Shown one piece after another: positions 1 to 64,000 of a stretch of 64,000 nucleotides of DNA. This DNA comes from Spirosoma sp. KCTC 42546. Lineage in GTDB: Bacteria; Bacteroidota; Bacteroidia; Cytophagales; Spirosomataceae. Position numbers and translations under genes: made by a program. The notes beneath the pieces are model-generated. The model did no database searches and was not told the DNA's origin. It saw nothing but the letters and a program-made list of their open reading frames with translations. The first letter of the stretch is position 1. Every line of letters starts with the position of its first letter. The DNA is taken from positions 8,288,501 to 8,352,500 of the forward strand of contig NZ_CP041360.1 of assembly GCF_006965485.1 (NCBI RefSeq). The letters are read 5' to 3'.

Positions 1-238
1 GATTGAAGACAATGTGCTAATTGGCATGGGCGCCATCGTTATGGATGGGGCCGTTATTGGCACGGGCAGTATTATTGCCGCTGGCGCTATTGTCACGCAA
101 AATACGGTCGTGCCACCGGGTTCTATTTACGCGGGAAACCCAGCGCGCTTCCTAAAAGCCGTTTCGCCTGAGCAAGGTGAAGTCTTTGCGCGAACGGCCA
201 ATAACTACGTCATGTACGCAAGCTGGTTTAAGGAGTAA
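1..238 (+). CDS. Gamma-carbonic anhydrase-like hexapeptide protein, 5'-truncated by window edge
   Basis: The visible 78 or so codons are read from base 2 and end at TAA 236-238. They show the repeating [LIV]-G-x-G-A hexapeptide pattern of a left-handed beta-helix (IGMGAIVMDGAVIG, then IAAGAIVTQ), followed by the PGSIYAGNPAR turn and a C-terminal helix ending YVMYASWFKE. That ending is usual for the bacterial gamma-carbonic anhydrase/YrdA-PaaY family, cytoplasmic trimers that bind a metal through histidines. The histidine-bearing part lies before the window, so catalytic competence cannot be judged. A maltose/serine O-acetyltransferase-type relative is the main alternative. The gene is followed by a large inverted repeat. 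Confidence 0.8.
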   Translation, partial: IEDNVLIGMGAIVMDGAVIGTGSIIAAGAIVTQNTVVPPGSIYAGNPARFLKAVSPEQGEVFARTANNYVMYASWFKE

Positions 239-239
239 A

Positions 240-336
240 TTAGTGGAGTAGGTGGAGTGAGTGCAGTAAGTAAACTCAGTTGCTGTAACCATTTCACGGA
301 CTCCACCTATTCCACTCACTCCACCTACTCCACTAA
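240..336. repeat. Long intergenic inverted repeat, 24-bp perfect arms
   Basis: Bases 240-263 are the exact reverse complement of 313-336, separated by 49 nt. Each arm is itself a degenerate 9-bp tandem repeat (GTGGAGTAG, GTGGAGTGA, GTGCAGTAA). The repeat fills the gap between the carbonic anhydrase stop (238) and the hupE start (342). There is no T-run, so it is not a standard intrinsic terminator, although an RNA hairpin is expected. Confidence 0.85.
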
Positions 337-341
337 ATACC

Positions 342-965
342 ATGGACGATTTTCTGATCTATCTTCGCTTAGGTTTCGATCACATTACAGATCCTCGTGG
401 GTACGATCATATTTTATTTGTTGTTGCGCTCTGTGCGGTGTATACCCTGCAACAGTGGCGACAGGTATTGATTCTGGTCACGGCATTCACCATCGGCCAT
501 TCGATTACGCTGGCGCTGGCAACTTTACAACTCATTCATTATAAGACCGATTTGATTGAGTTACTTATCCCCATTACGATTCTGATTACAGCCATCACCA
601 ATTTCTTTTTTCAGGAGCCTAAATCGAAATCACGATCATCGTCTACACCCCAACTAGCCTATCGCTCCTGGCGATACGGTTTGGCTCTAACGTTTGGGCT
701 TATCCATGGAATGGGCTTCTCTAACTACCTCCGCAGTTTACTGGGCAAGGAGGCTGATATTATACAGCCTTTACTGGCCTTTAACATCGGACTGGAAATT
801 GGGCAGTTAGTTATTGTTAGTCTCGTGCTGGCACTGGCCTATGTTCTGATTGGTCTGGGGCGGGTCAGTCGTTTACGCTGGACGCTCATTATATCAGGCA
901 TGGTAGCGGGCATGGCCCTATCGCTCATAATCAATAATGAGTATTTGAGCGAGTTGTTAAAGTAA
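342..965 (+). CDS. HupE/UreJ family membrane protein
   Basis: A 207-residue polytopic membrane protein with about six hydrophobic segments. The N-terminal LGFDHITDPRGYDHILF is the metal-ligand-like signature (HI..P.GYDHILF) of the HupE/UreJ family, and a second family motif, GLIHGMGFSNYL, lies near residues 125-136. Family members are secondary transporters for nickel or cobalt linked to hydrogenase or urease maturation, but in Bacteroidota they often stand alone. No hydrogenase or urease gene is in view, so the substrate is unknown. The ATG lies six bases after the upstream inverted repeat, so translation would start at the foot of that hairpin. Confidence 0.85.
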   Translation: MDDFLIYLRLGFDHITDPRGYDHILFVVALCAVYTLQQWRQVLILVTAFTIGHSITLALATLQLIHYKTDLIELLIPITILITAITNFFFQEPKSKSRSSSTPQLAYRSWRYGLALTFGLIHGMGFSNYLRSLLGKEADIIQPLLAFNIGLEIGQLVIVSLVLALAYVLIGLGRVSRLRWTLIISGMVAGMALSLIINNEYLSELLK

Positions 966-991
966 CCCTATTTTTAGTCTGGATACACTCC

Positions 992-1007
992 TTCGTTCGT
1001 GAACGAA
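992..1007. repeat. Short palindrome in the hupE-peptidase gap
   Basis: TTCGTTC at 992-998 pairs with GAACGAA at 1001-1007, 27 bp after the hupE stop. No T-run follows, so it could be a weak terminator stem or a protein-binding site. Nothing else is recognisable in 966-1177. Confidence 0.35.
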
Positions 1008-1177
1008 TAGAGAAACTATTGGGGTAGGTCTATCTGATTTATGCGGACACAAATCCTGCTAATTTGACAATCCTTCTCAAAAGACAAACTTGTCTACAAT
1101 CCATTCTTCATAATGCCAATTACAGAACCTCTTTTTTCGTATTTTTACCACGCTAATCAACAACTATAAACCAATTT

Positions 1178-3568
1178 ATGCAAAAGATAATTTTGCTGCT
1201 GACGAGTTTGGCCATTCCCTTATTGTCTGCTCAGGCTCAGGCTCCTCCGCCAACACAACGTGCCAATACGCGTTTCGAGCAACTTGGCCCGATCCTGCCC
1301 ACCCCTAATACCTTTCGTACGGCTTCTGGTGCACCGGGTAAAGACTATTTTCAAAATCGTGCTGACTATGATATAAAAGCTACTCTTGACGATACCAACC
1401 AAAAAATAACGGGCTCAGAAACAATCATCTATCACAATAACTCAGGAGATATATTGCCTTATGTCTGGCTTCAGTTGGATCAAAACACGTTCCGGGCAGA
1501 TGCTGATGGCAGAACTACACAGACGAGTAGCATCAGCGAACAAGGAGCAAGTTTCCAACAGATCAGTGCTGGCCCAACGCTGGCGGCTAAAGATTACGGC
1601 CACAAAATTACAGCCGTGCGCGATCAGGCTGGTAAACCCCTTAAATACACCATCAACCAGACCATGATGCGTATTGACTTGCCTCAGCCCGTAGGCCCAG
1701 GTAAGACGGTAACATTTTCTGTTGACTGGAATTTCAAAATCGTAGATGTCAGAAGTACTGGCGCTCGGGGAGGCTATGAGTTTTTCCCGAAAGACGGCAA
1801 TTACATCTACGAAATAGCTCAGTGGTTTCCACGTTTATGTGCTTATAGTGATGTAACAGGCTGGCAGAACAAGCAATTCTTAGGACAGGGCGAGTTCACG
1901 TTAATCTTCGGCAATTACAAACTAGCCTTAACCGTACCGAACGATCATATTGTGGGCGCCACCGGCGAGTTGCAGAATCCAATCCAGGTATTAACGCCCA
2001 CGCAAATAAAGCGGTGGAATGAAGCCAAAGGGAAAGGCGATAAGCCCGGCGAAAATCCAGTGGTTATCGTAACCCAGGCCGAAGCCGAAGCCGCCGAAAA
2101 AGGCAAACCAACCGGTACTAAAACCTGGATTTACAAAGCAGATAATGTTCGTGATTTTTCCTTTGCCAGTAGCCGAAAATTCATCTGGGATGCCCTACAA
2201 CCCAACGTAGAAGGGAAACGGGTTTGGGCTATGTCGCTATATCCGAAAGAAGGAAATCCACTTTGGGGCCAATATTCAACCCGGCTTGTGGCGCATACGC
2301 TTCTCTCCTACTCACGCCGGACAATTGCATATCCTTATCCGGTAGCGTACTCGGTCCACGGGCCTGTTGGTGGTATGGAATATCCAATGATCAGCTTCAA
2401 CGGGGCACGGCCCGAAGCCGATGGCACCTATTCGGTAGGCACAAAGAATGGACTAATTGGGGTGATTATCCACGAAGTAGGTCACAACTTCTTCCCTATG
2501 ATTGTCAACTCCGATGAGCGCCAGTGGTCCTGGATGGACGAAGGTCTGAATAGTTTTATGGAAGGATTGGCCTGTTTAGAGTGGGATGCGAACTACCCCG
2601 CACGGGGCATCGATCCTCAGTCTATTGTTCCGTACATGCGTATGGACTCTACTCTACAGGTTCCCATCATGAGCAGTTCGGACAATATTCCCAGAAATAC
2701 ATTTGGACCAAACGCCTATAGCAAGCCTGCTACGGCCCTGAATATTCTCCGGGAGACGGTTATGGGTCGCGAGTTATTCGATTACGCCTTTAAAGAATAC
2801 GCTCGTCGGTGGGCATTCAAAACGCCCGAACCTGCCGACTTCTTCCGTACGATGGAAGATGCGTCGGGGGTTGATCTGGACTTCTTCTGGAAAGGCTGGT
2901 TCTACAGTGTGCAACCCGTTGACCAATCCCTGGTAAAAGTTGACTGGTTCCAGGCAAGTTCGCAAAACCCGGAAATCACCAAAGCTGAAGCGCGTGCAGC
3001 AGCCCAAAAACGAGCCAATACCATTAGCAAACAGCGTGATGCGTTGAGCAAAGATCAAACCGTTGTGGCGCAGGACAGTACCATGAAGGATTTCTACAAT
3101 AGCTACGATCCCTATGCGGTTACGGATGCTGATAAAAAGAAATATCAGGATTACCTGGCTACGTTATCGGCCGAAGAACGGGCATTAGCCGAAGCAGGCA
3201 CTAATTTTTACACACTGTCGCTGAAAAACAAAGGTGGTATTCCAATGCCGGTAATTGTACGGATGGAGTTTGAAGATGGTACAGATTCGATAGCTCGCTT
3301 CCCGGCAGAAATCTGGCGTTTCAATGACGTTTCCATTAATAAAGTTATTGCTACACCCAAAAAAGTGAAGCAATGGACACTCGATCCCTACTATGAAATA
3401 GCCGATATTAATACGGAAGACAATTCTTTTCCACCGAGAGCACAGCCTAGTCGTTTTCAATTATTTAAACAACAACAGCGTGGAGGGGGTGCAGGGCCCA
3501 ATCCGATGCAACAACAACGTCAACAATCACCGGCTACACCGGCTAAACAAGGTAGCGGCCGTAACTAA
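1178..3568 (+). CDS. M1 family zinc metallopeptidase (first tandem copy)
   Basis: A 796-residue exported peptidase with a signal peptide (about residues 1-20, ending AQAQA). The zinc site HEVGH at 432-436 is followed after 18 residues by Glu455 in WMDEGLN, giving the HExxH-x18-E pattern of gluzincin M1 aminopeptidases. The exopeptidase GxMEN motif appears as GGMEYP near 398-403, so the usual Asn is replaced. The C-terminus is Gln-rich and low in complexity. It probably trims peptides in the periplasm. The next gene, 24 bp downstream, is a close paralogue in the same orientation and the two are likely co-transcribed. The ATG is supported by the signal peptide directly after it. Substrate preference is unknown. 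Confidence 0.9.
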   Translation: MQKIILLLTSLAIPLLSAQAQAPPPTQRANTRFEQLGPILPTPNTFRTASGAPGKDYFQNRADYDIKATLDDTNQKITGSETIIYHNNSGDILPYVWLQLDQNTFRADADGRTTQTSSISEQGASFQQISAGPTLAAKDYGHKITAVRDQAGKPLKYTINQTMMRIDLPQPVGPGKTVTFSVDWNFKIVDVRSTGARGGYEFFPKDGNYIYEIAQWFPRLCAYSDVTGWQNKQFLGQGEFTLIFGNYKLALTVPNDHIVGATGELQNPIQVLTPTQIKRWNEAKGKGDKPGENPVVIVTQAEAEAAEKGKPTGTKTWIYKADNVRDFSFASSRKFIWDALQPNVEGKRVWAMSLYPKEGNPLWGQYSTRLVAHTLLSYSRRTIAYPYPVAYSVHGPVGGMEYPMISFNGARPEADGTYSVGTKNGLIGVIIHEVGHNFFPMIVNSDERQWSWMDEGLNSFMEGLACLEWDANYPARGIDPQSIVPYMRMDSTLQVPIMSSSDNIPRNTFGPNAYSKPATALNILRETVMGRELFDYAFKEYARRWAFKTPEPADFFRTMEDASGVDLDFFWKGWFYSVQPVDQSLVKVDWFQASSQNPEITKAEARAAAQKRANTISKQRDALSKDQTVVAQDSTMKDFYNSYDPYAVTDADKKKYQDYLATLSAEERALAEAGTNFYTLSLKNKGGIPMPVIVRMEFEDGTDSIARFPAEIWRFNDVSINKVIATPKKVKQWTLDPYYEIADINTEDNSFPPRAQPSRFQLFKQQQRGGGAGPNPMQQQRQQSPATPAKQGSGRN

Positions 3569-3592
3569 CAAAGTTTTAACTTCTGATAAACT

Positions 3593-5998
3593 ATGAGAAA
3601 ACTAGTGTTGATGGCTAGCCTGGTCTTTGGGTCGGTGGCCTCATTCGCTCAGGTACCAACGGCCCCTACTCAAAACGCAAACACGCGTTTCGAGCAGCTT
3701 GGCTCCATGATGCCTACGCCCAATACCTTCCGTACAGCATCTGGCGCACCGGGTAAAGATTATTTTCAGAACCGCGCCGACTATGATATTAAGGTTGAAC
3801 TGGACGATGCCAACCAAAAAATTATTGGTTCTGAAACTGTTACGTATCATAACAATTCAACTGACGAGCTGCCTTTCATCTGGCTCCAACTCGATCAGAA
3901 TCTGTTTGCCAAAGGGTCTATCGGTAGTGTTACCCGAACGGGGGGTGTAAACGAAAGCGGCATGAGCTTCGCTCAGTTGCAAAATCTGACTTCCGTTCGC
4001 GAACGGAGTAGTCAGCAGGCGTCTGATAAATATGGCTACCACATTACGGCCGTTAAAGATGCTAAGTCAGGTACTGCACTGAAATATACCATTAACCAGA
4101 CAATGATGCGGGTTGATCTGCCAACAGCCATCAAGCCCGGCGGGACCTATTCGTTTAATGTAGACTGGAATTATTTCGTTACCGAATACTACGGTCGTAG
4201 TGGCATGGAGTTTTTCGCAAAAGACGGTAATTATAATTACTTCATTGCCCATTGGTTCCCCCGCTTGTGCGCCTATAACGACGTAAACGGCTGGCAGAAC
4301 AAGCAGTTCCTGGGTCAGGGCGAATTCACGCTTATTTTCGGCAATTATAAAGTAGCCATTACCGCCCCTAGTGATCACGTTGTTGGCGCTACCGGCGAAT
4401 GCCAAAACTACAAGCAAGTACTTTCAGCTACGCAACAGAAACGTTTAGCCCAGGCGGCTACGTCGAAAAATCCGGTTGTTATTGTAACACAGGAAGAAGC
4501 CGAGGCAGCACTAAAAACCAAACCAAGCGATAAAGTAGGCAAGAAAACATGGGTTTATTCGGCATCTAATGTCCGTGACTTTGCGTTTACCAGCAGCCGC
4601 CGGTTTATCTGGGATGCTATGCAGACCGATGTGTACGGCGACGGGCACAAAATCTGGTCTATGTCGTTTTACGCCAAAGAAGGCAATCCACTATGGGGAC
4701 AATATTCAACTCGCGTGGTTGAGCATACCCTGAAATCGTACGGCAATCGCACCATCAAATATCCATACCCTGTTGCTATTTCATGCCATGCCACGGCAGG
4801 TGGTGGTATGGAATACCCGATGATTTCGTTCAACGGTGGCCGCCCGGAAGCGGATGGGACGTATTCAGAGCAAACGAAAGCAGGCATGATTGGGGTAATT
4901 ATCCACGAAGTGGGTCATAACTTCTTCCCCATGATTGTTAACTCCGATGAACGCCAGTGGACCTGGATGGATGAGGGATTGAATACCTTCTGCCAGTACC
5001 TCGCCGAAAAAGAATGGGACTATAATTTCCCAAGCCGCCGGGGCGAGCCACAGTACATTGTCGATTACATGAAGTCTGACAAATCGGTCCTGTCGCCCAT
5101 CATGACGTCGTCCGACAACGTAATTAGCCTTGGGCCAAATGCGTACGCGAAACCAGCTACGGCGCTTAATATCCTGCGCGAAACTGTAATGGGTCGTGAG
5201 TTATTCGATTACGCCTTTAAAGAATACGCTCGCCGATGGGCGTTCAAAAGCCCCGAGCCAGCCGATTTCTTCCGTACGCTGGAAGACGCATCGGGGGTTG
5301 ATCTGGATTGGTTCTGGAAAGGCTGGTTCTACGGCGTTGAACCTGTCGATCAGGATTTAGTCGAAGTAGATTGGTTCCAGGTTGACTCGGGCAATCCTGA
5401 AGTGACCAAAGCAGCCGCTCGCGCTGAAGCGCAACGTCGGGCCGGAACCATCAGTAAGCAACGTGATGCCGCCACCCAGGCCGAAACGGTTGTTGCCAAA
5501 GATTCGACCATGAAGGATTTCTATAATAACTATGATCCGTATAAGGTTACGGATGCTGACAAAAAGAAATACCAGGACTATTTGGCTACGTTGAGTGACG
5601 AAGAGCGCAAAACGCTTGAGACAAATGCAGGAACCAACTTCTATACGTTATCGCTGAAAAATAAAGGCGGTATACCAATGCCGGTTATTATTCGGATGCA
5701 GTTTGAAGATGGTACGGATTCGGTGGCCCGCTTCCCGGCGGAGATTTGGCGCTTCAACGATGTGTCGATCAAAAAGGTCATTGCTACTCCTAAAAAAGTA
5801 ACGCAGTGGACGCTCGACCCATTCCAGGAAATTGCCGATATAGACGCCGAAAACAACTCATTCCCCCGAGTGGCTGCCCCAACTCGTTTCCAGTTGTTCA
5901 AACAACAGCAGCGTTTTGGTCCACAGGGACCTAACCCAATGCAACAGCAACGGCGGGCTACACAGCCACCGGCCACCCAGGGTAGCGGAAAGAACTAA
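3593..5998 (+). CDS. M1 family zinc metallopeptidase (second tandem copy)
   Basis: An 801-residue paralogue of the preceding gene, collinear along its whole length, with a signal peptide ending SFAQ. The zinc motif HEVGH is at 438-442 with the third ligand Glu461 (WMDEGLN), and GGMEYP again stands in for GxMEN. Some stretches are almost identical at DNA level to copy one, for example around 5201-5235 versus 2771-2805, while others have drifted (a KGSIGSVTRTGG region near residue 104). This pattern suggests a tandem duplication with local gene conversion. The tail is again Gln-rich. A clear terminator follows at 6026. The role is expected to be periplasmic peptide processing. Confidence 0.9.
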   Translation: MRKLVLMASLVFGSVASFAQVPTAPTQNANTRFEQLGSMMPTPNTFRTASGAPGKDYFQNRADYDIKVELDDANQKIIGSETVTYHNNSTDELPFIWLQLDQNLFAKGSIGSVTRTGGVNESGMSFAQLQNLTSVRERSSQQASDKYGYHITAVKDAKSGTALKYTINQTMMRVDLPTAIKPGGTYSFNVDWNYFVTEYYGRSGMEFFAKDGNYNYFIAHWFPRLCAYNDVNGWQNKQFLGQGEFTLIFGNYKVAITAPSDHVVGATGECQNYKQVLSATQQKRLAQAATSKNPVVIVTQEEAEAALKTKPSDKVGKKTWVYSASNVRDFAFTSSRRFIWDAMQTDVYGDGHKIWSMSFYAKEGNPLWGQYSTRVVEHTLKSYGNRTIKYPYPVAISCHATAGGGMEYPMISFNGGRPEADGTYSEQTKAGMIGVIIHEVGHNFFPMIVNSDERQWTWMDEGLNTFCQYLAEKEWDYNFPSRRGEPQYIVDYMKSDKSVLSPIMTSSDNVISLGPNAYAKPATALNILRETVMGRELFDYAFKEYARRWAFKSPEPADFFRTLEDASGVDLDWFWKGWFYGVEPVDQDLVEVDWFQVDSGNPEVTKAAARAEAQRRAGTISKQRDAATQAETVVAKDSTMKDFYNNYDPYKVTDADKKKYQDYLATLSDEERKTLETNAGTNFYTLSLKNKGGIPMPVIIRMQFEDGTDSVARFPAEIWRFNDVSIKKVIATPKKVTQWTLDPFQEIADIDAENNSFPRVAAPTRFQLFKQQQRFGPQGPNPMQQQRRATQPPATQGSGKN

Positions 5999-6025
5999 CC
6001 AAGCAATCCTAAATACGAATACCGT

Positions 6026-6065
6026 AAAAAGCGGTCTTTGACGATTAAGTTAAAGACCGCTTTTT
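6026..6065 (+). terminator. Intrinsic terminator after the M1 pair
   Basis: A 14-bp perfect stem (6026-6039 with 6052-6065) rich in GC at its centre, with A-run and T-run ends and a 12-nt loop. It sits 27 bp after the second M1 gene and would end that two-gene transcript. The A-run suits termination from the other side too, but no opposing gene is present. Confidence 0.9.
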
Positions 6066-6118
6066 GTTGGATCACTAAACTGTACAAACAGATTAAACTA
6101 CAGACTTTTACTAGTATA

Positions 6119-8713
6119 ATGAAAATCTCTATTTCGTTTCTAGCTCTTTTTACACTGATCAGCCTTGCTGGCATTTTAGGTGTACAGGCCCAAACTCCTT
6201 TACCAACTTCACCTTCATCGCCAACCATGACGTTGCCCGGTGCCACAACCGCAACACCCACCGCAACAACAGTTGTAGCAGCGCCGAAAGTGCCTATGAA
6301 ACCTTACCGTGAGGTAATTACGGCAGCAGCCCAGACAAGCAGGGGTTTGTTTACCGCCCATCGGGTCGACGAAAAGTATTATCTTGAAATTCCGGACACG
6401 TTATTAGGTCGGGAGTTTATGGCCATCACCCGTATTGCCAAAGCACCCACCGGAGCAGGTTACGGCGGAGAACTGGCCAACCGGCAGGTATTACGCTGGG
6501 AACGGGGCCCAGACAAAAAAATCTTGCTTCGGGTTGTGAGCTACATCAATGTAGGGAATGATACGTTGCCCATTTCGCAGGCCGTTCGGAATTCCAATGT
6601 TGAGCCCATTGCTGCCGCTTTCGACATAAGAGCAATTCGTAAAGACAGTGTAGCGGCATCCGTCATTGATGTAACTGACTTTTTCAAAGGAGATAATCAG
6701 GTGGTCTCAATTAATCCAATTACAAAATACCGTTACCGACTAACAGCCTTATCCCCAGAGCGATCATTTGTGCAACGCATCAAATCGTATCCGATTAATA
6801 CCGAGGTGATGGTAACGAAAACGTTCACAGTCAATACAACACCCGTAGTACCATCGCCCGTACCATCCCCACTGCCCACAGTAGCTCTGCCCGTTGGTAA
6901 TGAAGCAGGTGCGGTGACGATGGAGATTAACACATCCATGATTCTGCTACCCCGTACACCCATGCGGAAACGGTTGTTCGATAGTCGGGTCGGCTTTTTC
7001 GCCAATAGCTACACGGTATATAATGACGCATCGCAGCGAACAGAAGATGAAACATTTGCTGTCCATTGGAAACTGGAAGCCAAAAATGCGGCTGACATGC
7101 AGCGTCAGAAAGCCGGTGAGCTCATTGAGCCGCGCAAGCCCATCGTCTATTATATTGACCCAGCCACGCCCCTTAAGTGGCGAAAATTCCTGAAGTTGGG
7201 CGTTGCCGACTGGCAGGTTGCGTTTGAAAAAGCAGGCTGGAAAAATGCGATTATCGCTAAAGACTGGGATAATAAAGATACAACGCTTAGTCTGGAAGAT
7301 GCCCGCTACTCGGTGATTCGCTACTTCGCATCGGATATCGAAAATGCGTACGGGCCAAACGTCCACGATCCCCGCTCGGGTGAAATCATCGAAAGTCACA
7401 TCGGCTGGTATCATAATGTGATGAACCTGCTGCGGAAGTGGTATATGGTACAGGGAGCCGCGGTAGATGTTCGAGCACGCAAACCAAAATTTGACGATGA
7501 ATTAATGGGGCAACTGGTCCGGTTTGTATCGTCGCACGAAGTAGGGCACACACTTGGGTTACGACACAACTACGGATCCAGCCATGCTACACCCGTTGAA
7601 AAGCTGCGTGACAAAGAGTTTATTAAACAATACGGACATACGGCATCTATCATGGACTACGCCCGGTTCAACTACGTAGCACAGCCCGAAGATGGTATCA
7701 CAGACTTATTTCCGCGTATTGGCACCTACGACATATGGGCTATCGAGTGGGGCTATAAACCAATATACGACACCCCAACACCCGAAGCAGATAAGATGAT
7801 CTTAAATGAGTGGGTAAAAAAACATGTTGGTGATCCACGTTATTGGTTTGGTACAGAAACAAACCCACTTGATCCACGTTCACAAAGCGAAGATTTAGGC
7901 GACAATGCCATGATTGCCAGTACATATGGCATTAAAAACCTAAAACGAATTCTACCAAATCTCACCAAATGGACGGGCGAAGAAGCAGAAGATTACGATA
8001 AGTTACGGGAAATGTATGGTGAGATTGCCGGACAGTACAGACGGTATATGGGCCATGTGACTAAGTATATAGGGGGAGTATATGAAACCCCTCATACATA
8101 CGACCAGGCTGGCATTGTGTATGAGCCAACGCCCCGCGGGCTACAGAAAAGCGCTGTAGCCTTCCTGAATCAACAATTGTTTCAAACACCAGCCTGGTTG
8201 CTAGATGCTAAAATCATGCAACTTGTCCGTCCAGATCAAGGCGTTGATTATTTGCGAACCTTGCAGGAAACCACCCTGAACAGCCTAATGGACATTGGCC
8301 GACTAACACGCCTGATTGAAAACAGTAGCCGACCTACCAAGTCATACAGTCTGGATGAGTTCATGACAGACCTACAGTTATCGATCTGGCGGGAGTTAAA
8401 GGCGGGACATTCCATTGATGTGTATCGTCGGAACCTTCAGAAAGTATATGCGGAGAAATTAATTTCGATGTTAACGCCCTCACCTGCGACTGCCCCAGCG
8501 GCCGGATTTGCGGGTAACGGTTTCCGCTATAATGCCGGTCCGATTGCCGATGTTCGTAAATCCGATATTATGTCTGAGGTACGAGCCCAATTAGTTAACC
8601 TACGAGGTAGTATCAAGGTAGCTATTCCCCGGCAAACCGATAAGATGAGCCGGTATCATTTAAGCGATGTGCTAGCCCGTATCGACAACGCATTAAATCC
8701 TAGACGGGGATAA
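6119..8713 (+). CDS. Exported zinc-dependent metalloprotease, metzincin-like (DUF5117/DUF5118/DUF4953 type)
   Basis: An 864-residue protein. The ATG at 6119 is preferred because it starts a good signal peptide (MKISISFLALFTLIS... to VQAQ), whereas the longer frame would begin with TTG inside the upstream terminator. The N-terminal half carries the DUF5117/5118-like region (YREVITAAAQTSRGLFTAHR, LGREFMAITRI). The catalytic site HEVGHTLGLRHNYGSS has H473, E474, H477 and H483, the extended HExxHxxGxxH zinc motif of metzincins, followed by the ASIMDYARFNY Met-turn. Members of this family are large secreted proteases common in Bacteroidota with no well-defined substrate. A proline-rich linker sits near residues 245-265. 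It appears to be a single-gene unit between a terminator and tRNA-Pro. Confidence 0.88.
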   Translation: MKISISFLALFTLISLAGILGVQAQTPLPTSPSSPTMTLPGATTATPTATTVVAAPKVPMKPYREVITAAAQTSRGLFTAHRVDEKYYLEIPDTLLGREFMAITRIAKAPTGAGYGGELANRQVLRWERGPDKKILLRVVSYINVGNDTLPISQAVRNSNVEPIAAAFDIRAIRKDSVAASVIDVTDFFKGDNQVVSINPITKYRYRLTALSPERSFVQRIKSYPINTEVMVTKTFTVNTTPVVPSPVPSPLPTVALPVGNEAGAVTMEINTSMILLPRTPMRKRLFDSRVGFFANSYTVYNDASQRTEDETFAVHWKLEAKNAADMQRQKAGELIEPRKPIVYYIDPATPLKWRKFLKLGVADWQVAFEKAGWKNAIIAKDWDNKDTTLSLEDARYSVIRYFASDIENAYGPNVHDPRSGEIIESHIGWYHNVMNLLRKWYMVQGAAVDVRARKPKFDDELMGQLVRFVSSHEVGHTLGLRHNYGSSHATPVEKLRDKEFIKQYGHTASIMDYARFNYVAQPEDGITDLFPRIGTYDIWAIEWGYKPIYDTPTPEADKMILNEWVKKHVGDPRYWFGTETNPLDPRSQSEDLGDNAMIASTYGIKNLKRILPNLTKWTGEEAEDYDKLREMYGEIAGQYRRYMGHVTKYIGGVYETPHTYDQAGIVYEPTPRGLQKSAVAFLNQQLFQTPAWLLDAKIMQLVRPDQGVDYLRTLQETTLNSLMDIGRLTRLIENSSRPTKSYSLDEFMTDLQLSIWRELKAGHSIDVYRRNLQKVYAEKLISMLTPSPATAPAAGFAGNGFRYNAGPIADVRKSDIMSEVRAQLVNLRGSIKVAIPRQTDKMSRYHLSDVLARIDNALNPRRG

Positions 8714-8737
8714 TAGCCATTTTATCCAGTCAAATCT

Positions 8738-8768
8738 TTTGACAATTACCTATACTTCGCTACTTTTG
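8738..8768 (+). promoter_or_regulatory. Bacteroidota-type promoter for tRNA-Pro
   Basis: TTTG at 8738-8741 and TACTTTTG at 8761-8768 match the TTTG/TAnnTTTG consensus of Bacteroidota housekeeping sigma factors with a 19-bp spacer. The tRNA begins 10 bp after the -7 box, leaving a very short 5' leader. Confidence 0.85.
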
Positions 8769-8778
8769 CACACCCATT

Positions 8779-8852
8779 CGGGATGTAGCGCAGTCCGGTA
8801 GCGTGCTTGCATGGGGTGCAAGAGGTCGTGGGTTCGAATCCCGCCTTCCCGA
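8779..8852 (+). tRNA. tRNA-Pro(GGG)
   Basis: A full cloverleaf can be folded: acceptor CGGGATG with CTTCCCG, D arm GCGC/GCGT, anticodon stem CTTGC/GCAAG with loop ATGGGGT (anticodon GGG), and T arm GTGGG/CCCGC with loop TTCGAAT. The acceptor stem has one T-T mismatch at the sixth pair, which is unusual. The discriminator is A and CCA is not encoded. It has its own promoter and terminator. Confidence 0.95.
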
Positions 8853-8863
8853 CAGTTAAAAGT

Positions 8864-8899
8864 AAGGAGTTACGGCAACGTGGCTCCTTTTCTTTTTTT
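8864..8899 (+). terminator. Terminator of tRNA-Pro
   Basis: The stem AAGGAGTTACG pairs with CGTGGCTCCTT (two G-U pairs) around a GCAA tetraloop and is followed by a T-rich tract. It lies 11 bp after the tRNA. Confidence 0.85.
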
Positions 8900-9025
8900 A
8901 CTGGATTATATAAATAATCCTAAGTCAGTCGCTCAACTCCCCTAGAGGTATTCCTGCCGACCCTTACATCTTTTTAGCCAATAGATCACCCCAACTACGT
9001 TTTCTATATTTTTTTGGAGGTGATT

Positions 9026-9226
9026 ATGGAATCACTCACTCTGCTGCATCTATACAAAAGCGAGGCACAAGCAAAGTCTGTTAACGTCTCTTCACAATCT
9101 TAACAATTATTTTATGAGCAACGCCCCACCTTTATAATCAGTCAACAATCCAGCCGATTAAAAAGGGCTTTATGTACGTTAGTTGAAAAACAAGGCTTTA
9201 GCTTGGTGGCTCTCCAACGAAAATAA
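9026..9226 (+). pseudogene. Possible small broken reading frame in the 8.9-9.45 kb gap
   Basis: An ATG at 9026 follows GGAGGTGAT at 9016-9024, a near-perfect Shine-Dalgarno sequence, which is rare in Bacteroidota. The frame runs 25 codons (MESLTLLHLYKSEAQ...), meets TAA at 9101-9103, then continues in the same frame for 40 more codons (QLFYEQRPTFIISQQ..., VEKQGFSLVALQRK) to TAA at 9224. I do not recognise the product. It may be a remnant of a roughly 66-residue protein with a nonsense mutation, a genuine 25-residue peptide, or chance. The rest of 8900-9451 shows no other gene. Confidence 0.25.
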
Positions 9227-9325
9227 AGTAGAGAAGAAAGGATATGTGCAAGTATTTATTGCTGGATTACAATACGAGTGAAACATTTGACATATAGAAT
9301 TGTGTGGTTTTTGGCGGAAAACACA

Positions 9326-9333
9326 TATTTTTG
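9326..9333 (+). promoter_or_regulatory. Candidate -7 box upstream of exbB
   Basis: TATTTTTG fits TAnnTTTG and lies 118 bp before the exbB start. The best upstream TTG (9300-9302) is 23 bp away, longer than the usual spacer, so the assignment is weak. It is the only plausible promoter I found for the exbB cluster. Confidence 0.4.
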
Positions 9334-9451
9334 TGGAGGTTCGACGGTGTTTCTACTAAATTTTTAGCTGGACGAACCGAAAGAGTCTAAATTTTTCACT
9401 TTTTTTACCGGGTAAACCAACTTTTAATTTTAACCCTACAGTCCAGTTCCA

Positions 9452-10288
9452 ATGAAAACACAAACTCCCTCTCCAGCACCTGCCAAAGCACCGGCACCAA
9501 AAAAGAAGTCATCAGGTGGCCTAAACCCCGCGTTAGTGATCCCGATTCTGCTGATTATCGGTATTCTGACGTACATGTTCGTCTTCGGTGATGGCAGCCA
9601 CTTTCAGGAAGGTGACAACACGAAAGAACCACTCCCAGGCGACTACTTCGGTACCGTTTACAAGGGCGGATTTATCGTACCAATTCTGTTCACCTGTTTT
9701 CTGACGGTGCTGGTATTCTCGATCGAGCGTTTCATCACGATTGGCCGGGCCAATGGCTCAGGTTCAATTGACGATTTCGTTCGGAAAATTAAAAGCCAAC
9801 TAGACCGTAACGAAGTAGCAGCCGCCATTCAGGAATGCGATCGTCAGAAAGGTTCGATCGGTAATGTTGTAAAAACCGCTCTGGTTAAATACCAACAATT
9901 AGCTACCGATACCGAACTGAACAAAGAACAAAAATTAGTAGCGCTGCAAAAAGAAGTAGAAGAAGCAACAACGCTCGAATTGCCAATGCTGGAAAAAAAC
10001 CTAACCATCATTGCTACGCTGGCTTCGGTTTCTACCCTGATTGCTCTGCTCGGAACTGTACTTGGTATGATTCGGGCCTTCGCAGCCATGGGTGCTACAG
10101 GACAGCCTGACACAGGTGCGCTTTCAACTGGTATTTCAGAAGCCCTTGTAAACACAGCTCTGGGTATTGGTACGGCTGCTATCGCAACGATCATGTATAG
10201 CTATTTCACAAGCCGTATTGACGTGCTGACCTATAACATTGATGAGATCGGCCTGAGCATTCAGCAGAACTTTGCGGCTCACTATTAA
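9452..10288 (+). CDS. exbB: MotA/TolQ/ExbB proton channel protein
   Basis: A 278-residue inner-membrane protein with a Pro/Ala/Lys-rich cytoplasmic start, transmembrane segments near residues 26-46 and 72-96, a long cytoplasmic domain, then two further segments near 184-206 and 226-250. The motif GTVLGMIRAFAAM and the ALVNTALGIGTAAIATIMYS segment are diagnostic of the ExbB/TolQ channel. With ExbD it forms the proton-driven motor that energises TonB. It has an extra N-terminal helix compared with E. coli ExbB, which is common in Bacteroidota. It heads a cluster with two exbD genes and tonB. Confidence 0.93.
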   Translation: MKTQTPSPAPAKAPAPKKKSSGGLNPALVIPILLIIGILTYMFVFGDGSHFQEGDNTKEPLPGDYFGTVYKGGFIVPILFTCFLTVLVFSIERFITIGRANGSGSIDDFVRKIKSQLDRNEVAAAIQECDRQKGSIGNVVKTALVKYQQLATDTELNKEQKLVALQKEVEEATTLELPMLEKNLTIIATLASVSTLIALLGTVLGMIRAFAAMGATGQPDTGALSTGISEALVNTALGIGTAAIATIMYSYFTSRIDVLTYNIDEIGLSIQQNFAAHY

Positions 10289-10321
10289 GCCGAATTTGCA
10301 CAGTTGATGTACTTTAACCAA

Positions 10322-10344
10322 CCTGCCCGACTCGTTCGGGCAGG
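10322..10344 (+). repeat. Hairpin between exbB and exbD
   Basis: CCTGCCCGA (10322-10330) pairs with TCGGGCAGG (10336-10344) around a 5-nt loop. No T-run follows and the cluster continues, so an RNA-processing or stability hairpin, or partial attenuation, is more likely than termination. Confidence 0.7.
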
Positions 10345-10361
10345 AAGAAACAAAATAACTC

Positions 10362-10988
10362 ATGCCAGCAGTTAAAATAAAACGCGCCAGTTCCACAGTG
10401 GATATGACGGCGATGTGCGATGTGGCGTTTCTGTTGCTGACGTTCTTTATCCTAACGGCTCAGTTTAGGTCTCAGGATGCTGCCGCTATTGAAACGCCTT
10501 CGTCCATCTCTGGAATCAAAGTCCCTGATAGTGACATTATGACTATCGGTCTTGGTCGGGATGGCAAAGTGTATTTCGGTATCGACAATGCGCAAAACCG
10601 TATTGCCATGCTGGATAACATTGCTGCCGCTAAAGGGCTTACCTTCACAAACAACGAGAAGAAGGAATTTTCGCTGATGTCGAACTTTGGATTACCAATT
10701 AACCAGTTGAAATCTTACCTGAATTTGCCCAAAGAGCAACAGGCTAAGGTAAAACAATCAGGTATTCCAACAGACTCGACGGGTGCAGGTCCAACAAACG
10801 AGTTGAAAGAATGGGTTTACAATGCCCGTAAGGCTAACAATGGTCTTCGAATTGCGCTGAAAGGTGATAACCTCGCCAAATTCCCCGAATTCAAGAACGT
10901 ATTAGCTACGCTACAAGCACAGAATATCAATAAATTCAACCTGATTACGGGGACAGAAGCTCCTCCAGCAGGCTGGAAAGCTGATTAA
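10362..10988 (+). CDS. exbD: ExbD/TolR family biopolymer transport protein (first copy)
   Basis: A 208-residue protein with a short cytoplasmic N-terminus, one transmembrane helix (about residues 17-37) and a periplasmic domain. The helix carries the essential proton-path aspartate at D20 in VDMTAMCDVAFLLLTFF. It is about 30 residues longer than the second ExbD because of an insertion around 85-135. It partners ExbB as the moving core of the proton channel. Having two different ExbD subunits next to one ExbB is common in this phylum and suggests a mixed dimer or two alternative complexes. Confidence 0.93.
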   Translation: MPAVKIKRASSTVDMTAMCDVAFLLLTFFILTAQFRSQDAAAIETPSSISGIKVPDSDIMTIGLGRDGKVYFGIDNAQNRIAMLDNIAAAKGLTFTNNEKKEFSLMSNFGLPINQLKSYLNLPKEQQAKVKQSGIPTDSTGAGPTNELKEWVYNARKANNGLRIALKGDNLAKFPEFKNVLATLQAQNINKFNLITGTEAPPAGWKAD

Positions 10989-11043
10989 CTCGTAGCGATT
11001 GCAATTAAAATTCATTTTCACCACGAGAATCTGTTAAGAAAAC

Positions 11044-11580
11044 ATGGCAGAAATTAACACTGGCGGTGGTGGTGGTAAGCATGATGGTGGTAAGGTCAGG
11101 TCAAAAAAAGCGTCAACCCGCGTGGATATGACGCCCATGGTTGACCTGGGATTTCTCCTGATTACCTTTTTCATTCTCGCTACTACCCTGAGCAAGCCAT
11201 CTTCGATGACGCTCAACGTGCCGGATAAAACACAAAAGGAAGAAACGGAGCCTATTAAGGCGTCCAACGTAATGACGATCTTTCTAGGGAAAGATAACAA
11301 GGCGCACTACATTTTCGGTAAAGCAGCTGGTGAAGACCCTGAAGTGAAAACCGTTGGCTATGGCTACGAGTTTCGGCAGGCACTCACAGAAAATGCGAAG
11401 AAGGTAGGTGGCGAAAAGTTTGTGGTAGTTATTAAACCAACCAAAGAATCAACCTACAAAAATATGGTTGACGTATTGGATGAAATGGCTATTACGAAGC
11501 TAAAGCGCTACGCCCTTGTGGACGCATTGACTCCCGATGAGAAAAAGCTTCTCAAAGACAAAGTAAAATTAGACATATAA
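11044..11580 (+). CDS. exbD: ExbD/TolR family biopolymer transport protein (second copy)
   Basis: A 178-residue ExbD with a Gly/Lys-rich N-terminal tail (TGGGGGKHDGGK), then STRVDMTPMVDLGFLLITFF carrying the conserved membrane aspartate D34 and the canonical TPMVD motif. The remainder is a periplasmic ExbD fold. It lies 55 bp after the first exbD and only 4 bp before tonB, so co-translation with tonB is likely. Confidence 0.94.
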   Translation: MAEINTGGGGGKHDGGKVRSKKASTRVDMTPMVDLGFLLITFFILATTLSKPSSMTLNVPDKTQKEETEPIKASNVMTIFLGKDNKAHYIFGKAAGEDPEVKTVGYGYEFRQALTENAKKVGGEKFVVVIKPTKESTYKNMVDVLDEMAITKLKRYALVDALTPDEKKLLKDKVKLDI

Positions 11581-11584
11581 CACC

Positions 11585-12409
11585 ATGGCACAAATCGATT
11601 CAAATGCAACACTCGATGATATCGTGTTTGCTAACCGACATAAAGCGTATGGTGCCTATGATTTACGGAAATCATACCCTAAGGCTGTAACCCGCGCCCT
11701 CATTATTGGTGGTGTACTCTTCACCCTTGGTGTGCTTTCTCCTACAATCATTAGTGCTTTAACTCCAGAGAAACAGGAGCAGGCAATGGTGGAAGTGGAT
11801 TTGATGAAACTCCCTCCTCCACCTATTGATCCTAATGAGCCACCACCACCGCCACCACCACCGGTAGAATTACCGAAGGTGAACACGGTGAAGTTCTTGC
11901 CGCCCGAAGTAAAACCGGATGAGGAAGTACCGGAGGAAACGCCACCGCCAGCTGTTGAAGAACTGAAGGAAGCCGTAGCTGCCGAAAAAACGCAGGAAGG
12001 TGACCCAAATGCTGAAGAAGTTATTGCAGCTCCTGAAGCTACAGCCGCTCCAACCAAGGTAGAAGTTGCCGTTGAAGCTGCTCCGAAAGAAGAAGAAATC
12101 TTTACGGTAGTAGAACAACAGCCAGAATTTAGTGGTGGTATGGCAGCACTTGGCCAGTACCTAAGCAAAAACCTTCGGTACCCGGCTGCTGCACAACGGG
12201 CTAACGTTTCGGGCCGCGTATTCGTGAGCTTCGTAGTTAATACCGATGGTAGTATTCAGGACGTTCAAGTCTTGAAAGGGCTAGGATTTGGTACAGATGA
12301 AGAAGCACAACGTGTAGTGAAAGGCATGCCTAAATGGCGCCCTGGTAAACAATCAGGCCGTCCTGTTCGGGTAAAGTATAACCTGCCTATTAACTTTACG
12401 CTGGAATAA
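11585..12409 (+). CDS. tonB: Energy transducer TonB
   Basis: A 274-residue protein with an N-terminal cytoplasmic stretch, one transmembrane helix near 36-57, a periplasmic Pro-rich segment (PPPPIDPNEPPPPPPPP) followed by a Glu/Pro/Ala linker, and a TonB_C domain from about residue 187 (SGGMAALGQYLSKNLRYP, SGRVFVSFVVNTDGSI, MPKWRPGKQSG). The domain's YPxxAQ-GxVxVxFxV..DG pattern is typical of Bacteroidota TonB. It couples the ExbBD motor to outer-membrane receptors such as the one at 49.4-51.9 kb. The N-terminal DDIVFANRHKAYGAYDLRK motif is also standard in this group. Confidence 0.94.
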   Translation: MAQIDSNATLDDIVFANRHKAYGAYDLRKSYPKAVTRALIIGGVLFTLGVLSPTIISALTPEKQEQAMVEVDLMKLPPPPIDPNEPPPPPPPPVELPKVNTVKFLPPEVKPDEEVPEETPPPAVEELKEAVAAEKTQEGDPNAEEVIAAPEATAAPTKVEVAVEAAPKEEEIFTVVEQQPEFSGGMAALGQYLSKNLRYPAAAQRANVSGRVFVSFVVNTDGSIQDVQVLKGLGFGTDEEAQRVVKGMPKWRPGKQSGRPVRVKYNLPINFTLE

Positions 12410-12416
12410 TTCATCT

Positions 12417-12638
12417 ATGCGCAGACAAAATAGTGGCCCAGCACGGCTAACGCTGTATATTTCAGTTTTGGCTTCGCTGGCATACATGGGAGGAGGCATC
12501 GCACTGATTGCCTCCTCTCAGTCTTTTGGGATGTTGCCTGAAACCGGACCATTTCGATATGGGATGGGAATACTGCTACTACTGTATGGAGCTTTCCGGG
12601 CTTATCGGGCTTATCTACGTTTTCAGGAAAATGAGTAA
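12417..12638 (+). CDS. Small two-helix membrane protein of unknown function
   Basis: A 73-residue, basic-ended protein with two hydrophobic segments (about 9-32 and 45-63) joined by a short loop (SFGMLPETGPFRYG). It starts 7 bp after tonB and its end overlaps the next gene by 8 bp, which argues strongly for a real, co-translated gene. I do not recognise a family. Position suggests an accessory to the TonB/ExbBD complex or to the PstS-like lipoprotein that follows. Confidence 0.75.
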   Translation: MRRQNSGPARLTLYISVLASLAYMGGGIALIASSQSFGMLPETGPFRYGMGILLLLYGAFRAYRAYLRFQENE

Positions 12639-13563
12639 TCGACTTCTTGCACTTCTGGCATTCGCAGTTGGCTTAATGAGCTGCGGCAATGGTAAACCAC
12701 CTCTGGACAATCCATCGCAGGGTAGTATTGTTGTTGCTGCCGACGAATCCTTTCAACCCCTCGTAACGCAGTTGGTCTCGGCCTATTCTGGGATTTATCC
12801 GAATACTAATTTCAAAATTGTTTTTAAACCTGAGCAGGAAGCCATCAATATGATGCTTCAAGATAGTGCTCGGATTGTATTCACGACACGTGTATTGAAG
12901 CCTAATGAACGTGCGATCCTTGATCAGCGAAAAATAAAGGGAGCGACTGAAAAAATTGCTACTGATGGCGTAGCACTCATTATCAACAAAGCCAATACAG
13001 ATAGCCTGATTACAATGGCGGATCTAAAACGTATTTTTAATGGGCAGCTAAAATTATGGGGGCAGCTCAAAGGCGGCAATCAAAATAGTCCTATTACATT
13101 GGTCTTTGATAATAACAATTCCAGTAATTTGGAGTTTGTATTAAAAACTTTTAATGTCAAGGACGTAAAGAACTTACGAATATTTACCACTCATTCAAAC
13201 CGCGAGGTTATAGACTTTGTGCGTAAGAATCCGTCGGCGCTTGGTTTTATTGGTGTTAACTGGATTAGTGATAGTGATGAACCCCTTTCCGTTGAGTTGG
13301 CCCAGGACCTCCGTGTAATGGGTGTTTCGGATAAGGAAAATCCAACGAAACGGGATGACTATTTCCAACCCTTTCAGGAAGATTTAGGCATGCAGCGCTA
13401 TCCCTTACGGCGACCTGTTTACATCTTAAGCCGCGAAACGCATCCAGGCTTAGGAGGAGGGCTAATTAATTATATAGCTCGGGATGCAGGTTCTCTAATC
13501 ATTCGTAAATTGGGGCTTTGGCCCAGAACGCCATACGATCGGGTTATTAACCTGACAAAATGA
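12631..13563 (+). CDS. PstS-like substrate-binding lipoprotein
   Basis: The ATG at 12631 is chosen because it begins a lipoprotein signal (LLALLAFAVGLMSC, acylated Cys18) and overlaps the upstream stop. An in-frame start further upstream would lie inside the 73-residue gene. The 310-residue product has the PBP-like fold of phosphate-binding PstS proteins (GSIVVAADESFQPLVTQL, LKRIFNGQLKLWGQL, NPSALGFIGVNW). The usual phosphate-binding GAGSSFP and SGT loops read AADESFQP and NNSSN here, so phosphate may not be the ligand. No pstCAB genes are near. It sits between TonB components and a TPR protein, suggesting a role in the TonB machinery instead of an ABC importer. Confidence 0.82.
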   Translation: MSNRLLALLAFAVGLMSCGNGKPPLDNPSQGSIVVAADESFQPLVTQLVSAYSGIYPNTNFKIVFKPEQEAINMMLQDSARIVFTTRVLKPNERAILDQRKIKGATEKIATDGVALIINKANTDSLITMADLKRIFNGQLKLWGQLKGGNQNSPITLVFDNNNSSNLEFVLKTFNVKDVKNLRIFTTHSNREVIDFVRKNPSALGFIGVNWISDSDEPLSVELAQDLRVMGVSDKENPTKRDDYFQPFQEDLGMQRYPLRRPVYILSRETHPGLGGGLINYIARDAGSLIIRKLGLWPRTPYDRVINLTK

Positions 13564-13572
13564 GGAAGTTTT

Positions 13573-13601
13573 TTTGGTTTAATCGCAATTTTTTAGTTTT
13601 G
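13573..13601 (+). promoter_or_regulatory. Promoter for the TPR protein gene
   Basis: TTTG at 13573-13576 and TAGTTTTG at 13594-13601 give a 17-bp spacer and match the Bacteroidota consensus. The TPR gene starts 51 bp downstream, so it can be transcribed separately from the exb-ton cluster. Confidence 0.75.
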
Positions 13602-13652
13602 TCAATTGTTTAATTAGCACATAACCTTTTTTTCATTTCCAACTTGAAGTAC

Positions 13653-15434
13653 ATGATGAACAACCAGAAGCAGTCGCTATTGACCATCCTGTTCGTTGGG
13701 GCGACCATGACGACTCCTTTAGTGGCGCAGGATCTCCAAACGGCCTTACAGGATGTTGAGGCTGAGCGATATACTAAGGCAGAACAAACGCTAACAAAAT
13801 TAGCCACAAGTTCGCCCACGGCTGAAAATCAGTTTTACCTCGGTTATTATTACCTCAGAAGCGGTCAACCTGATAAAGCAAAGGCTATTTTTGAGAAAGG
13901 AGCCGCTGCCGATGCTAAAAACCAGTTAAATAACGTTGGTTTGGCTGGCGTTGCACTGGCAAAAAAAGACCGTAGCACAGCTAAATCGCTTATTGATAAT
14001 GCTGTTGCACAAACTAAAAGCAAAGATGAGGCTGTCTTAATCCGAGCTGGCGAAATGTACACCTTGTCTGATCAGACAAATGACCCTGCAGAAGCACTTC
14101 GATTATTAACATTAGCTCAGGAAAAAGACAAAAAGGGGGAGCATAAGGATGAGATCGAAATGCTCATGGGTGATGCTTACTTCCTGAAAAATGATGGTGG
14201 TAACGCTATTACGAAGTATGAAAATGCATTGGCGGCTAAACCAACGTTGGCAGAGGCTAATTATAAAATTGGTCGTTTATACCTTCGTGGCAAAAATTAC
14301 GCAAAAGCCCAGGAATTTTTTAAACTGGCTATTCAGAATGATCCCGAGTTTTCGCCTACCTATCGTGCTTATGCCGATGCATTAGCAAATTCAAGGGCAT
14401 ATAAAGCGGCTGCTACTAACTATGAGTTGTTTATCCAGAAAAGTGGCACAACCGATCCTGAATTGCTACTTGACGTTGCTCGTTACAAATTCTTAGCTCA
14501 GGATTACCAGGGCGCTGTTACTTACCTGGATCAGCTAAAAGGGAAAATAAACAACCCTATTATTGATCGGATGTACGGTTGGGCTTATTCTGCTTTAGGG
14601 AAGAATCAGGAAGCAGTTGAAGCGTTGAATCGTTTTATCTCGACAGCTCCTCAAAAAGTAATGGTTGATGACTATAAATACCTGGGTCGTGCACAAGCTA
14701 AACTCGGCACCCCCGAGGGCGATTCATTAGGTATCATGAACCTGGAAAAAGCCGCACCTCAGGATACAACCGAAAACTTGTATCGTGAGATTGCTAAGAC
14801 GTATTACGACGATAAAAAATATGATAAGGCTGCCGAGTATTATGCCAAGACAATCAAGAACGACAAGAAGCCTCTGAACAATGATTACCTGTTCAATGGC
14901 TTAGCCAACTATCAATATGGCTTCCGGGTTGGGCGTGATACTACAGCTGCCCCAATGGATACGGCTCAGATTCGTATAGGACGCCAGACGTATTTCTTAC
15001 GTGCTGATTCTGCCTTTGCTCAAATGGCACAACAGGTTGAAAAAACTGCTGGCGAAACGTATCCACTAGCCTACTACTACCGTGGTCAGTCAACGTACTA
15101 TGCATATCCATCTGCGATATCGCTTTCAACGGGTGCAGCTGTCCCTTTTTACGAAAAGTTCATTGAGCTGGCAAATGCCGAAACGGATGCGGCAAAAAAA
15201 CAGAGCTATCAGAAAAACCTGATAACATCTTATAAATTTTTAGCCTCTTATAATCTGGCTAAAAAGGATGATGCAAAAGCCAAGGAGTATTTTAACAAGG
15301 TACTGGAATTAGACCCGAATGATGCTGATGTGAAGAAAGCGTTGGAAGGTCCTAAACCAGCGGCTGCACCAGCAAAACCAGCGGCTACCCCTGCCACTAA
15401 GGCACCAGTAAAAAAGAAAGTAGCCGATAAATAA
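13653..15434 (+). CDS. Tetratricopeptide repeat protein, exported
   Basis: The start is placed at ATG 13653 (ATG 13656 also possible), because the longer frame would need a TTG and the signal peptide (LLTILFVGATMTTPLVAQ) begins here. The product is about 593 residues. Repeated 34-residue helix pairs are visible, including AEANYKIGRLYLRGKNYAKAQEFF-type units near residues 200-260 and a final unit ADAKAKEYFNKVLELDPND (split here from AKKDDAKAKEYF). The C-terminus is Ala/Pro/Lys-rich. TPR proteins of this type are periplasmic scaffolds. Its place after TonB, ExbD and the PstS-like protein is conserved enough in Cytophagales, to my recollection, to suggest a shared complex. Confidence 0.85.
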   Translation: MMNNQKQSLLTILFVGATMTTPLVAQDLQTALQDVEAERYTKAEQTLTKLATSSPTAENQFYLGYYYLRSGQPDKAKAIFEKGAAADAKNQLNNVGLAGVALAKKDRSTAKSLIDNAVAQTKSKDEAVLIRAGEMYTLSDQTNDPAEALRLLTLAQEKDKKGEHKDEIEMLMGDAYFLKNDGGNAITKYENALAAKPTLAEANYKIGRLYLRGKNYAKAQEFFKLAIQNDPEFSPTYRAYADALANSRAYKAAATNYELFIQKSGTTDPELLLDVARYKFLAQDYQGAVTYLDQLKGKINNPIIDRMYGWAYSALGKNQEAVEALNRFISTAPQKVMVDDYKYLGRAQAKLGTPEGDSLGIMNLEKAAPQDTTENLYREIAKTYYDDKKYDKAAEYYAKTIKNDKKPLNNDYLFNGLANYQYGFRVGRDTTAAPMDTAQIRIGRQTYFLRADSAFAQMAQQVEKTAGETYPLAYYYRGQSTYYAYPSAISLSTGAAVPFYEKFIELANAETDAAKKQSYQKNLITSYKFLASYNLAKKDDAKAKEYFNKVLELDPNDADVKKALEGPKPAAAPAKPAATPATKAPVKKKVADK

Positions 15435-15457
15435 CAGAAATTCTGACTTAAAAATAG

Positions 15458-15486
15458 AAAAGCGTAGGTTTGACACCTACGCTTTT
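15458..15486 (+). terminator. Intrinsic terminator after the TPR gene
   Basis: AAAAGCGTAGGT (15458-15469) pairs perfectly with ACCTACGCTTTT (15475-15486) around a 5-nt loop and runs into T residues, 23 bp after the stop. Confidence 0.92.
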
Positions 15487-15551
15487 TTCATTTCCTGGCA
15501 TAAAGCGAGTGACTATCAATGAATATAGCTATTATTTTCCCGAGGGTATCG

Positions 15552-15559
15552 TAACTTTG
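15552..15559 (+). promoter_or_regulatory. -7 box of the adk-obgE promoter
   Basis: TAACTTTG matches TAnnTTTG and lies 46 bp upstream of adk, following a terminator. No convincing -33 TTTG is seen at the usual distance. Confidence 0.6.
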
Positions 15560-15605
15560 CGGGCGCAATTTTTTTTCGACTACACGACACTACCCAGAGA
15601 CGCCG

Positions 15606-16187
15606 ATGCTTAACCTTGTACTGTTTGGCCCGCCAGGAGCCGGAAAAGGTACCCAAAGCGAAAAACTTATTCAGAAGTACAACTTAGTTCACTTATCAAC
15701 GGGCGATTTGTTACGATCGCAAATTGCAGCCGGTACAGAACTAGGTCTTCGAGCCAAACAATTAATGGATCAAGGCTTATTAGTGCCCGATGAGGTAGTA
15801 ATTGGCATGATTGAAAACAAACTACGCGAAAATCAGTCGGCACCAGGCTTTATTTTCGATGGCTTTCCGCGCACTGTTCTTCAGGCAGAAGCCCTTGATC
15901 AATTGCTTAGCCATTATCAGGCACCCATTGCAACTATGATTGCGTTGGTTGTTAATGATGAGGAGCTGATTCGACGCTTACTAAAACGAGGTGAAACATC
16001 TGGCCGTCCTGATGACAGAGACGAGGCAACTGCTCGCCGACGTGTAAGTGTTTACAATAAAGAAACAATGCCCGTAGCTGACTATTATAGTCAACAGGGA
16101 AAATTCGCAGCTATCGACGGCATAGGTAATATTGACGATATTTTTCAAGCAATTTGCCAAAAAATTGAGGAGTCGGTAGCGAGGTAA
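15606..16187 (+). CDS. adk: Adenylate kinase
   Basis: A 193-residue cytoplasmic enzyme that interconverts AMP + ATP and two ADP. The P-loop GPPGAGKGTQ is at residues 8-17, the AMP-binding region is HLSTGDLLRSQ, and FDGFPRT is the adenylate kinase signature. Arginines in KRGETSGRPDDRDEATARRR line the active site. It is of the short-LID type, lacking a zinc-binding Cys4 LID, and at 193 residues has the usual length for that class. obgE begins 9 bp after the stop and is probably in the same transcript. Confidence 0.97.
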   Translation: MLNLVLFGPPGAGKGTQSEKLIQKYNLVHLSTGDLLRSQIAAGTELGLRAKQLMDQGLLVPDEVVIGMIENKLRENQSAPGFIFDGFPRTVLQAEALDQLLSHYQAPIATMIALVVNDEELIRRLLKRGETSGRPDDRDEATARRRVSVYNKETMPVADYYSQQGKFAAIDGIGNIDDIFQAICQKIEESVAR

Positions 16188-16196
16188 AGGATAGTT

Positions 16197-17201
16197 ATGG
16201 CTTCATCAAATTTTATTGATTACGTAAAAATAAACTGTCGTTCAGGGGCCGGAGGGGCTGGATCTGTCCACTTTCGCCGTGAAAAACACGTCCCTAAAGG
16301 TGGACCTGACGGGGGTGACGGCGGACGAGGTGGCCATATTATTCTTCGTGGAAATTCCCAGCTATGGACCCTTCTGCACCTTAAATACCGTAAACATGTT
16401 AAGGCGGGCAATGGTGTAGCAGGCGAAGGGGGACGACGAACCGGAGCTGAAGGCGAGGACGTTATTTTAGAAGTACCCCTTGGCACTATTGCTCGTAATC
16501 CAGAATCAAGCACTAAACTTGCTGAAATCACGGAAGAGGGGCAGGAGATTATTCTGTTTCCGGGTGGAAGAGGTGGTCTCGGCAACGATCATTTCAAGTC
16601 ATCGACGCAACAGGCTCCCTATTACTCTCAAACGGGAGAGCCAGGTAGAGAAGAGTGGGTCATATTAGAGCTAAAACTATTAGCTGATGTGGGCTTAGTT
16701 GGTTTCCCTAATGCGGGCAAATCAACCCTTTTATCCGTCTTATCCGCTGCCAGACCTGAAATTGCAGATTACCCGTTTACAACCCTTGTTCCTAATTTAG
16801 GGGTCGTAGCTTATAGGGATTATAAGTCATTTGTGATGGCCGATATTCCCGGTATAATCGAAGGAGCATCGCAGGGTAAAGGCTTAGGATTACGATTTCT
16901 ACGACACATTGAACGTAATTCGATACTGCTATTTTTAATCCCAGCCACTAGCGAAGATATTTGGCAGGAGTATAACACACTATTGAACGAGTTACGCGAG
17001 TTTAATCCGGAACTGATGGATAAAACTCGTATTCTAGCCATTACCAAGATTGATCTGGTCGATGACGACGCTTTAGCACAAATCAAAAATAGTGTGCCCA
17101 AAAAAGTACCTGTTACCTATATTTCCTCGGTTAGTCAACGAGGTTTGGATGAGTTAAAAGATATTATTTGGCAAAATCTGACGACTGTTGAGCCAGTATG
17201 A
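16197..17201 (+). CDS. obgE: GTPase ObgE/CgtA
   Basis: A 334-residue ribosome-associated GTPase. The N-terminal Gly-rich Obg fold ([29 protein letters not shown]) covers about 1-160. The G domain follows with G1 GFPNAGKST at 169-177, switch regions [13 protein letters not shown]3 [11 protein letters not shown] and G4 ITKIDLVD. There is no C-terminal OCT extension, as in most short Obg proteins. It acts in large-subunit assembly and stress signalling. The adk-obgE pairing is often seen in Bacteroidota. Confidence 0.97.
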
Positions 17202-17260
17202 TAGGCTAATGTTGGTCTATCTGTTATCCGTCAGTTCGGCTGGTCGCGTTTTCACTTATT

Positions 17261-20236
17261 ATGAACTATTTTCTCAAGGTTTACGGTACAGTGCTTTTAC
17301 TTCTGATATCTCTATCGGTAAAGGCGCAACTTCAGGTTTCATTCCCCACAACCCGAGCCATTCTTCAGCGAAATAATTCTAATCAGGCTACCATCCGAAT
17401 TACTGGATATTACACATCCTCTGTCACACGAATTGAAGCCCGACTACAGGCTCGAGATGGCGTGGGCACGTCAACAGATTGGCAAGTTATCCAGAATACC
17501 CCAGCAGGTGGAGTCTTTGCCGGTGATCTGACAGGAACCGGTGGCTGGTATAATCTCGATGTCAGAGGAATGAATGGTGACCAACAGGTAGGTACTATAA
17601 CGACTGTTGAACGCGTAGGAATCGGTGAAGTATTTATTGTGGCGGGCCAGTCTAACGGGCAAGGCGTGCACCAGAATTCGCCTAACCCCAGGAATGATCT
17701 TGTCAATTGTGTGAATTATTTATATCCTAGTAATGGCTTCCCAAATGATCCCCCAGCACCCGTTTTTACATTATTAGATAATACAACAGACTTTACAATT
17801 GCCCCGAGAGGAGTAGGTAGCTGGTGTTGGGGACAGCTAGGTGATATTTTAGCCAAACGTCTAAAAGTACCCATTTTATTTTTTAACGCAGCCTTTTCGG
17901 GAACAGCCGTCAGAAACTGGCGTGAAAGTGCACCTGAAGGAGGTACAGCTTATGGGGTTTATAATGGAGATCCTTACCCAGGACGTCAACCCTATATCAA
18001 TCTTAAGATTTCGCTGCAATTTTATGCAAATATGCTTGGCCTGCGAGCCGTACTTTGGCATCAGGGTGAGGCAGACAACTTAATTAATACATCAACCAGT
18101 TCTTACGTTAACGATCTGAAAACCGTAATCAACCAGGCTCGTCAGGATTACAATAAGAATATGGCTTGGGTTGTAGCACGGGTTAGTTATGGCGATTTTA
18201 TTGGAGGTATTGATGAGGCTATTATTGCAGCTCAAAACCAAGTGATTAGCTCTACGCCAAACGTATTTGCAGGACCTAACAGCGATATAATTCAAGTTCC
18301 CCGAAAACGTGCTCCCCTTAATGATCCCGAAGGTTTACACTTCGATTATGATGGCCTTGTTGACATAGCGAATGCCTGGAATAACAGTTTAACTGATTCA
18401 TTTTTCCAAAGTGCCCCCCCCATAAGTGCGTCCCCATCCCCTACAATATCCGTTGCCTGTGCTAGCAATAACACACTTACACTGACTGTCAATGGGAATT
18501 ATCCAACTGTACAATGGGAATCGGGAGAATCAGGTAGTACAATCACTAAAGGCGCAGGTATCTATCGAGCTAAAATTAAAGATGGTTTAGGTAATACATT
18601 TTACTCTAGCCAGGTACGTGTATCGGATGCGCCCGTAGCTTCAGTGGTAGACAATCGCCCTCCATCCGTATGTATTGGTAGTAGTTTAGGCTTGACGGCT
18701 AACTATGATAATGTTATATGGTTGAATCAACAAACGAATACAACCGTTGCCACCACACGTACACTTTCTACGACGACGGCAGGGGCCTATTATATTCGTT
18801 ATCGAGACGTAAGTGGCTGCGATTTTACGTCTAATACGCTAAATGTTACAGTCAATTCGTTGCCAGCTACACCTGCCATTACAAATGATAAGCCCACTAC
18901 TTTTTGCCAGGGTGATAATACAGCCTTAAGAGCGAGTAGCGATAATGTTCAATATAACTGGAGCGACGGCCAGAAAAATAAAGTAGTGACTATTGGATCT
19001 TCTGGTTCTTATTTCCTGACCGTGACCGACCAAAATGGCTGTACATCTGCTACGTCTAATACGGTTGCAGTTACAGCCAATCCAGTACCCGCTAAACCCG
19101 TTATTTCAACTAATGGCCCTACAACCTTCTGCGCAGACCGGACAATTACCCTAACAGCTCCGCAAGAAGTAGCTTATCAATGGACCAACGGGCAGACGAG
19201 TCAAAGTATCACATTGAATCAATCAGGAGATTTTGCCGTTCGCACTCAGAATCAGTTTGGCTGTACATCTGAGCAGTCTGCTATCATTACACTTAAAGTA
19301 AACCCTTTGCCAGATGTACCGACTATCTCACCACTCGGAGCAACTACATTTTGTGATGGTAATCGTGTGTCCTTGATAGCAAATAGTCCATTTGATGTAG
19401 TTTGGTCAAGCGGACAAACCAACAAATCCATTACGATTGGCACATCAGGGAATTATGCGGTACAGGCTCAGGATCAAAATGGTTGCCTATCTTCCTATTC
19501 ACCCATAATTGTTGTTAAAGTCAACCCCCTGCCCACTACGCCAGTCATACTAGCGAACCCATCTCCTATTATCTGCGAAGGTAGTCAGGCTACATTGCGC
19601 GTAGACGGTCCTTATACGGTTTTCTGGAGTACGGGGGATTCAACACAACGAATTACAACAGCAAATGCAGGAACTTACTCAGCTAAAGTACGAGATGTGA
19701 ATGGATGTGTTTCGGCACAATCTGGCTCAATAACGGTAGAGTTAAGACCAATTCCACCGCCACCAACTGTGAATATTATTGGTACCTATACCCTTGAGGC
19801 AGTTAGCTCAACGAATGGTACACTATTTCGCTGGCGTCGTGATAATGATTCGCTCGCCGTTCAATCGGCGACTATTAAAGCCAACCAGTCAGGTACTTAT
19901 ACCGCCCGTTCTTCTATTATTTATTCGCAAACGTTAACCTGTTTTTCTCTTCCATCGGCTCCCGTTTCGTTTACCATTGATGTAAATAATAAAGGCCTAA
20001 GCGTTTACCCGAACCCAAATCCTGATAAAATTTTAATCGTAGAGACCCGCGAGAATCTAACTAATGCTGTGCTCACAATTTATACGCTGACTGGTCAGGT
20101 AGTACTAACAACCAGCGTTCCTTCCTTCGACGACCGGAAACAGCTAACACTAACAGGCATGCCATCGGGGTCCTATATTTTACGTGTTCAGGCTGCAGAC
20201 TTCGATGTTTCCAAGCGAATTATCCTAGGATTGTAA
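17261..20236 (+). CDS. Secreted SGNH/sialate O-acetylesterase-like protein with Ig-like modules and T9SS tail
   Basis: A 991-residue multidomain protein. After a signal peptide (to about residue 22) comes a beta-sandwich region, then an SGNH esterase domain of the sialate O-acetylesterase type: GQSN with nucleophile Ser131, WHQGE at 266-270, and the catalytic His360 in GLHFDYDG. From about 395 there are six Ig-like modules of about 75 residues. Four of them (starting near 543, 618, 692 and 766) share a TTFC...W..GQ...I...SG.Y...NGC pattern. From about 910, LSVYPNPNPD begins a type A T9SS sorting domain ending SKRIILGL. It is thus predicted to be exported and anchored or released at the cell surface to deacetylate polysaccharide. 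The next gene is a shorter paralogue. Confidence 0.88.
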   Translation: MNYFLKVYGTVLLLLISLSVKAQLQVSFPTTRAILQRNNSNQATIRITGYYTSSVTRIEARLQARDGVGTSTDWQVIQNTPAGGVFAGDLTGTGGWYNLDVRGMNGDQQVGTITTVERVGIGEVFIVAGQSNGQGVHQNSPNPRNDLVNCVNYLYPSNGFPNDPPAPVFTLLDNTTDFTIAPRGVGSWCWGQLGDILAKRLKVPILFFNAAFSGTAVRNWRESAPEGGTAYGVYNGDPYPGRQPYINLKISLQFYANMLGLRAVLWHQGEADNLINTSTSSYVNDLKTVINQARQDYNKNMAWVVARVSYGDFIGGIDEAIIAAQNQVISSTPNVFAGPNSDIIQVPRKRAPLNDPEGLHFDYDGLVDIANAWNNSLTDSFFQSAPPISASPSPTISVACASNNTLTLTVNGNYPTVQWESGESGSTITKGAGIYRAKIKDGLGNTFYSSQVRVSDAPVASVVDNRPPSVCIGSSLGLTANYDNVIWLNQQTNTTVATTRTLSTTTAGAYYIRYRDVSGCDFTSNTLNVTVNSLPATPAITNDKPTTFCQGDNTALRASSDNVQYNWSDGQKNKVVTIGSSGSYFLTVTDQNGCTSATSNTVAVTANPVPAKPVISTNGPTTFCADRTITLTAPQEVAYQWTNGQTSQSITLNQSGDFAVRTQNQFGCTSEQSAIITLKVNPLPDVPTISPLGATTFCDGNRVSLIANSPFDVVWSSGQTNKSITIGTSGNYAVQAQDQNGCLSSYSPIIVVKVNPLPTTPVILANPSPIICEGSQATLRVDGPYTVFWSTGDSTQRITTANAGTYSAKVRDVNGCVSAQSGSITVELRPIPPPPTVNIIGTYTLEAVSSTNGTLFRWRRDNDSLAVQSATIKANQSGTYTARSSIIYSQTLTCFSLPSAPVSFTIDVNNKGLSVYPNPNPDKILIVETRENLTNAVLTIYTLTGQVVLTTSVPSFDDRKQLTLTGMPSGSYILRVQAADFDVSKRIILGL

Positions 20237-20253
20237 TATTAATCCTAGGATAA
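20220..20253 (+). repeat. Inverted repeat spanning the stop codon
   Basis: TTATCCTAGGATT (20220-20232) lies in the last coding codons and is the exact reverse complement of 20241-20253, with 8 nt between. Each arm contains the self-complementary TCCTAGGA. There is no T-run. The second arm looks like an inverted copy of the gene's own 3' end. Confidence 0.8.
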
Positions 20254-20277
20254 CCGTTCAATCATAGAAACTAGCTT

Positions 20278-20285
20278 TAAATTTG
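20278..20285 (+). promoter_or_regulatory. Candidate -7 box for the second SGNH gene
   Basis: TAAATTTG fits TAnnTTTG and lies 135 bp before the ATG at 20421. No good -33 element is seen. The 184-bp gap otherwise holds the inverted repeat and nothing else I recognise. Confidence 0.45.
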
Positions 20286-20420
20286 CATTTTACCGGGATA
20301 GTAAATTCTGGCAGATGAACTGCTGAGCGCTTAGTAAGAGCGGTCTGGTTTTTGCATGAGTTATTGGTTAAGGTCAACACCACCACTAACAGAAAAGGGA
20401 GAGTTATTGATAGATACCAA

Positions 20421-22604
20421 ATGAACAACAATTATTTTCTAGTATGTCTGCTAACGTTGGGGCTGGTTGCTGTTAGCTCAAGAACCACTGCCCAGACTAG
20501 CAGTCAAGTACTCAAAATTACCTACCCAGAAAGTAGGGCAATATTTCAACGTGAAAATGATAATACCAGCACAATCTATTTGTCAGGTAGCATTTATCAA
20601 CCCATTGATAGTGTTCAGGCACGAGTTCAGGCAGAAGAAAATGGGCAGGGTTTAAATACGGAATGGGTTACTATTCAGCGAAATCCACAAGGTGGAATTT
20701 TCCAAGGTTCAGTGCGCGCAAAAGGAGGATGGTATCGCCTAGAAGTACAGGCATTTGTTGGCGGTAAAGCGGTTGGTACAGACGTTGTTCGTAAAGTTGG
20801 TATTGGCGAAGTCTTTATTATAACTGGCCAGTCGAACGCACAGGGCTTTCAGAATTATGGCGCTTTGGGAGCAGCTGATGATCGGGTTAACTGCGTATCG
20901 TATGATAACATTACGGCTAACTCACTTGCTGACCCTCCAGCTCCAACCTTTCAACAGCTTAGTGCTACATCAATTATTGGGCCACGTGGGCAGAGTGCCT
21001 GGTGTTGGGGCGTTTTGGGTGATCTGATTGTGAAGCAGTACGGCGTTCCGGTTTTGTTTATCAATACTGCCTGGTCAGCAACAATTATTAAAAACTGGCA
21101 TGACAGCGCTGATGGCCTACTTGCTAAAAATATTTTTGCGATTGGCACTCCCGACGAAAACTTTCCGGTTGGCATGCCCTATGCTAATCTAGTAATTGCC
21201 CTTCGCTACTATTGCTCTCTTCAGGGTCTACGTGCAGTGTTATGGCAACAGGGCGAAACAGATAATGTACCCCTACATTCCAGCCGAAAAGACTATGCGG
21301 ATAATATGCAATACATAGTCAATAAAACCCGTGCGGATACAGAGCGTTACCCAGCCTGGGTTCTGGCAAGATCATCGTATAATGATGGGCAGGTAAGTCA
21401 GGATATTATTCAAGCACAGAACGATGTTATAAACACCTATAACAACAATGTTTTTGCTGGCCCATTTACTGATAACATTCAAATTCCCCGTTTTGATATT
21501 GTTCACTTCGGTAACCGGTCAACAAACAATCCAGGAGATAAAGGCCTGAATGATTTAGCACAAGCTTGGTTTTCTAGCCTGAACGCTGTTTTTTTTGCCA
21601 GTTCAAGGCCACTGCCACCTTTACCTCAGCCAGCCATTGCCGTTACTTGTGGTACATCCAATAGTAACCTGACCCTAAGTCTACCCGGATCGTACAAATC
21701 CTATACATGGAATTCTGGCCAGACAACACAGACAATTACGGTTAACCAACCGGGACTTTATAGAGCCGTGTTGAAAGATAGAAACGGGAATACGTATCTG
21801 TCGCCTGCTATTGAGGTACAAAGCCCAATTCAGCCAGCAACCCCAACTATTTCATTAGCCAGTCAGCCAGGGAAAGTAGTTGATAATCAGCAGCAAATCT
21901 GTGCGGACTCAACGTTATCACTCATTGCCAATACGTCTGCAAACAGTACAGGTTTATGGAGTCTGAGCACGACAAGTACCCTTAGCAAAACGATTGCCTT
22001 GACAAAATCCGGCAACTATTCTTTACAGGCTGTTAATGTATATGGTTGTAAATCTGTTCAACCAGCAATTGTTAGCCTAACGGTACGGCCCAAGGTTCCC
22101 ACACCCAGTATTGAACAAATTGGTGCCTATAGTTTACAGGCCGTGCTTCCTACACCAACAGGTGGCCAACCTGATTTATTCGATTGGCGACGAGCTGGTG
22201 GAGAAGTAATTCCGCAAACCAGTGCTGTTGTAAAAGTGGTTGTATCCGCTAACTATTCGGCTCGTGCCAAAACAACATTTACACTTTCTAATGGGAATAA
22301 TCTAACCTGCTACTCAGACTACAGTGCCCCTAAGGCATTTACATTTGACCGATCAAACGGGGGGCTGAGTATTTACCCAAACCCATCAACAACGGGGACC
22401 ATTACGATTGAAACGATTGAAAACCTGAAGAACGCAGATGTTGACGTGTTCTCGTTGAGCGGGCAAAAACTCTTCTCAACTCAGGTTCCAATTCTCGATG
22501 AACGTAAATCCATTGACCTCTCGGGTCTGTCACAAGGCATTTATTTGGTTCGGGTTCGTTCGGCGGGTTTTGATGTTTCCCGACGGATTATTATTAATCG
22601 ATAA
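20421..22604 (+). CDS. Secreted SGNH/sialate O-acetylesterase-like protein with T9SS tail (paralogue)
   Basis: The ATG at 20421 is preferred over an in-frame TTG 69 bp upstream because it opens a signal peptide (NYFLVCLLTLGLVAVSS... TTAQ). The 727-residue product has the same architecture as the preceding gene: beta-sandwich, SGNH domain with GQSN nucleophile Ser138 and WQQGETDN (Gln where the paralogue has His), a HFGN catalytic-His region, about two Ig-like modules instead of six, and a type A T9SS sorting domain (LSIYPNPSTTG ... SRRIIINR). The two genes probably arose by duplication with change in module number. Expected role: surface deacetylation of a glycan. Confidence 0.86.
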   Translation: MNNNYFLVCLLTLGLVAVSSRTTAQTSSQVLKITYPESRAIFQRENDNTSTIYLSGSIYQPIDSVQARVQAEENGQGLNTEWVTIQRNPQGGIFQGSVRAKGGWYRLEVQAFVGGKAVGTDVVRKVGIGEVFIITGQSNAQGFQNYGALGAADDRVNCVSYDNITANSLADPPAPTFQQLSATSIIGPRGQSAWCWGVLGDLIVKQYGVPVLFINTAWSATIIKNWHDSADGLLAKNIFAIGTPDENFPVGMPYANLVIALRYYCSLQGLRAVLWQQGETDNVPLHSSRKDYADNMQYIVNKTRADTERYPAWVLARSSYNDGQVSQDIIQAQNDVINTYNNNVFAGPFTDNIQIPRFDIVHFGNRSTNNPGDKGLNDLAQAWFSSLNAVFFASSRPLPPLPQPAIAVTCGTSNSNLTLSLPGSYKSYTWNSGQTTQTITVNQPGLYRAVLKDRNGNTYLSPAIEVQSPIQPATPTISLASQPGKVVDNQQQICADSTLSLIANTSANSTGLWSLSTTSTLSKTIALTKSGNYSLQAVNVYGCKSVQPAIVSLTVRPKVPTPSIEQIGAYSLQAVLPTPTGGQPDLFDWRRAGGEVIPQTSAVVKVVVSANYSARAKTTFTLSNGNNLTCYSDYSAPKAFTFDRSNGGLSIYPNPSTTGTITIETIENLKNADVDVFSLSGQKLFSTQVPILDERKSIDLSGLSQGIYLVRVRSAGFDVSRRIIINR

Positions 22605-22621
22605 TTAATTCCACGCATTTT

Positions 22622-22662
22622 ACACCAAAAGCCTTTCGGTACCGAAAGGCTTTTGGTGTTTT
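22622..22662 (+). terminator. Perfect 38-bp palindromic terminator
   Basis: Bases 22622-22640 are the exact reverse complement of 22641-22659 with no spacer, followed by a T-run. It lies 18 bp after the second SGNH gene and separates it from the nuo operon. Confidence 0.92.
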
Positions 22663-22689
22663 CTACTGGTTTAGTCTCTGTATCAGGCA

Positions 22690-22719
22690 TTGGTTAAACA
22701 AGCCATTGTCGTATCTTTG
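22690..22719 (+). promoter_or_regulatory. Probable nuo operon promoter
   Basis: TTG at 22690-22692 and TATCTTTG at 22712-22719, 19 bp apart, match the Bacteroidota consensus. A second -7-like box, TACATTTG at 22779-22786, lies closer to nuoA but lacks a -33 element, so there may be two start sites. Confidence 0.7.
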
Positions 22720-22809
22720 AGTCATATTTAGTGTAGAGTAACGTAGACTCGCTATCGTGAGTCTATTGGTTTTATCGCTACATTTGCGCCGGTCTTCTCA
22801 ACTCATTGT

Positions 22810-23181
22810 ATGAACACAACTTATGTTCCGGCTGATTATTTGCCGGTGCTTATTCAGCTTGGTTTAGCTATTGGTTTCATCGTGGCAACCATGATTGCTA
22901 CCCATGCTCTTGGGCCAAAACGTCATAGCCAGAAAAAAGATGATCCATTCGAATGTGGTATCCCAGTACAGGGAGATGCACGCACCCCAATATCTATTAA
23001 GTATTTTCTGATTGCGATCCTATTCGTCCTGTTCGATGTGGAGGTGATCTTTTTATATCCCTGGGCAGTTAATTTTAAGGGCTTGGGCATGACCGGATTT
23101 GTTGAAATGGTCCTGTTTATGGGTTTACTCCTGGCAGGCTTCTATTACATCATCCGCAAGGGTATTCTCAAGTGGGAATAG
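22810..23181 (+). CDS. nuoA: NADH-quinone oxidoreductase subunit A
   Basis: A 123-residue complex I membrane subunit with three helices. The conserved KKDDPFECGIPVQGDARTPIS loop (given here as KDDPFECGIP and SIKYFLIAILFVLFDVEV) carries the family Cys and acidic residues on the cytoplasmic side, and FDVEVIFLYPWA is the third diagnostic stretch. It is the first gene of a ten-gene nuo cluster. The ATG at 22810 is the only reasonable start. Confidence 0.95.
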   Translation: MNTTYVPADYLPVLIQLGLAIGFIVATMIATHALGPKRHSQKKDDPFECGIPVQGDARTPISIKYFLIAILFVLFDVEVIFLYPWAVNFKGLGMTGFVEMVLFMGLLLAGFYYIIRKGILKWE

Positions 23182-23185
23182 GCCC

Positions 23186-23222
23186 TAACAAATGAATTTT
23201 AGAGCATATTTATTCGTTGTTA
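23186..23222 (+). repeat. nuoA-nuoB intergenic inverted repeat
   Basis: TAACAAATGAAT (23186-23197) pairs with ATTCGTTGTTA (23212-23222) with one bulge. This is the weakest of the nuo spacer hairpins. Confidence 0.5.
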
Positions 23223-23262
23223 TACTAACTAACTACAACCGCAACGGCGGACCGTGTTTTTT

Positions 23263-23808
23263 ATGGCAGCAGACATTAAATTGGCCGAAGCCCCCGCGAG
23301 TTATGATGGCCCAGGTTTCTCGGCTACTTCGTTTGATAAAATAATTGGGCTGGCTCGGGCAAATTCGCTCTGGCCCCTGCCGTTTGCAACCTCATGCTGT
23401 GGTATTGAATTTATGTCAACCATGGCCTCACACTACGATTTAGGCCGCTTTGGTGCTGAACGCCCCAGCTTCTCTCCACGTCAGGCAGATATGTTGCTTG
23501 TGGCAGGCACCATTGCCAAAAAGATGGGCCCTATTGTAAAGCAAGTCTATCTACAGATGGCCGAACCTCGCTGGGTTATTGCCATTGGTGCCTGTGCTTC
23601 TAGTGGAGGCATTTTCGATACTTATAGTGTTTTGCAGGGCATTGATCGCATTATTCCGGTTGACGTATACGTACCGGGTTGCCCTCCTCGCCCAGAACAG
23701 ATTCTGGATGGTGTACTTGCAGTACAGGAACTGGCAAAGAATGAGTCACTACGCCGGCGCAATACCGAAGAGTATCAGAAATTACTGAGTTCCTATAGTA
23801 TTCAATAA
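23263..23808 (+). CDS. nuoB: NADH-quinone oxidoreductase subunit B
   Basis: A 181-residue peripheral-arm subunit holding the last cluster, N2. Cluster ligands are visible in [17 protein letters not shown] and [11 protein letters not shown]. The tandem cysteines (CC) are the diagnostic N2 feature. The ATG at 23263 ([11 protein letters not shown]) is chosen over an in-frame GTG 9 bp upstream. It would dock onto NuoD and the membrane subunit NuoH and pass electrons to quinone. Confidence 0.95.
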
Positions 23809-23815
23809 ATGGAAG

Positions 23816-23864
23816 ATTGGTAAATGCATCTATACGACCAGAGTCGACTATAGCATCTACCAAT
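23816..23864 (+). repeat. nuoB-nuoC intergenic inverted repeat
   Basis: ATTGGTAAATGC (23816-23827) pairs with GCATCTACCAAT (23853-23864) with one G-T pair. Inside it, TATA segments and GTCGAC offer further pairing after a 3-nt bulge. It starts 8 bp after the nuoB stop. Confidence 0.65.
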
Positions 23865-23892
23865 TTACTTATCACTCACTCACTCATTGACG

Positions 23893-24393
23893 ATGCTGAC
23901 CAACGAAGAAGTTGCGCAGACAATTATTAACCAGTTTGGCGAGGCTGTTACAGACTTTGATGATCCGTATGACCTGCTAACCTGCTCAACCAGCCGCGAT
24001 CAGATCATTCTTTTGGTAACGTACCTGAAAGGTCATCAGACGTTACAATTTGGCTTCCTGACAGATATTACCGCGATTCATTACCCTGACTCGACTGGTA
24101 AGGAGTTCTGTGTAGTCTATCATTTACACAGTTTGACCAATAATTTCCGCTTACGGATCAAGGTCTATCTTACTGCCGATGATGTGCATATACCAACGAT
24201 GGTATCTCTATTCGCCAGTGCGAACTGGATGGAGCGAGAAACGTTCGATCTGTTTGGTATTATCTTCGACGGGCATCCTGACTTACGTCGGATTTTGAAT
24301 ATGGAGGAAATGGATTATCATCCCATGCGTAAAGAGTATCCGCTCGAAGACGGTACACGGGAAGATAAAATTGATGCATTGTTTGGACGATAA
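23893..24393 (+). CDS. nuoC: NADH-quinone oxidoreductase subunit C
   Basis: A 166-residue complex I 30-kDa subunit. The signature ERETFDLFGIIFDGHPDLRR (residues about 116-135) and YHPMRKEYPLE are typical. The ATG at 23893 is preferred over an in-frame TTG two codons earlier. NuoC is a separate protein here and not fused to NuoD, as usual outside Enterobacteria. It has a structural role in the peripheral arm. Confidence 0.94.
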   Translation: MLTNEEVAQTIINQFGEAVTDFDDPYDLLTCSTSRDQIILLVTYLKGHQTLQFGFLTDITAIHYPDSTGKEFCVVYHLHSLTNNFRLRIKVYLTADDVHIPTMVSLFASANWMERETFDLFGIIFDGHPDLRRILNMEEMDYHPMRKEYPLEDGTREDKIDALFGR

Positions 24394-24398
24394 CAACT

Positions 24399-24471
24399 AG
24401 CGAAAGAGCGAACGAGTGAAAGCACGGAAATCCATTTGCCAGCCACTCTTTCACTCATTCGCTCTTTCGCT
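24399..24471 (+). repeat. nuoC-nuoD intergenic inverted repeat, 24-bp arms
   Basis: Bases 24399-24422 pair with 24448-24471 with one mismatch around a 25-nt loop. The arm is itself an 8-bp degenerate tandem repeat (GCGAAAGA, GCGAACGA, GTGAAAG). It starts 6 bp after the nuoC stop and ends 9 bp before the nuoD ATG, filling the gap. Confidence 0.85.
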
Positions 24472-24480
24472 CTTTATATT

Positions 24481-25713
24481 ATGGTTTCTGAAGAACTAGA
24501 CATAGCGAATAAAAATCTGCCTGCCGAGCAAGGCCCGGTTCAGTATGTTAATGAGCTAACAACGCTTAACCTCGGTCCCACTCACCCCGCTACACACGGG
24601 ATTTTCCAGAACATCCTGCAAATGGATGGGGAGAAAATCGTGTCGGGCGAGCAAACAATTGGGTATATCCACCGGGCATTTGAGAAGATTGCCGAGCGAC
24701 GACCATTCTACCAGATCACGACGCTTACCGACCGGATGAACTATTGTTCGTCACCCATTAATAACATGGGCTGGCACATGACCGTCGAGAAATTGCTGGG
24801 TATCGATATTCCAAAACGAGCCCAGTATATCCGAGTAATTATGATGGAGTTGGCTCGTTTGGCCGATCACCTCATTTGTAACGGTATTCTGGGTGTTGAC
24901 ACCGGTGCTTTTACCGGCTTCCTCTATATCTATCAGGAACGGGAGAACATCTATGAAATCTACGAAGAAGTTTGTGGTGCTCGACTAACCACAAATATGG
25001 GTCGTATTGGTGGCATGGAGCGTGATCTCTCCCCTACTGCCATTCGCAAAATCAATGAATTGCTGGTTCGTTTCCCCAAAGTACTGGCTGAGTTCGAAAA
25101 CCTCTTCAACCGTAACCGGATTTTCATGGACCGTGTTATTGGGGTGGGTGGCATTTCGGCAGAACGTGCTTTGAGTTACGGATTTACGGGCCCTAACCTC
25201 CGGGCGGCTGGCGTGGATTATGATGTACGCGTTATGAACCCGTATTCCTCGTACCAGGATTTTGAATTCGACATTCCAGTTGGTCAAAGTGGTGATACTT
25301 ACGACCGCTTCATGGTTCGGAACGAGGAAATGTGGCAGAGTTTGCGCATCATCAAGCAGGCAATGGATAATCTGCCGCAAGGACCCTACTACGCCGACGC
25401 CCCCCAGTACTATCTGCCTCCTAAACAGGAAGTCTATAAAAACATGGAAGCCCTTATCTATCACTTCAAGATTGTGATGGGTGAAATAGACGCTCCCGTC
25501 GGCGAAGTCTATCATGCTGTTGAAGGTGGTAATGGTGAGTTAGGGTTCTACCTGATTAGTGATGGTGGCCGTGCTCCTTATCGGTTGCACTTCCGCCGTC
25601 CATGTTTTATTTATTATCAGGCATATCCTGAAATGTGCAAAGGCCTGACCTTATCAGATGCCATTGTGATTATGAGTAGCATGAATGTAATTGCTGGCGA
25701 ACTGGATGCGTAA
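24481..25713 (+). CDS. nuoD: NADH-quinone oxidoreductase subunit D
   Basis: A 410-residue 49-kDa subunit that forms the quinone pocket with NuoB. The motif LGPTHPATHG is near residue 35, and the family pattern EKIAERRPFYQ, GWHMTVEKLLGI and EVYHAVEGGNGELGFYL are all present. The ATG at 24481 is chosen because the longer TTG-started frame would lie in the upstream hairpin. nuoE follows 15 bp later. Confidence 0.96.
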   Translation: MVSEELDIANKNLPAEQGPVQYVNELTTLNLGPTHPATHGIFQNILQMDGEKIVSGEQTIGYIHRAFEKIAERRPFYQITTLTDRMNYCSSPINNMGWHMTVEKLLGIDIPKRAQYIRVIMMELARLADHLICNGILGVDTGAFTGFLYIYQERENIYEIYEEVCGARLTTNMGRIGGMERDLSPTAIRKINELLVRFPKVLAEFENLFNRNRIFMDRVIGVGGISAERALSYGFTGPNLRAAGVDYDVRVMNPYSSYQDFEFDIPVGQSGDTYDRFMVRNEEMWQSLRIIKQAMDNLPQGPYYADAPQYYLPPKQEVYKNMEALIYHFKIVMGEIDAPVGEVYHAVEGGNGELGFYLISDGGRAPYRLHFRRPCFIYYQAYPEMCKGLTLSDAIVIMSSMNVIAGELDA

Positions 25714-25728
25714 ATCCTGCCGAAACGT

Positions 25729-26229
25729 ATGATAACAGACAATAACTCCGCCGTACAATTCACGCCCGAACGATTAGCAAAAGCAAAGGAAATTATTGCC
25801 CGCTATCCCGAAGGAAAACAGAAATCAGCCCTATTACCCCTCTTGCATGTATTGCAGGAGCAGGAAGGCTGGACCAGTCCCGAAGGTATGGATTATGTAG
25901 CAAGAATGCTTGATATTCAACCCATTGAGGTTTACGAAGTGGCGTCGTTCTACACTATGTATCACCTCAATCCGGTTGGCAAGCATGTTATTGAATATTG
26001 CCGAACGGGCCCTTGCTGCTTAATGGGGGGCGAAGAAGTATACGCCCATCTGAAACAGCGACTTGGCATTGATACGGGTCAAACGACCGTTGATGGGCAG
26101 TTCACCCTTAAAGAAGTAGAATGCCTTGCTGCTTGTGGTATGGGTCCCGTATTTCAGATTCGGGAGAAATATTACATGCACCTCACCAACGAGCGCGTGG
26201 ACGAAATCATTGACGAACTGTCGAAATAA
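25729..26229 (+). CDS. nuoE: NADH-quinone oxidoreductase subunit E
   Basis: A 166-residue thioredoxin-like subunit with the [2Fe-2S] cluster N1a. Ligands are the two Cys in CRTGPCCLMGG and the two in CLAACGMGP. It pairs with NuoF in the NADH-oxidising module. The gene is separated from nuoF by only 9 bp, one of the two nuo junctions with no spacer hairpin. Confidence 0.95.
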   Translation: MITDNNSAVQFTPERLAKAKEIIARYPEGKQKSALLPLLHVLQEQEGWTSPEGMDYVARMLDIQPIEVYEVASFYTMYHLNPVGKHVIEYCRTGPCCLMGGEEVYAHLKQRLGIDTGQTTVDGQFTLKEVECLAACGMGPVFQIREKYYMHLTNERVDEIIDELSK

Positions 26230-26238
26230 CCTCCCCCC

Positions 26239-27579
26239 ATGGCTACCAAAATTTTAACTGAACATATCAACGTTCCCGGCATTGAAACCTTCGATGTATA
26301 CCGGAAGCAAGGCGGCTATACCGCTGTTGAGAAGGCAATAAAGACAATGACTCCCGAGTCTATTGTCGAAGAAGTAAAAAAAGCGGGGGTGCGCGGCCGG
26401 GGTGGCGCGGGCTTCCCGATGGGTATGAAGTGGAGCTTTCTGGCTAAGCCAGAGGGTGTTCCCCGTTACCTGGTCTGTAATGCTGATGAATCGGAACCCG
26501 GTACATTTAAGGACCACTATCTGATGAAGAACATTCCCCACTTACTTATTGAGGGAATGATTATTTCATCGTTCGCATTAGGTGCCAACAAGTCGTTCAT
26601 CTATGTGCGGGGTGAGTTAATGTATGTGATTCATATCCTTGAAAAAGCCATTGCTGAAGCAAAAGCAAAAGGATTTCTGGGTAAGAATATTCTGGGCTCT
26701 GGTTACGACCTTGAGCTGGTCGTACAACCAGGTGGAGGAGCTTATATCTGTGGCGAAGAAACCGCTCTGCTCGAATCATTAGAAGGTAAACGCGGCAATC
26801 CACGGAACAAACCGCCGTTCCCAGCCGTAAAAGGCTTATATCAAAGTCCAACAGTTGTTAACAATGTTGAATCCATTGCCACAACAGCCTGGATAGTGAA
26901 TAATGGCGGAGAGGCTTACGCCGGTATCGGTATCGGGCGTAGCACGGGTACGAAGTTAATTTCAGCTTCAGGCCACATCAATAAACCCGGTGTGTATGAA
27001 ATTGAACTCGGCGTTCCAGTTGAAGACTTTATTTATGCCGATGAGTGGTGCGGAGGTATTCGTCCGGGCCATAAGTTCAAGGCACTGGTAGCGGGAGGAT
27101 CATCAGTGCCCATTTTACCAGCTAACTTAGCGTTGACACTGGCTAATGGCGAAAAGCGTTTGATGTCTTACGAGTCACTTTCGGATGGTGGTTTCGCAAC
27201 AGGCACTATGCTTGGCTCGGGTGGTTTTATACTTTTCGATGAAACATCCTGCATTGTTCGGAACACCTGGAACTTCTCACGCTTCTACCATCACGAATCC
27301 TGTGGACAATGTAGTCCCTGCCGTGAAGGAACGGGCTGGATGGAGAAAGTTCTGCATCGTATTGAATACGGTCACGGCCATCAGCAGGATATTGATCTGC
27401 TAGTTGACGTAGCCAAAAAGATCGAAGGAAATACAATTTGCCCGCTCGGCGACGCAGCGGCCTGGCCCGTTGCCAGTGCAATTCGGCACTTCCGGGATGA
27501 GTTCCAATGGCACATCGACCACCCGTCCGAAGCAACTCAACCGGGTGCGGTCTATCGGGGAGAAATGGCATTGGTATAA
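26239..27579 (+). CDS. nuoF: NADH-quinone oxidoreductase subunit F
   Basis: A 446-residue NADH-binding flavoprotein. The glycine-rich NADH motif GRGGAGFPMGMKW starts near residue 54, FMN-binding residues lie in NADESEPGTFKD and GGGAYICGEETAL, and the N3 [4Fe-4S] ligands are in ESCGQCSPCREG plus a later Cys (NTICPLGD). It accepts hydride from NADH and feeds electrons to the Fe-S chain. Confidence 0.97.
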   Translation: MATKILTEHINVPGIETFDVYRKQGGYTAVEKAIKTMTPESIVEEVKKAGVRGRGGAGFPMGMKWSFLAKPEGVPRYLVCNADESEPGTFKDHYLMKNIPHLLIEGMIISSFALGANKSFIYVRGELMYVIHILEKAIAEAKAKGFLGKNILGSGYDLELVVQPGGGAYICGEETALLESLEGKRGNPRNKPPFPAVKGLYQSPTVVNNVESIATTAWIVNNGGEAYAGIGIGRSTGTKLISASGHINKPGVYEIELGVPVEDFIYADEWCGGIRPGHKFKALVAGGSSVPILPANLALTLANGEKRLMSYESLSDGGFATGTMLGSGGFILFDETSCIVRNTWNFSRFYHHESCGQCSPCREGTGWMEKVLHRIEYGHGHQQDIDLLVDVAKKIEGNTICPLGDAAAWPVASAIRHFRDEFQWHIDHPSEATQPGAVYRGEMALV

Positions 27580-27585
27580 TGTAAC

Positions 27586-27635
27586 GCGGCCGGAAAGCCG
27601 TGCAATACTTAATTGACCTGTGGCTTTCCAGCCGC
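27586..27635 (+). repeat. nuoF-nuoG intergenic inverted repeat
   Basis: GCGGCCGGAAAGCC (27586-27599) pairs with GGCTTTCCAGCCGC (27622-27635) with one mismatch. G-U pairs may extend it inward. It begins 6 bp after the nuoF stop and ends 10 bp before the nuoG ATG. Confidence 0.8.
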
Positions 27636-27645
27636 ACTACGATAT

Positions 27646-28731
27646 ATGGAAGACGTAAAGCCGCAATTACTTAAAGTCACGATTGACGGAATTGAAGTTG
27701 AAGTCGAGCCGGGTACAACCATTTTGCAGGCCGCTCGTAAAATTGGACCAGCAGTTGCTCCTCCGGCTATGTGTTACTATCAGCCACTAAAAGGTAGTGG
27801 CGGTAAATGCCGGGCTTGTTTGGTGCGTGTTGCAGCGGGGTCAGCTAAAGATCCTCGCCCGATGCCCAAACTGGTGGCTTCCTGTCTGACAGCTGTGCAG
27901 GATGGTATGATTGTCGAAAACGAAACCAGCCCACAGGTTATTGACGCCCGAAATGGTGTAGTTGAGTTCTTGTTGCTCAATCACCCGCTCGATTGCCCCG
28001 TTTGTGATCAGGCTGGCGAGTGCGATCTCCAGAACTTTGCGTTTGACCACGGCAAATCCACAACTCGTTACGAAGAAGACCGTCGGACGTTCGAGAAGAA
28101 GGACATTGGTCCCTATATTCAGTTGCACATGACGCGTTGCATTCTGTGCTATCGTTGTGTGTACACGGCTGATCAAATCACCAACAAGCGCGTTCACGGT
28201 GTATTGGGCCGGGGTGATGCCTCTGAAATTGGTACCTACATCGAAAAAGCGATTGACAATGATTTCTCGGGCAACGTCATTGACGTATGCCCGGTTGGTG
28301 CATTGACGGATAAAACCTATCGGTTCAAAAATCGGGTGTGGTTTTCTAAACCCGTTGACGCACATCGTGATTGCCCAACCTGCTCGGGGAAAGTTACACT
28401 TTGGTACCGGGGCGAAGATGTAATTCGGGTAACGGCCCGTAAGAATGAGTGGAGCGAAGTACTGGAGTTCATCTGCAATACCTGCCGGTTTGACATGAAG
28501 AAAACTAGTGATTGGACAATTGAAGGCCCAACGAAGATCTCCCGGAGTTCGGTTATTTCGGCTAACAAATATCGGGCTGATACCATAAAACCAAGCTTTG
28601 GCCAACGTTTAGCCGCTGCCGAATATAAGTCTATTCATGATGAGCGGGATACGTCGCAATTGGGTATTAAACAATTAGCCCCAGAACGTTTTGCGAAGGT
28701 ATTGCCATCAGCTTTGGACCCAGAACCTTGA
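27646..28731 (+). CDS. nuoG: Short NuoG-type iron-sulfur subunit
   Basis: A 361-residue protein, less than half the length of E. coli NuoG. The N-terminal [2Fe-2S] domain (CYYQPLKGSGGKCRACLV) is followed by the His-Cys3 cluster motif HPLDCPVCDQAGEC and a [4Fe-4S] motif CILCYRC...CPVGAL. The large molybdopterin-like C-terminal domain is missing. Only a start remains (CPTCSGK ... CNTCRFD), resembling a Molybdop_Fe4S4 segment with a missing cysteine. Short NuoG is usual in Bacteroidota complex I. The ATG at 27646 is preferred because the TTG 33 bp upstream lies inside the hairpin. Confidence 0.92.
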   Translation: MEDVKPQLLKVTIDGIEVEVEPGTTILQAARKIGPAVAPPAMCYYQPLKGSGGKCRACLVRVAAGSAKDPRPMPKLVASCLTAVQDGMIVENETSPQVIDARNGVVEFLLLNHPLDCPVCDQAGECDLQNFAFDHGKSTTRYEEDRRTFEKKDIGPYIQLHMTRCILCYRCVYTADQITNKRVHGVLGRGDASEIGTYIEKAIDNDFSGNVIDVCPVGALTDKTYRFKNRVWFSKPVDAHRDCPTCSGKVTLWYRGEDVIRVTARKNEWSEVLEFICNTCRFDMKKTSDWTIEGPTKISRSSVISANKYRADTIKPSFGQRLAAAEYKSIHDERDTSQLGIKQLAPERFAKVLPSALDPEP

Positions 28732-28753
28732 GAAATTAATCAGGTATATGGTT

Positions 28754-28828
28754 TACAGTTTTCGAAATTTGATTGGCTAACGCATCAATAGCAATCTTGC
28801 GTTAGCCAACTAAATACCGAAAACTGTA
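28754..28828 (+). repeat. nuoG-nuoH intergenic inverted repeat, 31-bp arms
   Basis: Bases 28754-28784 pair with 28798-28828 with four mismatches in 31, around a 13-nt loop. The inner 13 bp and outer 11 bp are perfect. It lies 22 bp after the nuoG stop and 19 bp before the nuoH ATG. No T-run follows. Confidence 0.88.
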
Positions 28829-28847
28829 CATCGAAAACTTTTTAAAA

Positions 28848-30002
28848 ATGGACTTAACCATATTACTCGTTAAAGGAATCATTATCCTTGCGATTTTCGC
28901 GATAACGCTCGGCATTGCTGCGTACTCTACGTATGCTGAGCGCAAGGTGGCAGCCTTTTTACAGGATCGTATCGGCCCAAACCGAGCGGGTCCGTTTGGG
29001 CTTTTACAACCCCTTGCCGACGCGGGAAAAATGTTTTTCAAAGAAGACTTTATTCCAGCTCAGGCCAGCAAGTGGCTGTTTATTCTTGGTCCCTGCTTAG
29101 CCATGCTAACGGCTTTGATGTCGAGTGCAGTCATTCCTTTTGGCGACACCATCAAATTTGGCAACTATGCCATTCCGGTACAGGCTATTGAAATTAACAT
29201 TGGCGTGCTGTATATCTTCGGCGTCGTTTCGTTGGGCGTCTACGGCGTTATGGTGGGTGGTTGGGCATCAAATAACAAATTCTCGTTGTTAGGTGCTATT
29301 CGGGCTGCTTCGCAAAATATCAGCTATGAAATTGCGCTGGGCCTATCGCTTATTGCCATTTTGATGATGAGCGGCTCCTTGTCGCTAAAGGCGATAATTG
29401 ATGAGCAGGCTACATTTTTTGAGTGGAATATTTTCACCCAGCCCTTAGGCTTTATTATTTTCCTGACCTGCTCCTTTGCCGAATGTAACCGTACCCCCTT
29501 CGATTTGCCTGAGTGCGAAACGGAACTCGTTGGTGGTTATCATACCGAATACAGTTCAATGAAACTGGGCTTCTATTTATTCGCCGAATACATCAATATG
29601 TTTGTTTCCTCGGCGTTTATTTCGGCGCTATATTTTGGCGGTTTCCACTACCCATTCATGAATGAAGTGGGGCAGGCGCTTGAAAAATCGCTAGGCACCA
29701 TAACAGGACATAATGTGGCAACTGCCCTTGGTGTTATTGTTTATTTCGGTAAGATCTTCTTTTTCATTTTCTTTTACATGTGGGTTCGCTGGACGCTTCC
29801 TCGTTTCCGGTACGACCAACTTATGAATTTGGGCTGGAAAACATTTATCCCGCTGGCGATCCTTAATGTTGTACTAACCGGCGCAGGCTTACTGTACAAT
29901 TTCAAATATGCAACCTGGCTAATTGCCATTGTGATGATTGTATTGGCTGTAACCTCAACGGCTCGTGCACCAAAACGAGATATTATTCCTCAGCAGTCAT
30001 AA
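28848..30002 (+). CDS. nuoH: NADH-quinone oxidoreductase subunit H
   Basis: A 384-residue membrane subunit at the junction of the two arms, with eight or nine helices. Diagnostic motifs are AYSTYAERKVAAFLQDRIGPNR (ERK..A..Q.R.GPNR), LLQPLADAGKMFFKED, and SFAECNRTPFDLPECETELV with its acidic loop at the quinone entrance. It is slightly longer than the E. coli protein because of a C-terminal extension. Confidence 0.95.
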   Translation: MDLTILLVKGIIILAIFAITLGIAAYSTYAERKVAAFLQDRIGPNRAGPFGLLQPLADAGKMFFKEDFIPAQASKWLFILGPCLAMLTALMSSAVIPFGDTIKFGNYAIPVQAIEINIGVLYIFGVVSLGVYGVMVGGWASNNKFSLLGAIRAASQNISYEIALGLSLIAILMMSGSLSLKAIIDEQATFFEWNIFTQPLGFIIFLTCSFAECNRTPFDLPECETELVGGYHTEYSSMKLGFYLFAEYINMFVSSAFISALYFGGFHYPFMNEVGQALEKSLGTITGHNVATALGVIVYFGKIFFFIFFYMWVRWTLPRFRYDQLMNLGWKTFIPLAILNVVLTGAGLLYNFKYATWLIAIVMIVLAVTSTARAPKRDIIPQQS

Positions 30003-30009
30003 CTATTGA

Positions 30010-30059
30010 GTAGGGAGTGTTCAGTAATAATGGTTGATTAATGGCTGATCATTCTCTAC
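30010..30059 (+). repeat. nuoH-nuoI intergenic inverted repeat
   Basis: Bases 30010-30028 and 30041-30059 form a 19-position stem with two mismatches and three G-U pairs around a 12-nt loop. Because G-U pairs are tolerated in RNA, the fold is more convincing at transcript level. Confidence 0.6.
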
Positions 30060-30073
30060 TAACCACTACGTTT

Positions 30074-30640
30074 ATGCAACTAACAAATCGCTCTAAACAG
30101 GTCAGTAACAAGGAAATGACCCTGGCGGAGAAGATGTACTTACCTGCGGTTATTGGCGGGTTAGCCATCACTATTCGCCACTTTTTCCGGAAGAAGCCGA
30201 CTATTCAATACCCAGAAGTAAAAAAATATCTTGGCCCTATCTATCGGGGGCATCATATTTTGAAACGAGATGAGCAAGGTCGCGAACGTTGCACAGCTTG
30301 TGGCTTGTGTGCGGTTGCCTGCCCGGCAGAAGCGATTTCGATGGTGGCGGCCGAGCGCAAAAAAGGCGAAGAAAGCTTATATCGAGAAGAGAAATATGCA
30401 GCTGTGTATGAGATCAATATGCTTCGCTGCATCTTCTGCGGATTGTGCGAAGAAGCTTGTCCCAAACAGGCTGTTTATTTACGCCACGACCAAATGGTCC
30501 CCGTTTTTCAGGAACGTGACGAGGTTATTTATGGCAAAGATAAACTGGTTGAGAAGATGGACGACCGGTATATCCGGGCTAATAACTCCGAAGTAAAGAC
30601 GACGCCAACCGAACCTAGCCTAACACGAGCCGCGACCTAA
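30074..30640 (+). CDS. nuoI: NADH-quinone oxidoreductase subunit I
   Basis: A 188-residue ferredoxin-like subunit with two [4Fe-4S] motifs, CTACGLCAVACPAEAI and CIFCGLCEEACPKQAV (clusters N6a and N6b). The ATG at 30074 (MQLTNRSKQV) is chosen. An ATG 33 bp upstream lies inside the hairpin and would add an unusual leader. The C-terminal region after the second cluster is typical for Cytophagales. Confidence 0.94.
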   Translation: MQLTNRSKQVSNKEMTLAEKMYLPAVIGGLAITIRHFFRKKPTIQYPEVKKYLGPIYRGHHILKRDEQGRERCTACGLCAVACPAEAISMVAAERKKGEESLYREEKYAAVYEINMLRCIFCGLCEEACPKQAVYLRHDQMVPVFQERDEVIYGKDKLVEKMDDRYIRANNSEVKTTPTEPSLTRAAT

Positions 30641-30644
30641 AAAC

Positions 30645-30723
30645 TGTCATTTATTGTCATTAAGTAGTCTCAAAGCAGTAATGCTAATGACAATTAATGG
30701 CGATCTAATGACAAAAAATGACA
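30645..30723 (+). repeat. nuoI-nuoJ intergenic inverted repeat
   Basis: Bases 30645-30662 pair with 30706-30723 with one mismatch. TGTCATT occurs twice in the first arm, and its complement AATGACA occurs three times between 30680 and 30725, so alternative foldings are possible. It begins 5 bp after nuoI and ends 9 bp before nuoJ. Confidence 0.8.
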
Positions 30724-30731
30724 ACATTTTT

Positions 30732-31286
30732 ATGACTGAGACATTTAATTTTTTTAAAACACTAACGCCCACCGGCTACCTATTCCTACTCCTGACAGTC
30801 ATCACCCTGTTCAGTGCCATTGGTGTTGTAACCGCAAGAAACCCTATTTATAGCGTTCTAGCCCTCATTGCTACGTTCTTCTGCTTGTCTGGTCATTACA
30901 TATTATTGAACGCTCAGTTCTTGGCTGCGGTCAATATTATCGTTTATGCTGGGGCTATTATGGTCTTGTTTCTGTTCACCATCATGTTCCTGAATTTACG
31001 GAAAGAGGATGAAGAGTCGAAGACTAACCTGACAAAGATGATATCTGTAGTGGTTGGTGGTGTGTTAATGGTGATGCTCATCACTATTTTCCGGGCTAAA
31101 AGTGCTCAGGTGCCAACCGTTAATTCAGCAACGTTTAGCTCTAAAACAGGGTTGGTTGAGAACTTGGGCCAGTTACTTTACAGCGACTATATTTTGCCCT
31201 TTGAATTAGCGTCAATCCTCTTCATCATTGCTATGGTCGGTGCAGTTATGCTCGGTAAGCGCGAAGCAGGCGACCGGCATTTCTGA
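30732..31286 (+). CDS. nuoJ: NADH-quinone oxidoreductase subunit J
   Basis: A 184-residue, five-helix membrane subunit with the NPIYSVLALIATFF and VNIIVYAGAIMVLFLFTIM motifs, including the helix that carries the pi-bulge. The ATG at 30732 is preferred over an in-frame TTG at 30654 because the extension would be encoded by the hairpin. It is the last nuo gene here: nuoK, L, M and N do not follow. Confidence 0.94.
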   Translation: MTETFNFFKTLTPTGYLFLLLTVITLFSAIGVVTARNPIYSVLALIATFFCLSGHYILLNAQFLAAVNIIVYAGAIMVLFLFTIMFLNLRKEDEESKTNLTKMISVVVGGVLMVMLITIFRAKSAQVPTVNSATFSSKTGLVENLGQLLYSDYILPFELASILFIIAMVGAVMLGKREAGDRHF

Positions 31287-31327
31287 CCAGGATTCATGTG
31301 ATTTTATTGACTGACGTTGATTAATTG

Positions 31328-31354
31328 TAAGCCGCTCGATGAGCGGCTTATTTT
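31328..31354 (+). terminator. Terminator ending the nuo transcript
   Basis: TAAGCCGCTC (31328-31337) pairs with GAGCGGCTTA (31341-31350) around GAT, followed by TTTTG. It lies 41 bp after nuoJ, supporting a real operon end here. Confidence 0.88.
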
Positions 31355-31432
31355 GTTCGTGGAGTATGAATAAATATTAGGTGCTTTATGTCAAAAGGAG
31401 ATAATTTAGTTAAACATAGTCCCATTCATTCT

Positions 31433-32305
31433 ATGGTAAGATTCTTACTGCTTATATGTGTTCTTGGCCTGAGCATTGCATCGGCACAAAAGCCATTATT
31501 AACTGACTCCATTCTAGTGGAAGGGCATTATCGAACCTTTCATTTTATAAAACCAGCGAAAGCAAATTCATCATTAATTTTCATTTTGCACGGTTCGGGA
31601 GGAAATGGAGAAGGAGCCCGAAAAGGTGCGGAAAAGCTGGAAGAAAAATCAGACAGTGAAAATTTGTTGCTGGTTTACCCAGATGGCTATAAGCGCTATT
31701 GGAATGAATGTCGTAAAACGGCAAACTCGGTAGCCAATAAAGAGGACATCAATGAAAATGCTTTTTTTGGCGAAATGATCAACTATTTCACCAAAAAGTA
31801 CCAAATCAATACAAAGCAGGTTTTCGCGGTGGGTACATCCGGCGGTGGACATATGGCCTATAAACTCGCATTGACAATGCCCGAAAAATTTCGGGCGATA
31901 ACTGCCCTGATTGCTAATCTTCCGGATACGAACAACCTGGATTGCCCCGAAAAAAGAATTGCGGTCCCGGTCATGATTGTGAATGGTACGGCCGATCAGA
32001 CAAATCCCTATGAAGGCGGGGAAGTTATAACTGGCACAATTAGTATGGGACTTGTTCGGTCAACCGAGCGCACATTCCATTATTGGGCAGATTTGGCAGG
32101 CTACAAAAAACAGCCGCTCAAAGAATTATTACCCGATACCGATCCGAATGATCACAAAACTATTGAGCGGTATACCTACAAAGAGAAAGGCAAACCAGAG
32201 GTTACGTTATTAAAAGTAATTGGAGGTAAACACGACTATCCGAACGACATTAATGTCTACCTCGAAGCCTGGGATTTCTTCAAAAGGCAGCTAACTCAAC
32301 CCTGA
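31433..32305 (+). CDS. Exported alpha/beta-hydrolase esterase (PHB depolymerase/feruloyl esterase-like)
   Basis: The start at 31433 is chosen because MVRFLLLICVLGLSIASAQ is a classic signal peptide. An upstream in-frame ATG at 31388 is also possible. The roughly 290-residue product has the LpqC/PHB-depolymerase-like layout: oxyanion loop ILHGSGGNGEG, nucleophile elbow GTSGGGHMAY, acid in NGTADQTNP, and catalytic His in GGKHDYPND. Such enzymes release short-chain or feruloyl esters from polymers. The substrate is not evident from context. It stands alone between the nuo terminator and the thiolase. Confidence 0.85.
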   Translation: MVRFLLLICVLGLSIASAQKPLLTDSILVEGHYRTFHFIKPAKANSSLIFILHGSGGNGEGARKGAEKLEEKSDSENLLLVYPDGYKRYWNECRKTANSVANKEDINENAFFGEMINYFTKKYQINTKQVFAVGTSGGGHMAYKLALTMPEKFRAITALIANLPDTNNLDCPEKRIAVPVMIVNGTADQTNPYEGGEVITGTISMGLVRSTERTFHYWADLAGYKKQPLKELLPDTDPNDHKTIERYTYKEKGKPEVTLLKVIGGKHDYPNDINVYLEAWDFFKRQLTQP

Positions 32306-32318
32306 ACCATTGTAGTTT

Positions 32319-32358
32319 CCAAAGAAAAATAGTATGCTTGCATAATAATTTTCTTTGG
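32319..32358. promoter_or_regulatory. Palindromic operator upstream of thiolase
   Basis: A 19+2+19 palindrome with two mismatches. Its core is AGTATGC at 32331-32337, TT, and GCATAAT at 32340-32346, and its flanks extend as CCAAAGAAA / TTTCTTTGG. The same core occurs twice upstream of the acyl-CoA dehydrogenase at 44.55-44.62 kb. The 22-bp core is 32328-32349. It is probably the binding site of a TetR-type or similar fatty-acid regulator not encoded in this window. Confidence 0.7.
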
Positions 32359-32429
32359 AGGTAATTATTCAGTTCAAAAATTGGTTATTCTGTTAATTTC
32401 CTGCTTAACCAGTAAATAACATTGCTTTT

Positions 32430-33608
32430 ATGGACGCATACATTGTAGCCGGATACCGTACTGCAGTGGGAAAAGCCCCACGTGGAGGTCTCCGTTTCAC
32501 CCGCCCCGACGATATGGCGGCTGAAGTAATCAAGCATTTATTAAGCCAGGTACCTAACCTCGATCCGGCTCGTGTTGAAGATCTAATTGTAGGGAATGCA
32601 GTTCCCGAAGCCGAACAAGGCATGCAGATTGCCCGGTATATTGCGTTGCTCTCCTTGCCGAATAGCGTACCGGGTATGACCATAAATCGGTATTGTGGTT
32701 CAGGGTTGGAAGCAATTGCGATTGCATCGGCCAAAATCCACGCTGGACTAGCCGACTGTATCATTGCCGGAGGCACCGAATCAATGTCGCTGGTACCCGT
32801 AATGGGCTGGAAAACGGCACTGAATTACGAAATCGCCAAAGAACACCCAGACTATTATATCGGTATGGGTCTTACGGCTGAACAAGTTGCTCAACAGTTC
32901 AAAATCAGCCGTGATGCGCAGGATGAATTTGCCCTGGAATCACATCAGAAAGCATTAGCAGCCCAGAAGGAAGGAAAATTCACCGACGAAATTGTGCCCA
33001 TCAAGGTAAGCGAAACTTACTTCGACGCAGAAAGTAACAAAAAGAAAACCCGTGAATGGACCGTCACGCAAGATGAAGGCCCACGTAAAGACACCAGCGC
33101 CGAAGGTCTGGCTAAGCTAAAGCCTGTGTTTGCGGCTGGTGGCTCAGTAACTGCCGGTAATTCGTCGCAAACATCAGACGGAGCCGCTTTTGTGGTTGTC
33201 ATGTCGGAGCGGTTAGTCAATGAACTGAATTTAAAGCCGGTTGCTCGCATGGTTTCTTACGCTACAGCAGGTGTTGAACCTAAAATTATGGGAATTGGGC
33301 CTGTTGCCGCCATTCCTATTGCGCTCAAAAAGTCGGGCTTAAAGCAAGACGATATTGATTTAATTGAGCTAAACGAAGCCTTTGCGGCTCAGTCGCTGGC
33401 AGTTATTCAGGAATTAGGCCTTGACCGCAGCAAGATTAATCCGAATGGTGGAGCAATTGCTTTAGGCCATGCGCTCGGCTCAACGGGTGCTCGGTTATCA
33501 GTGCAATTGTTAAACGAAATGCGTCGTCGTGACCAAAAATATGGAATGGTGTCTGCCTGTGTAGGCGGTGGCCAGGGCGTTGCCGGGATTTTTGAACGGC
33601 TTAATTAA
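32430..33608 (+). CDS. Acetyl-CoA C-acyltransferase (thiolase)
   Basis: A 392-residue thiolase. The acyl-accepting Cys89 is in [11 protein letters not shown], His347 in [16 protein letters not shown], and the base Cys377 in CVGGGQG, all at standard positions. It probably performs the last step of fatty-acid beta-oxidation (thiolytic cleavage of 3-ketoacyl-CoA), though acetoacetyl-CoA synthesis cannot be excluded. The upstream operator it shares with an acyl-CoA dehydrogenase supports beta-oxidation. No partner hydratase/dehydrogenase is adjacent. Confidence 0.93.
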
Positions 33609-33647
33609 GTAGGCAGACTGCTATAAGCCTTGCTGGTTTCAAGATTG

Positions 33648-33680
33648 AAGCCGGTTGTACGGATACAACCGGCTTTTTAT
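33648..33680. terminator. Bidirectional terminator between thiolase and LysM gene
   Basis: AAGCCGGTTGTA (33648-33659) pairs exactly with TACAACCGGCTT (33664-33675), with a T-run on one side. It serves the thiolase on the plus strand and the converging LysM gene on the minus strand, whose stop it overlaps. Confidence 0.88.
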
Positions 33681-35563
33681 TTCCAAATCAGCAAGATCTG
33701 GCCAACTTCAATCACATAGCTTTTCAGATCATTCCAGCGTATCAAATCCTTAACCATTACGTTGTTCTGGAGCGCAATCCGATAGAGTGTTTGTCCAGCA
33801 CGAACCGTGTAAAAAATCGCATTTCGTTTCGGTGGTGTAGGCTGAGTAACCTGAACTGTTTTTCGCTTATAAATTGGTCTGCTAACAACTAGACGTTGTT
33901 TGTCACTCATACCGACTATTAGCTTTTGGCCCACCCGAAGTGGAATACGTTCCGACAGTTTATTCCAGTTGTAGAGTTGGTTAACTGTAACCCCATATAA
34001 ACGGGAAATCGCATAATACGTCTGACCGGGTACAACCGTATGCCATTTTATGGCTCGTGGAATGTCAATCGGTGCCGTATCGCGTAGGGTAAGTGTATCA
34101 TCCTCCACTACTGCTGAATGCAGGCTATCTTTTGCTATTACCAGACTATCATTTTCTATACCGGACTTTGGTAAACTAGTGCTCTCGTCAGGCTGATCCT
34201 GTAATGAATCCTGAACAGATAATACGAGTTCGGTTCTGGCTATGGTAGGCTCCTCGGGAGCTAATTGGATGTACTCTACAGGCCGGTTGTCTGGACGTTT
34301 CGATTGCAACCACATGATTCGCCCCGGTTGTAGTCTCTGAATAGCTGCCATACGATTGTACTTCAGGATTGATTCTAACCGAACACCATATCTATTTGAT
34401 ATCTCTAATAAAGTCTGATTTCTCTGTACAACGTGAAACGGGATTTTAGCACGCTTAGCTTTGGGTTGGAGATAATAAACCTCGCCAGGTCGGATAACGT
34501 CATGCTCCGCATTGAGGTCATTGAATGTAAGGAATTTATCAACCGAAATATCCCCGTAAAATGCCAACGTAATTGCATTATCACAATTCTGGGCCTGTAC
34601 ACCATGGCGGTCATTAATCTCGTAAAAAACGGCGGCCGACCGTAGCTTATCCAGTTTACCTGTTGATTTAACTAACACAGGAAAAGCGCTAGCTAGTGGA
34701 TATAAGCCCTCATTTTTGGGCTCCGAGCTAGCCAATGTCTGTACATTCGAAAATTCGGCGGGTGTTACCTGAACAAGTACAGAGTACTCCTTATTGGTTG
34801 GAATATAAGCCGTTTTCAGCCACTTATTGAAAGGCCTTATCCGGTCGTCGGCGATTTGTAAACGCTGGGCAATTGTATGAAGCGTTTGGCCCTCACCATT
34901 GGGATAGGTATAAAGGATATAGTTAACTGTTGGGCGATAGGTTAACGACTCCTGTTCAAAAACCAGCTTGCGGGCTATAATCTTCCAGATTAGTGGTGGA
35001 CTTTTGGGACCAAGCAAAATATACGCTGGATCAATTGATTGAGAAACGCGTAGATCTGTATTCTCCTGAAGATAGTTTAGCAAGGTCAACACGTAATTTT
35101 TCTGTGTTTCCTGCAAGCGAGACAAATGATTGAGCACAGCTTCTGTACTTATCCCTACATGATATCGTTCATCAACATAACTATCTATACGAAGACGAAG
35201 ATTTCGTGCCTGAGCCTGCGACAAACCCCAGAACCCAAGTGAATCTACATCGGCAAAAGGCAAGAGTACAAAGCGAAAATCATCGGGCAGATTGGCCTTG
35301 TTCAACAGTGGTTTCAGGATGGGAGTCAACTGCTGTAATGCACTAATATCGTTGTGAATATTAGTTGGGTACGCATACAAAAGTTGCATTTCCTGCTGAA
35401 TCAGGGACTTACTCTGTTGGGTCAAATGAATGGGCACCCCCGCCAACTTAATATCAGAAGGAACGTCTGGCAATGATTGCCCATGTAAGTAAGGGCTTGA
35501 TAGGGTTAGCCTAGTTACTAAATAAAGTATAGTGAAAACCCGGAATACTAAGTTTTCACACAT
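33677..35563 (-). CDS. LysM-repeat protein with degenerate lytic-transglycosylase-like domain
   Basis: About 628 residues from the ATG near 35563. The frame can extend seven codons further to a non-ATG start. A hydrophobic export signal is followed by a region resembling membrane-bound lytic transglycosylases of this phylum (LPDDFRF, LGFWGLSQAQARNL, YVDERYHVGISTEAVLNHL). The stretch where MltD-type enzymes carry the catalytic Glu reads LLPFADVDS and is shortened, so this part is probably non-catalytic. Three clear LysM domains follow in the C-terminal half (QTLLEISNRYGV, QTYYAISRLYGV, QTLYRIALQNNV), plus a weaker one near the middle. LysM binds peptidoglycan, so a cell-wall scaffold or regulator role is inferred. 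Confidence 0.8.
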   Translation of the reverse strand: MCENLVFRVFTILYLVTRLTLSSPYLHGQSLPDVPSDIKLAGVPIHLTQQSKSLIQQEMQLLYAYPTNIHNDISALQQLTPILKPLLNKANLPDDFRFVLLPFADVDSLGFWGLSQAQARNLRLRIDSYVDERYHVGISTEAVLNHLSRLQETQKNYVLTLLNYLQENTDLRVSQSIDPAYILLGPKSPPLIWKIIARKLVFEQESLTYRPTVNYILYTYPNGEGQTLHTIAQRLQIADDRIRPFNKWLKTAYIPTNKEYSVLVQVTPAEFSNVQTLASSEPKNEGLYPLASAFPVLVKSTGKLDKLRSAAVFYEINDRHGVQAQNCDNAITLAFYGDISVDKFLTFNDLNAEHDVIRPGEVYYLQPKAKRAKIPFHVVQRNQTLLEISNRYGVRLESILKYNRMAAIQRLQPGRIMWLQSKRPDNRPVEYIQLAPEEPTIARTELVLSVQDSLQDQPDESTSLPKSGIENDSLVIAKDSLHSAVVEDDTLTLRDTAPIDIPRAIKWHTVVPGQTYYAISRLYGVTVNQLYNWNKLSERIPLRVGQKLIVGMSDKQRLVVSRPIYKRKTVQVTQPTPPKRNAIFYTVRAGQTLYRIALQNNVMVKDLIRWNDLKSYVIEVGQILLIWK

Positions 35564-35744
35564 GATCAGAAACGACAACAACACAAATCTTATTTTCCAT
35601 CAAATATCTATATTATAAGTTACCAAAATAAGCTTATCATCTCATTGATGTTAACTTATTTGTGACCTATTTACATAATATATCAACTTGAATTGGAGAA
35701 AAATTGTTAAAGAAATTGAGTAATTGGCCGGATAGTACACAGAA

Positions 35745-35789
35745 AAATCAAAGCCATCAATAGGGATTGGCTATTGATGGCTTTGATTT
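35745..35789 (-). terminator. Terminator-like perfect hairpin downstream of the SDR gene
   Basis: Bases 35745-35763 are the exact reverse complement of 35771-35789 (19-bp arms, 7-nt loop). It lies about 80 bp past the SDR stop on the minus strand, with A/T-rich ends. The rest of 35564-35868 is AT-rich and I see no gene in it. It should hold the LysM promoter, but no clear box was found. Confidence 0.75.
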
Positions 35790-35868
35790 GTTACTGAAAG
35801 ATGTGCTGTCTTGTTGACTATAGTCCAACTGGGTCGAATAGATAGCCTGTTCACTTCTATTGATTGTG

Positions 35869-36633
35869 CTATAGGTTCATACCGCCCGACACTTCAATAC
35901 GCTGGGCATTTATCCATTTTGCATCGTCGGTACATAAGAAAGCCACAACCCCACCGATATCATCAGGACGGCCAACCCGACCTAAAGCCGTTATACTGGC
36001 AAGATGCTGATTTACGTGCGGATTATCTCGAACAACACCACCGCCAAAATCCGTTTCAATGGCACCCGGCGCTACGATATTAACCGCAATACCCCGCGAA
36101 CCTAGTTCATTGGCCATATACTTAGTCAATGTTTCAATTCCGCCTTTCATAGATGCGTAGGCGGCATAGCCGGGTGATGTAAAACGGGCCAGGCCTGTAG
36201 ACAGGTTGATAATTCGGCCACCATCATTAATAAGCGGCAGTGCTTTTTGAGTCAAAAAGAATACGCCTTTGAAATGGATGTTCATCAGCAAGTCAAACTG
36301 CTCTTCGGTCGTTTCGGCAAATGAAGCCCGAATTCCTATACCTGCGTTGTTGATTAAAAAATCAAAATGGTCGGTAGCAAACGTGTCTTTCAGAACGGCG
36401 GTGAGCTGACTGAAAAACGCATCAAAACTTTTTGTATCACCCGTGTTAAGTTGTAGCGCTGCCGCCTTCTGGCCTGTTTTTTCAATTTCAGCGACTACAG
36501 CCAGGGCTTCGTCTTGTTGACTGTTATAGGTCAGAATTACGTCGATACCTTTTTGGGCAAGGCTAAGCGCCATGTCTTTACCCAGGCCACGGCTTCCGCC
36601 AGTGACCAAGGCGATTTTACTGTTGGTTGTCAT
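35869..36633 (-). CDS. Short-chain dehydrogenase/reductase
   Basis: A 254-residue Rossmann-fold NAD(P)-dependent oxidoreductase. The cofactor motif TGGSRGLGKD is at the N-terminus, NNAG follows near residue 90, and the catalytic pair is in YAAYASMKGG (Tyr-x3-Lys), with a preceding Ser in LSTG. It is close to the 3-oxoacyl-ACP reductase/glucose 1-dehydrogenase-like SDRs, but the substrate cannot be stated. An AraC-family regulator lies directly upstream on the same strand, a common pairing in Bacteroidota. Confidence 0.9.
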   Translation of the reverse strand: MTTNSKIALVTGGSRGLGKDMALSLAQKGIDVILTYNSQQDEALAVVAEIEKTGQKAAALQLNTGDTKSFDAFFSQLTAVLKDTFATDHFDFLINNAGIGIRASFAETTEEQFDLLMNIHFKGVFFLTQKALPLINDGGRIINLSTGLARFTSPGYAAYASMKGGIETLTKYMANELGSRGIAVNIVAPGAIETDFGGGVVRDNPHVNQHLASITALGRVGRPDDIGGVVAFLCTDDAKWINAQRIEVSGGMNL

Positions 36634-36825
36634 TATTCAATGTGTTAGTTGATAAACTACGCTTGTTTTATCCACAGAGACGCCGAGAACACAAAGAATT
36701 GTTGAATTGTGTTGTTGCTCAGTTCCATCGTCTGTTGAAAAGTTGATGGAACAAAGGTAGAGCCATTGCCAGAGCGGCCGTTTGCAAACATCAATCTAAT
36801 AGTTGCAAAATTCAAATCAGGGCTT

Positions 36826-37755
36826 TTACGCACGGAAGGCCACAGGTGAAAGTGACGTCTGTTTACGGAAAAAATTGGAGAAATGGGCCACCTCTTCAAA
36901 GCCCAGGCTGTAAGCGATTTCGGAAATGTTCCAATTGGTTTGTTTCAAGAGGATTTTAGCCTCCTGCACAATCCGGCTGCTGATAATATCGGTAGTGGTT
37001 TTACCAGTGTTTTCCTTTAAGACTTTATTGAGGTGATTGACGTGAATTGCCAACCTCTCCGCGTAGTCTTTGGCGGTACGCAAGCTGAGCTTTTGGTGGG
37101 GCGATTCAATCGGGAATTGCCGCTCTAGCAGTTCAATAAATAATGAGGAAACGCGAGCCGAAGCCGTATGGGTAGGATATAAGGATGTGGCAGGCTGTAA
37201 TTTTTGTCCGTAGTGAATCAGTTCAAGCACATAATTACGGATTAGGTCATATTTATAGGCGTAGTTCGAGCCTAACTCCTTGTGTATCTTTTTGAAAATA
37301 AATTCTATTTCTTCCGTTTCTTCGTCAGAAAGCTGGAAGATCGGATAGCCGCCGGGCTGAAAAATAGGCAGTTCATCGGCCACAACACCGCTTTTTGCCT
37401 GTACTAAAAATTCATCGGTAAACACACAGAAATATCCCGCCTGGTCCATATCCTGCGGCAAGTAATGATAAGGCACTTTAGGAGTTGCGAACAGGAGTGC
37501 ATTTTTCTCAATGTCGATCACCTTATCTGCATACTCAGCCCTGTTTCGTCCGCGAATCAAACTTATTTTATAGTAGGCTCTTCGGTTATAGGGCATGAAC
37601 GACTTGCCCTTGCTTCTGGCAGTCAGATCAGCTATACTAAATACATTGAAATGGCCGATCTCCTTGTTTATTCCCTCAGGTAACAGAGAACTCAAGCCTC
37701 CCTCTTCGGACGGAGTAATTTGTTTATAGAACTCGTCGAGTGAAATAGTTTCCAT
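36826..37755 (-). CDS. AraC family transcriptional regulator
   Basis: A 309-residue regulator starting at ATG 37755 (METISLDEFYKQ). The longer frame needs TTG. The N-terminal part is a cupin-like sensing domain (LLFATPKVPYHYLP), and the C-terminal 100 residues hold two helix-turn-helix motifs with the AraC signature (ISEIAYSLGFEEVAHFSNFFRKQTSLSP, quoted here in parts: EIAYSLGFEE and HFSNFFRKQ). It probably controls the downstream SDR gene. The 192-bp gap between them contains TATCCACAGAGACGCCGAG-like sequence near 36670 but no gene. Confidence 0.9.
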   Translation of the reverse strand: METISLDEFYKQITPSEEGGLSSLLPEGINKEIGHFNVFSIADLTARSKGKSFMPYNRRAYYKISLIRGRNRAEYADKVIDIEKNALLFATPKVPYHYLPQDMDQAGYFCVFTDEFLVQAKSGVVADELPIFQPGGYPIFQLSDEETEEIEFIFKKIHKELGSNYAYKYDLIRNYVLELIHYGQKLQPATSLYPTHTASARVSSLFIELLERQFPIESPHQKLSLRTAKDYAERLAIHVNHLNKVLKENTGKTTTDIISSRIVQEAKILLKQTNWNISEIAYSLGFEEVAHFSNFFRKQTSLSPVAFRA

Positions 37756-37797
37756 TGCCTTATTTGTAAAATTCAACTATAGGCAATTTTAAGAATC

Positions 37798-38127
37798 CTA
37801 CGCTTCTTCTACAGAAGTGGTATTATTTGCCGCCTTCAGAACGGAATCTAAAACGCCGGGAAATTTTTCTTCCAGATCGTGCAAACGTAGCGAAGTCATA
37901 CTTTGAGTTCCTTCTGTTCGGATATGAATAATTCCAGCCTCGCGCAACACACGCAGATGATGTGACATCGTCGATTTGGCTACGGGCGTCGGGATGGCCC
38001 CACAGGGCTGCTCACTCGTAAGTTTAGCCAGACACTGTACATAATTTAACCGAACCGGATCACTCAACGCATGTAACACACAGGTTAAGCTAATCTGGTC
38101 AACGGTGGGGTGCTGGTACTGTTTCAT
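37798..38127 (-). CDS. ArsR-type winged-helix repressor
   Basis: A 109-residue regulator starting at ATG 38127 (MKQYQHPTVDQ). The longer frame into the divergent promoter has no family similarity. ALSDPVRLNYVQCL is the usual ArsR start and STMSHHLRVLREAGI the recognition helix. It is divergent from the RND efflux operon and separated from it by 200 bp, so it is likely its repressor. No classical metal-binding ELCVCD motif is seen. The effector may be an organic compound bound elsewhere or a redox signal. Confidence 0.88.
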   Translation of the reverse strand: MKQYQHPTVDQISLTCVLHALSDPVRLNYVQCLAKLTSEQPCGAIPTPVAKSTMSHHLRVLREAGIIHIRTEGTQSMTSLRLHDLEEKFPGVLDSVLKAANNTTSVEEA

Positions 38128-38284
38128 AAGCCATTTTCTTCCAATTCTCTCTAGACTGTAGAAAACAACGTAGCTACAGTAATTGCCAATACAACGATTA
38201 GGCAGCTCAAAAAAATTCACTGTTTTTTCAAACGAATGAAACCATCTAGCATACACCCTTGTTCGACATCCATAAAACAATATA

Positions 38285-38302
38285 GTTCGATAGTTATAGA
38301 AC
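38285..38302. promoter_or_regulatory. Candidate ArsR operator upstream of the RND operon
   Basis: GTTCGATA-GT-TATAGAAC forms an 18-bp dyad with one mismatch, ending 26 bp before the adaptor start. It is flanked by two copies of TAAAACAATA (38273-38282 and 38305-38314) 32 bp apart, about three helical turns. The position suits repression of 38329 onward. Confidence 0.5.
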
Positions 38303-38328
38303 ATTAAAACAATACAACCTCGTTTATT

Positions 38329-39414
38329 ATGAAAACGCTCAATAATCGAACAAAATCGCTCATCGCCGGTATCGTAGCCTTTACCGTCGCCCTTTTTTTC
38401 ATCACACCAAAGCTGTTCTCTAATAAACCAGCGTCGCCTGCCAGCAAGTCCGCTGCTGCGCCACCTGCCGATACGAAAGTAGCTACCGATGTTTTTGTCG
38501 TAAAACGCGAAACGATTACCGACGAACTTCAGACCAACGGTACTATTGCAGCCAATCAGGAAGTCGATTTAGTCAGTGAAGTAGCGCGTAAACTGGTTCG
38601 GGCCTATGCCCGTGAAGGTAGCTACGTTGGACAGGGAACCCTGCTCTTCAAATTAGATGACGCTGACCTGCTGGCCAAAAAACAAAAGATAGCCCTTCAG
38701 GAAAAGCTGGCGAAGCTCGACGAAAAACGATTCCGTGAACTGCTCGCCACCGAAGCCGTCAACCAACAGGAATACGACAAGATTTTAACCAACCTGAATG
38801 TGTTACAGGCCGAGTTAGCCATGGTCGATGTTGATCTGGCGAAAACCGAAATTCGGGCACCTTTCTCGGGTCGGCTGGGTCTGAAGCGCGTTGATGTGGG
38901 TGCTTACGTAACCCCTGCTACCGTACTGAGTTCGTTCGACGATTTGAGCCGGGTGGAAATCAACTTCACCATTCCCGAGAAATATGCGTCGGATGTTCGG
39001 GCTGGCCAGGCCATTCGCTTTACGACAGAGAATAGCAGCCAGCAATTCGTAGGCAAGGTTACGGCAACAGAACCGAAGCTGGAGGCAAACACGCGGAGTT
39101 TGTTGGTAAAAGCTGTTAGCGACAACGCAACCGGCAAACTCGTACCGGGTTCATCGGCCAAAATCGCCTTTGCATTACACGTAGCTCAGGATGGTATTTT
39201 GATTCCGACCGAAGCCCTGATTCCAACCGCCAAGGGGTATTCATTGTTCCGAATGAACCAGGGCAAAGCCGAACGCCGGGACGTAAAAACGGGAAGCCGG
39301 ACCAAAGGCACCGTTCAAATTCTGGACGGCCTATCTATTGGCGATACTGTACTGACCACCAACTTACTACGGCTCGATACGGGCGTACCCGTCACCATTT
39401 CAACTGTCAATTAG
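38329..39414 (+). CDS. RND efflux periplasmic adaptor (HlyD/MFP family)
   Basis: A 361-residue membrane fusion protein anchored by an N-terminal helix (about 10-27, LIAGIVAFTVALFFI) without a lipobox Cys. A lipoyl/barrel-sandwich pair flanks a coiled coil (KIALQEKLAKLDEKRFRELL), followed by the hallmark TEIRAPFSGRLGLKRVD. A beta-barrel and a membrane-proximal domain follow. It bridges the inner-membrane pump at 39456 and the TolC-like channel at 42751. Confidence 0.92.
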   Translation: MKTLNNRTKSLIAGIVAFTVALFFITPKLFSNKPASPASKSAAAPPADTKVATDVFVVKRETITDELQTNGTIAANQEVDLVSEVARKLVRAYAREGSYVGQGTLLFKLDDADLLAKKQKIALQEKLAKLDEKRFRELLATEAVNQQEYDKILTNLNVLQAELAMVDVDLAKTEIRAPFSGRLGLKRVDVGAYVTPATVLSSFDDLSRVEINFTIPEKYASDVRAGQAIRFTTENSSQQFVGKVTATEPKLEANTRSLLVKAVSDNATGKLVPGSSAKIAFALHVAQDGILIPTEALIPTAKGYSLFRMNQGKAERRDVKTGSRTKGTVQILDGLSIGDTVLTTNLLRLDTGVPVTISTVN

Positions 39415-39455
39415 GCATCTATTGCATTCATTATTGACTTAACATTTACCCAATT

Positions 39456-42400
39456 ATGAGTTTGTCGGGAATTAGTATTCAACGGCCTGTGCTGGCCGGT
39501 GTACTCTCTGTATTGATTATACTTTTTGGTTTCGTTGGACTAACCTATCTGGGAATTCGGGAATATCCCGTCACAGATTCACCCATCGTTACCGTTACAA
39601 CAACCTATCCGGGAGCCAGCCCGGACGTAATTGCCTATCAGATTACGAAGCCACTGGAAGAAGCAATTGGCGAGGCCAACGGCATTCGAACGATCTCATC
39701 GGTATCGCGTGAAGCCGCTAGTGTAGTCACGATTGAGTTTAACCTCGACGCCGATCTGGAAGCCGCAGCCAACGATGTGCGTGATAAAGTGACGAAAGCC
39801 CGACGCTTACTTCCCGGCGATGTTGATCCGCCCATTGTGGAGAAAGCCAACAGTGGCGACATCGTAATTTTCATGGCGGTGGAAAGCAAAACCCGCAGCA
39901 TTCTGGAGGTCAGCAATATTGCCTCAACAGTTATTAAAGAGCGGATGCAGACCATTCCCGGCGTGAAGCGGGTGGGTATTGCGGGTGAGAAAAAGTACGC
40001 CATGCGGCTCCGAATCGACCCGGCAAAACTGGCGGCCTATCAATTAACGCCGTCAGATATTGAACAGGCCCTACGAAAAGAAAACGTGGATTTACCGTCG
40101 GGTCGTATTGAAGGCGACCGAAACGAGTTGACCGTACGAACCCTGGGACGACTCACGAAAGAAGACGATTTCAATAACATGATCGTCAAGCAGGAAGGGA
40201 GCAGCATTATCCGTTTCAGGGATATTGGCTACGCCGAATTAGGTGCGGAGAACGAACGAACCGCCATTCTGAACAGTCTGAAAGGGAATTCGCCAACAAT
40301 AGGCGTCTTTGTTGAACCCCAACGGGGAGCCAACGCCGTAGCTATTGCCGATGAATTTTACCGTCGACTGAAAGAATTACGGAAGGAAATTCCGGCTGAT
40401 TATCAACTAACTATCGGGAAAGACTTCACCGAACCAATTCGCGACTCGATCTCCGAGGTAGAAGAAACGCTCTTCATCGCCTTTGGGCTGGTTATCCTGA
40501 TTCTGTTCCTGTTCCTGCGCGACTGGCGTTCGACCATTATTCCGGTTGTGGCTATTCCGGTTTCCATCGTATCAGCCTTCTTCATTATGTATGTGGCTGG
40601 CTACTCTATCAACATTTTAACACTGTTAGCCTTAGTATTGGCGATTGGGCTGGTGGTCGATGATGCCATTGTGGTGCTGGAAAACATCTATGCGAAAGTT
40701 GAAGAAGGCATGTCGCCTTTGCAGGCTGCGTTCAAAGGATCATCGGAAATCTATTTTGCCGTTATCTCAACAACCATTACACTGGCTGCCGTTTTCCTGC
40801 CGATTTTATTTCTGCCGGGGATTACCGGTAAGCTCTTTCAGGAGTTTGCCGTGGTCGTAGCGGGTTCAGTAATCGTGTCGGCCTTTGTGGCGCTGACGCT
40901 TTCGCCCATGATGAGCGCGTATCTGCTCAAACGGCACACCAAACCGAACTGGCTCTATCGCACAACGGAACCGTACTTCGTGACGTTGAACCGAGGATAT
41001 GAAAAGTCGCTGGGCTGGTTTCTGCGCTACCGATGGGTGGCTTTCCCAACGCTTATCGGTACGTTCGGTTTGATCTACTTCATTGGAAAGCAACTTCCTT
41101 CTGAACTGGCTCCCCTGGAAGATCGCGCTCAGATCAGTCTGGCCGTGATTGCGCCCGAAGGTTCGTCGTACGAGTACACCGAGAAGTACATGAACGAGAT
41201 CGCCAAATTCTCGGTCGACTCCACGCAGGGTTTGTTTCAGACCTATTCCATTCTGGCGCTCACTTTTGGACCACCCGCTCCGGTCAACGTTGCTATCCAG
41301 AATACCTTCCTTAAGAAAGCCGATCAGCGGGCAACCACCCAGGCCGATGTATTCGCGACCTATTCCCGAAATGCCCAGAATTTCAGAGGAGTTATGGTGT
41401 TCCCGGTTCAGCCGCCAACGATTGGTAGCCGGTTTGGTCAATCCCAGCCCGTTCAGTTTGTGTTGCAGGGTACTAATCTAGCCGCCATCACAGATGTATT
41501 ACCGAAGTTTATGGATGAGGCCAGAAAAAGCCCGATCCTTCGCTTTGCCGACTCCGATCTAAAGGTCAATAAGCCTGAGTTGGTACTTCAAATTAATCGA
41601 GATAAAGCCGCCGAATTGGGTATATCCGTTGCCGAAATCGCCCGAGGTCTGCAATTGGCCTTGAGTGGACAACGCTACGGCTACTTCATTTTCAACGACC
41701 GCCAATACGAAGTTATCGGTCAGCTCCAACGCCAGGATCGCGATACGCCTTACGACCTCAAATCCATGTACGTACGCACCCGAACGGGCGATGTCGTTTC
41801 GCTGGACAACCTGGTTTCGTTTAAAGAAAGCATTAGTCCTGCCGCCATCTACCGCTACGATCAGGCGATTTCGGCAACCATTTCGGCGGGTCTGGTACCA
41901 GGCAAAACTATTGGTGACGGCGTTGCCGAAATGAACCGGATTGCCCAAAAAGTATTACCGCCAACCATCAAAACGTCGTTGGCAGGCGAATCCCGCGACT
42001 TTGCCGAAAGCTCATCGAGTCTTCTCTATGCGTTCGTGTTCGCGCTGATTCTGATCTATTTGATCCTGGCCGCCCAGTTTGAAAGCCTGATCGATCCGTT
42101 TATTATCCTGCTCACGGTACCAATGGCCATGACGGGCGCACTGCTCAGCCTGTGGATTTTCGATCAGACGCTCAACATTTTCAGTCAGATCGGCATCATT
42201 ACCCTAATCGGTCTGATTACCAAGAACGGTATTCTGATTGTCGAATTCGCCAACCAAAGCAAGGAAGCAGGCCTTAGCCCATTAGAAGCCGCCAAGGTAG
42301 CCGCAGCTTCCCGGTTCCGCCCTATCCTGATGACCAGTTTGGCGATGATTTTCGGAACAATTCCGATTGCCCTTACCGAAAACAGCCGCAACTCGCTTGG

Positions 42401-42551
42401 AACCGTGATCGTTGGCGGACTCCTGTTCGCGGGTTTGCTGACGCTCTACATCATTCCGGCGGTGTATTCTTATTTCTCTCGCGTACCGAAGCATAGGGAG
42501 GAAGAAGTGGGCGCATTAGAGCCAATAATTGATCACGCAGAAGCTCTTTAA
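39456..42551 (+). CDS. RND efflux transporter permease (AcrB/MexF-like)
   Basis: A 1031-residue inner-membrane pump with twelve helices in two halves, each with a large periplasmic loop. The proton-relay aspartates are D402 and D403 in GLVVDDAIVVLENIY. LTKNGILIVEFANQ-type sequence (residues about 924-935) marks helix 10 of the family, and EYPVTDSPIVTVTT lies in the first porter domain. It belongs to the HAE1 hydrophobic/amphiphilic group, expected to export drugs or solvents. It is in an operon with the adaptor and, after a hairpin-bearing gap, the TolC gene. Confidence 0.94.
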   Translation: MSLSGISIQRPVLAGVLSVLIILFGFVGLTYLGIREYPVTDSPIVTVTTTYPGASPDVIAYQITKPLEEAIGEANGIRTISSVSREAASVVTIEFNLDADLEAAANDVRDKVTKARRLLPGDVDPPIVEKANSGDIVIFMAVESKTRSILEVSNIASTVIKERMQTIPGVKRVGIAGEKKYAMRLRIDPAKLAAYQLTPSDIEQALRKENVDLPSGRIEGDRNELTVRTLGRLTKEDDFNNMIVKQEGSSIIRFRDIGYAELGAENERTAILNSLKGNSPTIGVFVEPQRGANAVAIADEFYRRLKELRKEIPADYQLTIGKDFTEPIRDSISEVEETLFIAFGLVILILFLFLRDWRSTIIPVVAIPVSIVSAFFIMYVAGYSINILTLLALVLAIGLVVDDAIVVLENIYAKVEEGMSPLQAAFKGSSEIYFAVISTTITLAAVFLPILFLPGITGKLFQEFAVVVAGSVIVSAFVALTLSPMMSAYLLKRHTKPNWLYRTTEPYFVTLNRGYEKSLGWFLRYRWVAFPTLIGTFGLIYFIGKQLPSELAPLEDRAQISLAVIAPEGSSYEYTEKYMNEIAKFSVDSTQGLFQTYSILALTFGPPAPVNVAIQNTFLKKADQRATTQADVFATYSRNAQNFRGVMVFPVQPPTIGSRFGQSQPVQFVLQGTNLAAITDVLPKFMDEARKSPILRFADSDLKVNKPELVLQINRDKAAELGISVAEIARGLQLALSGQRYGYFIFNDRQYEVIGQLQRQDRDTPYDLKSMYVRTRTGDVVSLDNLVSFKESISPAAIYRYDQAISATISAGLVPGKTIGDGVAEMNRIAQKVLPPTIKTSLAGESRDFAESSSSLLYAFVFALILIYLILAAQFESLIDPFIILLTVPMAMTGALLSLWIFDQTLNIFSQIGIITLIGLITKNGILIVEFANQSKEAGLSPLEAAKVAAASRFRPILMTSLAMIFGTIPIALTENSRNSLGTVIVGGLLFAGLLTLYIIPAVYSYFSRVPKHREEEVGALEPIIDHAEAL

Positions 42552-42624
42552 ACTCCCGTTCTCGCTTGGCTATCCGACCGGGCTGGAATTGGTACCTGAT
42601 CACGCAGAATTGATCTAAGCGCGG

Positions 42625-42700
42625 GTGTGACCCCGATGGGGTCAGATGTTTATAGCACAAAGGGTCTCTCTATAAACATTTGACCCCATCGGGGTCACAC
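42625..42700 (+). repeat. Inverted repeat with nested hairpins, RND pump-TolC gap
   Basis: Bases 42625-42654 pair with 42671-42700 with one mismatch in 30. Each arm also contains a 7-bp hairpin of its own (TGACCCC, GGGGTCA). It lies in the 199-bp gap between pump and TolC genes, where it could lower distal expression. No T-run is present. Confidence 0.88.
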
Positions 42701-42750
42701 GTAGCCTCGCTCAATACCCGGCCCAATCATTCTTTTTCATTAAAAATCTC

Positions 42751-44097
42751 ATGAAACACATAAATTATATCACCACGCTATCCCTAACAATAGCCCAACT
42801 AATCTTGAGCCAGATAGCCCAGGCCCAGGTGCGGCAATTGACAATGGACGATGCGGTCAGGCTGGCGCTTGATAAAAATCGGGACTTGCAAGTAGCTACA
42901 CTGGAAACGTCGAAATCAGCTCAGAAAGTAGTAGAAGCGCGGGGTTACGCCTTGCCAACTGTGGCGGCTTCGGCACAGTATCTGTATTATTTCAATAAAC
43001 AGGTGTCGTTCCTGCCCGGCAGCTTTGTCGGCCTCGGCGATGATCAATTGGCGACATTTCGGGTAGGTGGATCGAATGCATTGCTGGGTGGTGTTGCTGT
43101 ATCGCATCCGCTTTTTCAGGCTAGTGTCCGATCGGGCATCCGAGTTGCGCAAATCGATGAATCAGCTACAGGCGAAGCATTGACGACTGTCCGGGCCAAC
43201 GTCGTCACGGATGTAAAAAAGGCCTATCTGGACGTACTCATTACGCAGGAGCAACTCCGACTGCAACAGCAAAGCATTGTCCGAAATGAGCAGGCGCTAA
43301 AAGATTCCAGGTCATTGCTGGCCCAGGGACGGGTGTCACGCGTCGATACGCTACGGGCCTTCGTTACCGTTGAAAACCTGCGCCCAATGCTCATTCAACT
43401 GACAAATCGGATTGGCATCACCAAAACGATTTTAAAGCAAACGATGGGATTAGACGAGCAGGAGGTCATCGAACTTCAGGATTCTCTACGTTATAATGAA
43501 GCCCTATTCGCTTCGCCAGGAACAGACGTTTTTCTGGACGCCGTGCAGGCTCGCCCCGAAGTGCGTCGGCTGGAGTTACTGGAGAAACTGAACCAGGAAC
43601 AAATCGTACAACAGATCGCTGAAAAGCAACCGAAGCTATCGGCCATTGGGCTGGCGCAAGCGCAGTCGCAGGCCAATAATTTCCAGGTGGGAGATTACAA
43701 ATGGCCGGTTAGTTCATACATAGGGCTACAGGTGAATGTCCCGATTTTCACCGGCTTCCGAACAAACTCCCGCATCCAGCAGGCGCAGATAACCCGTCAG
43801 CAAAGCAATACGCAACTGGCTAATCTTAAAGAGATTGTACGAGCCCAGGTGAAAATTGGCTTAGCCAACGTAGAAGAAGCACGTCTTCGGATTCAAACCC
43901 AGCAACAAACCATTTCGGTAGCGGAACTAGGCTATCGCATCACCCGCGATCGCTGGAAACAGGGCATTGCCTCCCGGTTAGATATGTCGGATGCTGAACT
44001 TTCTCTGACGCAAGCCAAATCGAATTATCTACAGGCCGTATACGATTACCTCACAGCCACAGTTAATCTGGACAAGGTATTGGGAAAGATCAAGTAA
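42751..44097 (+). CDS. TolC family outer-membrane channel
   Basis: A 448-residue outer-membrane efflux protein with an N-terminal signal (to about residue 25, QIAQAQ). Two homologous OEP halves are seen: LTMDDAVRLALDKNRDLQ near the start and long helices (DVLITQEQLRLQQQ; SVAELGYRITRDRWKQG) that form the periplasmic tunnel. It completes the tripartite pump. A VOC gene starts 16 bp after the stop. Confidence 0.92.
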   Translation: MKHINYITTLSLTIAQLILSQIAQAQVRQLTMDDAVRLALDKNRDLQVATLETSKSAQKVVEARGYALPTVAASAQYLYYFNKQVSFLPGSFVGLGDDQLATFRVGGSNALLGGVAVSHPLFQASVRSGIRVAQIDESATGEALTTVRANVVTDVKKAYLDVLITQEQLRLQQQSIVRNEQALKDSRSLLAQGRVSRVDTLRAFVTVENLRPMLIQLTNRIGITKTILKQTMGLDEQEVIELQDSLRYNEALFASPGTDVFLDAVQARPEVRRLELLEKLNQEQIVQQIAEKQPKLSAIGLAQAQSQANNFQVGDYKWPVSSYIGLQVNVPIFTGFRTNSRIQQAQITRQQSNTQLANLKEIVRAQVKIGLANVEEARLRIQTQQQTISVAELGYRITRDRWKQGIASRLDMSDAELSLTQAKSNYLQAVYDYLTATVNLDKVLGKIK

Positions 44098-44113
44098 CAC
44101 GTCAAAACACATC

Positions 44114-44518
44114 ATGGAAAAAGCTATAAAAGAACTCAGACTTATTCTCACCGTCGAAAATCTGGATGAATTGATCAGTTTCTACCGGGACACAGTTGGC
44201 CTGGAAACATCGAAAGAATGGCACGAGGACGCTGGTAACGGGATCATTCTGGATGCAGGCCGGGCATCCCTTGAATTGATCGACGCCAAACATGCAGCCC
44301 GGATCGATCAGATTGAAGTAGGTAGCCGGGTTTCGGGGCCTGTTCGGCTGGCGTTGCGGGTTAGCGAGCCTGTTGCCACTGCAACCGAGAAATTAATTGA
44401 CGGGGGAGCTACTTCGGTTGCCCCGCCCACAACTGCGCCCTGGAGTGAGGTCTCCCGAGTTAAGGCACCAGATGGTATGCAAATCACCTTATTCGCTACC
44501 TCTACACTTGCCGATTAG
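44114..44518 (+). CDS. VOC (glyoxalase/bleomycin resistance) family protein
   Basis: A 134-residue single-domain protein with the paired beta-alpha-beta-beta-beta pattern of the VOC fold (LILTVENLDELISFYRDTVG at the start; APWSEVSRVKAPDGMQITLF at the end). Metal-ligand residues are not obvious. It lies 16 bp after tolC and may be the last gene of the efflux operon, perhaps in detoxification or binding of the same compounds. The exact activity is unknown. Confidence 0.85.
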   Translation: MEKAIKELRLILTVENLDELISFYRDTVGLETSKEWHEDAGNGIILDAGRASLELIDAKHAARIDQIEVGSRVSGPVRLALRVSEPVATATEKLIDGGATSVAPPTTAPWSEVSRVKAPDGMQITLFATSTLAD

Positions 44519-44547
44519 TTTGCTTAAACAGCCGAAGGAAAAATATT

Positions 44548-44569
44548 ATTAGTATGCTTGCATACTAAT
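44548..44569. promoter_or_regulatory. Palindromic operator, site 1 upstream of acyl-CoA dehydrogenase
   Basis: A perfect 10+2+10 palindrome with core AGTATGC-TT-GCATACT. It matches the thiolase site in 21 of the 22 positions except for one or two bases in the outer arms, and lies 60 bp before the ATG. Confidence 0.75.
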
Positions 44570-44595
44570 TTTGAAATGATTTTCTTTGTCGTATA

Positions 44596-44617
44596 ATTAG
44601 TATGCAAGCATAATAAA
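44596..44617. promoter_or_regulatory. Palindromic operator, site 2 upstream of acyl-CoA dehydrogenase
   Basis: A second copy with core AGTATGC-AA-GCATAAT, in the opposite orientation (AA instead of TT at the centre), with two mismatches between arms. Its centre is 48 bp from that of site 1 and 12 bp before the ATG, suiting repression or looping. Confidence 0.7.
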
Positions 44618-44628
44618 CTGACTGCAAT

Positions 44629-46440
44629 ATGATTGCGACAGAGCCTAAAGCCTCCATTAAGGGTGGCGAGTTCCTGATCAAAGAAACCGAAGCCGCCAAA
44701 GTCTTTATTCCTGAAGAATTTACTGAAGAGCAACTGATGATTGCGGCTACCTGCCGTGAGTTTCTGGAGCGGGAAATCTGGCCACGTCTGAATGAAATCG
44801 ACAATGCCAAATCGCCAGAGTTGATTTCGTCTTTGATGGACAAAGCCGGTGAATTGGGCATTCTGGGCACATCAGTGCCTGAGCAGTACGGTGGTTTTGG
44901 TACCAATTTTAATACGTCGATGCTGGTTGCCGAAGTAACGGGCGCTGGGCACTCGTTTTCGGTAGCCTTATCCGCTCATACAGGGATTGGCACATTACCC
45001 ATTGTGTATTATGGTAATGACGATCAGAAATCGAAATACCTGCCTCAACTAGCCAGTGGCGAATGGAAAGCGGCTTATTGCCTAACCGAGCCCGATTCTG
45101 GCTCGGATGCGAACTCGGGTAAAACGAAAGCCATCCTTTCCGAAGACGGTAAACACTATGTGCTGAATGGTCAGAAAATGTGGATTACCAATGGTGGATT
45201 TGCTGACGTATATATCGTGTTTGCGAAGATCGACGAGAACGGGCAAACAGATAAAAACCTGTCAGCCTTCATCGTTGAGCGTACGTACGAAGGCATCACA
45301 ATGAACGAGCCGGAGCACAAGATGGGTATCAAAGGCTCCGATACGCGTCAGATTTTCTTCAATGATGTGAAAGTACCGGTTGAGAATTTATTGTCGGAAC
45401 GTGGCAATGGCTTTAAAATCGCGGTCAATATTCTGAATATCGGTCGGATTAAGCTTGGTATTGCAGCCATTGGCGGTTCGAAAGAAGTGCTTAACAATGC
45501 CATCCGCTATTCAAACGAGCGCAAGCAATTTAAAACGGCTATCTCTCAGTTTGGTGCCATCAAGCATAAACTGGCCGAGATGGCCCTGAAGATTTATGCG
45601 TCCGAAACAGCCTCCTATCGGGCGGGTCAGAACATCGACGATCTGATCGAGGACTTTAAAGGGCAGGGTATGGAAGACGGCCAGGCGAAATTGAAAGCCC
45701 TGGAGCAGTTTGCCATCGAATGCGCCATTATGAAAGTCCACGGATCGGAAGTACTGGATTATGTGGTCGATGAAGGCGTTCAGGTATACGGCGGTATGGG
45801 CTACTCAGCCGATGCACCCATGGATCGCTCCTATCGCGATGCCCGTATCAATCGCATTTTTGAAGGCACGAACGAAATCAACCGGATGCTCGTGGTGGAC
45901 ATGATGCTGAAACGGGCCATGAAGGGCGAACTCGACCTAATGGGCCCAGCCATGGCCGTTGCCAAAGAAATCATGTCGATTCCAGATTTTGGATCGGATG
46001 AGGAAGAAGGCTTGTTCATTGCTGAGAAAAAAGTCTTGAAGAATCTGAAAAAAGCGGCTCTGATGGTATCGGGCGCTGCTGTACAGAAATTCATGATGAC
46101 CTTATCGAACGAGCAGGAAATCCTGATGAACGTGGCCGATATGGCAATTGAGGTGTACGTAGCCGAATCTGTCTTGTTGCGTGTTGAAAAACTAATTGGC
46201 ATCAAAGTGGAAGATGCGGTTGCGCTACAAAAGCAAATGGCCTTAGTCTATTTGCACGAAGCGGTTGAGAAAGTCAACAATGCTGGCCGGGCAGCTATCA
46301 CCTCCTTTGCCGAAGGCGACGAATTACGCGGTATGTTGATGGGTCTGAAACGGTTCACCAAAATTGAGCCGATGAACCTCAAAGACGCCCGCCGTCAGAT
46401 TGCCGACGCCATGATTGCCGAGAACAAGTATATTTTTTAA
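44629..46440 (+). CDS. Acyl-CoA dehydrogenase
   Basis: A 603-residue FAD enzyme of the long (about 600-residue) ACAD type found in Bacteroidota. The N-terminal helical domain is followed by the FAD/substrate motif AAYCLTEPDSGSDANSG near 144-160, MWITNGGFADVY, and the C-terminal helical domain with YGGMGYSADAPMDRSYRDARI and FEGTNEINRM. About 190 extra C-terminal residues, as in VLCAD-like enzymes, follow. It catalyses the first step of beta-oxidation. The shared operator links it to the thiolase at 32.4 kb. Confidence 0.94.
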   Translation: MIATEPKASIKGGEFLIKETEAAKVFIPEEFTEEQLMIAATCREFLEREIWPRLNEIDNAKSPELISSLMDKAGELGILGTSVPEQYGGFGTNFNTSMLVAEVTGAGHSFSVALSAHTGIGTLPIVYYGNDDQKSKYLPQLASGEWKAAYCLTEPDSGSDANSGKTKAILSEDGKHYVLNGQKMWITNGGFADVYIVFAKIDENGQTDKNLSAFIVERTYEGITMNEPEHKMGIKGSDTRQIFFNDVKVPVENLLSERGNGFKIAVNILNIGRIKLGIAAIGGSKEVLNNAIRYSNERKQFKTAISQFGAIKHKLAEMALKIYASETASYRAGQNIDDLIEDFKGQGMEDGQAKLKALEQFAIECAIMKVHGSEVLDYVVDEGVQVYGGMGYSADAPMDRSYRDARINRIFEGTNEINRMLVVDMMLKRAMKGELDLMGPAMAVAKEIMSIPDFGSDEEEGLFIAEKKVLKNLKKAALMVSGAAVQKFMMTLSNEQEILMNVADMAIEVYVAESVLLRVEKLIGIKVEDAVALQKQMALVYLHEAVEKVNNAGRAAITSFAEGDELRGMLMGLKRFTKIEPMNLKDARRQIADAMIAENKYIF

Positions 46441-46463
46441 GTATAATCGACAGCTAAATACCG

Positions 46464-46495
46464 CGAGCCAGCCCACAAGGTTGGCTCGTTTTTTT
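46464..46495 (+). terminator. Terminator after acyl-CoA dehydrogenase
   Basis: CGAGCCA (46464-46470) pairs with TGGCTCG (46482-46488) around an 11-nt loop and runs into a T7 tract, 24 bp after the stop. Confidence 0.85.
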
Positions 46496-46585
46496 GTAAG
46501 GAAACCTAGTTCAACCCTACTGACATACCGCTGTCACTACCCCACCCGACCTTTGTTGCGGTCATTCACAAATTCCCAACAAATC

Positions 46586-47071
46586 ATGACAACGCAACTG
46601 ACAATTCCCGAAAACGCTTTATCTGAAAAAGAAACACAGCCATTCACCGCACTCACATTTACGACTCGCACCACCTTACAGACGCTGTCGCAATATGCGC
46701 CCAGTGTTGCTATGGAACTCTATAAAGAAGCCAGTCGACTTAATTTGGACATCGCAGGCCCGATTCAATGGATTTATACGGATGCCACTGGCGACGTAAC
46801 CAAAGAGTTTCAGTTGGAGATTGTCTTACCCATTCGCCAATCGGGCGAGCAATCGGCCGAATTTTCGTACCAGGAGTTTCCCGCATTTCGCTGTTTATCT
46901 TACACACACACAGGCCCCTGGAGTGAATTCGGCGAGTTATATGATGTCCTTTTTGGCCAGTTTCACCGGGATGGCAATCAGACAGATGGGCGCGTTCGTG
47001 AGGTGTACACTGTCGTTGATTTGGAGCATATGGAAAATTGCGTAACCGAGATCCAGATTGGGCTCCTGTAA
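46586..47071 (+). CDS. GyrI-like/AraC effector-binding domain protein
   Basis: A 161-residue protein. The ATG at 46586 is chosen because the longer frame runs back through the terminator into the preceding gene. The sequence fits a stand-alone GyrI-like small-molecule-binding domain (FTALTFTTRTTLQTL; FPAFRCLSYTHTGPWSEFGELY; VREVYTVVDLEHMENCVTEI). Such domains bind hydrophobic ligands and may act as hydrolases or as partners of regulators. No DNA-binding region is present. Confidence 0.8.
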   Translation: MTTQLTIPENALSEKETQPFTALTFTTRTTLQTLSQYAPSVAMELYKEASRLNLDIAGPIQWIYTDATGDVTKEFQLEIVLPIRQSGEQSAEFSYQEFPAFRCLSYTHTGPWSEFGELYDVLFGQFHRDGNQTDGRVREVYTVVDLEHMENCVTEIQIGLL

Positions 47072-47099
47072 ACTCACTTTTTAAATAGTAAACGATCTG

Positions 47100-47140
47100 G
47101 TACCGAAGCTGGTAGAAAACCCGGCTTCGGTACTTTTTTA
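47100..47140 (+). terminator. Terminator after the GyrI-like gene
   Basis: GTACCGAAGC (47100-47109) pairs exactly with GCTTCGGTAC (47124-47133) and is followed by TTTTTTA. Confidence 0.9.
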
Positions 47141-47199
47141 TGGACTCCAGCGCGTATCGTGGTTTACGCAGCTTAACCGAGTCTTAGAACGGCCTATTC

Positions 47200-48378
47200 A
47201 TGAAAAATCAGCAATCCAATTCCCGGCGAACCTTCCTGCGTAATCTGGGCGCGAGCGCATCGGCTCTGTCGCTACCCCTGCTCGGCTATGCCGATAATCA
47301 ACTTGTTCAGAACGAATCCAGTGGTCTTTATTCATTCCTGACAAACCCTGATACCAAAGGCCTGGGGCAACCTGGCCGCAAGTTAGGCATTGCCCTGGTT
47401 GGCTTAGGCTACTACAGCACGAACCTACTGGCTCCGGCTTTACAACAAACGCAAAACTGCCGCCTGGCGGGTATTGTAACGGGCACGCCGTCAAAAGCCG
47501 ACGAATGGATGAAGAAGTACAACATTCCGAAGGAGAACGTCTACGACTACAAAACCTTTGATCGAATTGCGGATAACAAAGATATTGATGTGGTCTATGT
47601 CGTGCTTCCTAACTCGATGCACGAAGAATACGTTGTTCGAGCAGCCAAAGCGGGCAAGCACGTCATTTGCGAAAAACCCATGGCTATTACGCCAAAGGCC
47701 TGCCAGAATATGATCGATGCCTGCAAAAAGGCGAATAAGCAACTGGCCATTGGTTACCGGCTTCACTACGAGCCATTCACCAAAGAGATTATGCGCTTAG
47801 GCCAGGAAAAAGTATTTGGAGCCGTCAAATTCGTGGAGAGCAGTGATGGCTTCCGCAGTGGCGATCCTAATCAGTGGCGTCTGAAGAAAAGTATGGCGGG
47901 TGGCGGCCCGCTCATGGATGTTGGCATCTACGCCATCCAGGGAGCCCGGTACGTAACGGGCGAAGAACCTATTTCGGTGACAGCCCAGTTTGCCCCGAAA
48001 ACAGATCCTGTAAAATTCAAGGATGTTGAAGAGACGATGTTCTGGCAGTTTGAATTTCCGAGCGGGGCGGTTTCCAACTCAACCACTAGCTATGCGTCGG
48101 GTGTTGAACGGTTGTATGCTTCCTGCGAGAAGGGCTGGTTTGAATTATCGCCCGCGTTCGGCTATGGACCACTGAAAGGCCGTACCAGCAAAGGGCCCAT
48201 CGAGATGCCGGTTGTGAACCACCAGGCCGCCCACATGGACGGTGTGTGTAAAGACCTCCTTGACGGCAAGCAACTACCCAGTCACGTTACCGGCGAAGAA
48301 GGCTTAAAGGATGTGACCTTGTTACAGGCCATTTATCAGGCCGCCGAAACAGGGAAGAAACTTAAGTTGAAAGCGTAA
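47200..48378 (+). CDS. Tat-exported Gfo/Idh/MocA family oxidoreductase
   Basis: A 392-residue protein with a twin-arginine signal (SRRTFLRNLGASASALSLP), so a folded, cofactor-bearing protein is exported to the periplasm. The Rossmann domain begins at KLGIALVGLGYYS, followed by the family motif HVICEKPMAITPKACQ and YRLHYEPF, which lines the active site. It resembles glucose-fructose oxidoreductase-type enzymes with tightly bound NADP. The sugar substrate is unknown. It stands alone between a terminator and a long inverted repeat. Confidence 0.92.
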   Translation: MKNQQSNSRRTFLRNLGASASALSLPLLGYADNQLVQNESSGLYSFLTNPDTKGLGQPGRKLGIALVGLGYYSTNLLAPALQQTQNCRLAGIVTGTPSKADEWMKKYNIPKENVYDYKTFDRIADNKDIDVVYVVLPNSMHEEYVVRAAKAGKHVICEKPMAITPKACQNMIDACKKANKQLAIGYRLHYEPFTKEIMRLGQEKVFGAVKFVESSDGFRSGDPNQWRLKKSMAGGGPLMDVGIYAIQGARYVTGEEPISVTAQFAPKTDPVKFKDVEETMFWQFEFPSGAVSNSTTSYASGVERLYASCEKGWFELSPAFGYGPLKGRTSKGPIEMPVVNHQAAHMDGVCKDLLDGKQLPSHVTGEEGLKDVTLLQAIYQAAETGKKLKLKA

Positions 48379-48380
48379 GA

Positions 48381-48463
48381 TGTGAATGGATAATGAATAA
48401 TGTAAAATGAATAATATCTAACGTGCTAATTATTCATTTTACATTATCCATTATCCATTCACA
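48381..48463. repeat. Long inverted repeat between converging genes, 35-bp arms
   Basis: Bases 48381-48415 pair with 48429-48463 with a single mismatch in 35, around 13 nt. Arms are AT-rich and internally repetitive (ATGAATAAT-type units). It fills the 91-bp gap between the plus-strand oxidoreductase and the minus-strand DUF4249 gene and may serve as a two-way terminator. Confidence 0.9.
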
Positions 48464-48469
48464 TAAAAT

Positions 48470-49372
48470 CTAATCCTCTCGCACCCGAATGTTAGCCTGA
48501 ACTACACTCGCCGTTCTGCTGCGAACGGCAGAGGTCATAAAAAAGCCCGTTGCTGTTCGTCCGGTAACATTCGTATTGATGATATTCGTCGGAACATTAG
48601 CTGGAGGTGTGGCAAACAGGCCGCCATTTGTAATCTGAGTTCGCAGTTGCTGCCAGAATGTAAATGCGTCCTGCGTTAACGAATGAACCTCTACCTTCAC
48701 CACGTCATTCAGCGCATACAGGCTGTCGGGATTGACTGACCGACGGATGGGAACAATAAACGCCAGCCCATCGGCAACACTTGAGTTACTGCCAAACACC
48801 CCATCCTGTGAGGTAATAATATTTCTGGGTTTATTCTGCAACTCACCATTCTGGAAGAATCGAATCCGGTAATAGTCCACCCGATTAGGGAAGTCAGTAG
48901 CATAAAACTCAGCCCGGTAGCCTTCTGTTTTTGACAAAGGGTTGAGCTTCCGTTTCACAAAAATGATCGAGTCGATGGGAGGCACCGGGTTCATTTTCGA
49001 GCTAGCCTTGTACGTTTCGCCCTGATAGGTAATTGTTAGTTGGTAGCTTCGTCCAATGTGGCCTAAGGTATCTTTCCCAGCTGGTTGCCAAACGTATTTA
49101 CCTGTATTTGTAGGATCTACAAACTGATAAGTTTTCCCGGCATCGTCAGCAACCGTAACCGTTGCGCTGGTTGCGGCTGGCGCGGTACTATTATCAAAAT
49201 AGGGCGCTGTTGTTGTTAGTGTAATCGTTTGTGAACCAGGCTGATCGGTTAGTATACCCTCTACCGAAAGCCGAATTGGTCCCGTATCGAGTTTCGCATC
49301 AATAACGGTGGTGCAGCCGTTCAGGCCTAGAACACCAATTAGTAAGGCTAAAAATATATAGTATCGTTGCAT
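48470..49372 (-). CDS. DUF4249 family lipoprotein
   Basis: A 300-residue protein starting at ATG 49372 (MQRYYIFLALLIGVLGLNGC), a lipoprotein signal with acylated Cys20. An upstream non-ATG start adds an unlikely leader. The pattern GPIRLSVEGILTDQPGSQTI, VTVADDAGKTYQF and the C-terminal RTASVVQANIRVRE fit DUF4249, surface or periplasmic lipoproteins usually encoded just after a TonB-dependent receptor, as here. The precise role is unknown, possibly ligand capture for the receptor. Confidence 0.88.
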   Translation of the reverse strand: MQRYYIFLALLIGVLGLNGCTTVIDAKLDTGPIRLSVEGILTDQPGSQTITLTTTAPYFDNSTAPAATSATVTVADDAGKTYQFVDPTNTGKYVWQPAGKDTLGHIGRSYQLTITYQGETYKASSKMNPVPPIDSIIFVKRKLNPLSKTEGYRAEFYATDFPNRVDYYRIRFFQNGELQNKPRNIITSQDGVFGSNSSVADGLAFIVPIRRSVNPDSLYALNDVVKVEVHSLTQDAFTFWQQLRTQITNGGLFATPPANVPTNIINTNVTGRTATGFFMTSAVRSRTASVVQANIRVRED

Positions 49373-49381
49373 ATGTAGTAT

Positions 49382-49433
49382 CGACCCAGCGGGTCGGGTG
49401 TTTATCAATATATCGGCCGACCCAGAGGGTCGG
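49382..49433 (-). repeat. Pair of REP-like short palindromes, TonB receptor-DUF4249 gap
   Basis: CGACCCAGCGGGTCG (49382-49396) and CCGACCCAGAGGGTCGG (49417-49433) are two related GC-rich palindromes 20 nt apart. In the transcript they lie between the receptor stop and the DUF4249 start and could stabilise the upstream message. Confidence 0.75.
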
Positions 49434-49438
49434 CGCTA

Positions 49439-51880
49439 CTAAAATTTGAAATTATAGGTCACCGAAGGGATGATTGTCGCGAACACAGAATAGCGAATGG
49501 CTTCGGTAACCTGTGGATTGTCGGCGTTCGGCTGGAAATAAACCGAAAACGCATTTTTGCGTGCGTACGCGTTATAAACCGAGAAGACCCAGTTATCTTC
49601 TTTTCGTTTACCCGGACGTTTGCGTCCTTGTAGGGTGGCCGCCAGATCGAGTCGGTGATAAGCCGGAATCCGGTAATTGTTGCGGCCGTCGTAGATTGGC
49701 CCTACGTAATCGCCAAACACAAATCGACCCGTTGGAAAGGTGCCTGGCGTACCACTGGCATAGGTAAATGTGGCCGAGAAGTTCCAGCGTTTGGCATTTG
49801 GCGGATCAAACAACAGCACAGACGTCAGCGTATGTCGTTTATCGAAACGAGTCGGGTACCAGTTATCATTGTTGATTCCAGCTACCTGCCGCTCGGTTTT
49901 GGCTAGTGTATAGCTAATCCAACCATTAACTACCCCGGTGTTTCGCTTAATGAAAAACTCAGCTCCATAGGCCCGTCCTTTGCCACTGAGCAAATCCCCT
50001 TCGAGGTATTTGTTTAAGATCAGGCTCGCTCCATCAATGTAGTCAATCTGATTCTGTAGCCATTTATAATAGACCTCCACCGAAGCTTCGAACTCACTAC
50101 CGGCTCCCTTCGTGCGTCCAAAGTTCTTAAAGAAACCACCAGCAATCTGATCCCCAACCTGCGGCTTAATGTTATTGGTAGAGGGCGTCCAGATGTCTAA
50201 GGGTGTTGATGCAGTTGTATTGGAAATCAGGTGGATATACTGCGCCAGCCGGTTGTAGCTTAATTTGAGTGAGCTATTATCAGTCAAATCGTATTTGGCG
50301 GCAAAACGCGGCTCCCAGTTACCATACGTCTTTACTACATCCCCTCCCCGATACGCCACAGTTGTGACAACTTCTCGCCGGGTTCCCAGGGGTACATCAG
50401 TCTGGAATGTATACGCTTCTCCTGGCCCAACGTAGTTGAATAAGGAATAACGAAGGCCATATTGAAGCTGTAGTTTAGTAGTCAGTTGTTGTTCATTTCC
50501 AACATAAAGCGCGGCCTCGAAAGCATGTTTATTCGCTATCCCAAATGAACGGACACTTCCCGAACTGGCAGCTGTAGCCGTACCAGGTTGAAAATCATGA
50601 ATGATAGCCTGTCCGCCAAACGTAATCGTATTCTTCCCCAAAAACAGGGAAAAATCAGGTTTCAAACTATAATCGACAATTCGGGAATCAGTTCGAAAAT
50701 AGTCATTCGGCGTTTTCTGTTTCAGGTCGGTATTCAGCGAATAGTCGTAATTGCTGTAGTAGGCCGTTGTATTCAGGAATAGCCGGTCGCTGAATACATG
50801 GTTCCAGCGGGCCGAAAGCGTCGTGTTTCCCCAGTTGAAACCAAAGTCGGCACCAAACACATCGCGCCCCAGATAGCCCGATAGAAACACGGTATTTTTA
50901 TCGTTGATATGGTAGTTACCTTTAGCGGTAAGATCGTAAAAATAGAATTTAGCTCCTTTCAAATCGCTGTTTAGAAAGGGTTGGGCCAGAATATCCGCAT
51001 ACGAACGTCGTGCGGCTACAATAAACGATCCTTTTCCTTTAAATAAGGGACGCTCGTACGATAAACGGCTAAAAATAAGCCCAATACCTCCGTTCAATTC
51101 TGGTTTCTTGGCATTCCCTTCTTTTAATCGAACATCCAGGATCGATGCAATCCGCCCCCCGTAGTTGGCAGGGATGCCGCCCTTGATGAGTTTCACATCT
51201 TTTACAGCATCAGGATTGAATACCGAAAAGAAGCCAAATAAGTGAGATGAATTGTAAACCGGGGCTTCATCCAGCAGCACCAGATTCTGGTCAATACTTC
51301 CCCCGCGAACGTTAAAGCCGGTTGCCCCTTCGCCCACGGTTGAAACGCCCGGTAGCAGTTGAATGCTCCGGATAACATCAACCTCGCCCAACAAGGCGGG
51401 AATACGTTTTAGAGTTTTTACGTCAATCTTATTGACGCTCATTTCAATATTTTTGACGTTATCGTCTTCGCGTTTCGTGGATACGATGACCTCTTGCAAT
51501 TGCTTTCCTTCCTGCTTCAGTTCAAGATCCAGGCGCACATTACGATCCGCTAGATCGACCGCTTTCGTTTCTTTTTCATAACCAACATAGCTGATCACCA
51601 AGTGGTAACTTCCTGGTGGCAGCGTTACAGCATAAAATCCATAGCTGTTTGTGACAGCCCCAGTGTTCGTTTCTTTTACGTAAACCGAGACACCGATTAA
51701 CCCTTCTCCATTGGCGGCATCCTTTATGTAGCCACTAACCGTCAGGCCCGCTGCCCGGACACCTTTGTCCTGTGCAGCTCCAATCTTGTTTGTAGTTAAC
51801 GAACCCTGTGCGTTGCTACTTCGCAGGGGCAGGCAAAAAAGGAAGAGAGAGTATATCCAAAGTAGTGTAGTATATTTCAT
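49439..51880 (-). CDS. TonB-dependent receptor with carboxypeptidase-like N-terminal domain
   Basis: An 813-residue outer-membrane receptor. After a signal peptide comes a CarboxypepD_reg-like domain (VSGYIKDAANGEGLIGVSVY to about residue 135), a plug (GFNVRGGSIDQNLVLLDEAPVY; PANYGGRIASILDVRL), and a 22-strand barrel ending SVTYNFKF with the terminal Phe. The substrate is unknown. The paired DUF4249 lipoprotein replaces the SusD partner seen in glycan systems. It depends on the TonB/ExbBD machinery and probably heads a two-gene transcript. Confidence 0.93.
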   Translation of the reverse strand: MKYTTLLWIYSLFLFCLPLRSSNAQGSLTTNKIGAAQDKGVRAAGLTVSGYIKDAANGEGLIGVSVYVKETNTGAVTNSYGFYAVTLPPGSYHLVISYVGYEKETKAVDLADRNVRLDLELKQEGKQLQEVIVSTKREDDNVKNIEMSVNKIDVKTLKRIPALLGEVDVIRSIQLLPGVSTVGEGATGFNVRGGSIDQNLVLLDEAPVYNSSHLFGFFSVFNPDAVKDVKLIKGGIPANYGGRIASILDVRLKEGNAKKPELNGGIGLIFSRLSYERPLFKGKGSFIVAARRSYADILAQPFLNSDLKGAKFYFYDLTAKGNYHINDKNTVFLSGYLGRDVFGADFGFNWGNTTLSARWNHVFSDRLFLNTTAYYSNYDYSLNTDLKQKTPNDYFRTDSRIVDYSLKPDFSLFLGKNTITFGGQAIIHDFQPGTATAASSGSVRSFGIANKHAFEAALYVGNEQQLTTKLQLQYGLRYSLFNYVGPGEAYTFQTDVPLGTRREVVTTVAYRGGDVVKTYGNWEPRFAAKYDLTDNSSLKLSYNRLAQYIHLISNTTASTPLDIWTPSTNNIKPQVGDQIAGGFFKNFGRTKGAGSEFEASVEVYYKWLQNQIDYIDGASLILNKYLEGDLLSGKGRAYGAEFFIKRNTGVVNGWISYTLAKTERQVAGINNDNWYPTRFDKRHTLTSVLLFDPPNAKRWNFSATFTYASGTPGTFPTGRFVFGDYVGPIYDGRNNYRIPAYHRLDLAATLQGRKRPGKRKEDNWVFSVYNAYARKNAFSVYFQPNADNPQVTEAIRYSVFATIIPSVTYNFKF

Positions 51881-51932
51881 TGCGTTTGTCGTAGTCCACC
51901 TATCTTTAAAATGGCGGTTCGGATTGGTAACG

Positions 51933-51940
51933 CAAAAGTA
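51933..51940 (-). promoter_or_regulatory. Candidate -7 box for the TonB receptor gene
   Basis: On the minus strand this reads TACTTTTG, an exact TAnnTTTG match, 53 bp before the start codon. A minus-strand TTTG (51964-51967) lies 23 bp upstream, longer than usual. Confidence 0.5.
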
Positions 51941-52053
51941 TGTCTACTCCTATTAGTATTAGGCAAAAATTAGATAAACCATCTAAATCAAGAGCTGAAC
52001 GGTAGCCGGCGTAGGACAAAACCAATAAGTGTGATTTAGAAAAGGAACAACGG

Positions 52054-52938
52054 TCAGGATTTTCTATCTTGTTTTTTAATCTGCCTGATTAACGATTGGG
52101 CTTCTTTTTTGTCGGTCGTGGGAAAATGAACTGGTAACGATTCTATAAGTTCGGTTAAAATATGGGCAATGATGAGCTGTTGATTGATTCGGTCATCGCT
52201 TGGAATTACATACCAGGGATTTTGTTTGGTAGCGGTGGCATTGATCGTATCTTCATAAGCTAGCAGGTGTTTAGGCCAGAACTCCCGCTCTTTCAGATCG
52301 TTTTCACTAAGTTTCCATTGCTTTTCCGTGTCTTCTAAACGGGCGATAAGCCGCTTCCCCTGCTCTTCTTTAGACACATGAAGGTAAAATTTCAAGACTG
52401 GGAAGCCATTCCGAAACAGGTAATCTTCAAAATGGACAATGTCGTCAAATCGCTGTTTCCAGAGAATAGTTTCGTTTTTAGGGACTAAGTTCGCTGGGAT
52501 CAACTGCTCTTGTAAGCGCTCCGGGTGAACACGCAGCGCAAGAACTTCCTCGTAATACGAGCGGTTAAATACCCCAATGATACCGCGTTCGGGTAACTCC
52601 TGCCAGAATCGCCATAGAAAATCATGCTTCAGGTCTTCCTCTGCCGGCTTCTTGAAAGGGGCCATCTGAAATCGGGATGGATTCACACCTTTAAATATCC
52701 GCCGAATACTACTGTCTTTTCCGGCGGCATCCATGGCCTGAAAAACAACCAGCATGCCATAATGGCCATCGGCATGCATCCGATTTTGAGCCTGATCCAT
52801 ACGGATAGCCAGCTCGTCGACCTGTTGGTTTTGGTCGGCTTCATCACGGTAGAACGGCTCGATGAGGGTTGGCATTTCACGAATTGAAAAGGGTTGCCGT
52901 CCATCATATCGAAATGTACTTGTCTTAACTTTTCCCAT
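52054..52938 (-). CDS. Polyphosphate kinase 2 family protein (downstream copy)
   Basis: A 294-residue PPK2. The Walker A motif is FQAMDAAGKDSSI, the Walker B-like FNRSYYEEVLALRVHPE contains the conserved Asn/Arg, and the lid helix region RLIARLEDTEKQWKLSE is present. PPK2 enzymes phosphorylate nucleotides using polyphosphate, or the reverse. The DxxxxRY/K specificity determinants cannot be read with certainty, so substrate class is open. It starts 1 bp after the stop of the paralogue upstream and is probably translationally coupled. Confidence 0.9.
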   Translation of the reverse strand: MGKVKTSTFRYDGRQPFSIREMPTLIEPFYRDEADQNQQVDELAIRMDQAQNRMHADGHYGMLVVFQAMDAAGKDSSIRRIFKGVNPSRFQMAPFKKPAEEDLKHDFLWRFWQELPERGIIGVFNRSYYEEVLALRVHPERLQEQLIPANLVPKNETILWKQRFDDIVHFEDYLFRNGFPVLKFYLHVSKEEQGKRLIARLEDTEKQWKLSENDLKEREFWPKHLLAYEDTINATATKQNPWYVIPSDDRINQQLIIAHILTELIESLPVHFPTTDKKEAQSLIRQIKKQDRKS

Positions 52939-52939
52939 A

Positions 52940-53821
52940 CTACTGCGCCTGAATGACAGGAATTAGCTTCTGTAACTCCTTAAATCGTTTGTCGTCGGGC
53001 TCAGGAGTAGAAATTGGCAGTTTTTTAAGTTCGTCGATAATGATTTGTCCGACCAGTAATCGCATATTCTTTTTATCGTCGGCAGGAATTATATACCAGG
53101 GCGCATTATCGGTAGCTGTTTCAGCAATGCAGGTCTCGTAGGCATCCTGATAGTCGTCCCAGAAATCACGTTCTTTCACATCCCCTTCCTGAAATTTCCA
53201 GTTTTTTTCCTGGTCTTTAATCCGTTCAATCAGCCGCTCGGCCTGTTCCTTTTTTGAAACATGCAGGTAAAACTTAATGGTTGGGAAGCCATTTCGGTAG
53301 AGAAACGTTTCCATATCCCGAATTGCCTGGTAGCGGTGTTTAAATAGTTTGTCTAAATCGGCGGTCACTTTTTCGGGCAATCGCTGACTCTGTGTCAGAA
53401 TTTCCGGATGCACTTTCGTTACCAGTACCTCTTCGTAATACGATCGGTTAAATACCCCAATTGTGCCACGCTCGGGCAGTTCGCGCCAGCTGCGCCATAA
53501 AAAGTCGTGGTCGAGTTCCTGATCAGTTGGACGTTTGAACGCATATACTTTTACGCCGGCGGGATTTGTACCCGTAAACACATTCTGAATAGTTCCGTCT
53601 TTTCCGGCAGCATCCAACGCCTGAAATACAGTTAGCAAACCGTATCGGTTGTGGGCGTACATCTTTTCCTGCCATTTATCGATTTCAGCGGCCTGTTGCC
53701 GAAGTAGTGCTTCATAATGGGCATCATCTTCGTACAAATCATCAACTTTGGTGGGCGCTTTTTTCAGCTTGAAGGATTTGTCTCCGTCGTAACGAAAACG
53801 GTCGGTATTGAAGTCTTTCAC
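52940..53821 (-). CDS. Polyphosphate kinase 2 family protein (upstream copy)
   Basis: A 293-residue PPK2 with Walker A FQALDAAGKDGTIQNVF, FNRSYYEEVLVTKVHPE, and RIKDQEKNWKFQEGD in the lid. It is clearly paralogous to the next gene in the operon, and identity by eye is about half. Two adjacent PPK2 genes may differ in NMP/NDP preference or act as a heteromer. Together with the lack of a ppk1 in view, this suggests a route to regenerate nucleotides from polyphosphate. Confidence 0.9.
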   Translation of the reverse strand: MKDFNTDRFRYDGDKSFKLKKAPTKVDDLYEDDAHYEALLRQQAAEIDKWQEKMYAHNRYGLLTVFQALDAAGKDGTIQNVFTGTNPAGVKVYAFKRPTDQELDHDFLWRSWRELPERGTIGVFNRSYYEEVLVTKVHPEILTQSQRLPEKVTADLDKLFKHRYQAIRDMETFLYRNGFPTIKFYLHVSKKEQAERLIERIKDQEKNWKFQEGDVKERDFWDDYQDAYETCIAETATDNAPWYIIPADDKKNMRLLVGQIIIDELKKLPISTPEPDDKRFKELQKLIPVIQAQ

Positions 53822-53885
53822 AGGGTTTGATGGTAAACTTTACGTGGGTAAGCACTGTTAACTAAGTAGACAAATTAACCTAATA

Positions 53886-53900
53886 AAACCTATAAGGTTT
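53886..53900. repeat. Short palindrome upstream of msrA
   Basis: AAACCT (53886-53891) pairs with AGGTTT (53895-53900), and a third AGGTTT half-site follows at about 53913-53918. It may be an operator in the 112-bp gap shared by the diverging PPK2 operon and msrA. Confidence 0.3.
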
Positions 53901-53933
53901 GAGAAATCGGATAGGTTTATAGAATCACAAGTT

Positions 53934-54500
53934 ATGACCACAAATCAATCGACCAATCTGGCTAAAGCGACTTTTGGAACAGGTTGCTTCTGGTGTACAG
54001 AGGCCCTCTATGAATCGCTCGATGGTGTTATCTCGGCGGTATCAGGCTACGAAGGTGGGCACAAGGTCAACCCAACTTATACTGAAGTTTGTACCGGCAC
54101 AACCGGGCATGCCGAGTGTGTAGAAATCACCTATGATCCGGCAAAAATTACTTACCAGGAGTTACTGGAAGCTTTCTTCCGAAGCCATGACCCAACGTCT
54201 CTAAATCGGCAGGGTAATGATATTGGTACGCAATATAGATCGGTTATTTTTTACCATACCGATGAACAGAAGCAGCTAGCCGAAACTGCCAAAGTAGAGT
54301 TAAACAAGTCGGGGGCATATGATAGCCCAATTGTTACGGAGATCAGCCCAGCCGAAACGTTTTACGAGGCAGAGGCCTATCATCAAAGTTACTTCGCCAA
54401 TAATCCCAACCAGGGCTATTGCGCCTTTGTCGTTGCTCCCAAAGTTGAGAAATTCAGAAAGGTTTTTAAAGAGAAATTGAAACCTGAGCTTGCTCATTAA
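53934..54500 (+). CDS. msrA: Peptide-methionine (S)-S-oxide reductase
   Basis: A 188-residue enzyme that repairs oxidised methionine in proteins. The signature GTGCFWCTE carries catalytic Cys18. SGYEGGHKVNPTYTEVC and YEAEAYHQSYFANNP are also diagnostic. Recycling probably uses thioredoxin; recycling cysteines near the C-terminus are not obvious. There is no signal peptide, so it is cytoplasmic. It stands alone and ends at a terminator. Confidence 0.96.
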   Translation: MTTNQSTNLAKATFGTGCFWCTEALYESLDGVISAVSGYEGGHKVNPTYTEVCTGTTGHAECVEITYDPAKITYQELLEAFFRSHDPTSLNRQGNDIGTQYRSVIFYHTDEQKQLAETAKVELNKSGAYDSPIVTEISPAETFYEAEAYHQSYFANNPNQGYCAFVVAPKVEKFRKVFKEKLKPELAH

Positions 54501-54530
54501 TACTATAACCACACAAAGGGTATAGCCTTT

Positions 54531-54560
54531 AAGCTCCTCACTATGAGGAGCTTTTTTTGT
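54531..54560 (+). terminator. Terminator after msrA
   Basis: AAGCTCCTCA (54531-54540) pairs exactly with TGAGGAGCTT (54544-54553) around CTA and runs into T7. Confidence 0.93.
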
Positions 54561-54717
54561 ATTATTTAGCAAATAGATTAAAAAGCCATGAAATCGACTT
54601 ATCTGAATGACTTGTTTTCGATGATTTTCATCATCGTCGATAGGTTATACGGCCCTGTTTGCTATGTTTGTTGCGTAGGCGAATATATGACCGATTAATA
54701 AGTGGTTCGTCTTAACG

Positions 54718-54749
54718 TTTGTTAGGCCCATAGATTCGCTTTTACTTTG
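54718..54749 (+). promoter_or_regulatory. Candidate promoter for the beta-barrel protein gene
   Basis: TTTG at 54718-54721 and TTACTTTG at 54742-54749 (seven of eight positions of TAnnTTTG), with a 20-bp spacer, 31 bp before the start codon. The 280-bp gap otherwise holds the msrA terminator. Confidence 0.5.
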
Positions 54750-54780
54750 TCTCAAATTTTAACGCAAACAATTGAATCAA

Positions 54781-55305
54781 ATGAAAAAAATCCACTTTAC
54801 TCTCTTGCTGGTCCTTGGTCTTTTAGCCGGCACGAAATCGTTCGCTCAGATGTCAATTGACAAAGGGACTAAGTTTATCAACCTGGGTATTGGCGTAGGT
54901 GGTTATGCAAGTGCAGGTGGGATCGCCTTTGGAGGCTCTGCGGACTTTGGTGTTGCTCCAAATTTCACCGTCGGTGGCCAGGTAGCCTACCGTAGTTTTA
55001 ACTATGGCTATATTGGTTATAATGATAAAATCAATTATCTCTACTTTGCAGTTCGCGGTTCATATCACTTTAACGAATTATTGAGCCTAAGTACGGATAA
55101 AGCTGATCTTTATGCAGGTCTCGGCTTAGGATACGAGAGTGTTTCTTACAGCAACAGTATTTATAGCGGTACTGCTTTTGGAAGCGGTATTTTCGTTCCT
55201 GTTCACCTTGGTGGTCGTTATATGTTTGCTGAGAAAGTAGGAGGATTTGCTGAATTAGGAACAGGCATTGCTCCACTTCTTTTAGGAATTACATTCAAGC
55301 TGTAA
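54781..55305 (+). CDS. Small outer-membrane beta-barrel protein
   Basis: A 174-residue protein with a signal peptide (MKKIHFTLLLVLGLLAGTKSFAQ). The ATG at 54781 is used because an in-frame TTG lies three codons upstream. Alternating hydrophobic strands with Gly/aromatic residues (INLGIGVGGYASAGGIAFG; YAGLGLGYESVSYS) fit an eight-stranded OmpW/OmpA-like barrel. The last strand (ELGTGIAPLLLGITFKL) ends the protein as usual. Function unknown. A perfect palindrome starts on the next base after its stop. Confidence 0.82.
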   Translation: MKKIHFTLLLVLGLLAGTKSFAQMSIDKGTKFINLGIGVGGYASAGGIAFGGSADFGVAPNFTVGGQVAYRSFNYGYIGYNDKINYLYFAVRGSYHFNELLSLSTDKADLYAGLGLGYESVSYSNSIYSGTAFGSGIFVPVHLGGRYMFAEKVGGFAELGTGIAPLLLGITFKL

Positions 55306-55391
55306 GCAGAGAAATAATTTAACTAGGCACAAAAAAGGCCAATCCTGATCAGGATTGGCCTTTTTTGTGCCTAGTTAAATTATTTCTCTGC
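55306..55391. repeat. Perfect 86-bp palindrome between converging genes
   Basis: Every base from 55306 to 55348 pairs with 55391 back to 55349, with no spacer and no mismatch. The centre is CCTGATCAGG, flanked by GGCC and A6/T6 tracts that make it a two-way terminator. It starts directly after the plus-strand stop and covers the final codons and stop (AEK-stop) of the minus-strand prolyl oligopeptidase, whose end is mirrored on the other side. Long perfect palindromes are unstable in bacteria with SbcCD, so it may be recent or maintained. Confidence 0.95.
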
Positions 55392-57506
55392 CACTTCCTT
55401 CAAACTGGCTACGCCCATATTCCAGAGAATAAAGGAGTAAATGTCGGCGGTGGTTTCGATGTTCTTTTTGGTATTGCTGGCACCGTGGCCCGAGTTGGTG
55501 TCAATTCGAATTAGTACGGGATTCTTTCCTTTATATACCTCCTGTAAGGTGGCTGCATACTTAAACGAGTGAGCCGGTACAACCCGGTCATCGTGGTCGG
55601 CCGTTGTGATGAGGGTAGATGGGTAGTTCAAACCAGGCTTAATATTCTGTATGGGCGAGTAGGCATATAGTGCCTTAAACTCTTCGGCGTTGTCGCTGCT
55701 GCCATAGTCACTAATCCAGCCCCAGCCAACCGTGAATTTATGGAATCGCAGCATATCCATCACACCCACAGCTGGCAAAGCCACCCGAAATAAATCGGGC
55801 CGTTGATTAATAACTGCCCCAACTAGCAACCCTCCGTTAGAGCCACCCTCCAGCGCTAACTTTTGTGGAGACGTATACTTCCGACTAATCACATACTCGG
55901 CAGCTGCAATACAGTCGTCAAATACATTCTGTTTCTTGAGTTTCATGCCAGCCTCATGCCATTTTTCGCCGTATTCGCCACCGCCCCGCAAATTCATTTG
56001 TACGTAAACGCCACCCTGCTCTAAAAAAGGAATCAGCAACGCATTAAAATAGGGAGACAGACTTATGTTAAATCCTCCATATCCATACAATAATGTTGGA
56101 TTCTGGCTGTCACGTTTGAGCCCTTTTCGATACGTAATGAACATGGGCACTTTAGTACCATCTTTGCTCGTGCAAAACTCCTGTACCGTTTCGTAGTCGG
56201 TTGGTTTAAAATCCACCTCCGGCTGCCGGAATAAGGTACTCTTTTTGCTGGCAATATCGTATCGGTAAATTGTTGGCGGAAAGGTGAATGATGTAAATGT
56301 GTAAAACACAAACTTGTCGTCCTGTTCGCCCCCAAAACCCGCTGCCGATCCTACAGCAGGCAATTGAAGTTCATGATCTAGTTTACCCGTTGGCAAATCG
56401 TAAACATGAATGCGGGTGGTTACGTCCTTTAAATAATTCGCAAATAATTTACCGCCTGCGGTAGAAGCCCCCTCAAGTTTTTCGGGTTTTTCGGCCACAA
56501 AGTCTGTCAGTTTCCTCGTATGAGGTTGCACCCGCGAGATTTTGTAATTGGGCGCGCCGTTGTTATGATGTACTAGCAGCTCGTCGCCCAGGTTATCAAT
56601 AACCGTATAATTGTACTTGAAGCCCTCAAATAATCGCTGAAATGCAGTATCTCCAGCTTTGAGGTCTTTGTACCAGATTTCGGAGCCATCGGTGCCTTCA
56701 GAAATGTTCAGGATCAGAAAACGTTCATCCTCGGTAGTTTGTGCACCCATATAACGTAGTGGATGCGCCTTGTCTTCATATACCAATGGATCAGTCGATT
56801 GGGTGGTACCTACGCGGTGGAAATACACCTTCTGAAATTCATTCTTGGAAGATAATTCCTGTCCGATGGCTGGTTTATCGTAACGGCTATAATAAAACCC
56901 ATCGCCTTGCCACGCAGCTCCGCTAAACTTCGTCCATTCGAGTTTTTCGGGTAGCGTCTCAAGCGTATTCATATCCATGATCTGAATGGTTTGCCAATCG
57001 GAGCCTGCCTTTGATACCGTATAAGCCGCATAATGCCCGGTTTTGGAAAGACTGAATCCGCCCAGGCGCGTCGTACCATCGGCCGATAATTTGTTGGGAT
57101 CAATAACTACTTCGGGTTTTCCATCGAGACCTTTCTGACGATATAGCACCGACTGGTTTTGTAAACCATCATTCTTGCGAAAATAAAAATAAGCTCCCTT
57201 GCGCGACGGAGCCGAATATTTCGGGTAGTTATAGACCTGCTCCAATCGAGCCTGTAACTGCTTACGATAAGGAATCTGGGCCAGGTAGTCGAAGGTAACT
57301 TTGTTTTCAGCTTTGACCCAGTCGGCTGTTTCGGCCGAACGATCATCTTCAAGCCAGCGGTACGGATCGGCAACCTGCGTACCATGATAGCTATCGACCT
57401 GATCCGTTTTTCGGGCTTGTGGATACGATAGTGGCTGGGCGGCCTGCCCCAATGCAATGGATGAACTCAGCATGAAACACAAAGGAATAGGTTTAAGAAA
57501 TTGCAT
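55380..57506 (-). CDS. Prolyl oligopeptidase family serine peptidase (S9A)
   Basis: A 708-residue enzyme with an N-terminal signal (to GQAAQ, about residue 23), thus periplasmic. An N-terminal beta-propeller (DPYRWLEDD..., from about 45) is followed by the alpha/beta-hydrolase domain with nucleophile Ser556 in EGGSNGGLL, the Asp in TADHDDRVVPAHS and His674 in NSGHGAS. Length and order are typical. It cleaves proline-containing peptides of up to about 30 residues, complementing the M1 and metzincin peptidases of this window. Confidence 0.95.
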   Translation of the reverse strand: MQFLKPIPLCFMLSSSIALGQAAQPLSYPQARKTDQVDSYHGTQVADPYRWLEDDRSAETADWVKAENKVTFDYLAQIPYRKQLQARLEQVYNYPKYSAPSRKGAYFYFRKNDGLQNQSVLYRQKGLDGKPEVVIDPNKLSADGTTRLGGFSLSKTGHYAAYTVSKAGSDWQTIQIMDMNTLETLPEKLEWTKFSGAAWQGDGFYYSRYDKPAIGQELSSKNEFQKVYFHRVGTTQSTDPLVYEDKAHPLRYMGAQTTEDERFLILNISEGTDGSEIWYKDLKAGDTAFQRLFEGFKYNYTVIDNLGDELLVHHNNGAPNYKISRVQPHTRKLTDFVAEKPEKLEGASTAGGKLFANYLKDVTTRIHVYDLPTGKLDHELQLPAVGSAAGFGGEQDDKFVFYTFTSFTFPPTIYRYDIASKKSTLFRQPEVDFKPTDYETVQEFCTSKDGTKVPMFITYRKGLKRDSQNPTLLYGYGGFNISLSPYFNALLIPFLEQGGVYVQMNLRGGGEYGEKWHEAGMKLKKQNVFDDCIAAAEYVISRKYTSPQKLALEGGSNGGLLVGAVINQRPDLFRVALPAVGVMDMLRFHKFTVGWGWISDYGSSDNAEEFKALYAYSPIQNIKPGLNYPSTLITTADHDDRVVPAHSFKYAATLQEVYKGKNPVLIRIDTNSGHGASNTKKNIETTADIYSFILWNMGVASLKEVAEK

Positions 57507-57706
57507 CGGCGGATGAAGGTTAGAACAAATGATAACGAACTACCTACGAATTTACGGCAAACCGCCAGAATCCCTATATTTCTTAGTTATTATTACCTAC
57601 AGCCGAAGTAATAGCCTGAAAATGGTATTTATTGGTTGACAAACTTGGATATTTAGTAAATAGATAGCTCATTTACAGTCCCTTCCTACAAGCTTATTTT
57701 ATTTCC

Positions 57707-60700
57707 ATGACACGACTTGGCTGCTTATGCTTCCACTTCCTCTTCCTGAGCTTAGTCCCTCAGTTTGGGTGGACACAGTCAGCTTCGTCAGGTACTGTGT
57801 TTCGAATAGACCATGTTGGTGTTAGCGACGGGCTGACGCAGGGATCGGTTTATTATATGCTGAAAGATAGTCGTGGGTTTCTATGGCTAGGCACACAGGA
57901 TGGTCTAAATCGCTATGATGGGCATCGCTTCCGCACGTATCGTCCAGCACTTAATAAAGATGGAACTATTCAGTCTGGCACCATTCGGGGGATTAATATT
58001 TTTGGCATCGTTGAAGACTCCGATGCCAACTTATGGATCGGTACAGAAGAAGGACTAAACCGCTATGATCGAAAGAAAGACCGTTTCGATTGTTTCTTTG
58101 TTAATGACTCTAAACATAGGCAAACTCGCCTGAGTAGCCGCACAATTCCATTTTTCATTAACCAAACTGAACTGATTTACCTCAGTGATTCGGAGGGCTT
58201 AGTACAGTTCGACTATCGAAAACGGCATAAAACCATATTGGCCGCCAACTTACACCCTACTAAAGAATACGATCTACAAAGCTCGGCAGTTCGATCAGCA
58301 ACGGGCGATATCTGGCTTCATGCTTCTACAGGTCTACTCCGCTATAATCCTAAAAGCCAATCCCTTTCGCATTATTTCAGCAGCCATCCTCATAACCTGT
58401 TTGGGCAGGCGCAGGCCATTTTTTCATTTTATATTGATGCTGACGATATTGTCTGGCTGGGTACTGGAACTGGGCTGATTCGCTTTGATTATCGTCAGGC
58501 AACTTATCAGACATACACAGTATTGGGAGCCAAACCTATAAGTGCTATTTATAGCATTGCCTCCGATCAGCGTGGGCGGCTGTGGCTCGGGACGCAACGT
58601 GATGGCGTGCTTTACTTCGATAAACGAGCACGAATGTTTGGACAGGTTCATAGCTTCATGAAAAATACCCGCCAATTGAGCGAGTTTAAAATCAGCAAAG
58701 TATATATCGATAACCTGGGGATTGTATGGGCCAATACCGATCCTGACGGGCTAGCTCGCATTGTTCCAGATGCCTTTTTATTTGGCGGACTTACGAAAGC
58801 CCAGGTTAGTGATACCCTCCCCGCTAATCAACGCCTAAGTAGCTATACCGTCCGGGGTTTTTTAGAAGAGCGCTTCGACCGGCTATGGGTTCTTACCCAA
58901 AACGGCATTGATATCCTGGATCCTCGTACCAACCGTATTACAGAGCGCTATCTAACCAATATTCCATCAAGTAGCGGCCCTGTTCGAAGTATTGCCCGAA
59001 GCCTTTATCGCGATCCTCAGCGACGCATTTGGGTAGGTAGAACGGGCGGGGTAATGGCGTTCGATCAAAAAACCAAACTATTCGAATCCATTTTGTTTCC
59101 ATCCTCGACCAGTTTACTAAGCGCCAATTATGTGCGTAACCTGGTCAGCATTTCCGATACAATGCTGGTAGCAGCTACCGAAGATGGGATTTATGCACTG
59201 AATACAGTCCAACGTAAATGGTCTAAAGTACCTGTGCTGGATGGGCAGAATATATTTAGCCTTTGGTACAATGCACCCGCCCGGCAGCTATGGGTTGGTA
59301 CGTATCTGAATGGGTATTACTGCTACCAATTATCCCGAACTGGAGACTCTCCGGCGGGAGGTTTTCAAGCCAGAGGAGTCAAGCCACTGAATTGGAAATT
59401 TATCCGATCGGGGTTAAAAGGCTATATGGTGCTCCATATTCGGCCTGATGCCAGCAAGGAAACTCTTTGGCTTTCCTGCGACCGGGGCGCCGTAGCGCTG
59501 AACGCTCAAAGTGGCAAGTTTCGTTTGTACACCGAGCGCCAGGGGCTAGCCAGTTCATTTGTCTATGGTACGCTTACCGATGCCCAGAATAAAATCTGGA
59601 TGAGTACAAACCGAGGCATCTCGCGCTTCGACCCAACCACACAGGCAATGAAAAACTTTACTCCTACAGATGGCCTTCAGGGATACGAGTTCAACGGGAA
59701 TGCGTTTGTACGCATGGCAAATGGTGAGTTATATTTTGGGGGCGTTAACGGATTTAACCGGTTTCGTCCTGACGCTTTCCATAGCAGTTTAGTTAATCCC
59801 TATGTTTATATTTATTCATTGAGCATTAACGAGGTGCCATTTACTACGGATATCTATGTAGGAGAAGCAACGCGCATCGACTTAGATCATACCCAAAATA
59901 CGCTGGCCCTGGAATTTGCCGCTCTGGATTTCTTTAGCAACGGCCAGAATAATTATCAGTATCAGCTAACTGGCTATGATGACCAATGGGTGCGGGCGGG
60001 AGAACGCAATTACGTCCGATACGCAAACCTGCCCCCTGGCGATTATACATTTCAGGTCAAAACAGCAAATCAGGATGGTTATTGGAGTCACCGTATCCAC
60101 AAACTAGCCATTCATATTGAGCCGCCTTTCTGGAGAAGTATATCCTTTATACTAATCGTTATTGTACTGATCATACTAGCAATATGGGGCTGGATTCGTC
60201 AGCGAGAAAATGCTATCCGTCGCCAGGAAGTGGACCGCCTGCGGCTGGCTTATGATATTCAGGAACAGGTAAAAAAAGATATTGCCCGTGACTTACACGA
60301 TGAAATTGGGACCCGGCTGGCTACGATCAAATTATATACTACTCAACTTACCCAGTTAGCGGGTGAGAACCCGAAGATTTTGGTACTCAAAGCTACCGTA
60401 TTCGAATTAATCAATGATACCATTAGTGATGTTAGGAACCTGCTTCGAAAACTAAATCCACAAACGCTGGAGCGGCACGGCTATGTAGCAGCTGTGGATG
60501 AACTGTTTTCTCGTATTAGTGCAAGTGGTGTTATTGACGCCCAATTCCTTCTCAGCGAACCGACCGAGAATACCGATCGGCTCCCTACTAATACTGAAGT
60601 AATGTTATATCGAATTACACAAGAGTTAGTCAGTAACTCGTTAAAACACGCTAACGCCAATCGGATAGATTTACACATGCTCTACCAGTCTGATCGCATT

Positions 60701-60931
60701 GTGTTAATCTACCAGGACAATGGCCTTGGGTTCAGTTACGAGCAGGCACAAAAAAAGGGAGCTGGCTTAGGCATCGGCAATATTGAATCGCGAGTGGCCT
60801 TGCTGGGCGGACGCATTTCCTGGCAGAGCAAACCGAGTTATGGCGTTCAGGCTACAATTGAAATTCCAACCAGTTCTGTTAGCCGACATCGCTCAACTAA
60901 ATCGCCAACCAATTTGCCACAATCAAGTTAA
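57707..60931 (+). CDS. Two-component regulator propeller sensor histidine kinase
   Basis: A 1074-residue membrane kinase. A signal peptide (to about 22) precedes a periplasmic sensor of many Reg_prop repeats forming two propellers (LTQGSVYYMLKDSRGFLWLG; DGLNRYDG; IWMSTNRGISRFDP), then a Y_Y_Y domain (about 735-800, YQLTGYDDQWVRAGERNYV), a transmembrane helix near 811-832, and a HisKA_3 domain with phospho-acceptor His864 in DLHDEIGTRLATIK. A HATPase_c domain ends the protein (ITQELVSNSLKHANA; GAGLGIGNIESRVALLGG). Such sensors usually detect extracellular polysaccharide. It has no response-regulator domain and no regulator gene beside it, so it is an orphan. Confidence 0.93.
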   Translation: MTRLGCLCFHFLFLSLVPQFGWTQSASSGTVFRIDHVGVSDGLTQGSVYYMLKDSRGFLWLGTQDGLNRYDGHRFRTYRPALNKDGTIQSGTIRGINIFGIVEDSDANLWIGTEEGLNRYDRKKDRFDCFFVNDSKHRQTRLSSRTIPFFINQTELIYLSDSEGLVQFDYRKRHKTILAANLHPTKEYDLQSSAVRSATGDIWLHASTGLLRYNPKSQSLSHYFSSHPHNLFGQAQAIFSFYIDADDIVWLGTGTGLIRFDYRQATYQTYTVLGAKPISAIYSIASDQRGRLWLGTQRDGVLYFDKRARMFGQVHSFMKNTRQLSEFKISKVYIDNLGIVWANTDPDGLARIVPDAFLFGGLTKAQVSDTLPANQRLSSYTVRGFLEERFDRLWVLTQNGIDILDPRTNRITERYLTNIPSSSGPVRSIARSLYRDPQRRIWVGRTGGVMAFDQKTKLFESILFPSSTSLLSANYVRNLVSISDTMLVAATEDGIYALNTVQRKWSKVPVLDGQNIFSLWYNAPARQLWVGTYLNGYYCYQLSRTGDSPAGGFQARGVKPLNWKFIRSGLKGYMVLHIRPDASKETLWLSCDRGAVALNAQSGKFRLYTERQGLASSFVYGTLTDAQNKIWMSTNRGISRFDPTTQAMKNFTPTDGLQGYEFNGNAFVRMANGELYFGGVNGFNRFRPDAFHSSLVNPYVYIYSLSINEVPFTTDIYVGEATRIDLDHTQNTLALEFAALDFFSNGQNNYQYQLTGYDDQWVRAGERNYVRYANLPPGDYTFQVKTANQDGYWSHRIHKLAIHIEPPFWRSISFILIVIVLIILAIWGWIRQRENAIRRQEVDRLRLAYDIQEQVKKDIARDLHDEIGTRLATIKLYTTQLTQLAGENPKILVLKATVFELINDTISDVRNLLRKLNPQTLERHGYVAAVDELFSRISASGVIDAQFLLSEPTENTDRLPTNTEVMLYRITQELVSNSLKHANANRIDLHMLYQSDRIVLIYQDNGLGFSYEQAQKKGAGLGIGNIESRVALLGGRISWQSKPSYGVQATIEIPTSSVSRHRSTKSPTNLPQSS

Positions 60932-61470
60932 CGAAGGTCATCTATCGGCGTAGAAACGCGGGGAATTATTCCCTGAGAATCGTGGCGGAGTAACATTTCA
61001 AATAGCAGAACCGTAGCGGCAGCATCGCCCTGCGCACGGTGCCGACCATTGAGCGGAATACCCAGCGAACGGCAAAGTTTCCCTAAACTATAAGAAGGAT
61101 AACCCGGAATCAGTTTACGGCTTGTTCGAACGGTGCAAAGGGTTCGTCGAAAGAAATCATGCCCTAACCAATTCAATTCTTTCTGTATAAAACTAAAGTC
61201 GAAGCCGACGTTATGCGCTACGAAAACAGCATCTTCAGTAATACTAAGGACATCGTTAGCCACGTCGGCAAAGGTGGGTGCATCCTGAACCATTTCTTCC
61301 GTTATACCAGTCAGATGCCGGATAAAGGGTGGAATCGGGCAACCAGGATTTAACAAGGAATGGAAAGAATCAACAACCTGCTGACCGTCGTGACGGAAGA
61401 TGGCAATTTCAGTAAGGCGGGATGGGCCTTTCACGCCCCCAGTTGTTTCAACATCAACGATACAATACAC
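60928..61470 (-). CDS. 3'-5' exonuclease of the DnaQ/epsilon family
   Basis: A 180-residue exonuclease. The Exo I motif VDVETTGG carries the catalytic Asp and Glu, Exo II is AHNVGFDFSFI, and the late motif HRAQGDAAATVLLFEML matches Exo III (H..xxD). It begins with GTG, directly after an in-frame TGA, so no longer form exists. Its stop overlaps that of the converging kinase gene by four bases (TTAA). It may be a proofreading subunit-like or RNase T-like enzyme; there is no polymerase domain. Confidence 0.92.
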   Translation of the reverse strand: MYCIVDVETTGGVKGPSRLTEIAIFRHDGQQVVDSFHSLLNPGCPIPPFIRHLTGITEEMVQDAPTFADVANDVLSITEDAVFVAHNVGFDFSFIQKELNWLGHDFFRRTLCTVRTSRKLIPGYPSYSLGKLCRSLGIPLNGRHRAQGDAAATVLLFEMLLRHDSQGIIPRVSTPIDDLR

Positions 61471-61562
61471 TCACGAATCGGTTAGCGCCACTCTATCGGC
61501 GCGTTTATTAGTAAACACTTTTCAGCAAGCAATCAGTTCGCTCCTGACGATCTGGCAATTGT

Positions 61563-63080
61563 CTATTCTTGTATAGCAGGCAACGGCAAAGACGCCTGCA
61601 AAGGTCGGGATAAAATTGGTTTACGAGCAACTACCCCCTGCTGAATCAACCGGAGTGTGTAGTCGAGCACATAATCTCGGTTACTCATCAGATCATCGTA
61701 ACTACGTGTAACCGTAAAATCGGGTTCAACCGTAAAACCATTTGCCCGATCTGGCACAACCGCATGGGTTAGTTTTTTTAGTGGAATCCGAACCTGAAGC
61801 TTAGAATAAGGCAGGGTTACGGTTTTAAAGTGACCTGCAAAATCTCCCCAATACGCGCTCCCGCTGGCTTCGCCAATGAACGTTCCCATGCCGGCATCAA
61901 GCGTTTTGGCCAAAACAGTCGTCGTTGCCGAAAAAGATGCACCGTTCATCAGGAAATACAGATTTCCCATAAATGCATCCTTATGACGAGGCCGATAACG
62001 CCGGTGTGACGAGCGACTGGCAAAACCACCCGCATCATCGGATTTATATTGGAGGCTAAAATTGAGTACCGATAGCGGATTCCAACGGGTAATAAGCTCA
62101 GCTTTGGCAGCCCGTTTCATTTCCTCCTGCTGCATGAGTCGGAACGGCTTTGGCATCCAATAGCGTAGTAATCGGGCTGAATTCAGCACCACTCCTCCCC
62201 CATTCCCCTGCATATCAACAACAAGGTTCTGGATATTGTCTTGACGGAGTTGTTTAAAAGCCCGCTTCAAACGTCGGTTAAATGCCCACTGAAACGGGTC
62301 TTTCTTTTTCAAGCCCATAAAAGACGACACGCGTAACACAGCCGTATGCGTAAGTGTATCTACAACCCGGACGGATAGGTTGGCCGGCTGATTCATCTCA
62401 ACACCGTATCGACGTCGTATCGTTGTCCGAAAATTACTCAGATTCGGGCAGCGCAGGCGAGTTTGTCGAACCAGCGTATCGCCCGAAAGCCGGTACGTAA
62501 TCGAAACTGAATCGGCAGAACCATACCAGGCTGCATAATAGTCAGCAAATTGCACCAGGCTCCACTGTCGGCGTCCGGTTAAATTATCACCATCGGAGCC
62601 GGAGTGGTCGGAATTCATTAGTTCGGTATGCAAATCGCCTATGGTACGGCCATTTATGGTAAGCAGTTCCGTACCGCGCTGAAGGCTCGTATCGGCCGAA
62701 ACATTATGACTGATAAAATACCTGGTATCGACGGGTCGAATATAAAATGGCAGGAAACGAGTCTGCTTCCCAATATAGTTTTTGCGGTGATTCAGGTTTG
62801 TATGCCCGTCTTTCAGTGCCGTAACGTATGGACTGAGATGGTGAAAAAACGTAAGGTAATCCATCGGCGCAGTTAGCCGGTTATAGAGCGAATCGTAAAG
62901 TTGCTCCATACGCGGTTGGGGTGTATAATAACCCATGCCCGGATGCAATAGATCCAGTTTACGCTTAAGGTAAGTAAAATCGGTACGAGTCTGGGCAGCG
63001 GTCAGCGTCTGGGCGGGTGCCGTCAGGCAAGCCATCCCGATCAGCAAGCCCATTAAGCATAGAGTTTGGCCAATCTTCAT
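61563..63080 (-). CDS. S41 family (C-terminal processing) peptidase-like protein
   Basis: A 505-residue exported protein starting at ATG 63080 (MKIGQTLCLMGLLIGMACLT... APAQ). An in-frame GTG two codons earlier is the alternative. The region NLVVDMQGNGGGVV and the Ser motif FLMNGASFSATTTVLAK followed by GEASGSAYWGDF fit the S41 tail-specific protease core, with Ser in GASFSA as nucleophile. The N-terminal part (FTYLKRKLDLLHPGMGYYT) is like other Bacteroidota S41 proteins. No clear PDZ domain is seen. Substrate unknown. Confidence 0.85.
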   Translation of the reverse strand: MKIGQTLCLMGLLIGMACLTAPAQTLTAAQTRTDFTYLKRKLDLLHPGMGYYTPQPRMEQLYDSLYNRLTAPMDYLTFFHHLSPYVTALKDGHTNLNHRKNYIGKQTRFLPFYIRPVDTRYFISHNVSADTSLQRGTELLTINGRTIGDLHTELMNSDHSGSDGDNLTGRRQWSLVQFADYYAAWYGSADSVSITYRLSGDTLVRQTRLRCPNLSNFRTTIRRRYGVEMNQPANLSVRVVDTLTHTAVLRVSSFMGLKKKDPFQWAFNRRLKRAFKQLRQDNIQNLVVDMQGNGGGVVLNSARLLRYWMPKPFRLMQQEEMKRAAKAELITRWNPLSVLNFSLQYKSDDAGGFASRSSHRRYRPRHKDAFMGNLYFLMNGASFSATTTVLAKTLDAGMGTFIGEASGSAYWGDFAGHFKTVTLPYSKLQVRIPLKKLTHAVVPDRANGFTVEPDFTVTRSYDDLMSNRDYVLDYTLRLIQQGVVARKPILSRPLQASLPLPAIQE

Positions 63081-63268
63081 CTTCACACGTTACGGTAGCA
63101 ATCCATCTTTTCTGATGGGGCACTATTTGTAGGGTGAAGATAAGATTTGGCCTAACTATAATCAAGCAAAAATGTTTAACTATTCATTAAAATTTTGCAC
63201 CTGCCTGAAAAAACAGGTCAATTCGTAACCTAACGGATCATTACTATTTAGTTAGTATAGCTCGTCTG

Positions 63269-63478
63269 CTAACTATCTTTACGGTGTGGAATCACCGTCC
63301 AGTGTTTTGCACCGGGTATGCGCTCAGCAACAATCGCGGCTGCTACGTCTTCCAGATTTTCTTCGTTTGTTGTGAAGAACAAGCTTTTAGACTGATCATC
63401 ATTCTGCGTTGTGCGCACCTCATAATATTCATTATGGTGTTCAATCGTATGTTTCTCAACAAGTTGGTATTGTGCCAT
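63269..63478 (-). CDS. Small hypothetical protein
   Basis: A 69-residue soluble, charged protein (MAQYQLVEKHTIEHHNEYY ... HWTVIPHRKDS) with no signal or membrane segment and no family I recognise. It has an ATG start, near-normal codon use and no overlap. The 188-bp gap after it holds a short CACCTG/CAGGT hairpin near 63200. Confidence 0.6.
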   Translation of the reverse strand: MAQYQLVEKHTIEHHNEYYEVRTTQNDDQSKSLFFTTNEENLEDVAAAIVAERIPGAKHWTVIPHRKDS

Positions 63479-63558
63479 AGTAGTAGAATAGTTAGATAAG
63501 AGTAACTCACAATCCAGACAGATAGTTATTCGGACAAATCACAGAATCCCAAGCTTAC

Positions 63559-64000
63559 TTACCCAAGTACTGTAATTAGTGCAGCCCCACCCACCATAAT
63601 GCCTGCCCCAATGAGTTTCCGCAGGATTCCTTGCTCACGAAAAAACTGGTATCCGAATAAAACACTGACTAAGGCTGATATCTGAAACAGGGCTAATACA
63701 TACCCAACCGGCATAGCCGCCAGCGCAATATTACTCGCCATCTGTGATATACCAATAGTGACACACAAAGCCAGGTAAGTTGTTTTCTGTGCAAGAAACA
63801 CCGTAATCTGCCCGCGCCAGGTGGTGCGCATGGTTCGTATAATCCAGATCAGGGTAAACCCAAAACCCAATAAGCACCAGTAAAAAAAAGCGATGGTCGG
63901 CGTTGAAAGGATAATGGCTTTCTTTAGAAATGCCCCATCAATGGCCGACAGTACGAGAGCCACTAACCGTAACTTCACCTCTGGTCGCTTAACTAGCCCG
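63559..64000 (-). CDS. DMT superfamily (EamA-like) transporter, 5' end beyond window
   Basis: The C-terminal 146 or so residues of a polytopic inner-membrane transporter. The frame is open to the window edge, and a GTG at 63978 is internal, so the start lies outside. About five helices are visible (TPTIAFFYWCLLGFGFTLIW; LALCVTIGISQMASNIALAAM; YVLALFQISALVSVLFGYQFF; LIGAGIMVGGAALITV). The FFREQGILRKLIGAGIMVGG end is typical of EamA-type carriers of metabolites or drugs. Substrate not inferable. Confidence 0.82.
   Translation of the reverse strand, partial: GLVKRPEVKLRLVALVLSAIDGAFLKKAIILSTPTIAFFYWCLLGFGFTLIWIIRTMRTTWRGQITVFLAQKTTYLALCVTIGISQMASNIALAAMPVGYVLALFQISALVSVLFGYQFFREQGILRKLIGAGIMVGGAALITVLG

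Follow-up and report, generated by a model that had tools for sequence, protein, structure and literature searches.

Intergenic palindromes in bacteria

Stem-loops in spacers have been described in several settings. In the SRPS operons of Clostridium they lie between the genes, and stem strength is used to predict stoichiometry (PMC8219983). REPINs and GTAG-tagged REPs are described as dispersed extragenic palindromes with two inverted halves, in which compensatory changes are common (PMC3116915, PMC3733652). Inverted repeats behind stop codons in Bacteria have been ascribed to rho-independent termination (PMC13155455), and TAACTGA heptamer repeats are direct repeats of one exact heptamer in spacers near start codons (PMC4679880). 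Template-switch mutations are reported to create and maintain RNA hairpins, as shown for RNA genes (PMC8794818), and arm homogenisation with spacer inversion is reported in yeast coding genes (PMC8604942). An earlier study dealt with proteobacterial inverted repeats (PMC5941160, as cited in PMC8604942), and an excess of inverted repeats is attributed to template switching in PMC4060949; the template-switching idea is not new for bacteria. The palindromes described here lie in the nuo operon of the window, which is the whole analysed stretch of 64,000 nucleotides. They are unlikely to be a device peculiar to that operon, because palindromes are common in other spacers, belong in part to repeat families, and are flipped or rewritten in relatives.

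Hairpins between the nuo genes

The nuo spacers measure 81 (A-B), 84 (B-C), 87 (C-D), 15 (D-E), 9 (E-F), 66 (F-G), 116 (G-H), 71 (H-I), and 91 bp (I-J), and the ATG of nuoG is at 27646. The preliminary description had given 9-15 bp for D-E and E-F, which is exact, and had placed an inverted repeat in every gap wider than 40 bp. When the MFE of each spacer was set against 500 dinucleotide shuffles, a check that it had itself named, six of the seven spacers longer than 40 bp folded better than the shuffles. Its coordinates and these six spacers are upheld, whereas the word "every" fails for one of seven since A-B does no better than its shuffles (z +0.1, p 0.51).

All features are on the forward strand. 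The A-B inverted repeat (11 pairs, 23186..23222) belongs to a sequence element that an alignment of 35 shows to be conserved across the genus, and a survey of A-B spacers of 30-160 bp found a hairpin in 0 of 35 genomes at p<=0.01 and in 5 of 35 at p<=0.05. The B-C hairpin has 23 pairs (23811..23869; arms 23811-23838 and 23843-23869; z -2.7, p 0.014). The remaining five spacers each reach p 0.002. The C-D hairpin (25 pairs, 24399..24471; arms 24399-24427 and 24443-24471; z -8.2) has arms built of GAGCGAAA/GAGTGAAA units of about 8 nt, and the F-G hairpin has 23 pairs (27580..27641; arms 27580-27606 and 27612-27641; z -5.3, folded with one base too many). G-H is the longest, with 40 pairs (28736..28845; arms 28736-28784 and 28798-28845; z -8.2), followed downstream by H-I with 20 pairs (30009..30060; arms 30009-30031 and 30037-30060; z -4.1) and I-J with 25 pairs (30645..30713; arms 30645-30677 and 30682-30713; z -5.6), whose arms consist of TGTCATT units of about 10 nt. 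The main stems thus span 11-40 pairs, near the 10-31 bp per arm given before. A known Rfam family was ruled out, as a scan of 22000-32500 returned five weak miRNA-type matches, all far below the gathering threshold.

Hairpins in other spacers of the genome and family

The background was sampled over 0.92 of the 8.66 Mb of the genome, with z<=-3 as the hairpin criterion. Of 150 co-directional spacers measuring 60-130 bp, 84 carried a hairpin, as did 49 of 60 convergent and 5 of 41 divergent spacers and 2 of 362 coding windows. The co-directional sample contains four of the six nuo hairpins; H-I and I-J are missing because the home-made gene caller shifted the starts of nuoB, nuoI, and nuoJ. The nuo spacer hairpins are mostly real beyond chance, but they do not rise above the genome background. 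Chance pairing in short spacers fits A-B, and as an explanation of the hairpins it is extremely improbable given five of seven spacers at p 0.002, B-C at p 0.014, and the scarcity in coding windows; chance was ruled out for those five spacers, with weaker evidence for B-C. A structural rule of the nuo operon, as had been suggested, is not supported, in view of the many co-directional spacers that look alike and of the number of strong nuo hairpins, which ranges from 0 to 6 of six spacers among 35 genomes (G026, with nuoF cut by a contig end, was left out), their presence differing by species. In nuo spacers of 60-200 bp, A-B excepted, z<=-3 was reached in 107 of 153 cases in the genus, 24 of 43 in other genera of the family, and 14 of 77 in other Bacteroidota. 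The E. coli comparison relied on a similar gene caller, whose coding coverage was 0.75.

Across 117 co-directional hairpins, the stem starts a median of 5 nt past the stop codon and ends a median of 22 nt before the next start. The 5' arm is G-rich (86 to 20), a property that in a palindrome looks identical from both strands. Local copying from one spacer to its neighbour was also considered and rejected: k-mer similarity showed no clear fall with distance, and 349 of 1000 permutations reached the observed value.

The abundance of hairpins in convergent spacers is what intrinsic terminators would give, and the nuo hairpins could likewise act as terminators or attenuators, trimming the transcript between genes. 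This is very improbable, since a T-rich tail (>=60% T in the next 8 nt) follows just 12 of the 102 co-directional hairpins with a readable tail, and no T-run stands directly behind any of the internal nuo stems. This agrees with the earlier remark that T-runs are mostly absent; the TTTTT of G-H lies inside its outer right arm. Terminator-like stems with T-runs do occur at the operon borders, with 17 pairs before nuoA (22622..22659, forward strand) and 11 pairs after nuoJ (31327..31351, forward strand). A terminator scan called stems at both borders and no internal hairpin, although C-D and G-H could not have been called because its loops were limited to 3-8. With this proviso, the internal hairpins were ruled out as intrinsic terminators.

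Dispersed copies and repeat families

BLAST against the own genome returned, self included, 50 matches for C-D (on both strands, with matches to the arms alone included), 5 for G-H, and 4 for I-J, the other three of I-J being partial; B-C and H-I matched only themselves, as did F-G at E<=0.001. By these matches C-D is a member of a dispersed theme. The seven inverted repeats had been said to share no sequence and not to be a repeat family. The former is true among the seven themselves and misleading in view of the matches elsewhere; the latter does not hold for C-D and G-H and is questionable for F-G.

One family is defined by a tip stem GGCTGACGC/GCGTCAGCC with a loop of 5-18 nt. The G-H tip, TTGGCTAACGCA...TGCGTTAGCCAA, is an inexact copy with one mismatch per side. 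The exact tip hairpin occurs at 21 places in the own genome and at 100 sites in 11 of 18 genus genomes, and its backwards control occurs at 1 site in 390 genomes. The 13-mer AGTTGGCTGACGC has 111 matches in 36 genomes; its three controls vary widely (19, 2, and 34), and the paired-tip pattern is therefore the better evidence. At <=1 mismatch the tip is found in G-H of genomes G000 and G024 and in H-I of G032 and G006; nuo-spacer matches at exactly 2 mismatches, where chance level is expected, were left uncounted. G000 and G024 have the same tip within different surrounding arms; in many cases the arms that enclose the tip are quasi-periodic and differ from species to species. C-D itself is more than 2 mismatches from this tip; its right loop edge is GCCAGCC, and the hairpin S0:28829, with the arm theme of C-D, bears GTGGCTGACGC.

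F-G consists of two inverted REP-like units headed by GTAG or GTAA and conserved across the genus in an alignment of 21 spacers of 50-75 bp. The own copy has GTAA at the left end and, in reverse complement, GTAG at the right, and G006 has GTAG at both ends. A search of the own 0.92 Mb for such units at <=4 mismatches gave 4 matches against 0 in two controls: one in a gene, F-G itself, and two further intergenic relatives. In stretches of G001 and G022 there were 0 matches against 1 each in the controls. The high copy number of REPs and REPINs was not found for F-G, with BLAST returning only itself and the unit search adding two intergenic relatives in 0.92 Mb.

Such families raise the question of transposition alone, in which REP/MITE-like elements are moved in trans into spacers by Y1 (RAYT-type) transposases, the hairpin being the transposition signal and the arm changes being replacements by fresh insertions. 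The constant tip at many places, its appearance in different nuo spacers of different species, the GTAG heads of F-G, and five Y1_Tnp matches in the own genome agree with this. Moreover, entire palindromes are present in one close relative and absent in another (91 bp versus 8 bp in one case, 80 bp of additional sequence in another). On the other hand, the inversion of a loop within matching arms, described below, is not an insertion, and three of the six nuo hairpins (B-C, F-G, H-I) have no other own-genome match; transposition alone appears unlikely. The lack of further copies of these three would also weaken the view that the nuo hairpins are members of a population maintained by template switching.

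Changes between close relatives

Loop inversion bounded by the arms, a mark of template switching, was found in 13 of 121 hairpins (7 of 70 between G004 and G005, 6 of 51 between G001 and G022), whereas none of 121 off-centre controls and none of 34 spacers without a hairpin showed it. The set comprised spacers of 30-250 bp differing by at most 40 bp in length. Nine of the 13 inversions have a gain of >=3, and the nuo C-D loop is one of the 13. An earlier control, which gave 4 of 75 gains of >=2 against 7 of 75, overlapped the palindrome centres and was replaced by the off-centre one.

Concerted multi-base arm changes, which template switching also predicts, were found as well. In strict stems, 36 of 42 double changes stay Watson-Crick paired, about 15 times [10-20] the independent expectation, and 15 of these 36 are of a kind that has no G-U intermediate. 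Single changes at paired positions occur at 0.41 [0.30-0.55] of the flank rate, a depletion that would also follow from purifying selection on the hairpin, and loops change at 1.7 times the flank rate. Over both directions, this strict-stem analysis left out 138 comparisons for want of a strict stem, 22 because of length, and 5 that did not align. Under a looser stem definition, the stem rate is no lower than the flank rate (0.075 vs 0.064), so the two definitions disagree on the depletion of single changes. Single changes keep pairing in 0.46 of cases against 0.37 in the null, figures that are not independent because pairs were counted in both directions and many share genomes. Pairing is retained above chance while the sequence changes, so that the refuting outcome which the preliminary description had named for close relatives did not occur.

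A possible role at the RNA level

If selection acted on an RNA stem, G-U pairs should be tolerated above A-C mismatches. The G-U:A-C counts are 292:300 in own co-directional hairpins, 207:203 in nuo hairpins of the genus, 43:51 in those of the family, and 266:264 in 183 stems without a T-run; G-U exceeds A-C, 40:24, in the reverse direction of the strict-stem pair comparison. Strong T-tailed stems give 25:12 (p 0.047) or 39:25 (p 0.10) in the own genome, depending on the threshold, and 8:2 and 2:0 at two thresholds in E. coli. A loose terminator set is without bias (222:197 own, 24:25 E. coli). A clear RNA-strand signature is absent, and the proven power of the test is weak.

The nuo hairpins could nevertheless be intercistronic stabilisers that block 3' exonucleases or mark processing sites and give each cistron its own stability, with arm covariation arising from selection for the RNA stem. 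The position of stems shortly behind stop codons, the pairing retained in single and double changes, the depletion of single changes in strict stems, and the SRPS precedent in Clostridium as described (PMC8219983) are all in keeping with this. About 20 species retain both the F-G hairpin and its position, which would fit selection. However, the order of hairpin strength, taken as a proxy for SRPS stabilisers, is not conserved (Kendall W 0.10 across the 20 genomes in which all six spacers measure 30-160 bp), and conserved strength order was rejected on this basis. In addition, presence is patchy, G-U is not clearly favoured over A-C, 15 of the 36 paired double changes do not pass through G-U, loop inversions exist, and hairpin density is alike in the rest of the genome. 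RNA-level stabilisation as the main explanation is rather unlikely, and the control of subunit ratios, which the preliminary description had offered, finds no support in the sequence comparison.

Probable origin of the spacer palindromes

Judged from sequence, it is fairly likely that the hairpins of the nuo operon belong locally to a population of intergenic palindromes spread over the whole genome and maintained largely by DNA template switching. Several palindrome families would settle in spacers behind stop codons in the genus and family, among them the GGCTGACGC-tip family, whose quasi-periodic arms differ between species (G-H and perhaps C-D), and a REP-dimer-like one (F-G). Arm complementarity may be kept mainly by arm-to-arm template switching of DNA polymerase, and mainly not by selection on mRNA. 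The palindromes would persist where they are least harmful, with few in divergent spacers, and A-B may have no hairpin as it is occupied by another conserved element. In the nuo operon there may be at most a weak, general RNA effect such as 3' shielding or insulation. The second suggestion of the preliminary description, that the palindromes are a by-product of some mechanism generating them in spacers, fits the loop inversions, the concerted arm changes, and the absence of a clear RNA-strand signature.

Quite unlikely, though conceivable, is a new kind of dispersed element, in which an unnamed process writes long complementary arms on both sides of a fixed 9-bp hairpin tip from degenerate units of 7 or 8 nt that differ by species (GTTTGAR in the own genome, GAGTTRTA in G024), nuo being one site of coming and going. 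If true, the arms would be synthesised on a short template or through repeated rounds of hairpin-primed copying, beyond mere inheritance.

Covarying spacer stems are customary evidence for functional RNA. In this clade covariation alone could mislead, because stems covary yet loops invert and mismatches are about equal on both strands. With many copies and close relatives, the clade is a natural system for measuring inverted-repeat template switching in bacteria.

Comparison with known systems

Like SRPS operons, the nuo operon has stem-loops between genes of one operon; unlike them, the strength order is unconserved. The hairpins share their position class, and loops that change faster than arms, with the inverted repeats described behind stop codons, and in contrast to these they mostly lack a T-run. 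Short units in spacers near start codons recall the TAACTGA heptamers as described, but here degenerate units of 7-10 nt with many unit sequences stand on both palindrome arms. Dispersed hairpins of two inverted halves with compensatory changes resemble REPINs and REPs, and F-G is REP-like in carrying a GTAG or GTAA head at each outer end and in spanning about 66 bp. Searches of open-licence papers found no description of the constant-tip, variable-arm architecture. Set against the REPIN as described, the tip family is inside-out, with a constant centre and variable quasi-periodic outer arms, whereas in the REPIN the outer 16-mers are constant and the centre varies. Arm-to-arm homogenisation, multi-base compensatory change, and inversion of the loop (spacer) are shared with the template-switch cases reported; unlike those in RNA genes and yeast, the present ones lie in bacterial operon spacers and affect roughly one hairpin in ten in comparisons of two species pairs.

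Hairpins in the spacers of the nuo operon

The genes nuoA to nuoJ lie on the + strand, within the window at 8,288,501-8,352,500 of a single 8.66 Mb contig. The nearest locus with a name is from Emticicia, probably a genus of the same family, at 85% identity. The preliminary description gave every nuo gap wider than about 40 bp its own hairpin, which stands for six of the seven spacers >40 bp, as these are significantly more stable than their dinucleotide shuffles, and fails for A-B (the spacer between nuoA and nuoB; the others are named likewise). The D-E and E-F spacers are too short here for hairpins. A terminator scan of 22500-31500 returned 17 T-tailed sites against 9.0 expected, with the longest T-tailed stem at one operon border and one of 11 pairs at the opposite border; the remaining sites lie before nuoA or within genes. 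The same scan found no T-tailed sites in the internal nuo spacers, with C-D and G-H uncallable at its loop limit of 8.

The A-B spacer (23182-23262) carries an element of some 45 nt, TGAATTTT..CATATTTATTCGTTG.., which most of the genus conserves (34 relatives compared), which forms no stable hairpin and which is not consistently an open reading frame. This genome and some relatives have a further 16 bp in A-B, CGCAACGGCGGACCGT. Inserts of at least 250 bp separate nuo genes in 15 of the 34 relatives, mostly at D-E and F-G; examples are the relatives' operons L033 and L059 (D-E), L049, L035 and L038 (F-G), and L031 (E-F). Six insert-encoded proteins scanned with Pfam include a HicB-like antitoxin, a ParE-like domain and two DUF29 proteins, while those of 507 aa and 66 aa had no Pfam match.

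Distribution by spacer type and clade

A hairpin was counted where the folding energy had z ≤ -3 against dinucleotide shuffles, and spacers genome-wide were taken from 0.92 Mb of this genome with a home-made gene caller. In this sample, hairpins occur in 117/261 co-directional spacers of 30-200 bp, 84/150 of those at 60-130 bp, and 49/60 convergent spacers; they are few in divergent spacers (5/41), and 2/362 coding windows of this genome reach the threshold. For 200 kb of E. coli, a comparable pipeline yielded 9/35 co-directional, 7/8 convergent and 0/10 divergent. Among nuo spacers of 60-200 bp except A-B, hairpins were found in 107/153 for the genus (limited to 160 bp in this comparison), 24/43 for other genera of the family (20 loci) and 14/77 for other Bacteroidota. 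The corresponding A-B counts are 0/34, 0/8 and 7/23. Given these densities across spacer classes and taxa, the hairpin trait belongs to clade and spacer type more than to nuo, and the structural rule suggested earlier for this operon is not supported.

Evolution of the hairpins

The evolutionary comparison used two pairs of closely related genomes, at 200 kb each. Inversion of the loop between paired arms explains at least two differences in 13/121 hairpin spacers (at least three in nine), against 0/121 for off-centre controls and 0/34 for non-hairpin spacers; one of the 13 is the nuo C-D loop of the genomes G004 and G005. Of 42 double changes in strict stems, 36 re-establish Watson-Crick pairing, approximately 15 times the independent expectation (86 stems, one direction), and among the 36 are 15 of types unable to pass via G-U. 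Single changes in strict stems run at 0.41 of the flank rate, and the rate in loops is 1.7 times that in flanks; with a looser stem definition, the stem rate is not below that of flanks. At wider distances in nuo, where comparisons are non-independent, pairing is kept in 0.46 of single changes versus 0.37 under the null, and change is 0.141 in stems versus 0.214 in the rest of the spacer. The test for compensatory change proposed earlier did not refute the hairpins, as pairing is kept above chance while the sequence changes.

In two orthologous spacers, at g4:182242 and g4:26800, a whole palindrome is present in one of G004 and G005 and missing from the other, the sizes being 91 bp versus 8 bp and an extra hairpin of about 80 bp.

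Loop inversion together with arm homogenisation is the signature of template switching between inverted repeats, as described in PMC8604942 and PMC8794818. Since both match this signature, we infer that the complementarity of the hairpin arms is renewed at the DNA level, where template switching between arms would restore it. The earlier suggestion of a by-product of a palindrome-making mechanism in spacers fits the loop inversions and concerted double changes.

The nuo hairpins may also have a putative RNA role. Setting subunit ratios, as once proposed, predicts a conserved order of hairpin strength, which is at odds with a rank concordance of 0.10 over 20 genomes. As a probe for an RNA-strand signature, mismatches of the G-U and A-C types were compared, and neither type prevails in the co-directional, genus-nuo or family-nuo stems, or in 183 stems that lack a T-run. 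Strong T-tailed stems gave 25:12 or 39:25, depending on the threshold, and the test therefore has some, weak power.

Repeat families and the constant tip

The hairpins had been described as no repeat family, a view contradicted by C-D, with at least 50 matches in this genome, itself included (a count over both strands that takes in partial matches to the arms, with 40 of the 73 candidates scored), and by G-H, a near copy of a dispersed tip hairpin. Among the matches listed, G-H has 5 and I-J 4, and B-C, F-G and H-I match only themselves. F-G consists of inverted units headed by GTAG or GTAA, which about 20 of the 21 genomes aligned conserve, with two more intergenic relatives in the 0.92 Mb sample. 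Other spacer palindromes of this genome, at S8.0:365734, S3.0:133024, S8.0:178879 and S3.0:139238, carry GTCATTCCGACGA..AGGAATCT, CGCAAAG and CACAGAG themes, and resemble repeats known from many bacteria.

The tip family comprises palindromes with a constant hairpin tip, GGCTGACGC, and arms differing between species. At ≤1 mismatch, the tip occurs in 11/171 hairpin centres, 1/93 hairpin-free spacers and 3/339 coding windows; at ≤2 mismatches, the counts are 22/171, 2/93 and 32/339. Owing to this last rate in coding windows, hairpins stand apart from coding DNA only at the strict core. For the exact 13-mer AGTTGGCTGACGC, there are 111 matches in 19/36 genus genomes (12 in this genome), with controls of 19 (backwards), 2 (scramble) and 34 (the scramble's backwards). 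The paired tip is cleaner evidence: the exact hairpin occurs at 21 places in this genome, at 100 places in 11/18 genus genomes, in five other family genomes (61, 50, 3, 2 and 1 copies) and once each in seven genomes of another family, overall in 23/390 genomes with one site for the backwards control. At ≤2 mismatches, the paired tip has four places in the 0.92 Mb sample (one in a gene) versus 0 and 2 in controls. Two genomes of another genus (g8), G042 and G088, with 50 and 61 exact tip hairpins, exceed each of the 18 genus genomes searched; a third genome of that genus has one exact hairpin and a fourth none.

Within nuo, the claim of a tip is restricted to ≤1 mismatch, namely G-H of this genome and G024, and H-I of the genomes G032 and G006. 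Further matches at two mismatches, in G-H, H-I and long cargo-bearing spacers, may be due to chance. The positions of its copies show that the family is dispersed.

All but about two of 20 inspected copies of AGTTGGCTGACGC (10 each from this genome and G024) fold by eye with long complementary arms, of GTTTGAR-like units in this genome and GAGTTRTA-like units in G024. Left arms of the co-directional set show excess identity at lags 7 (z 6.7) and 14 (z 7.0), and nuo hairpins over the genus, whose sequences are related, at lag 8 (z 12). A significant period was detected in 59 of 148 arms of at least 20 nt in this genome (7 nt in 34, 9 nt in 13, 8 nt in nine, 10 nt in two and 11 nt in one), and the convergent set has little arm periodicity.

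No description of periodic, species-specific arms around a constant tip was found in the open-licence literature searched. REPINs and template-switched hairpins are already known, as are palindromes that follow stop codons.
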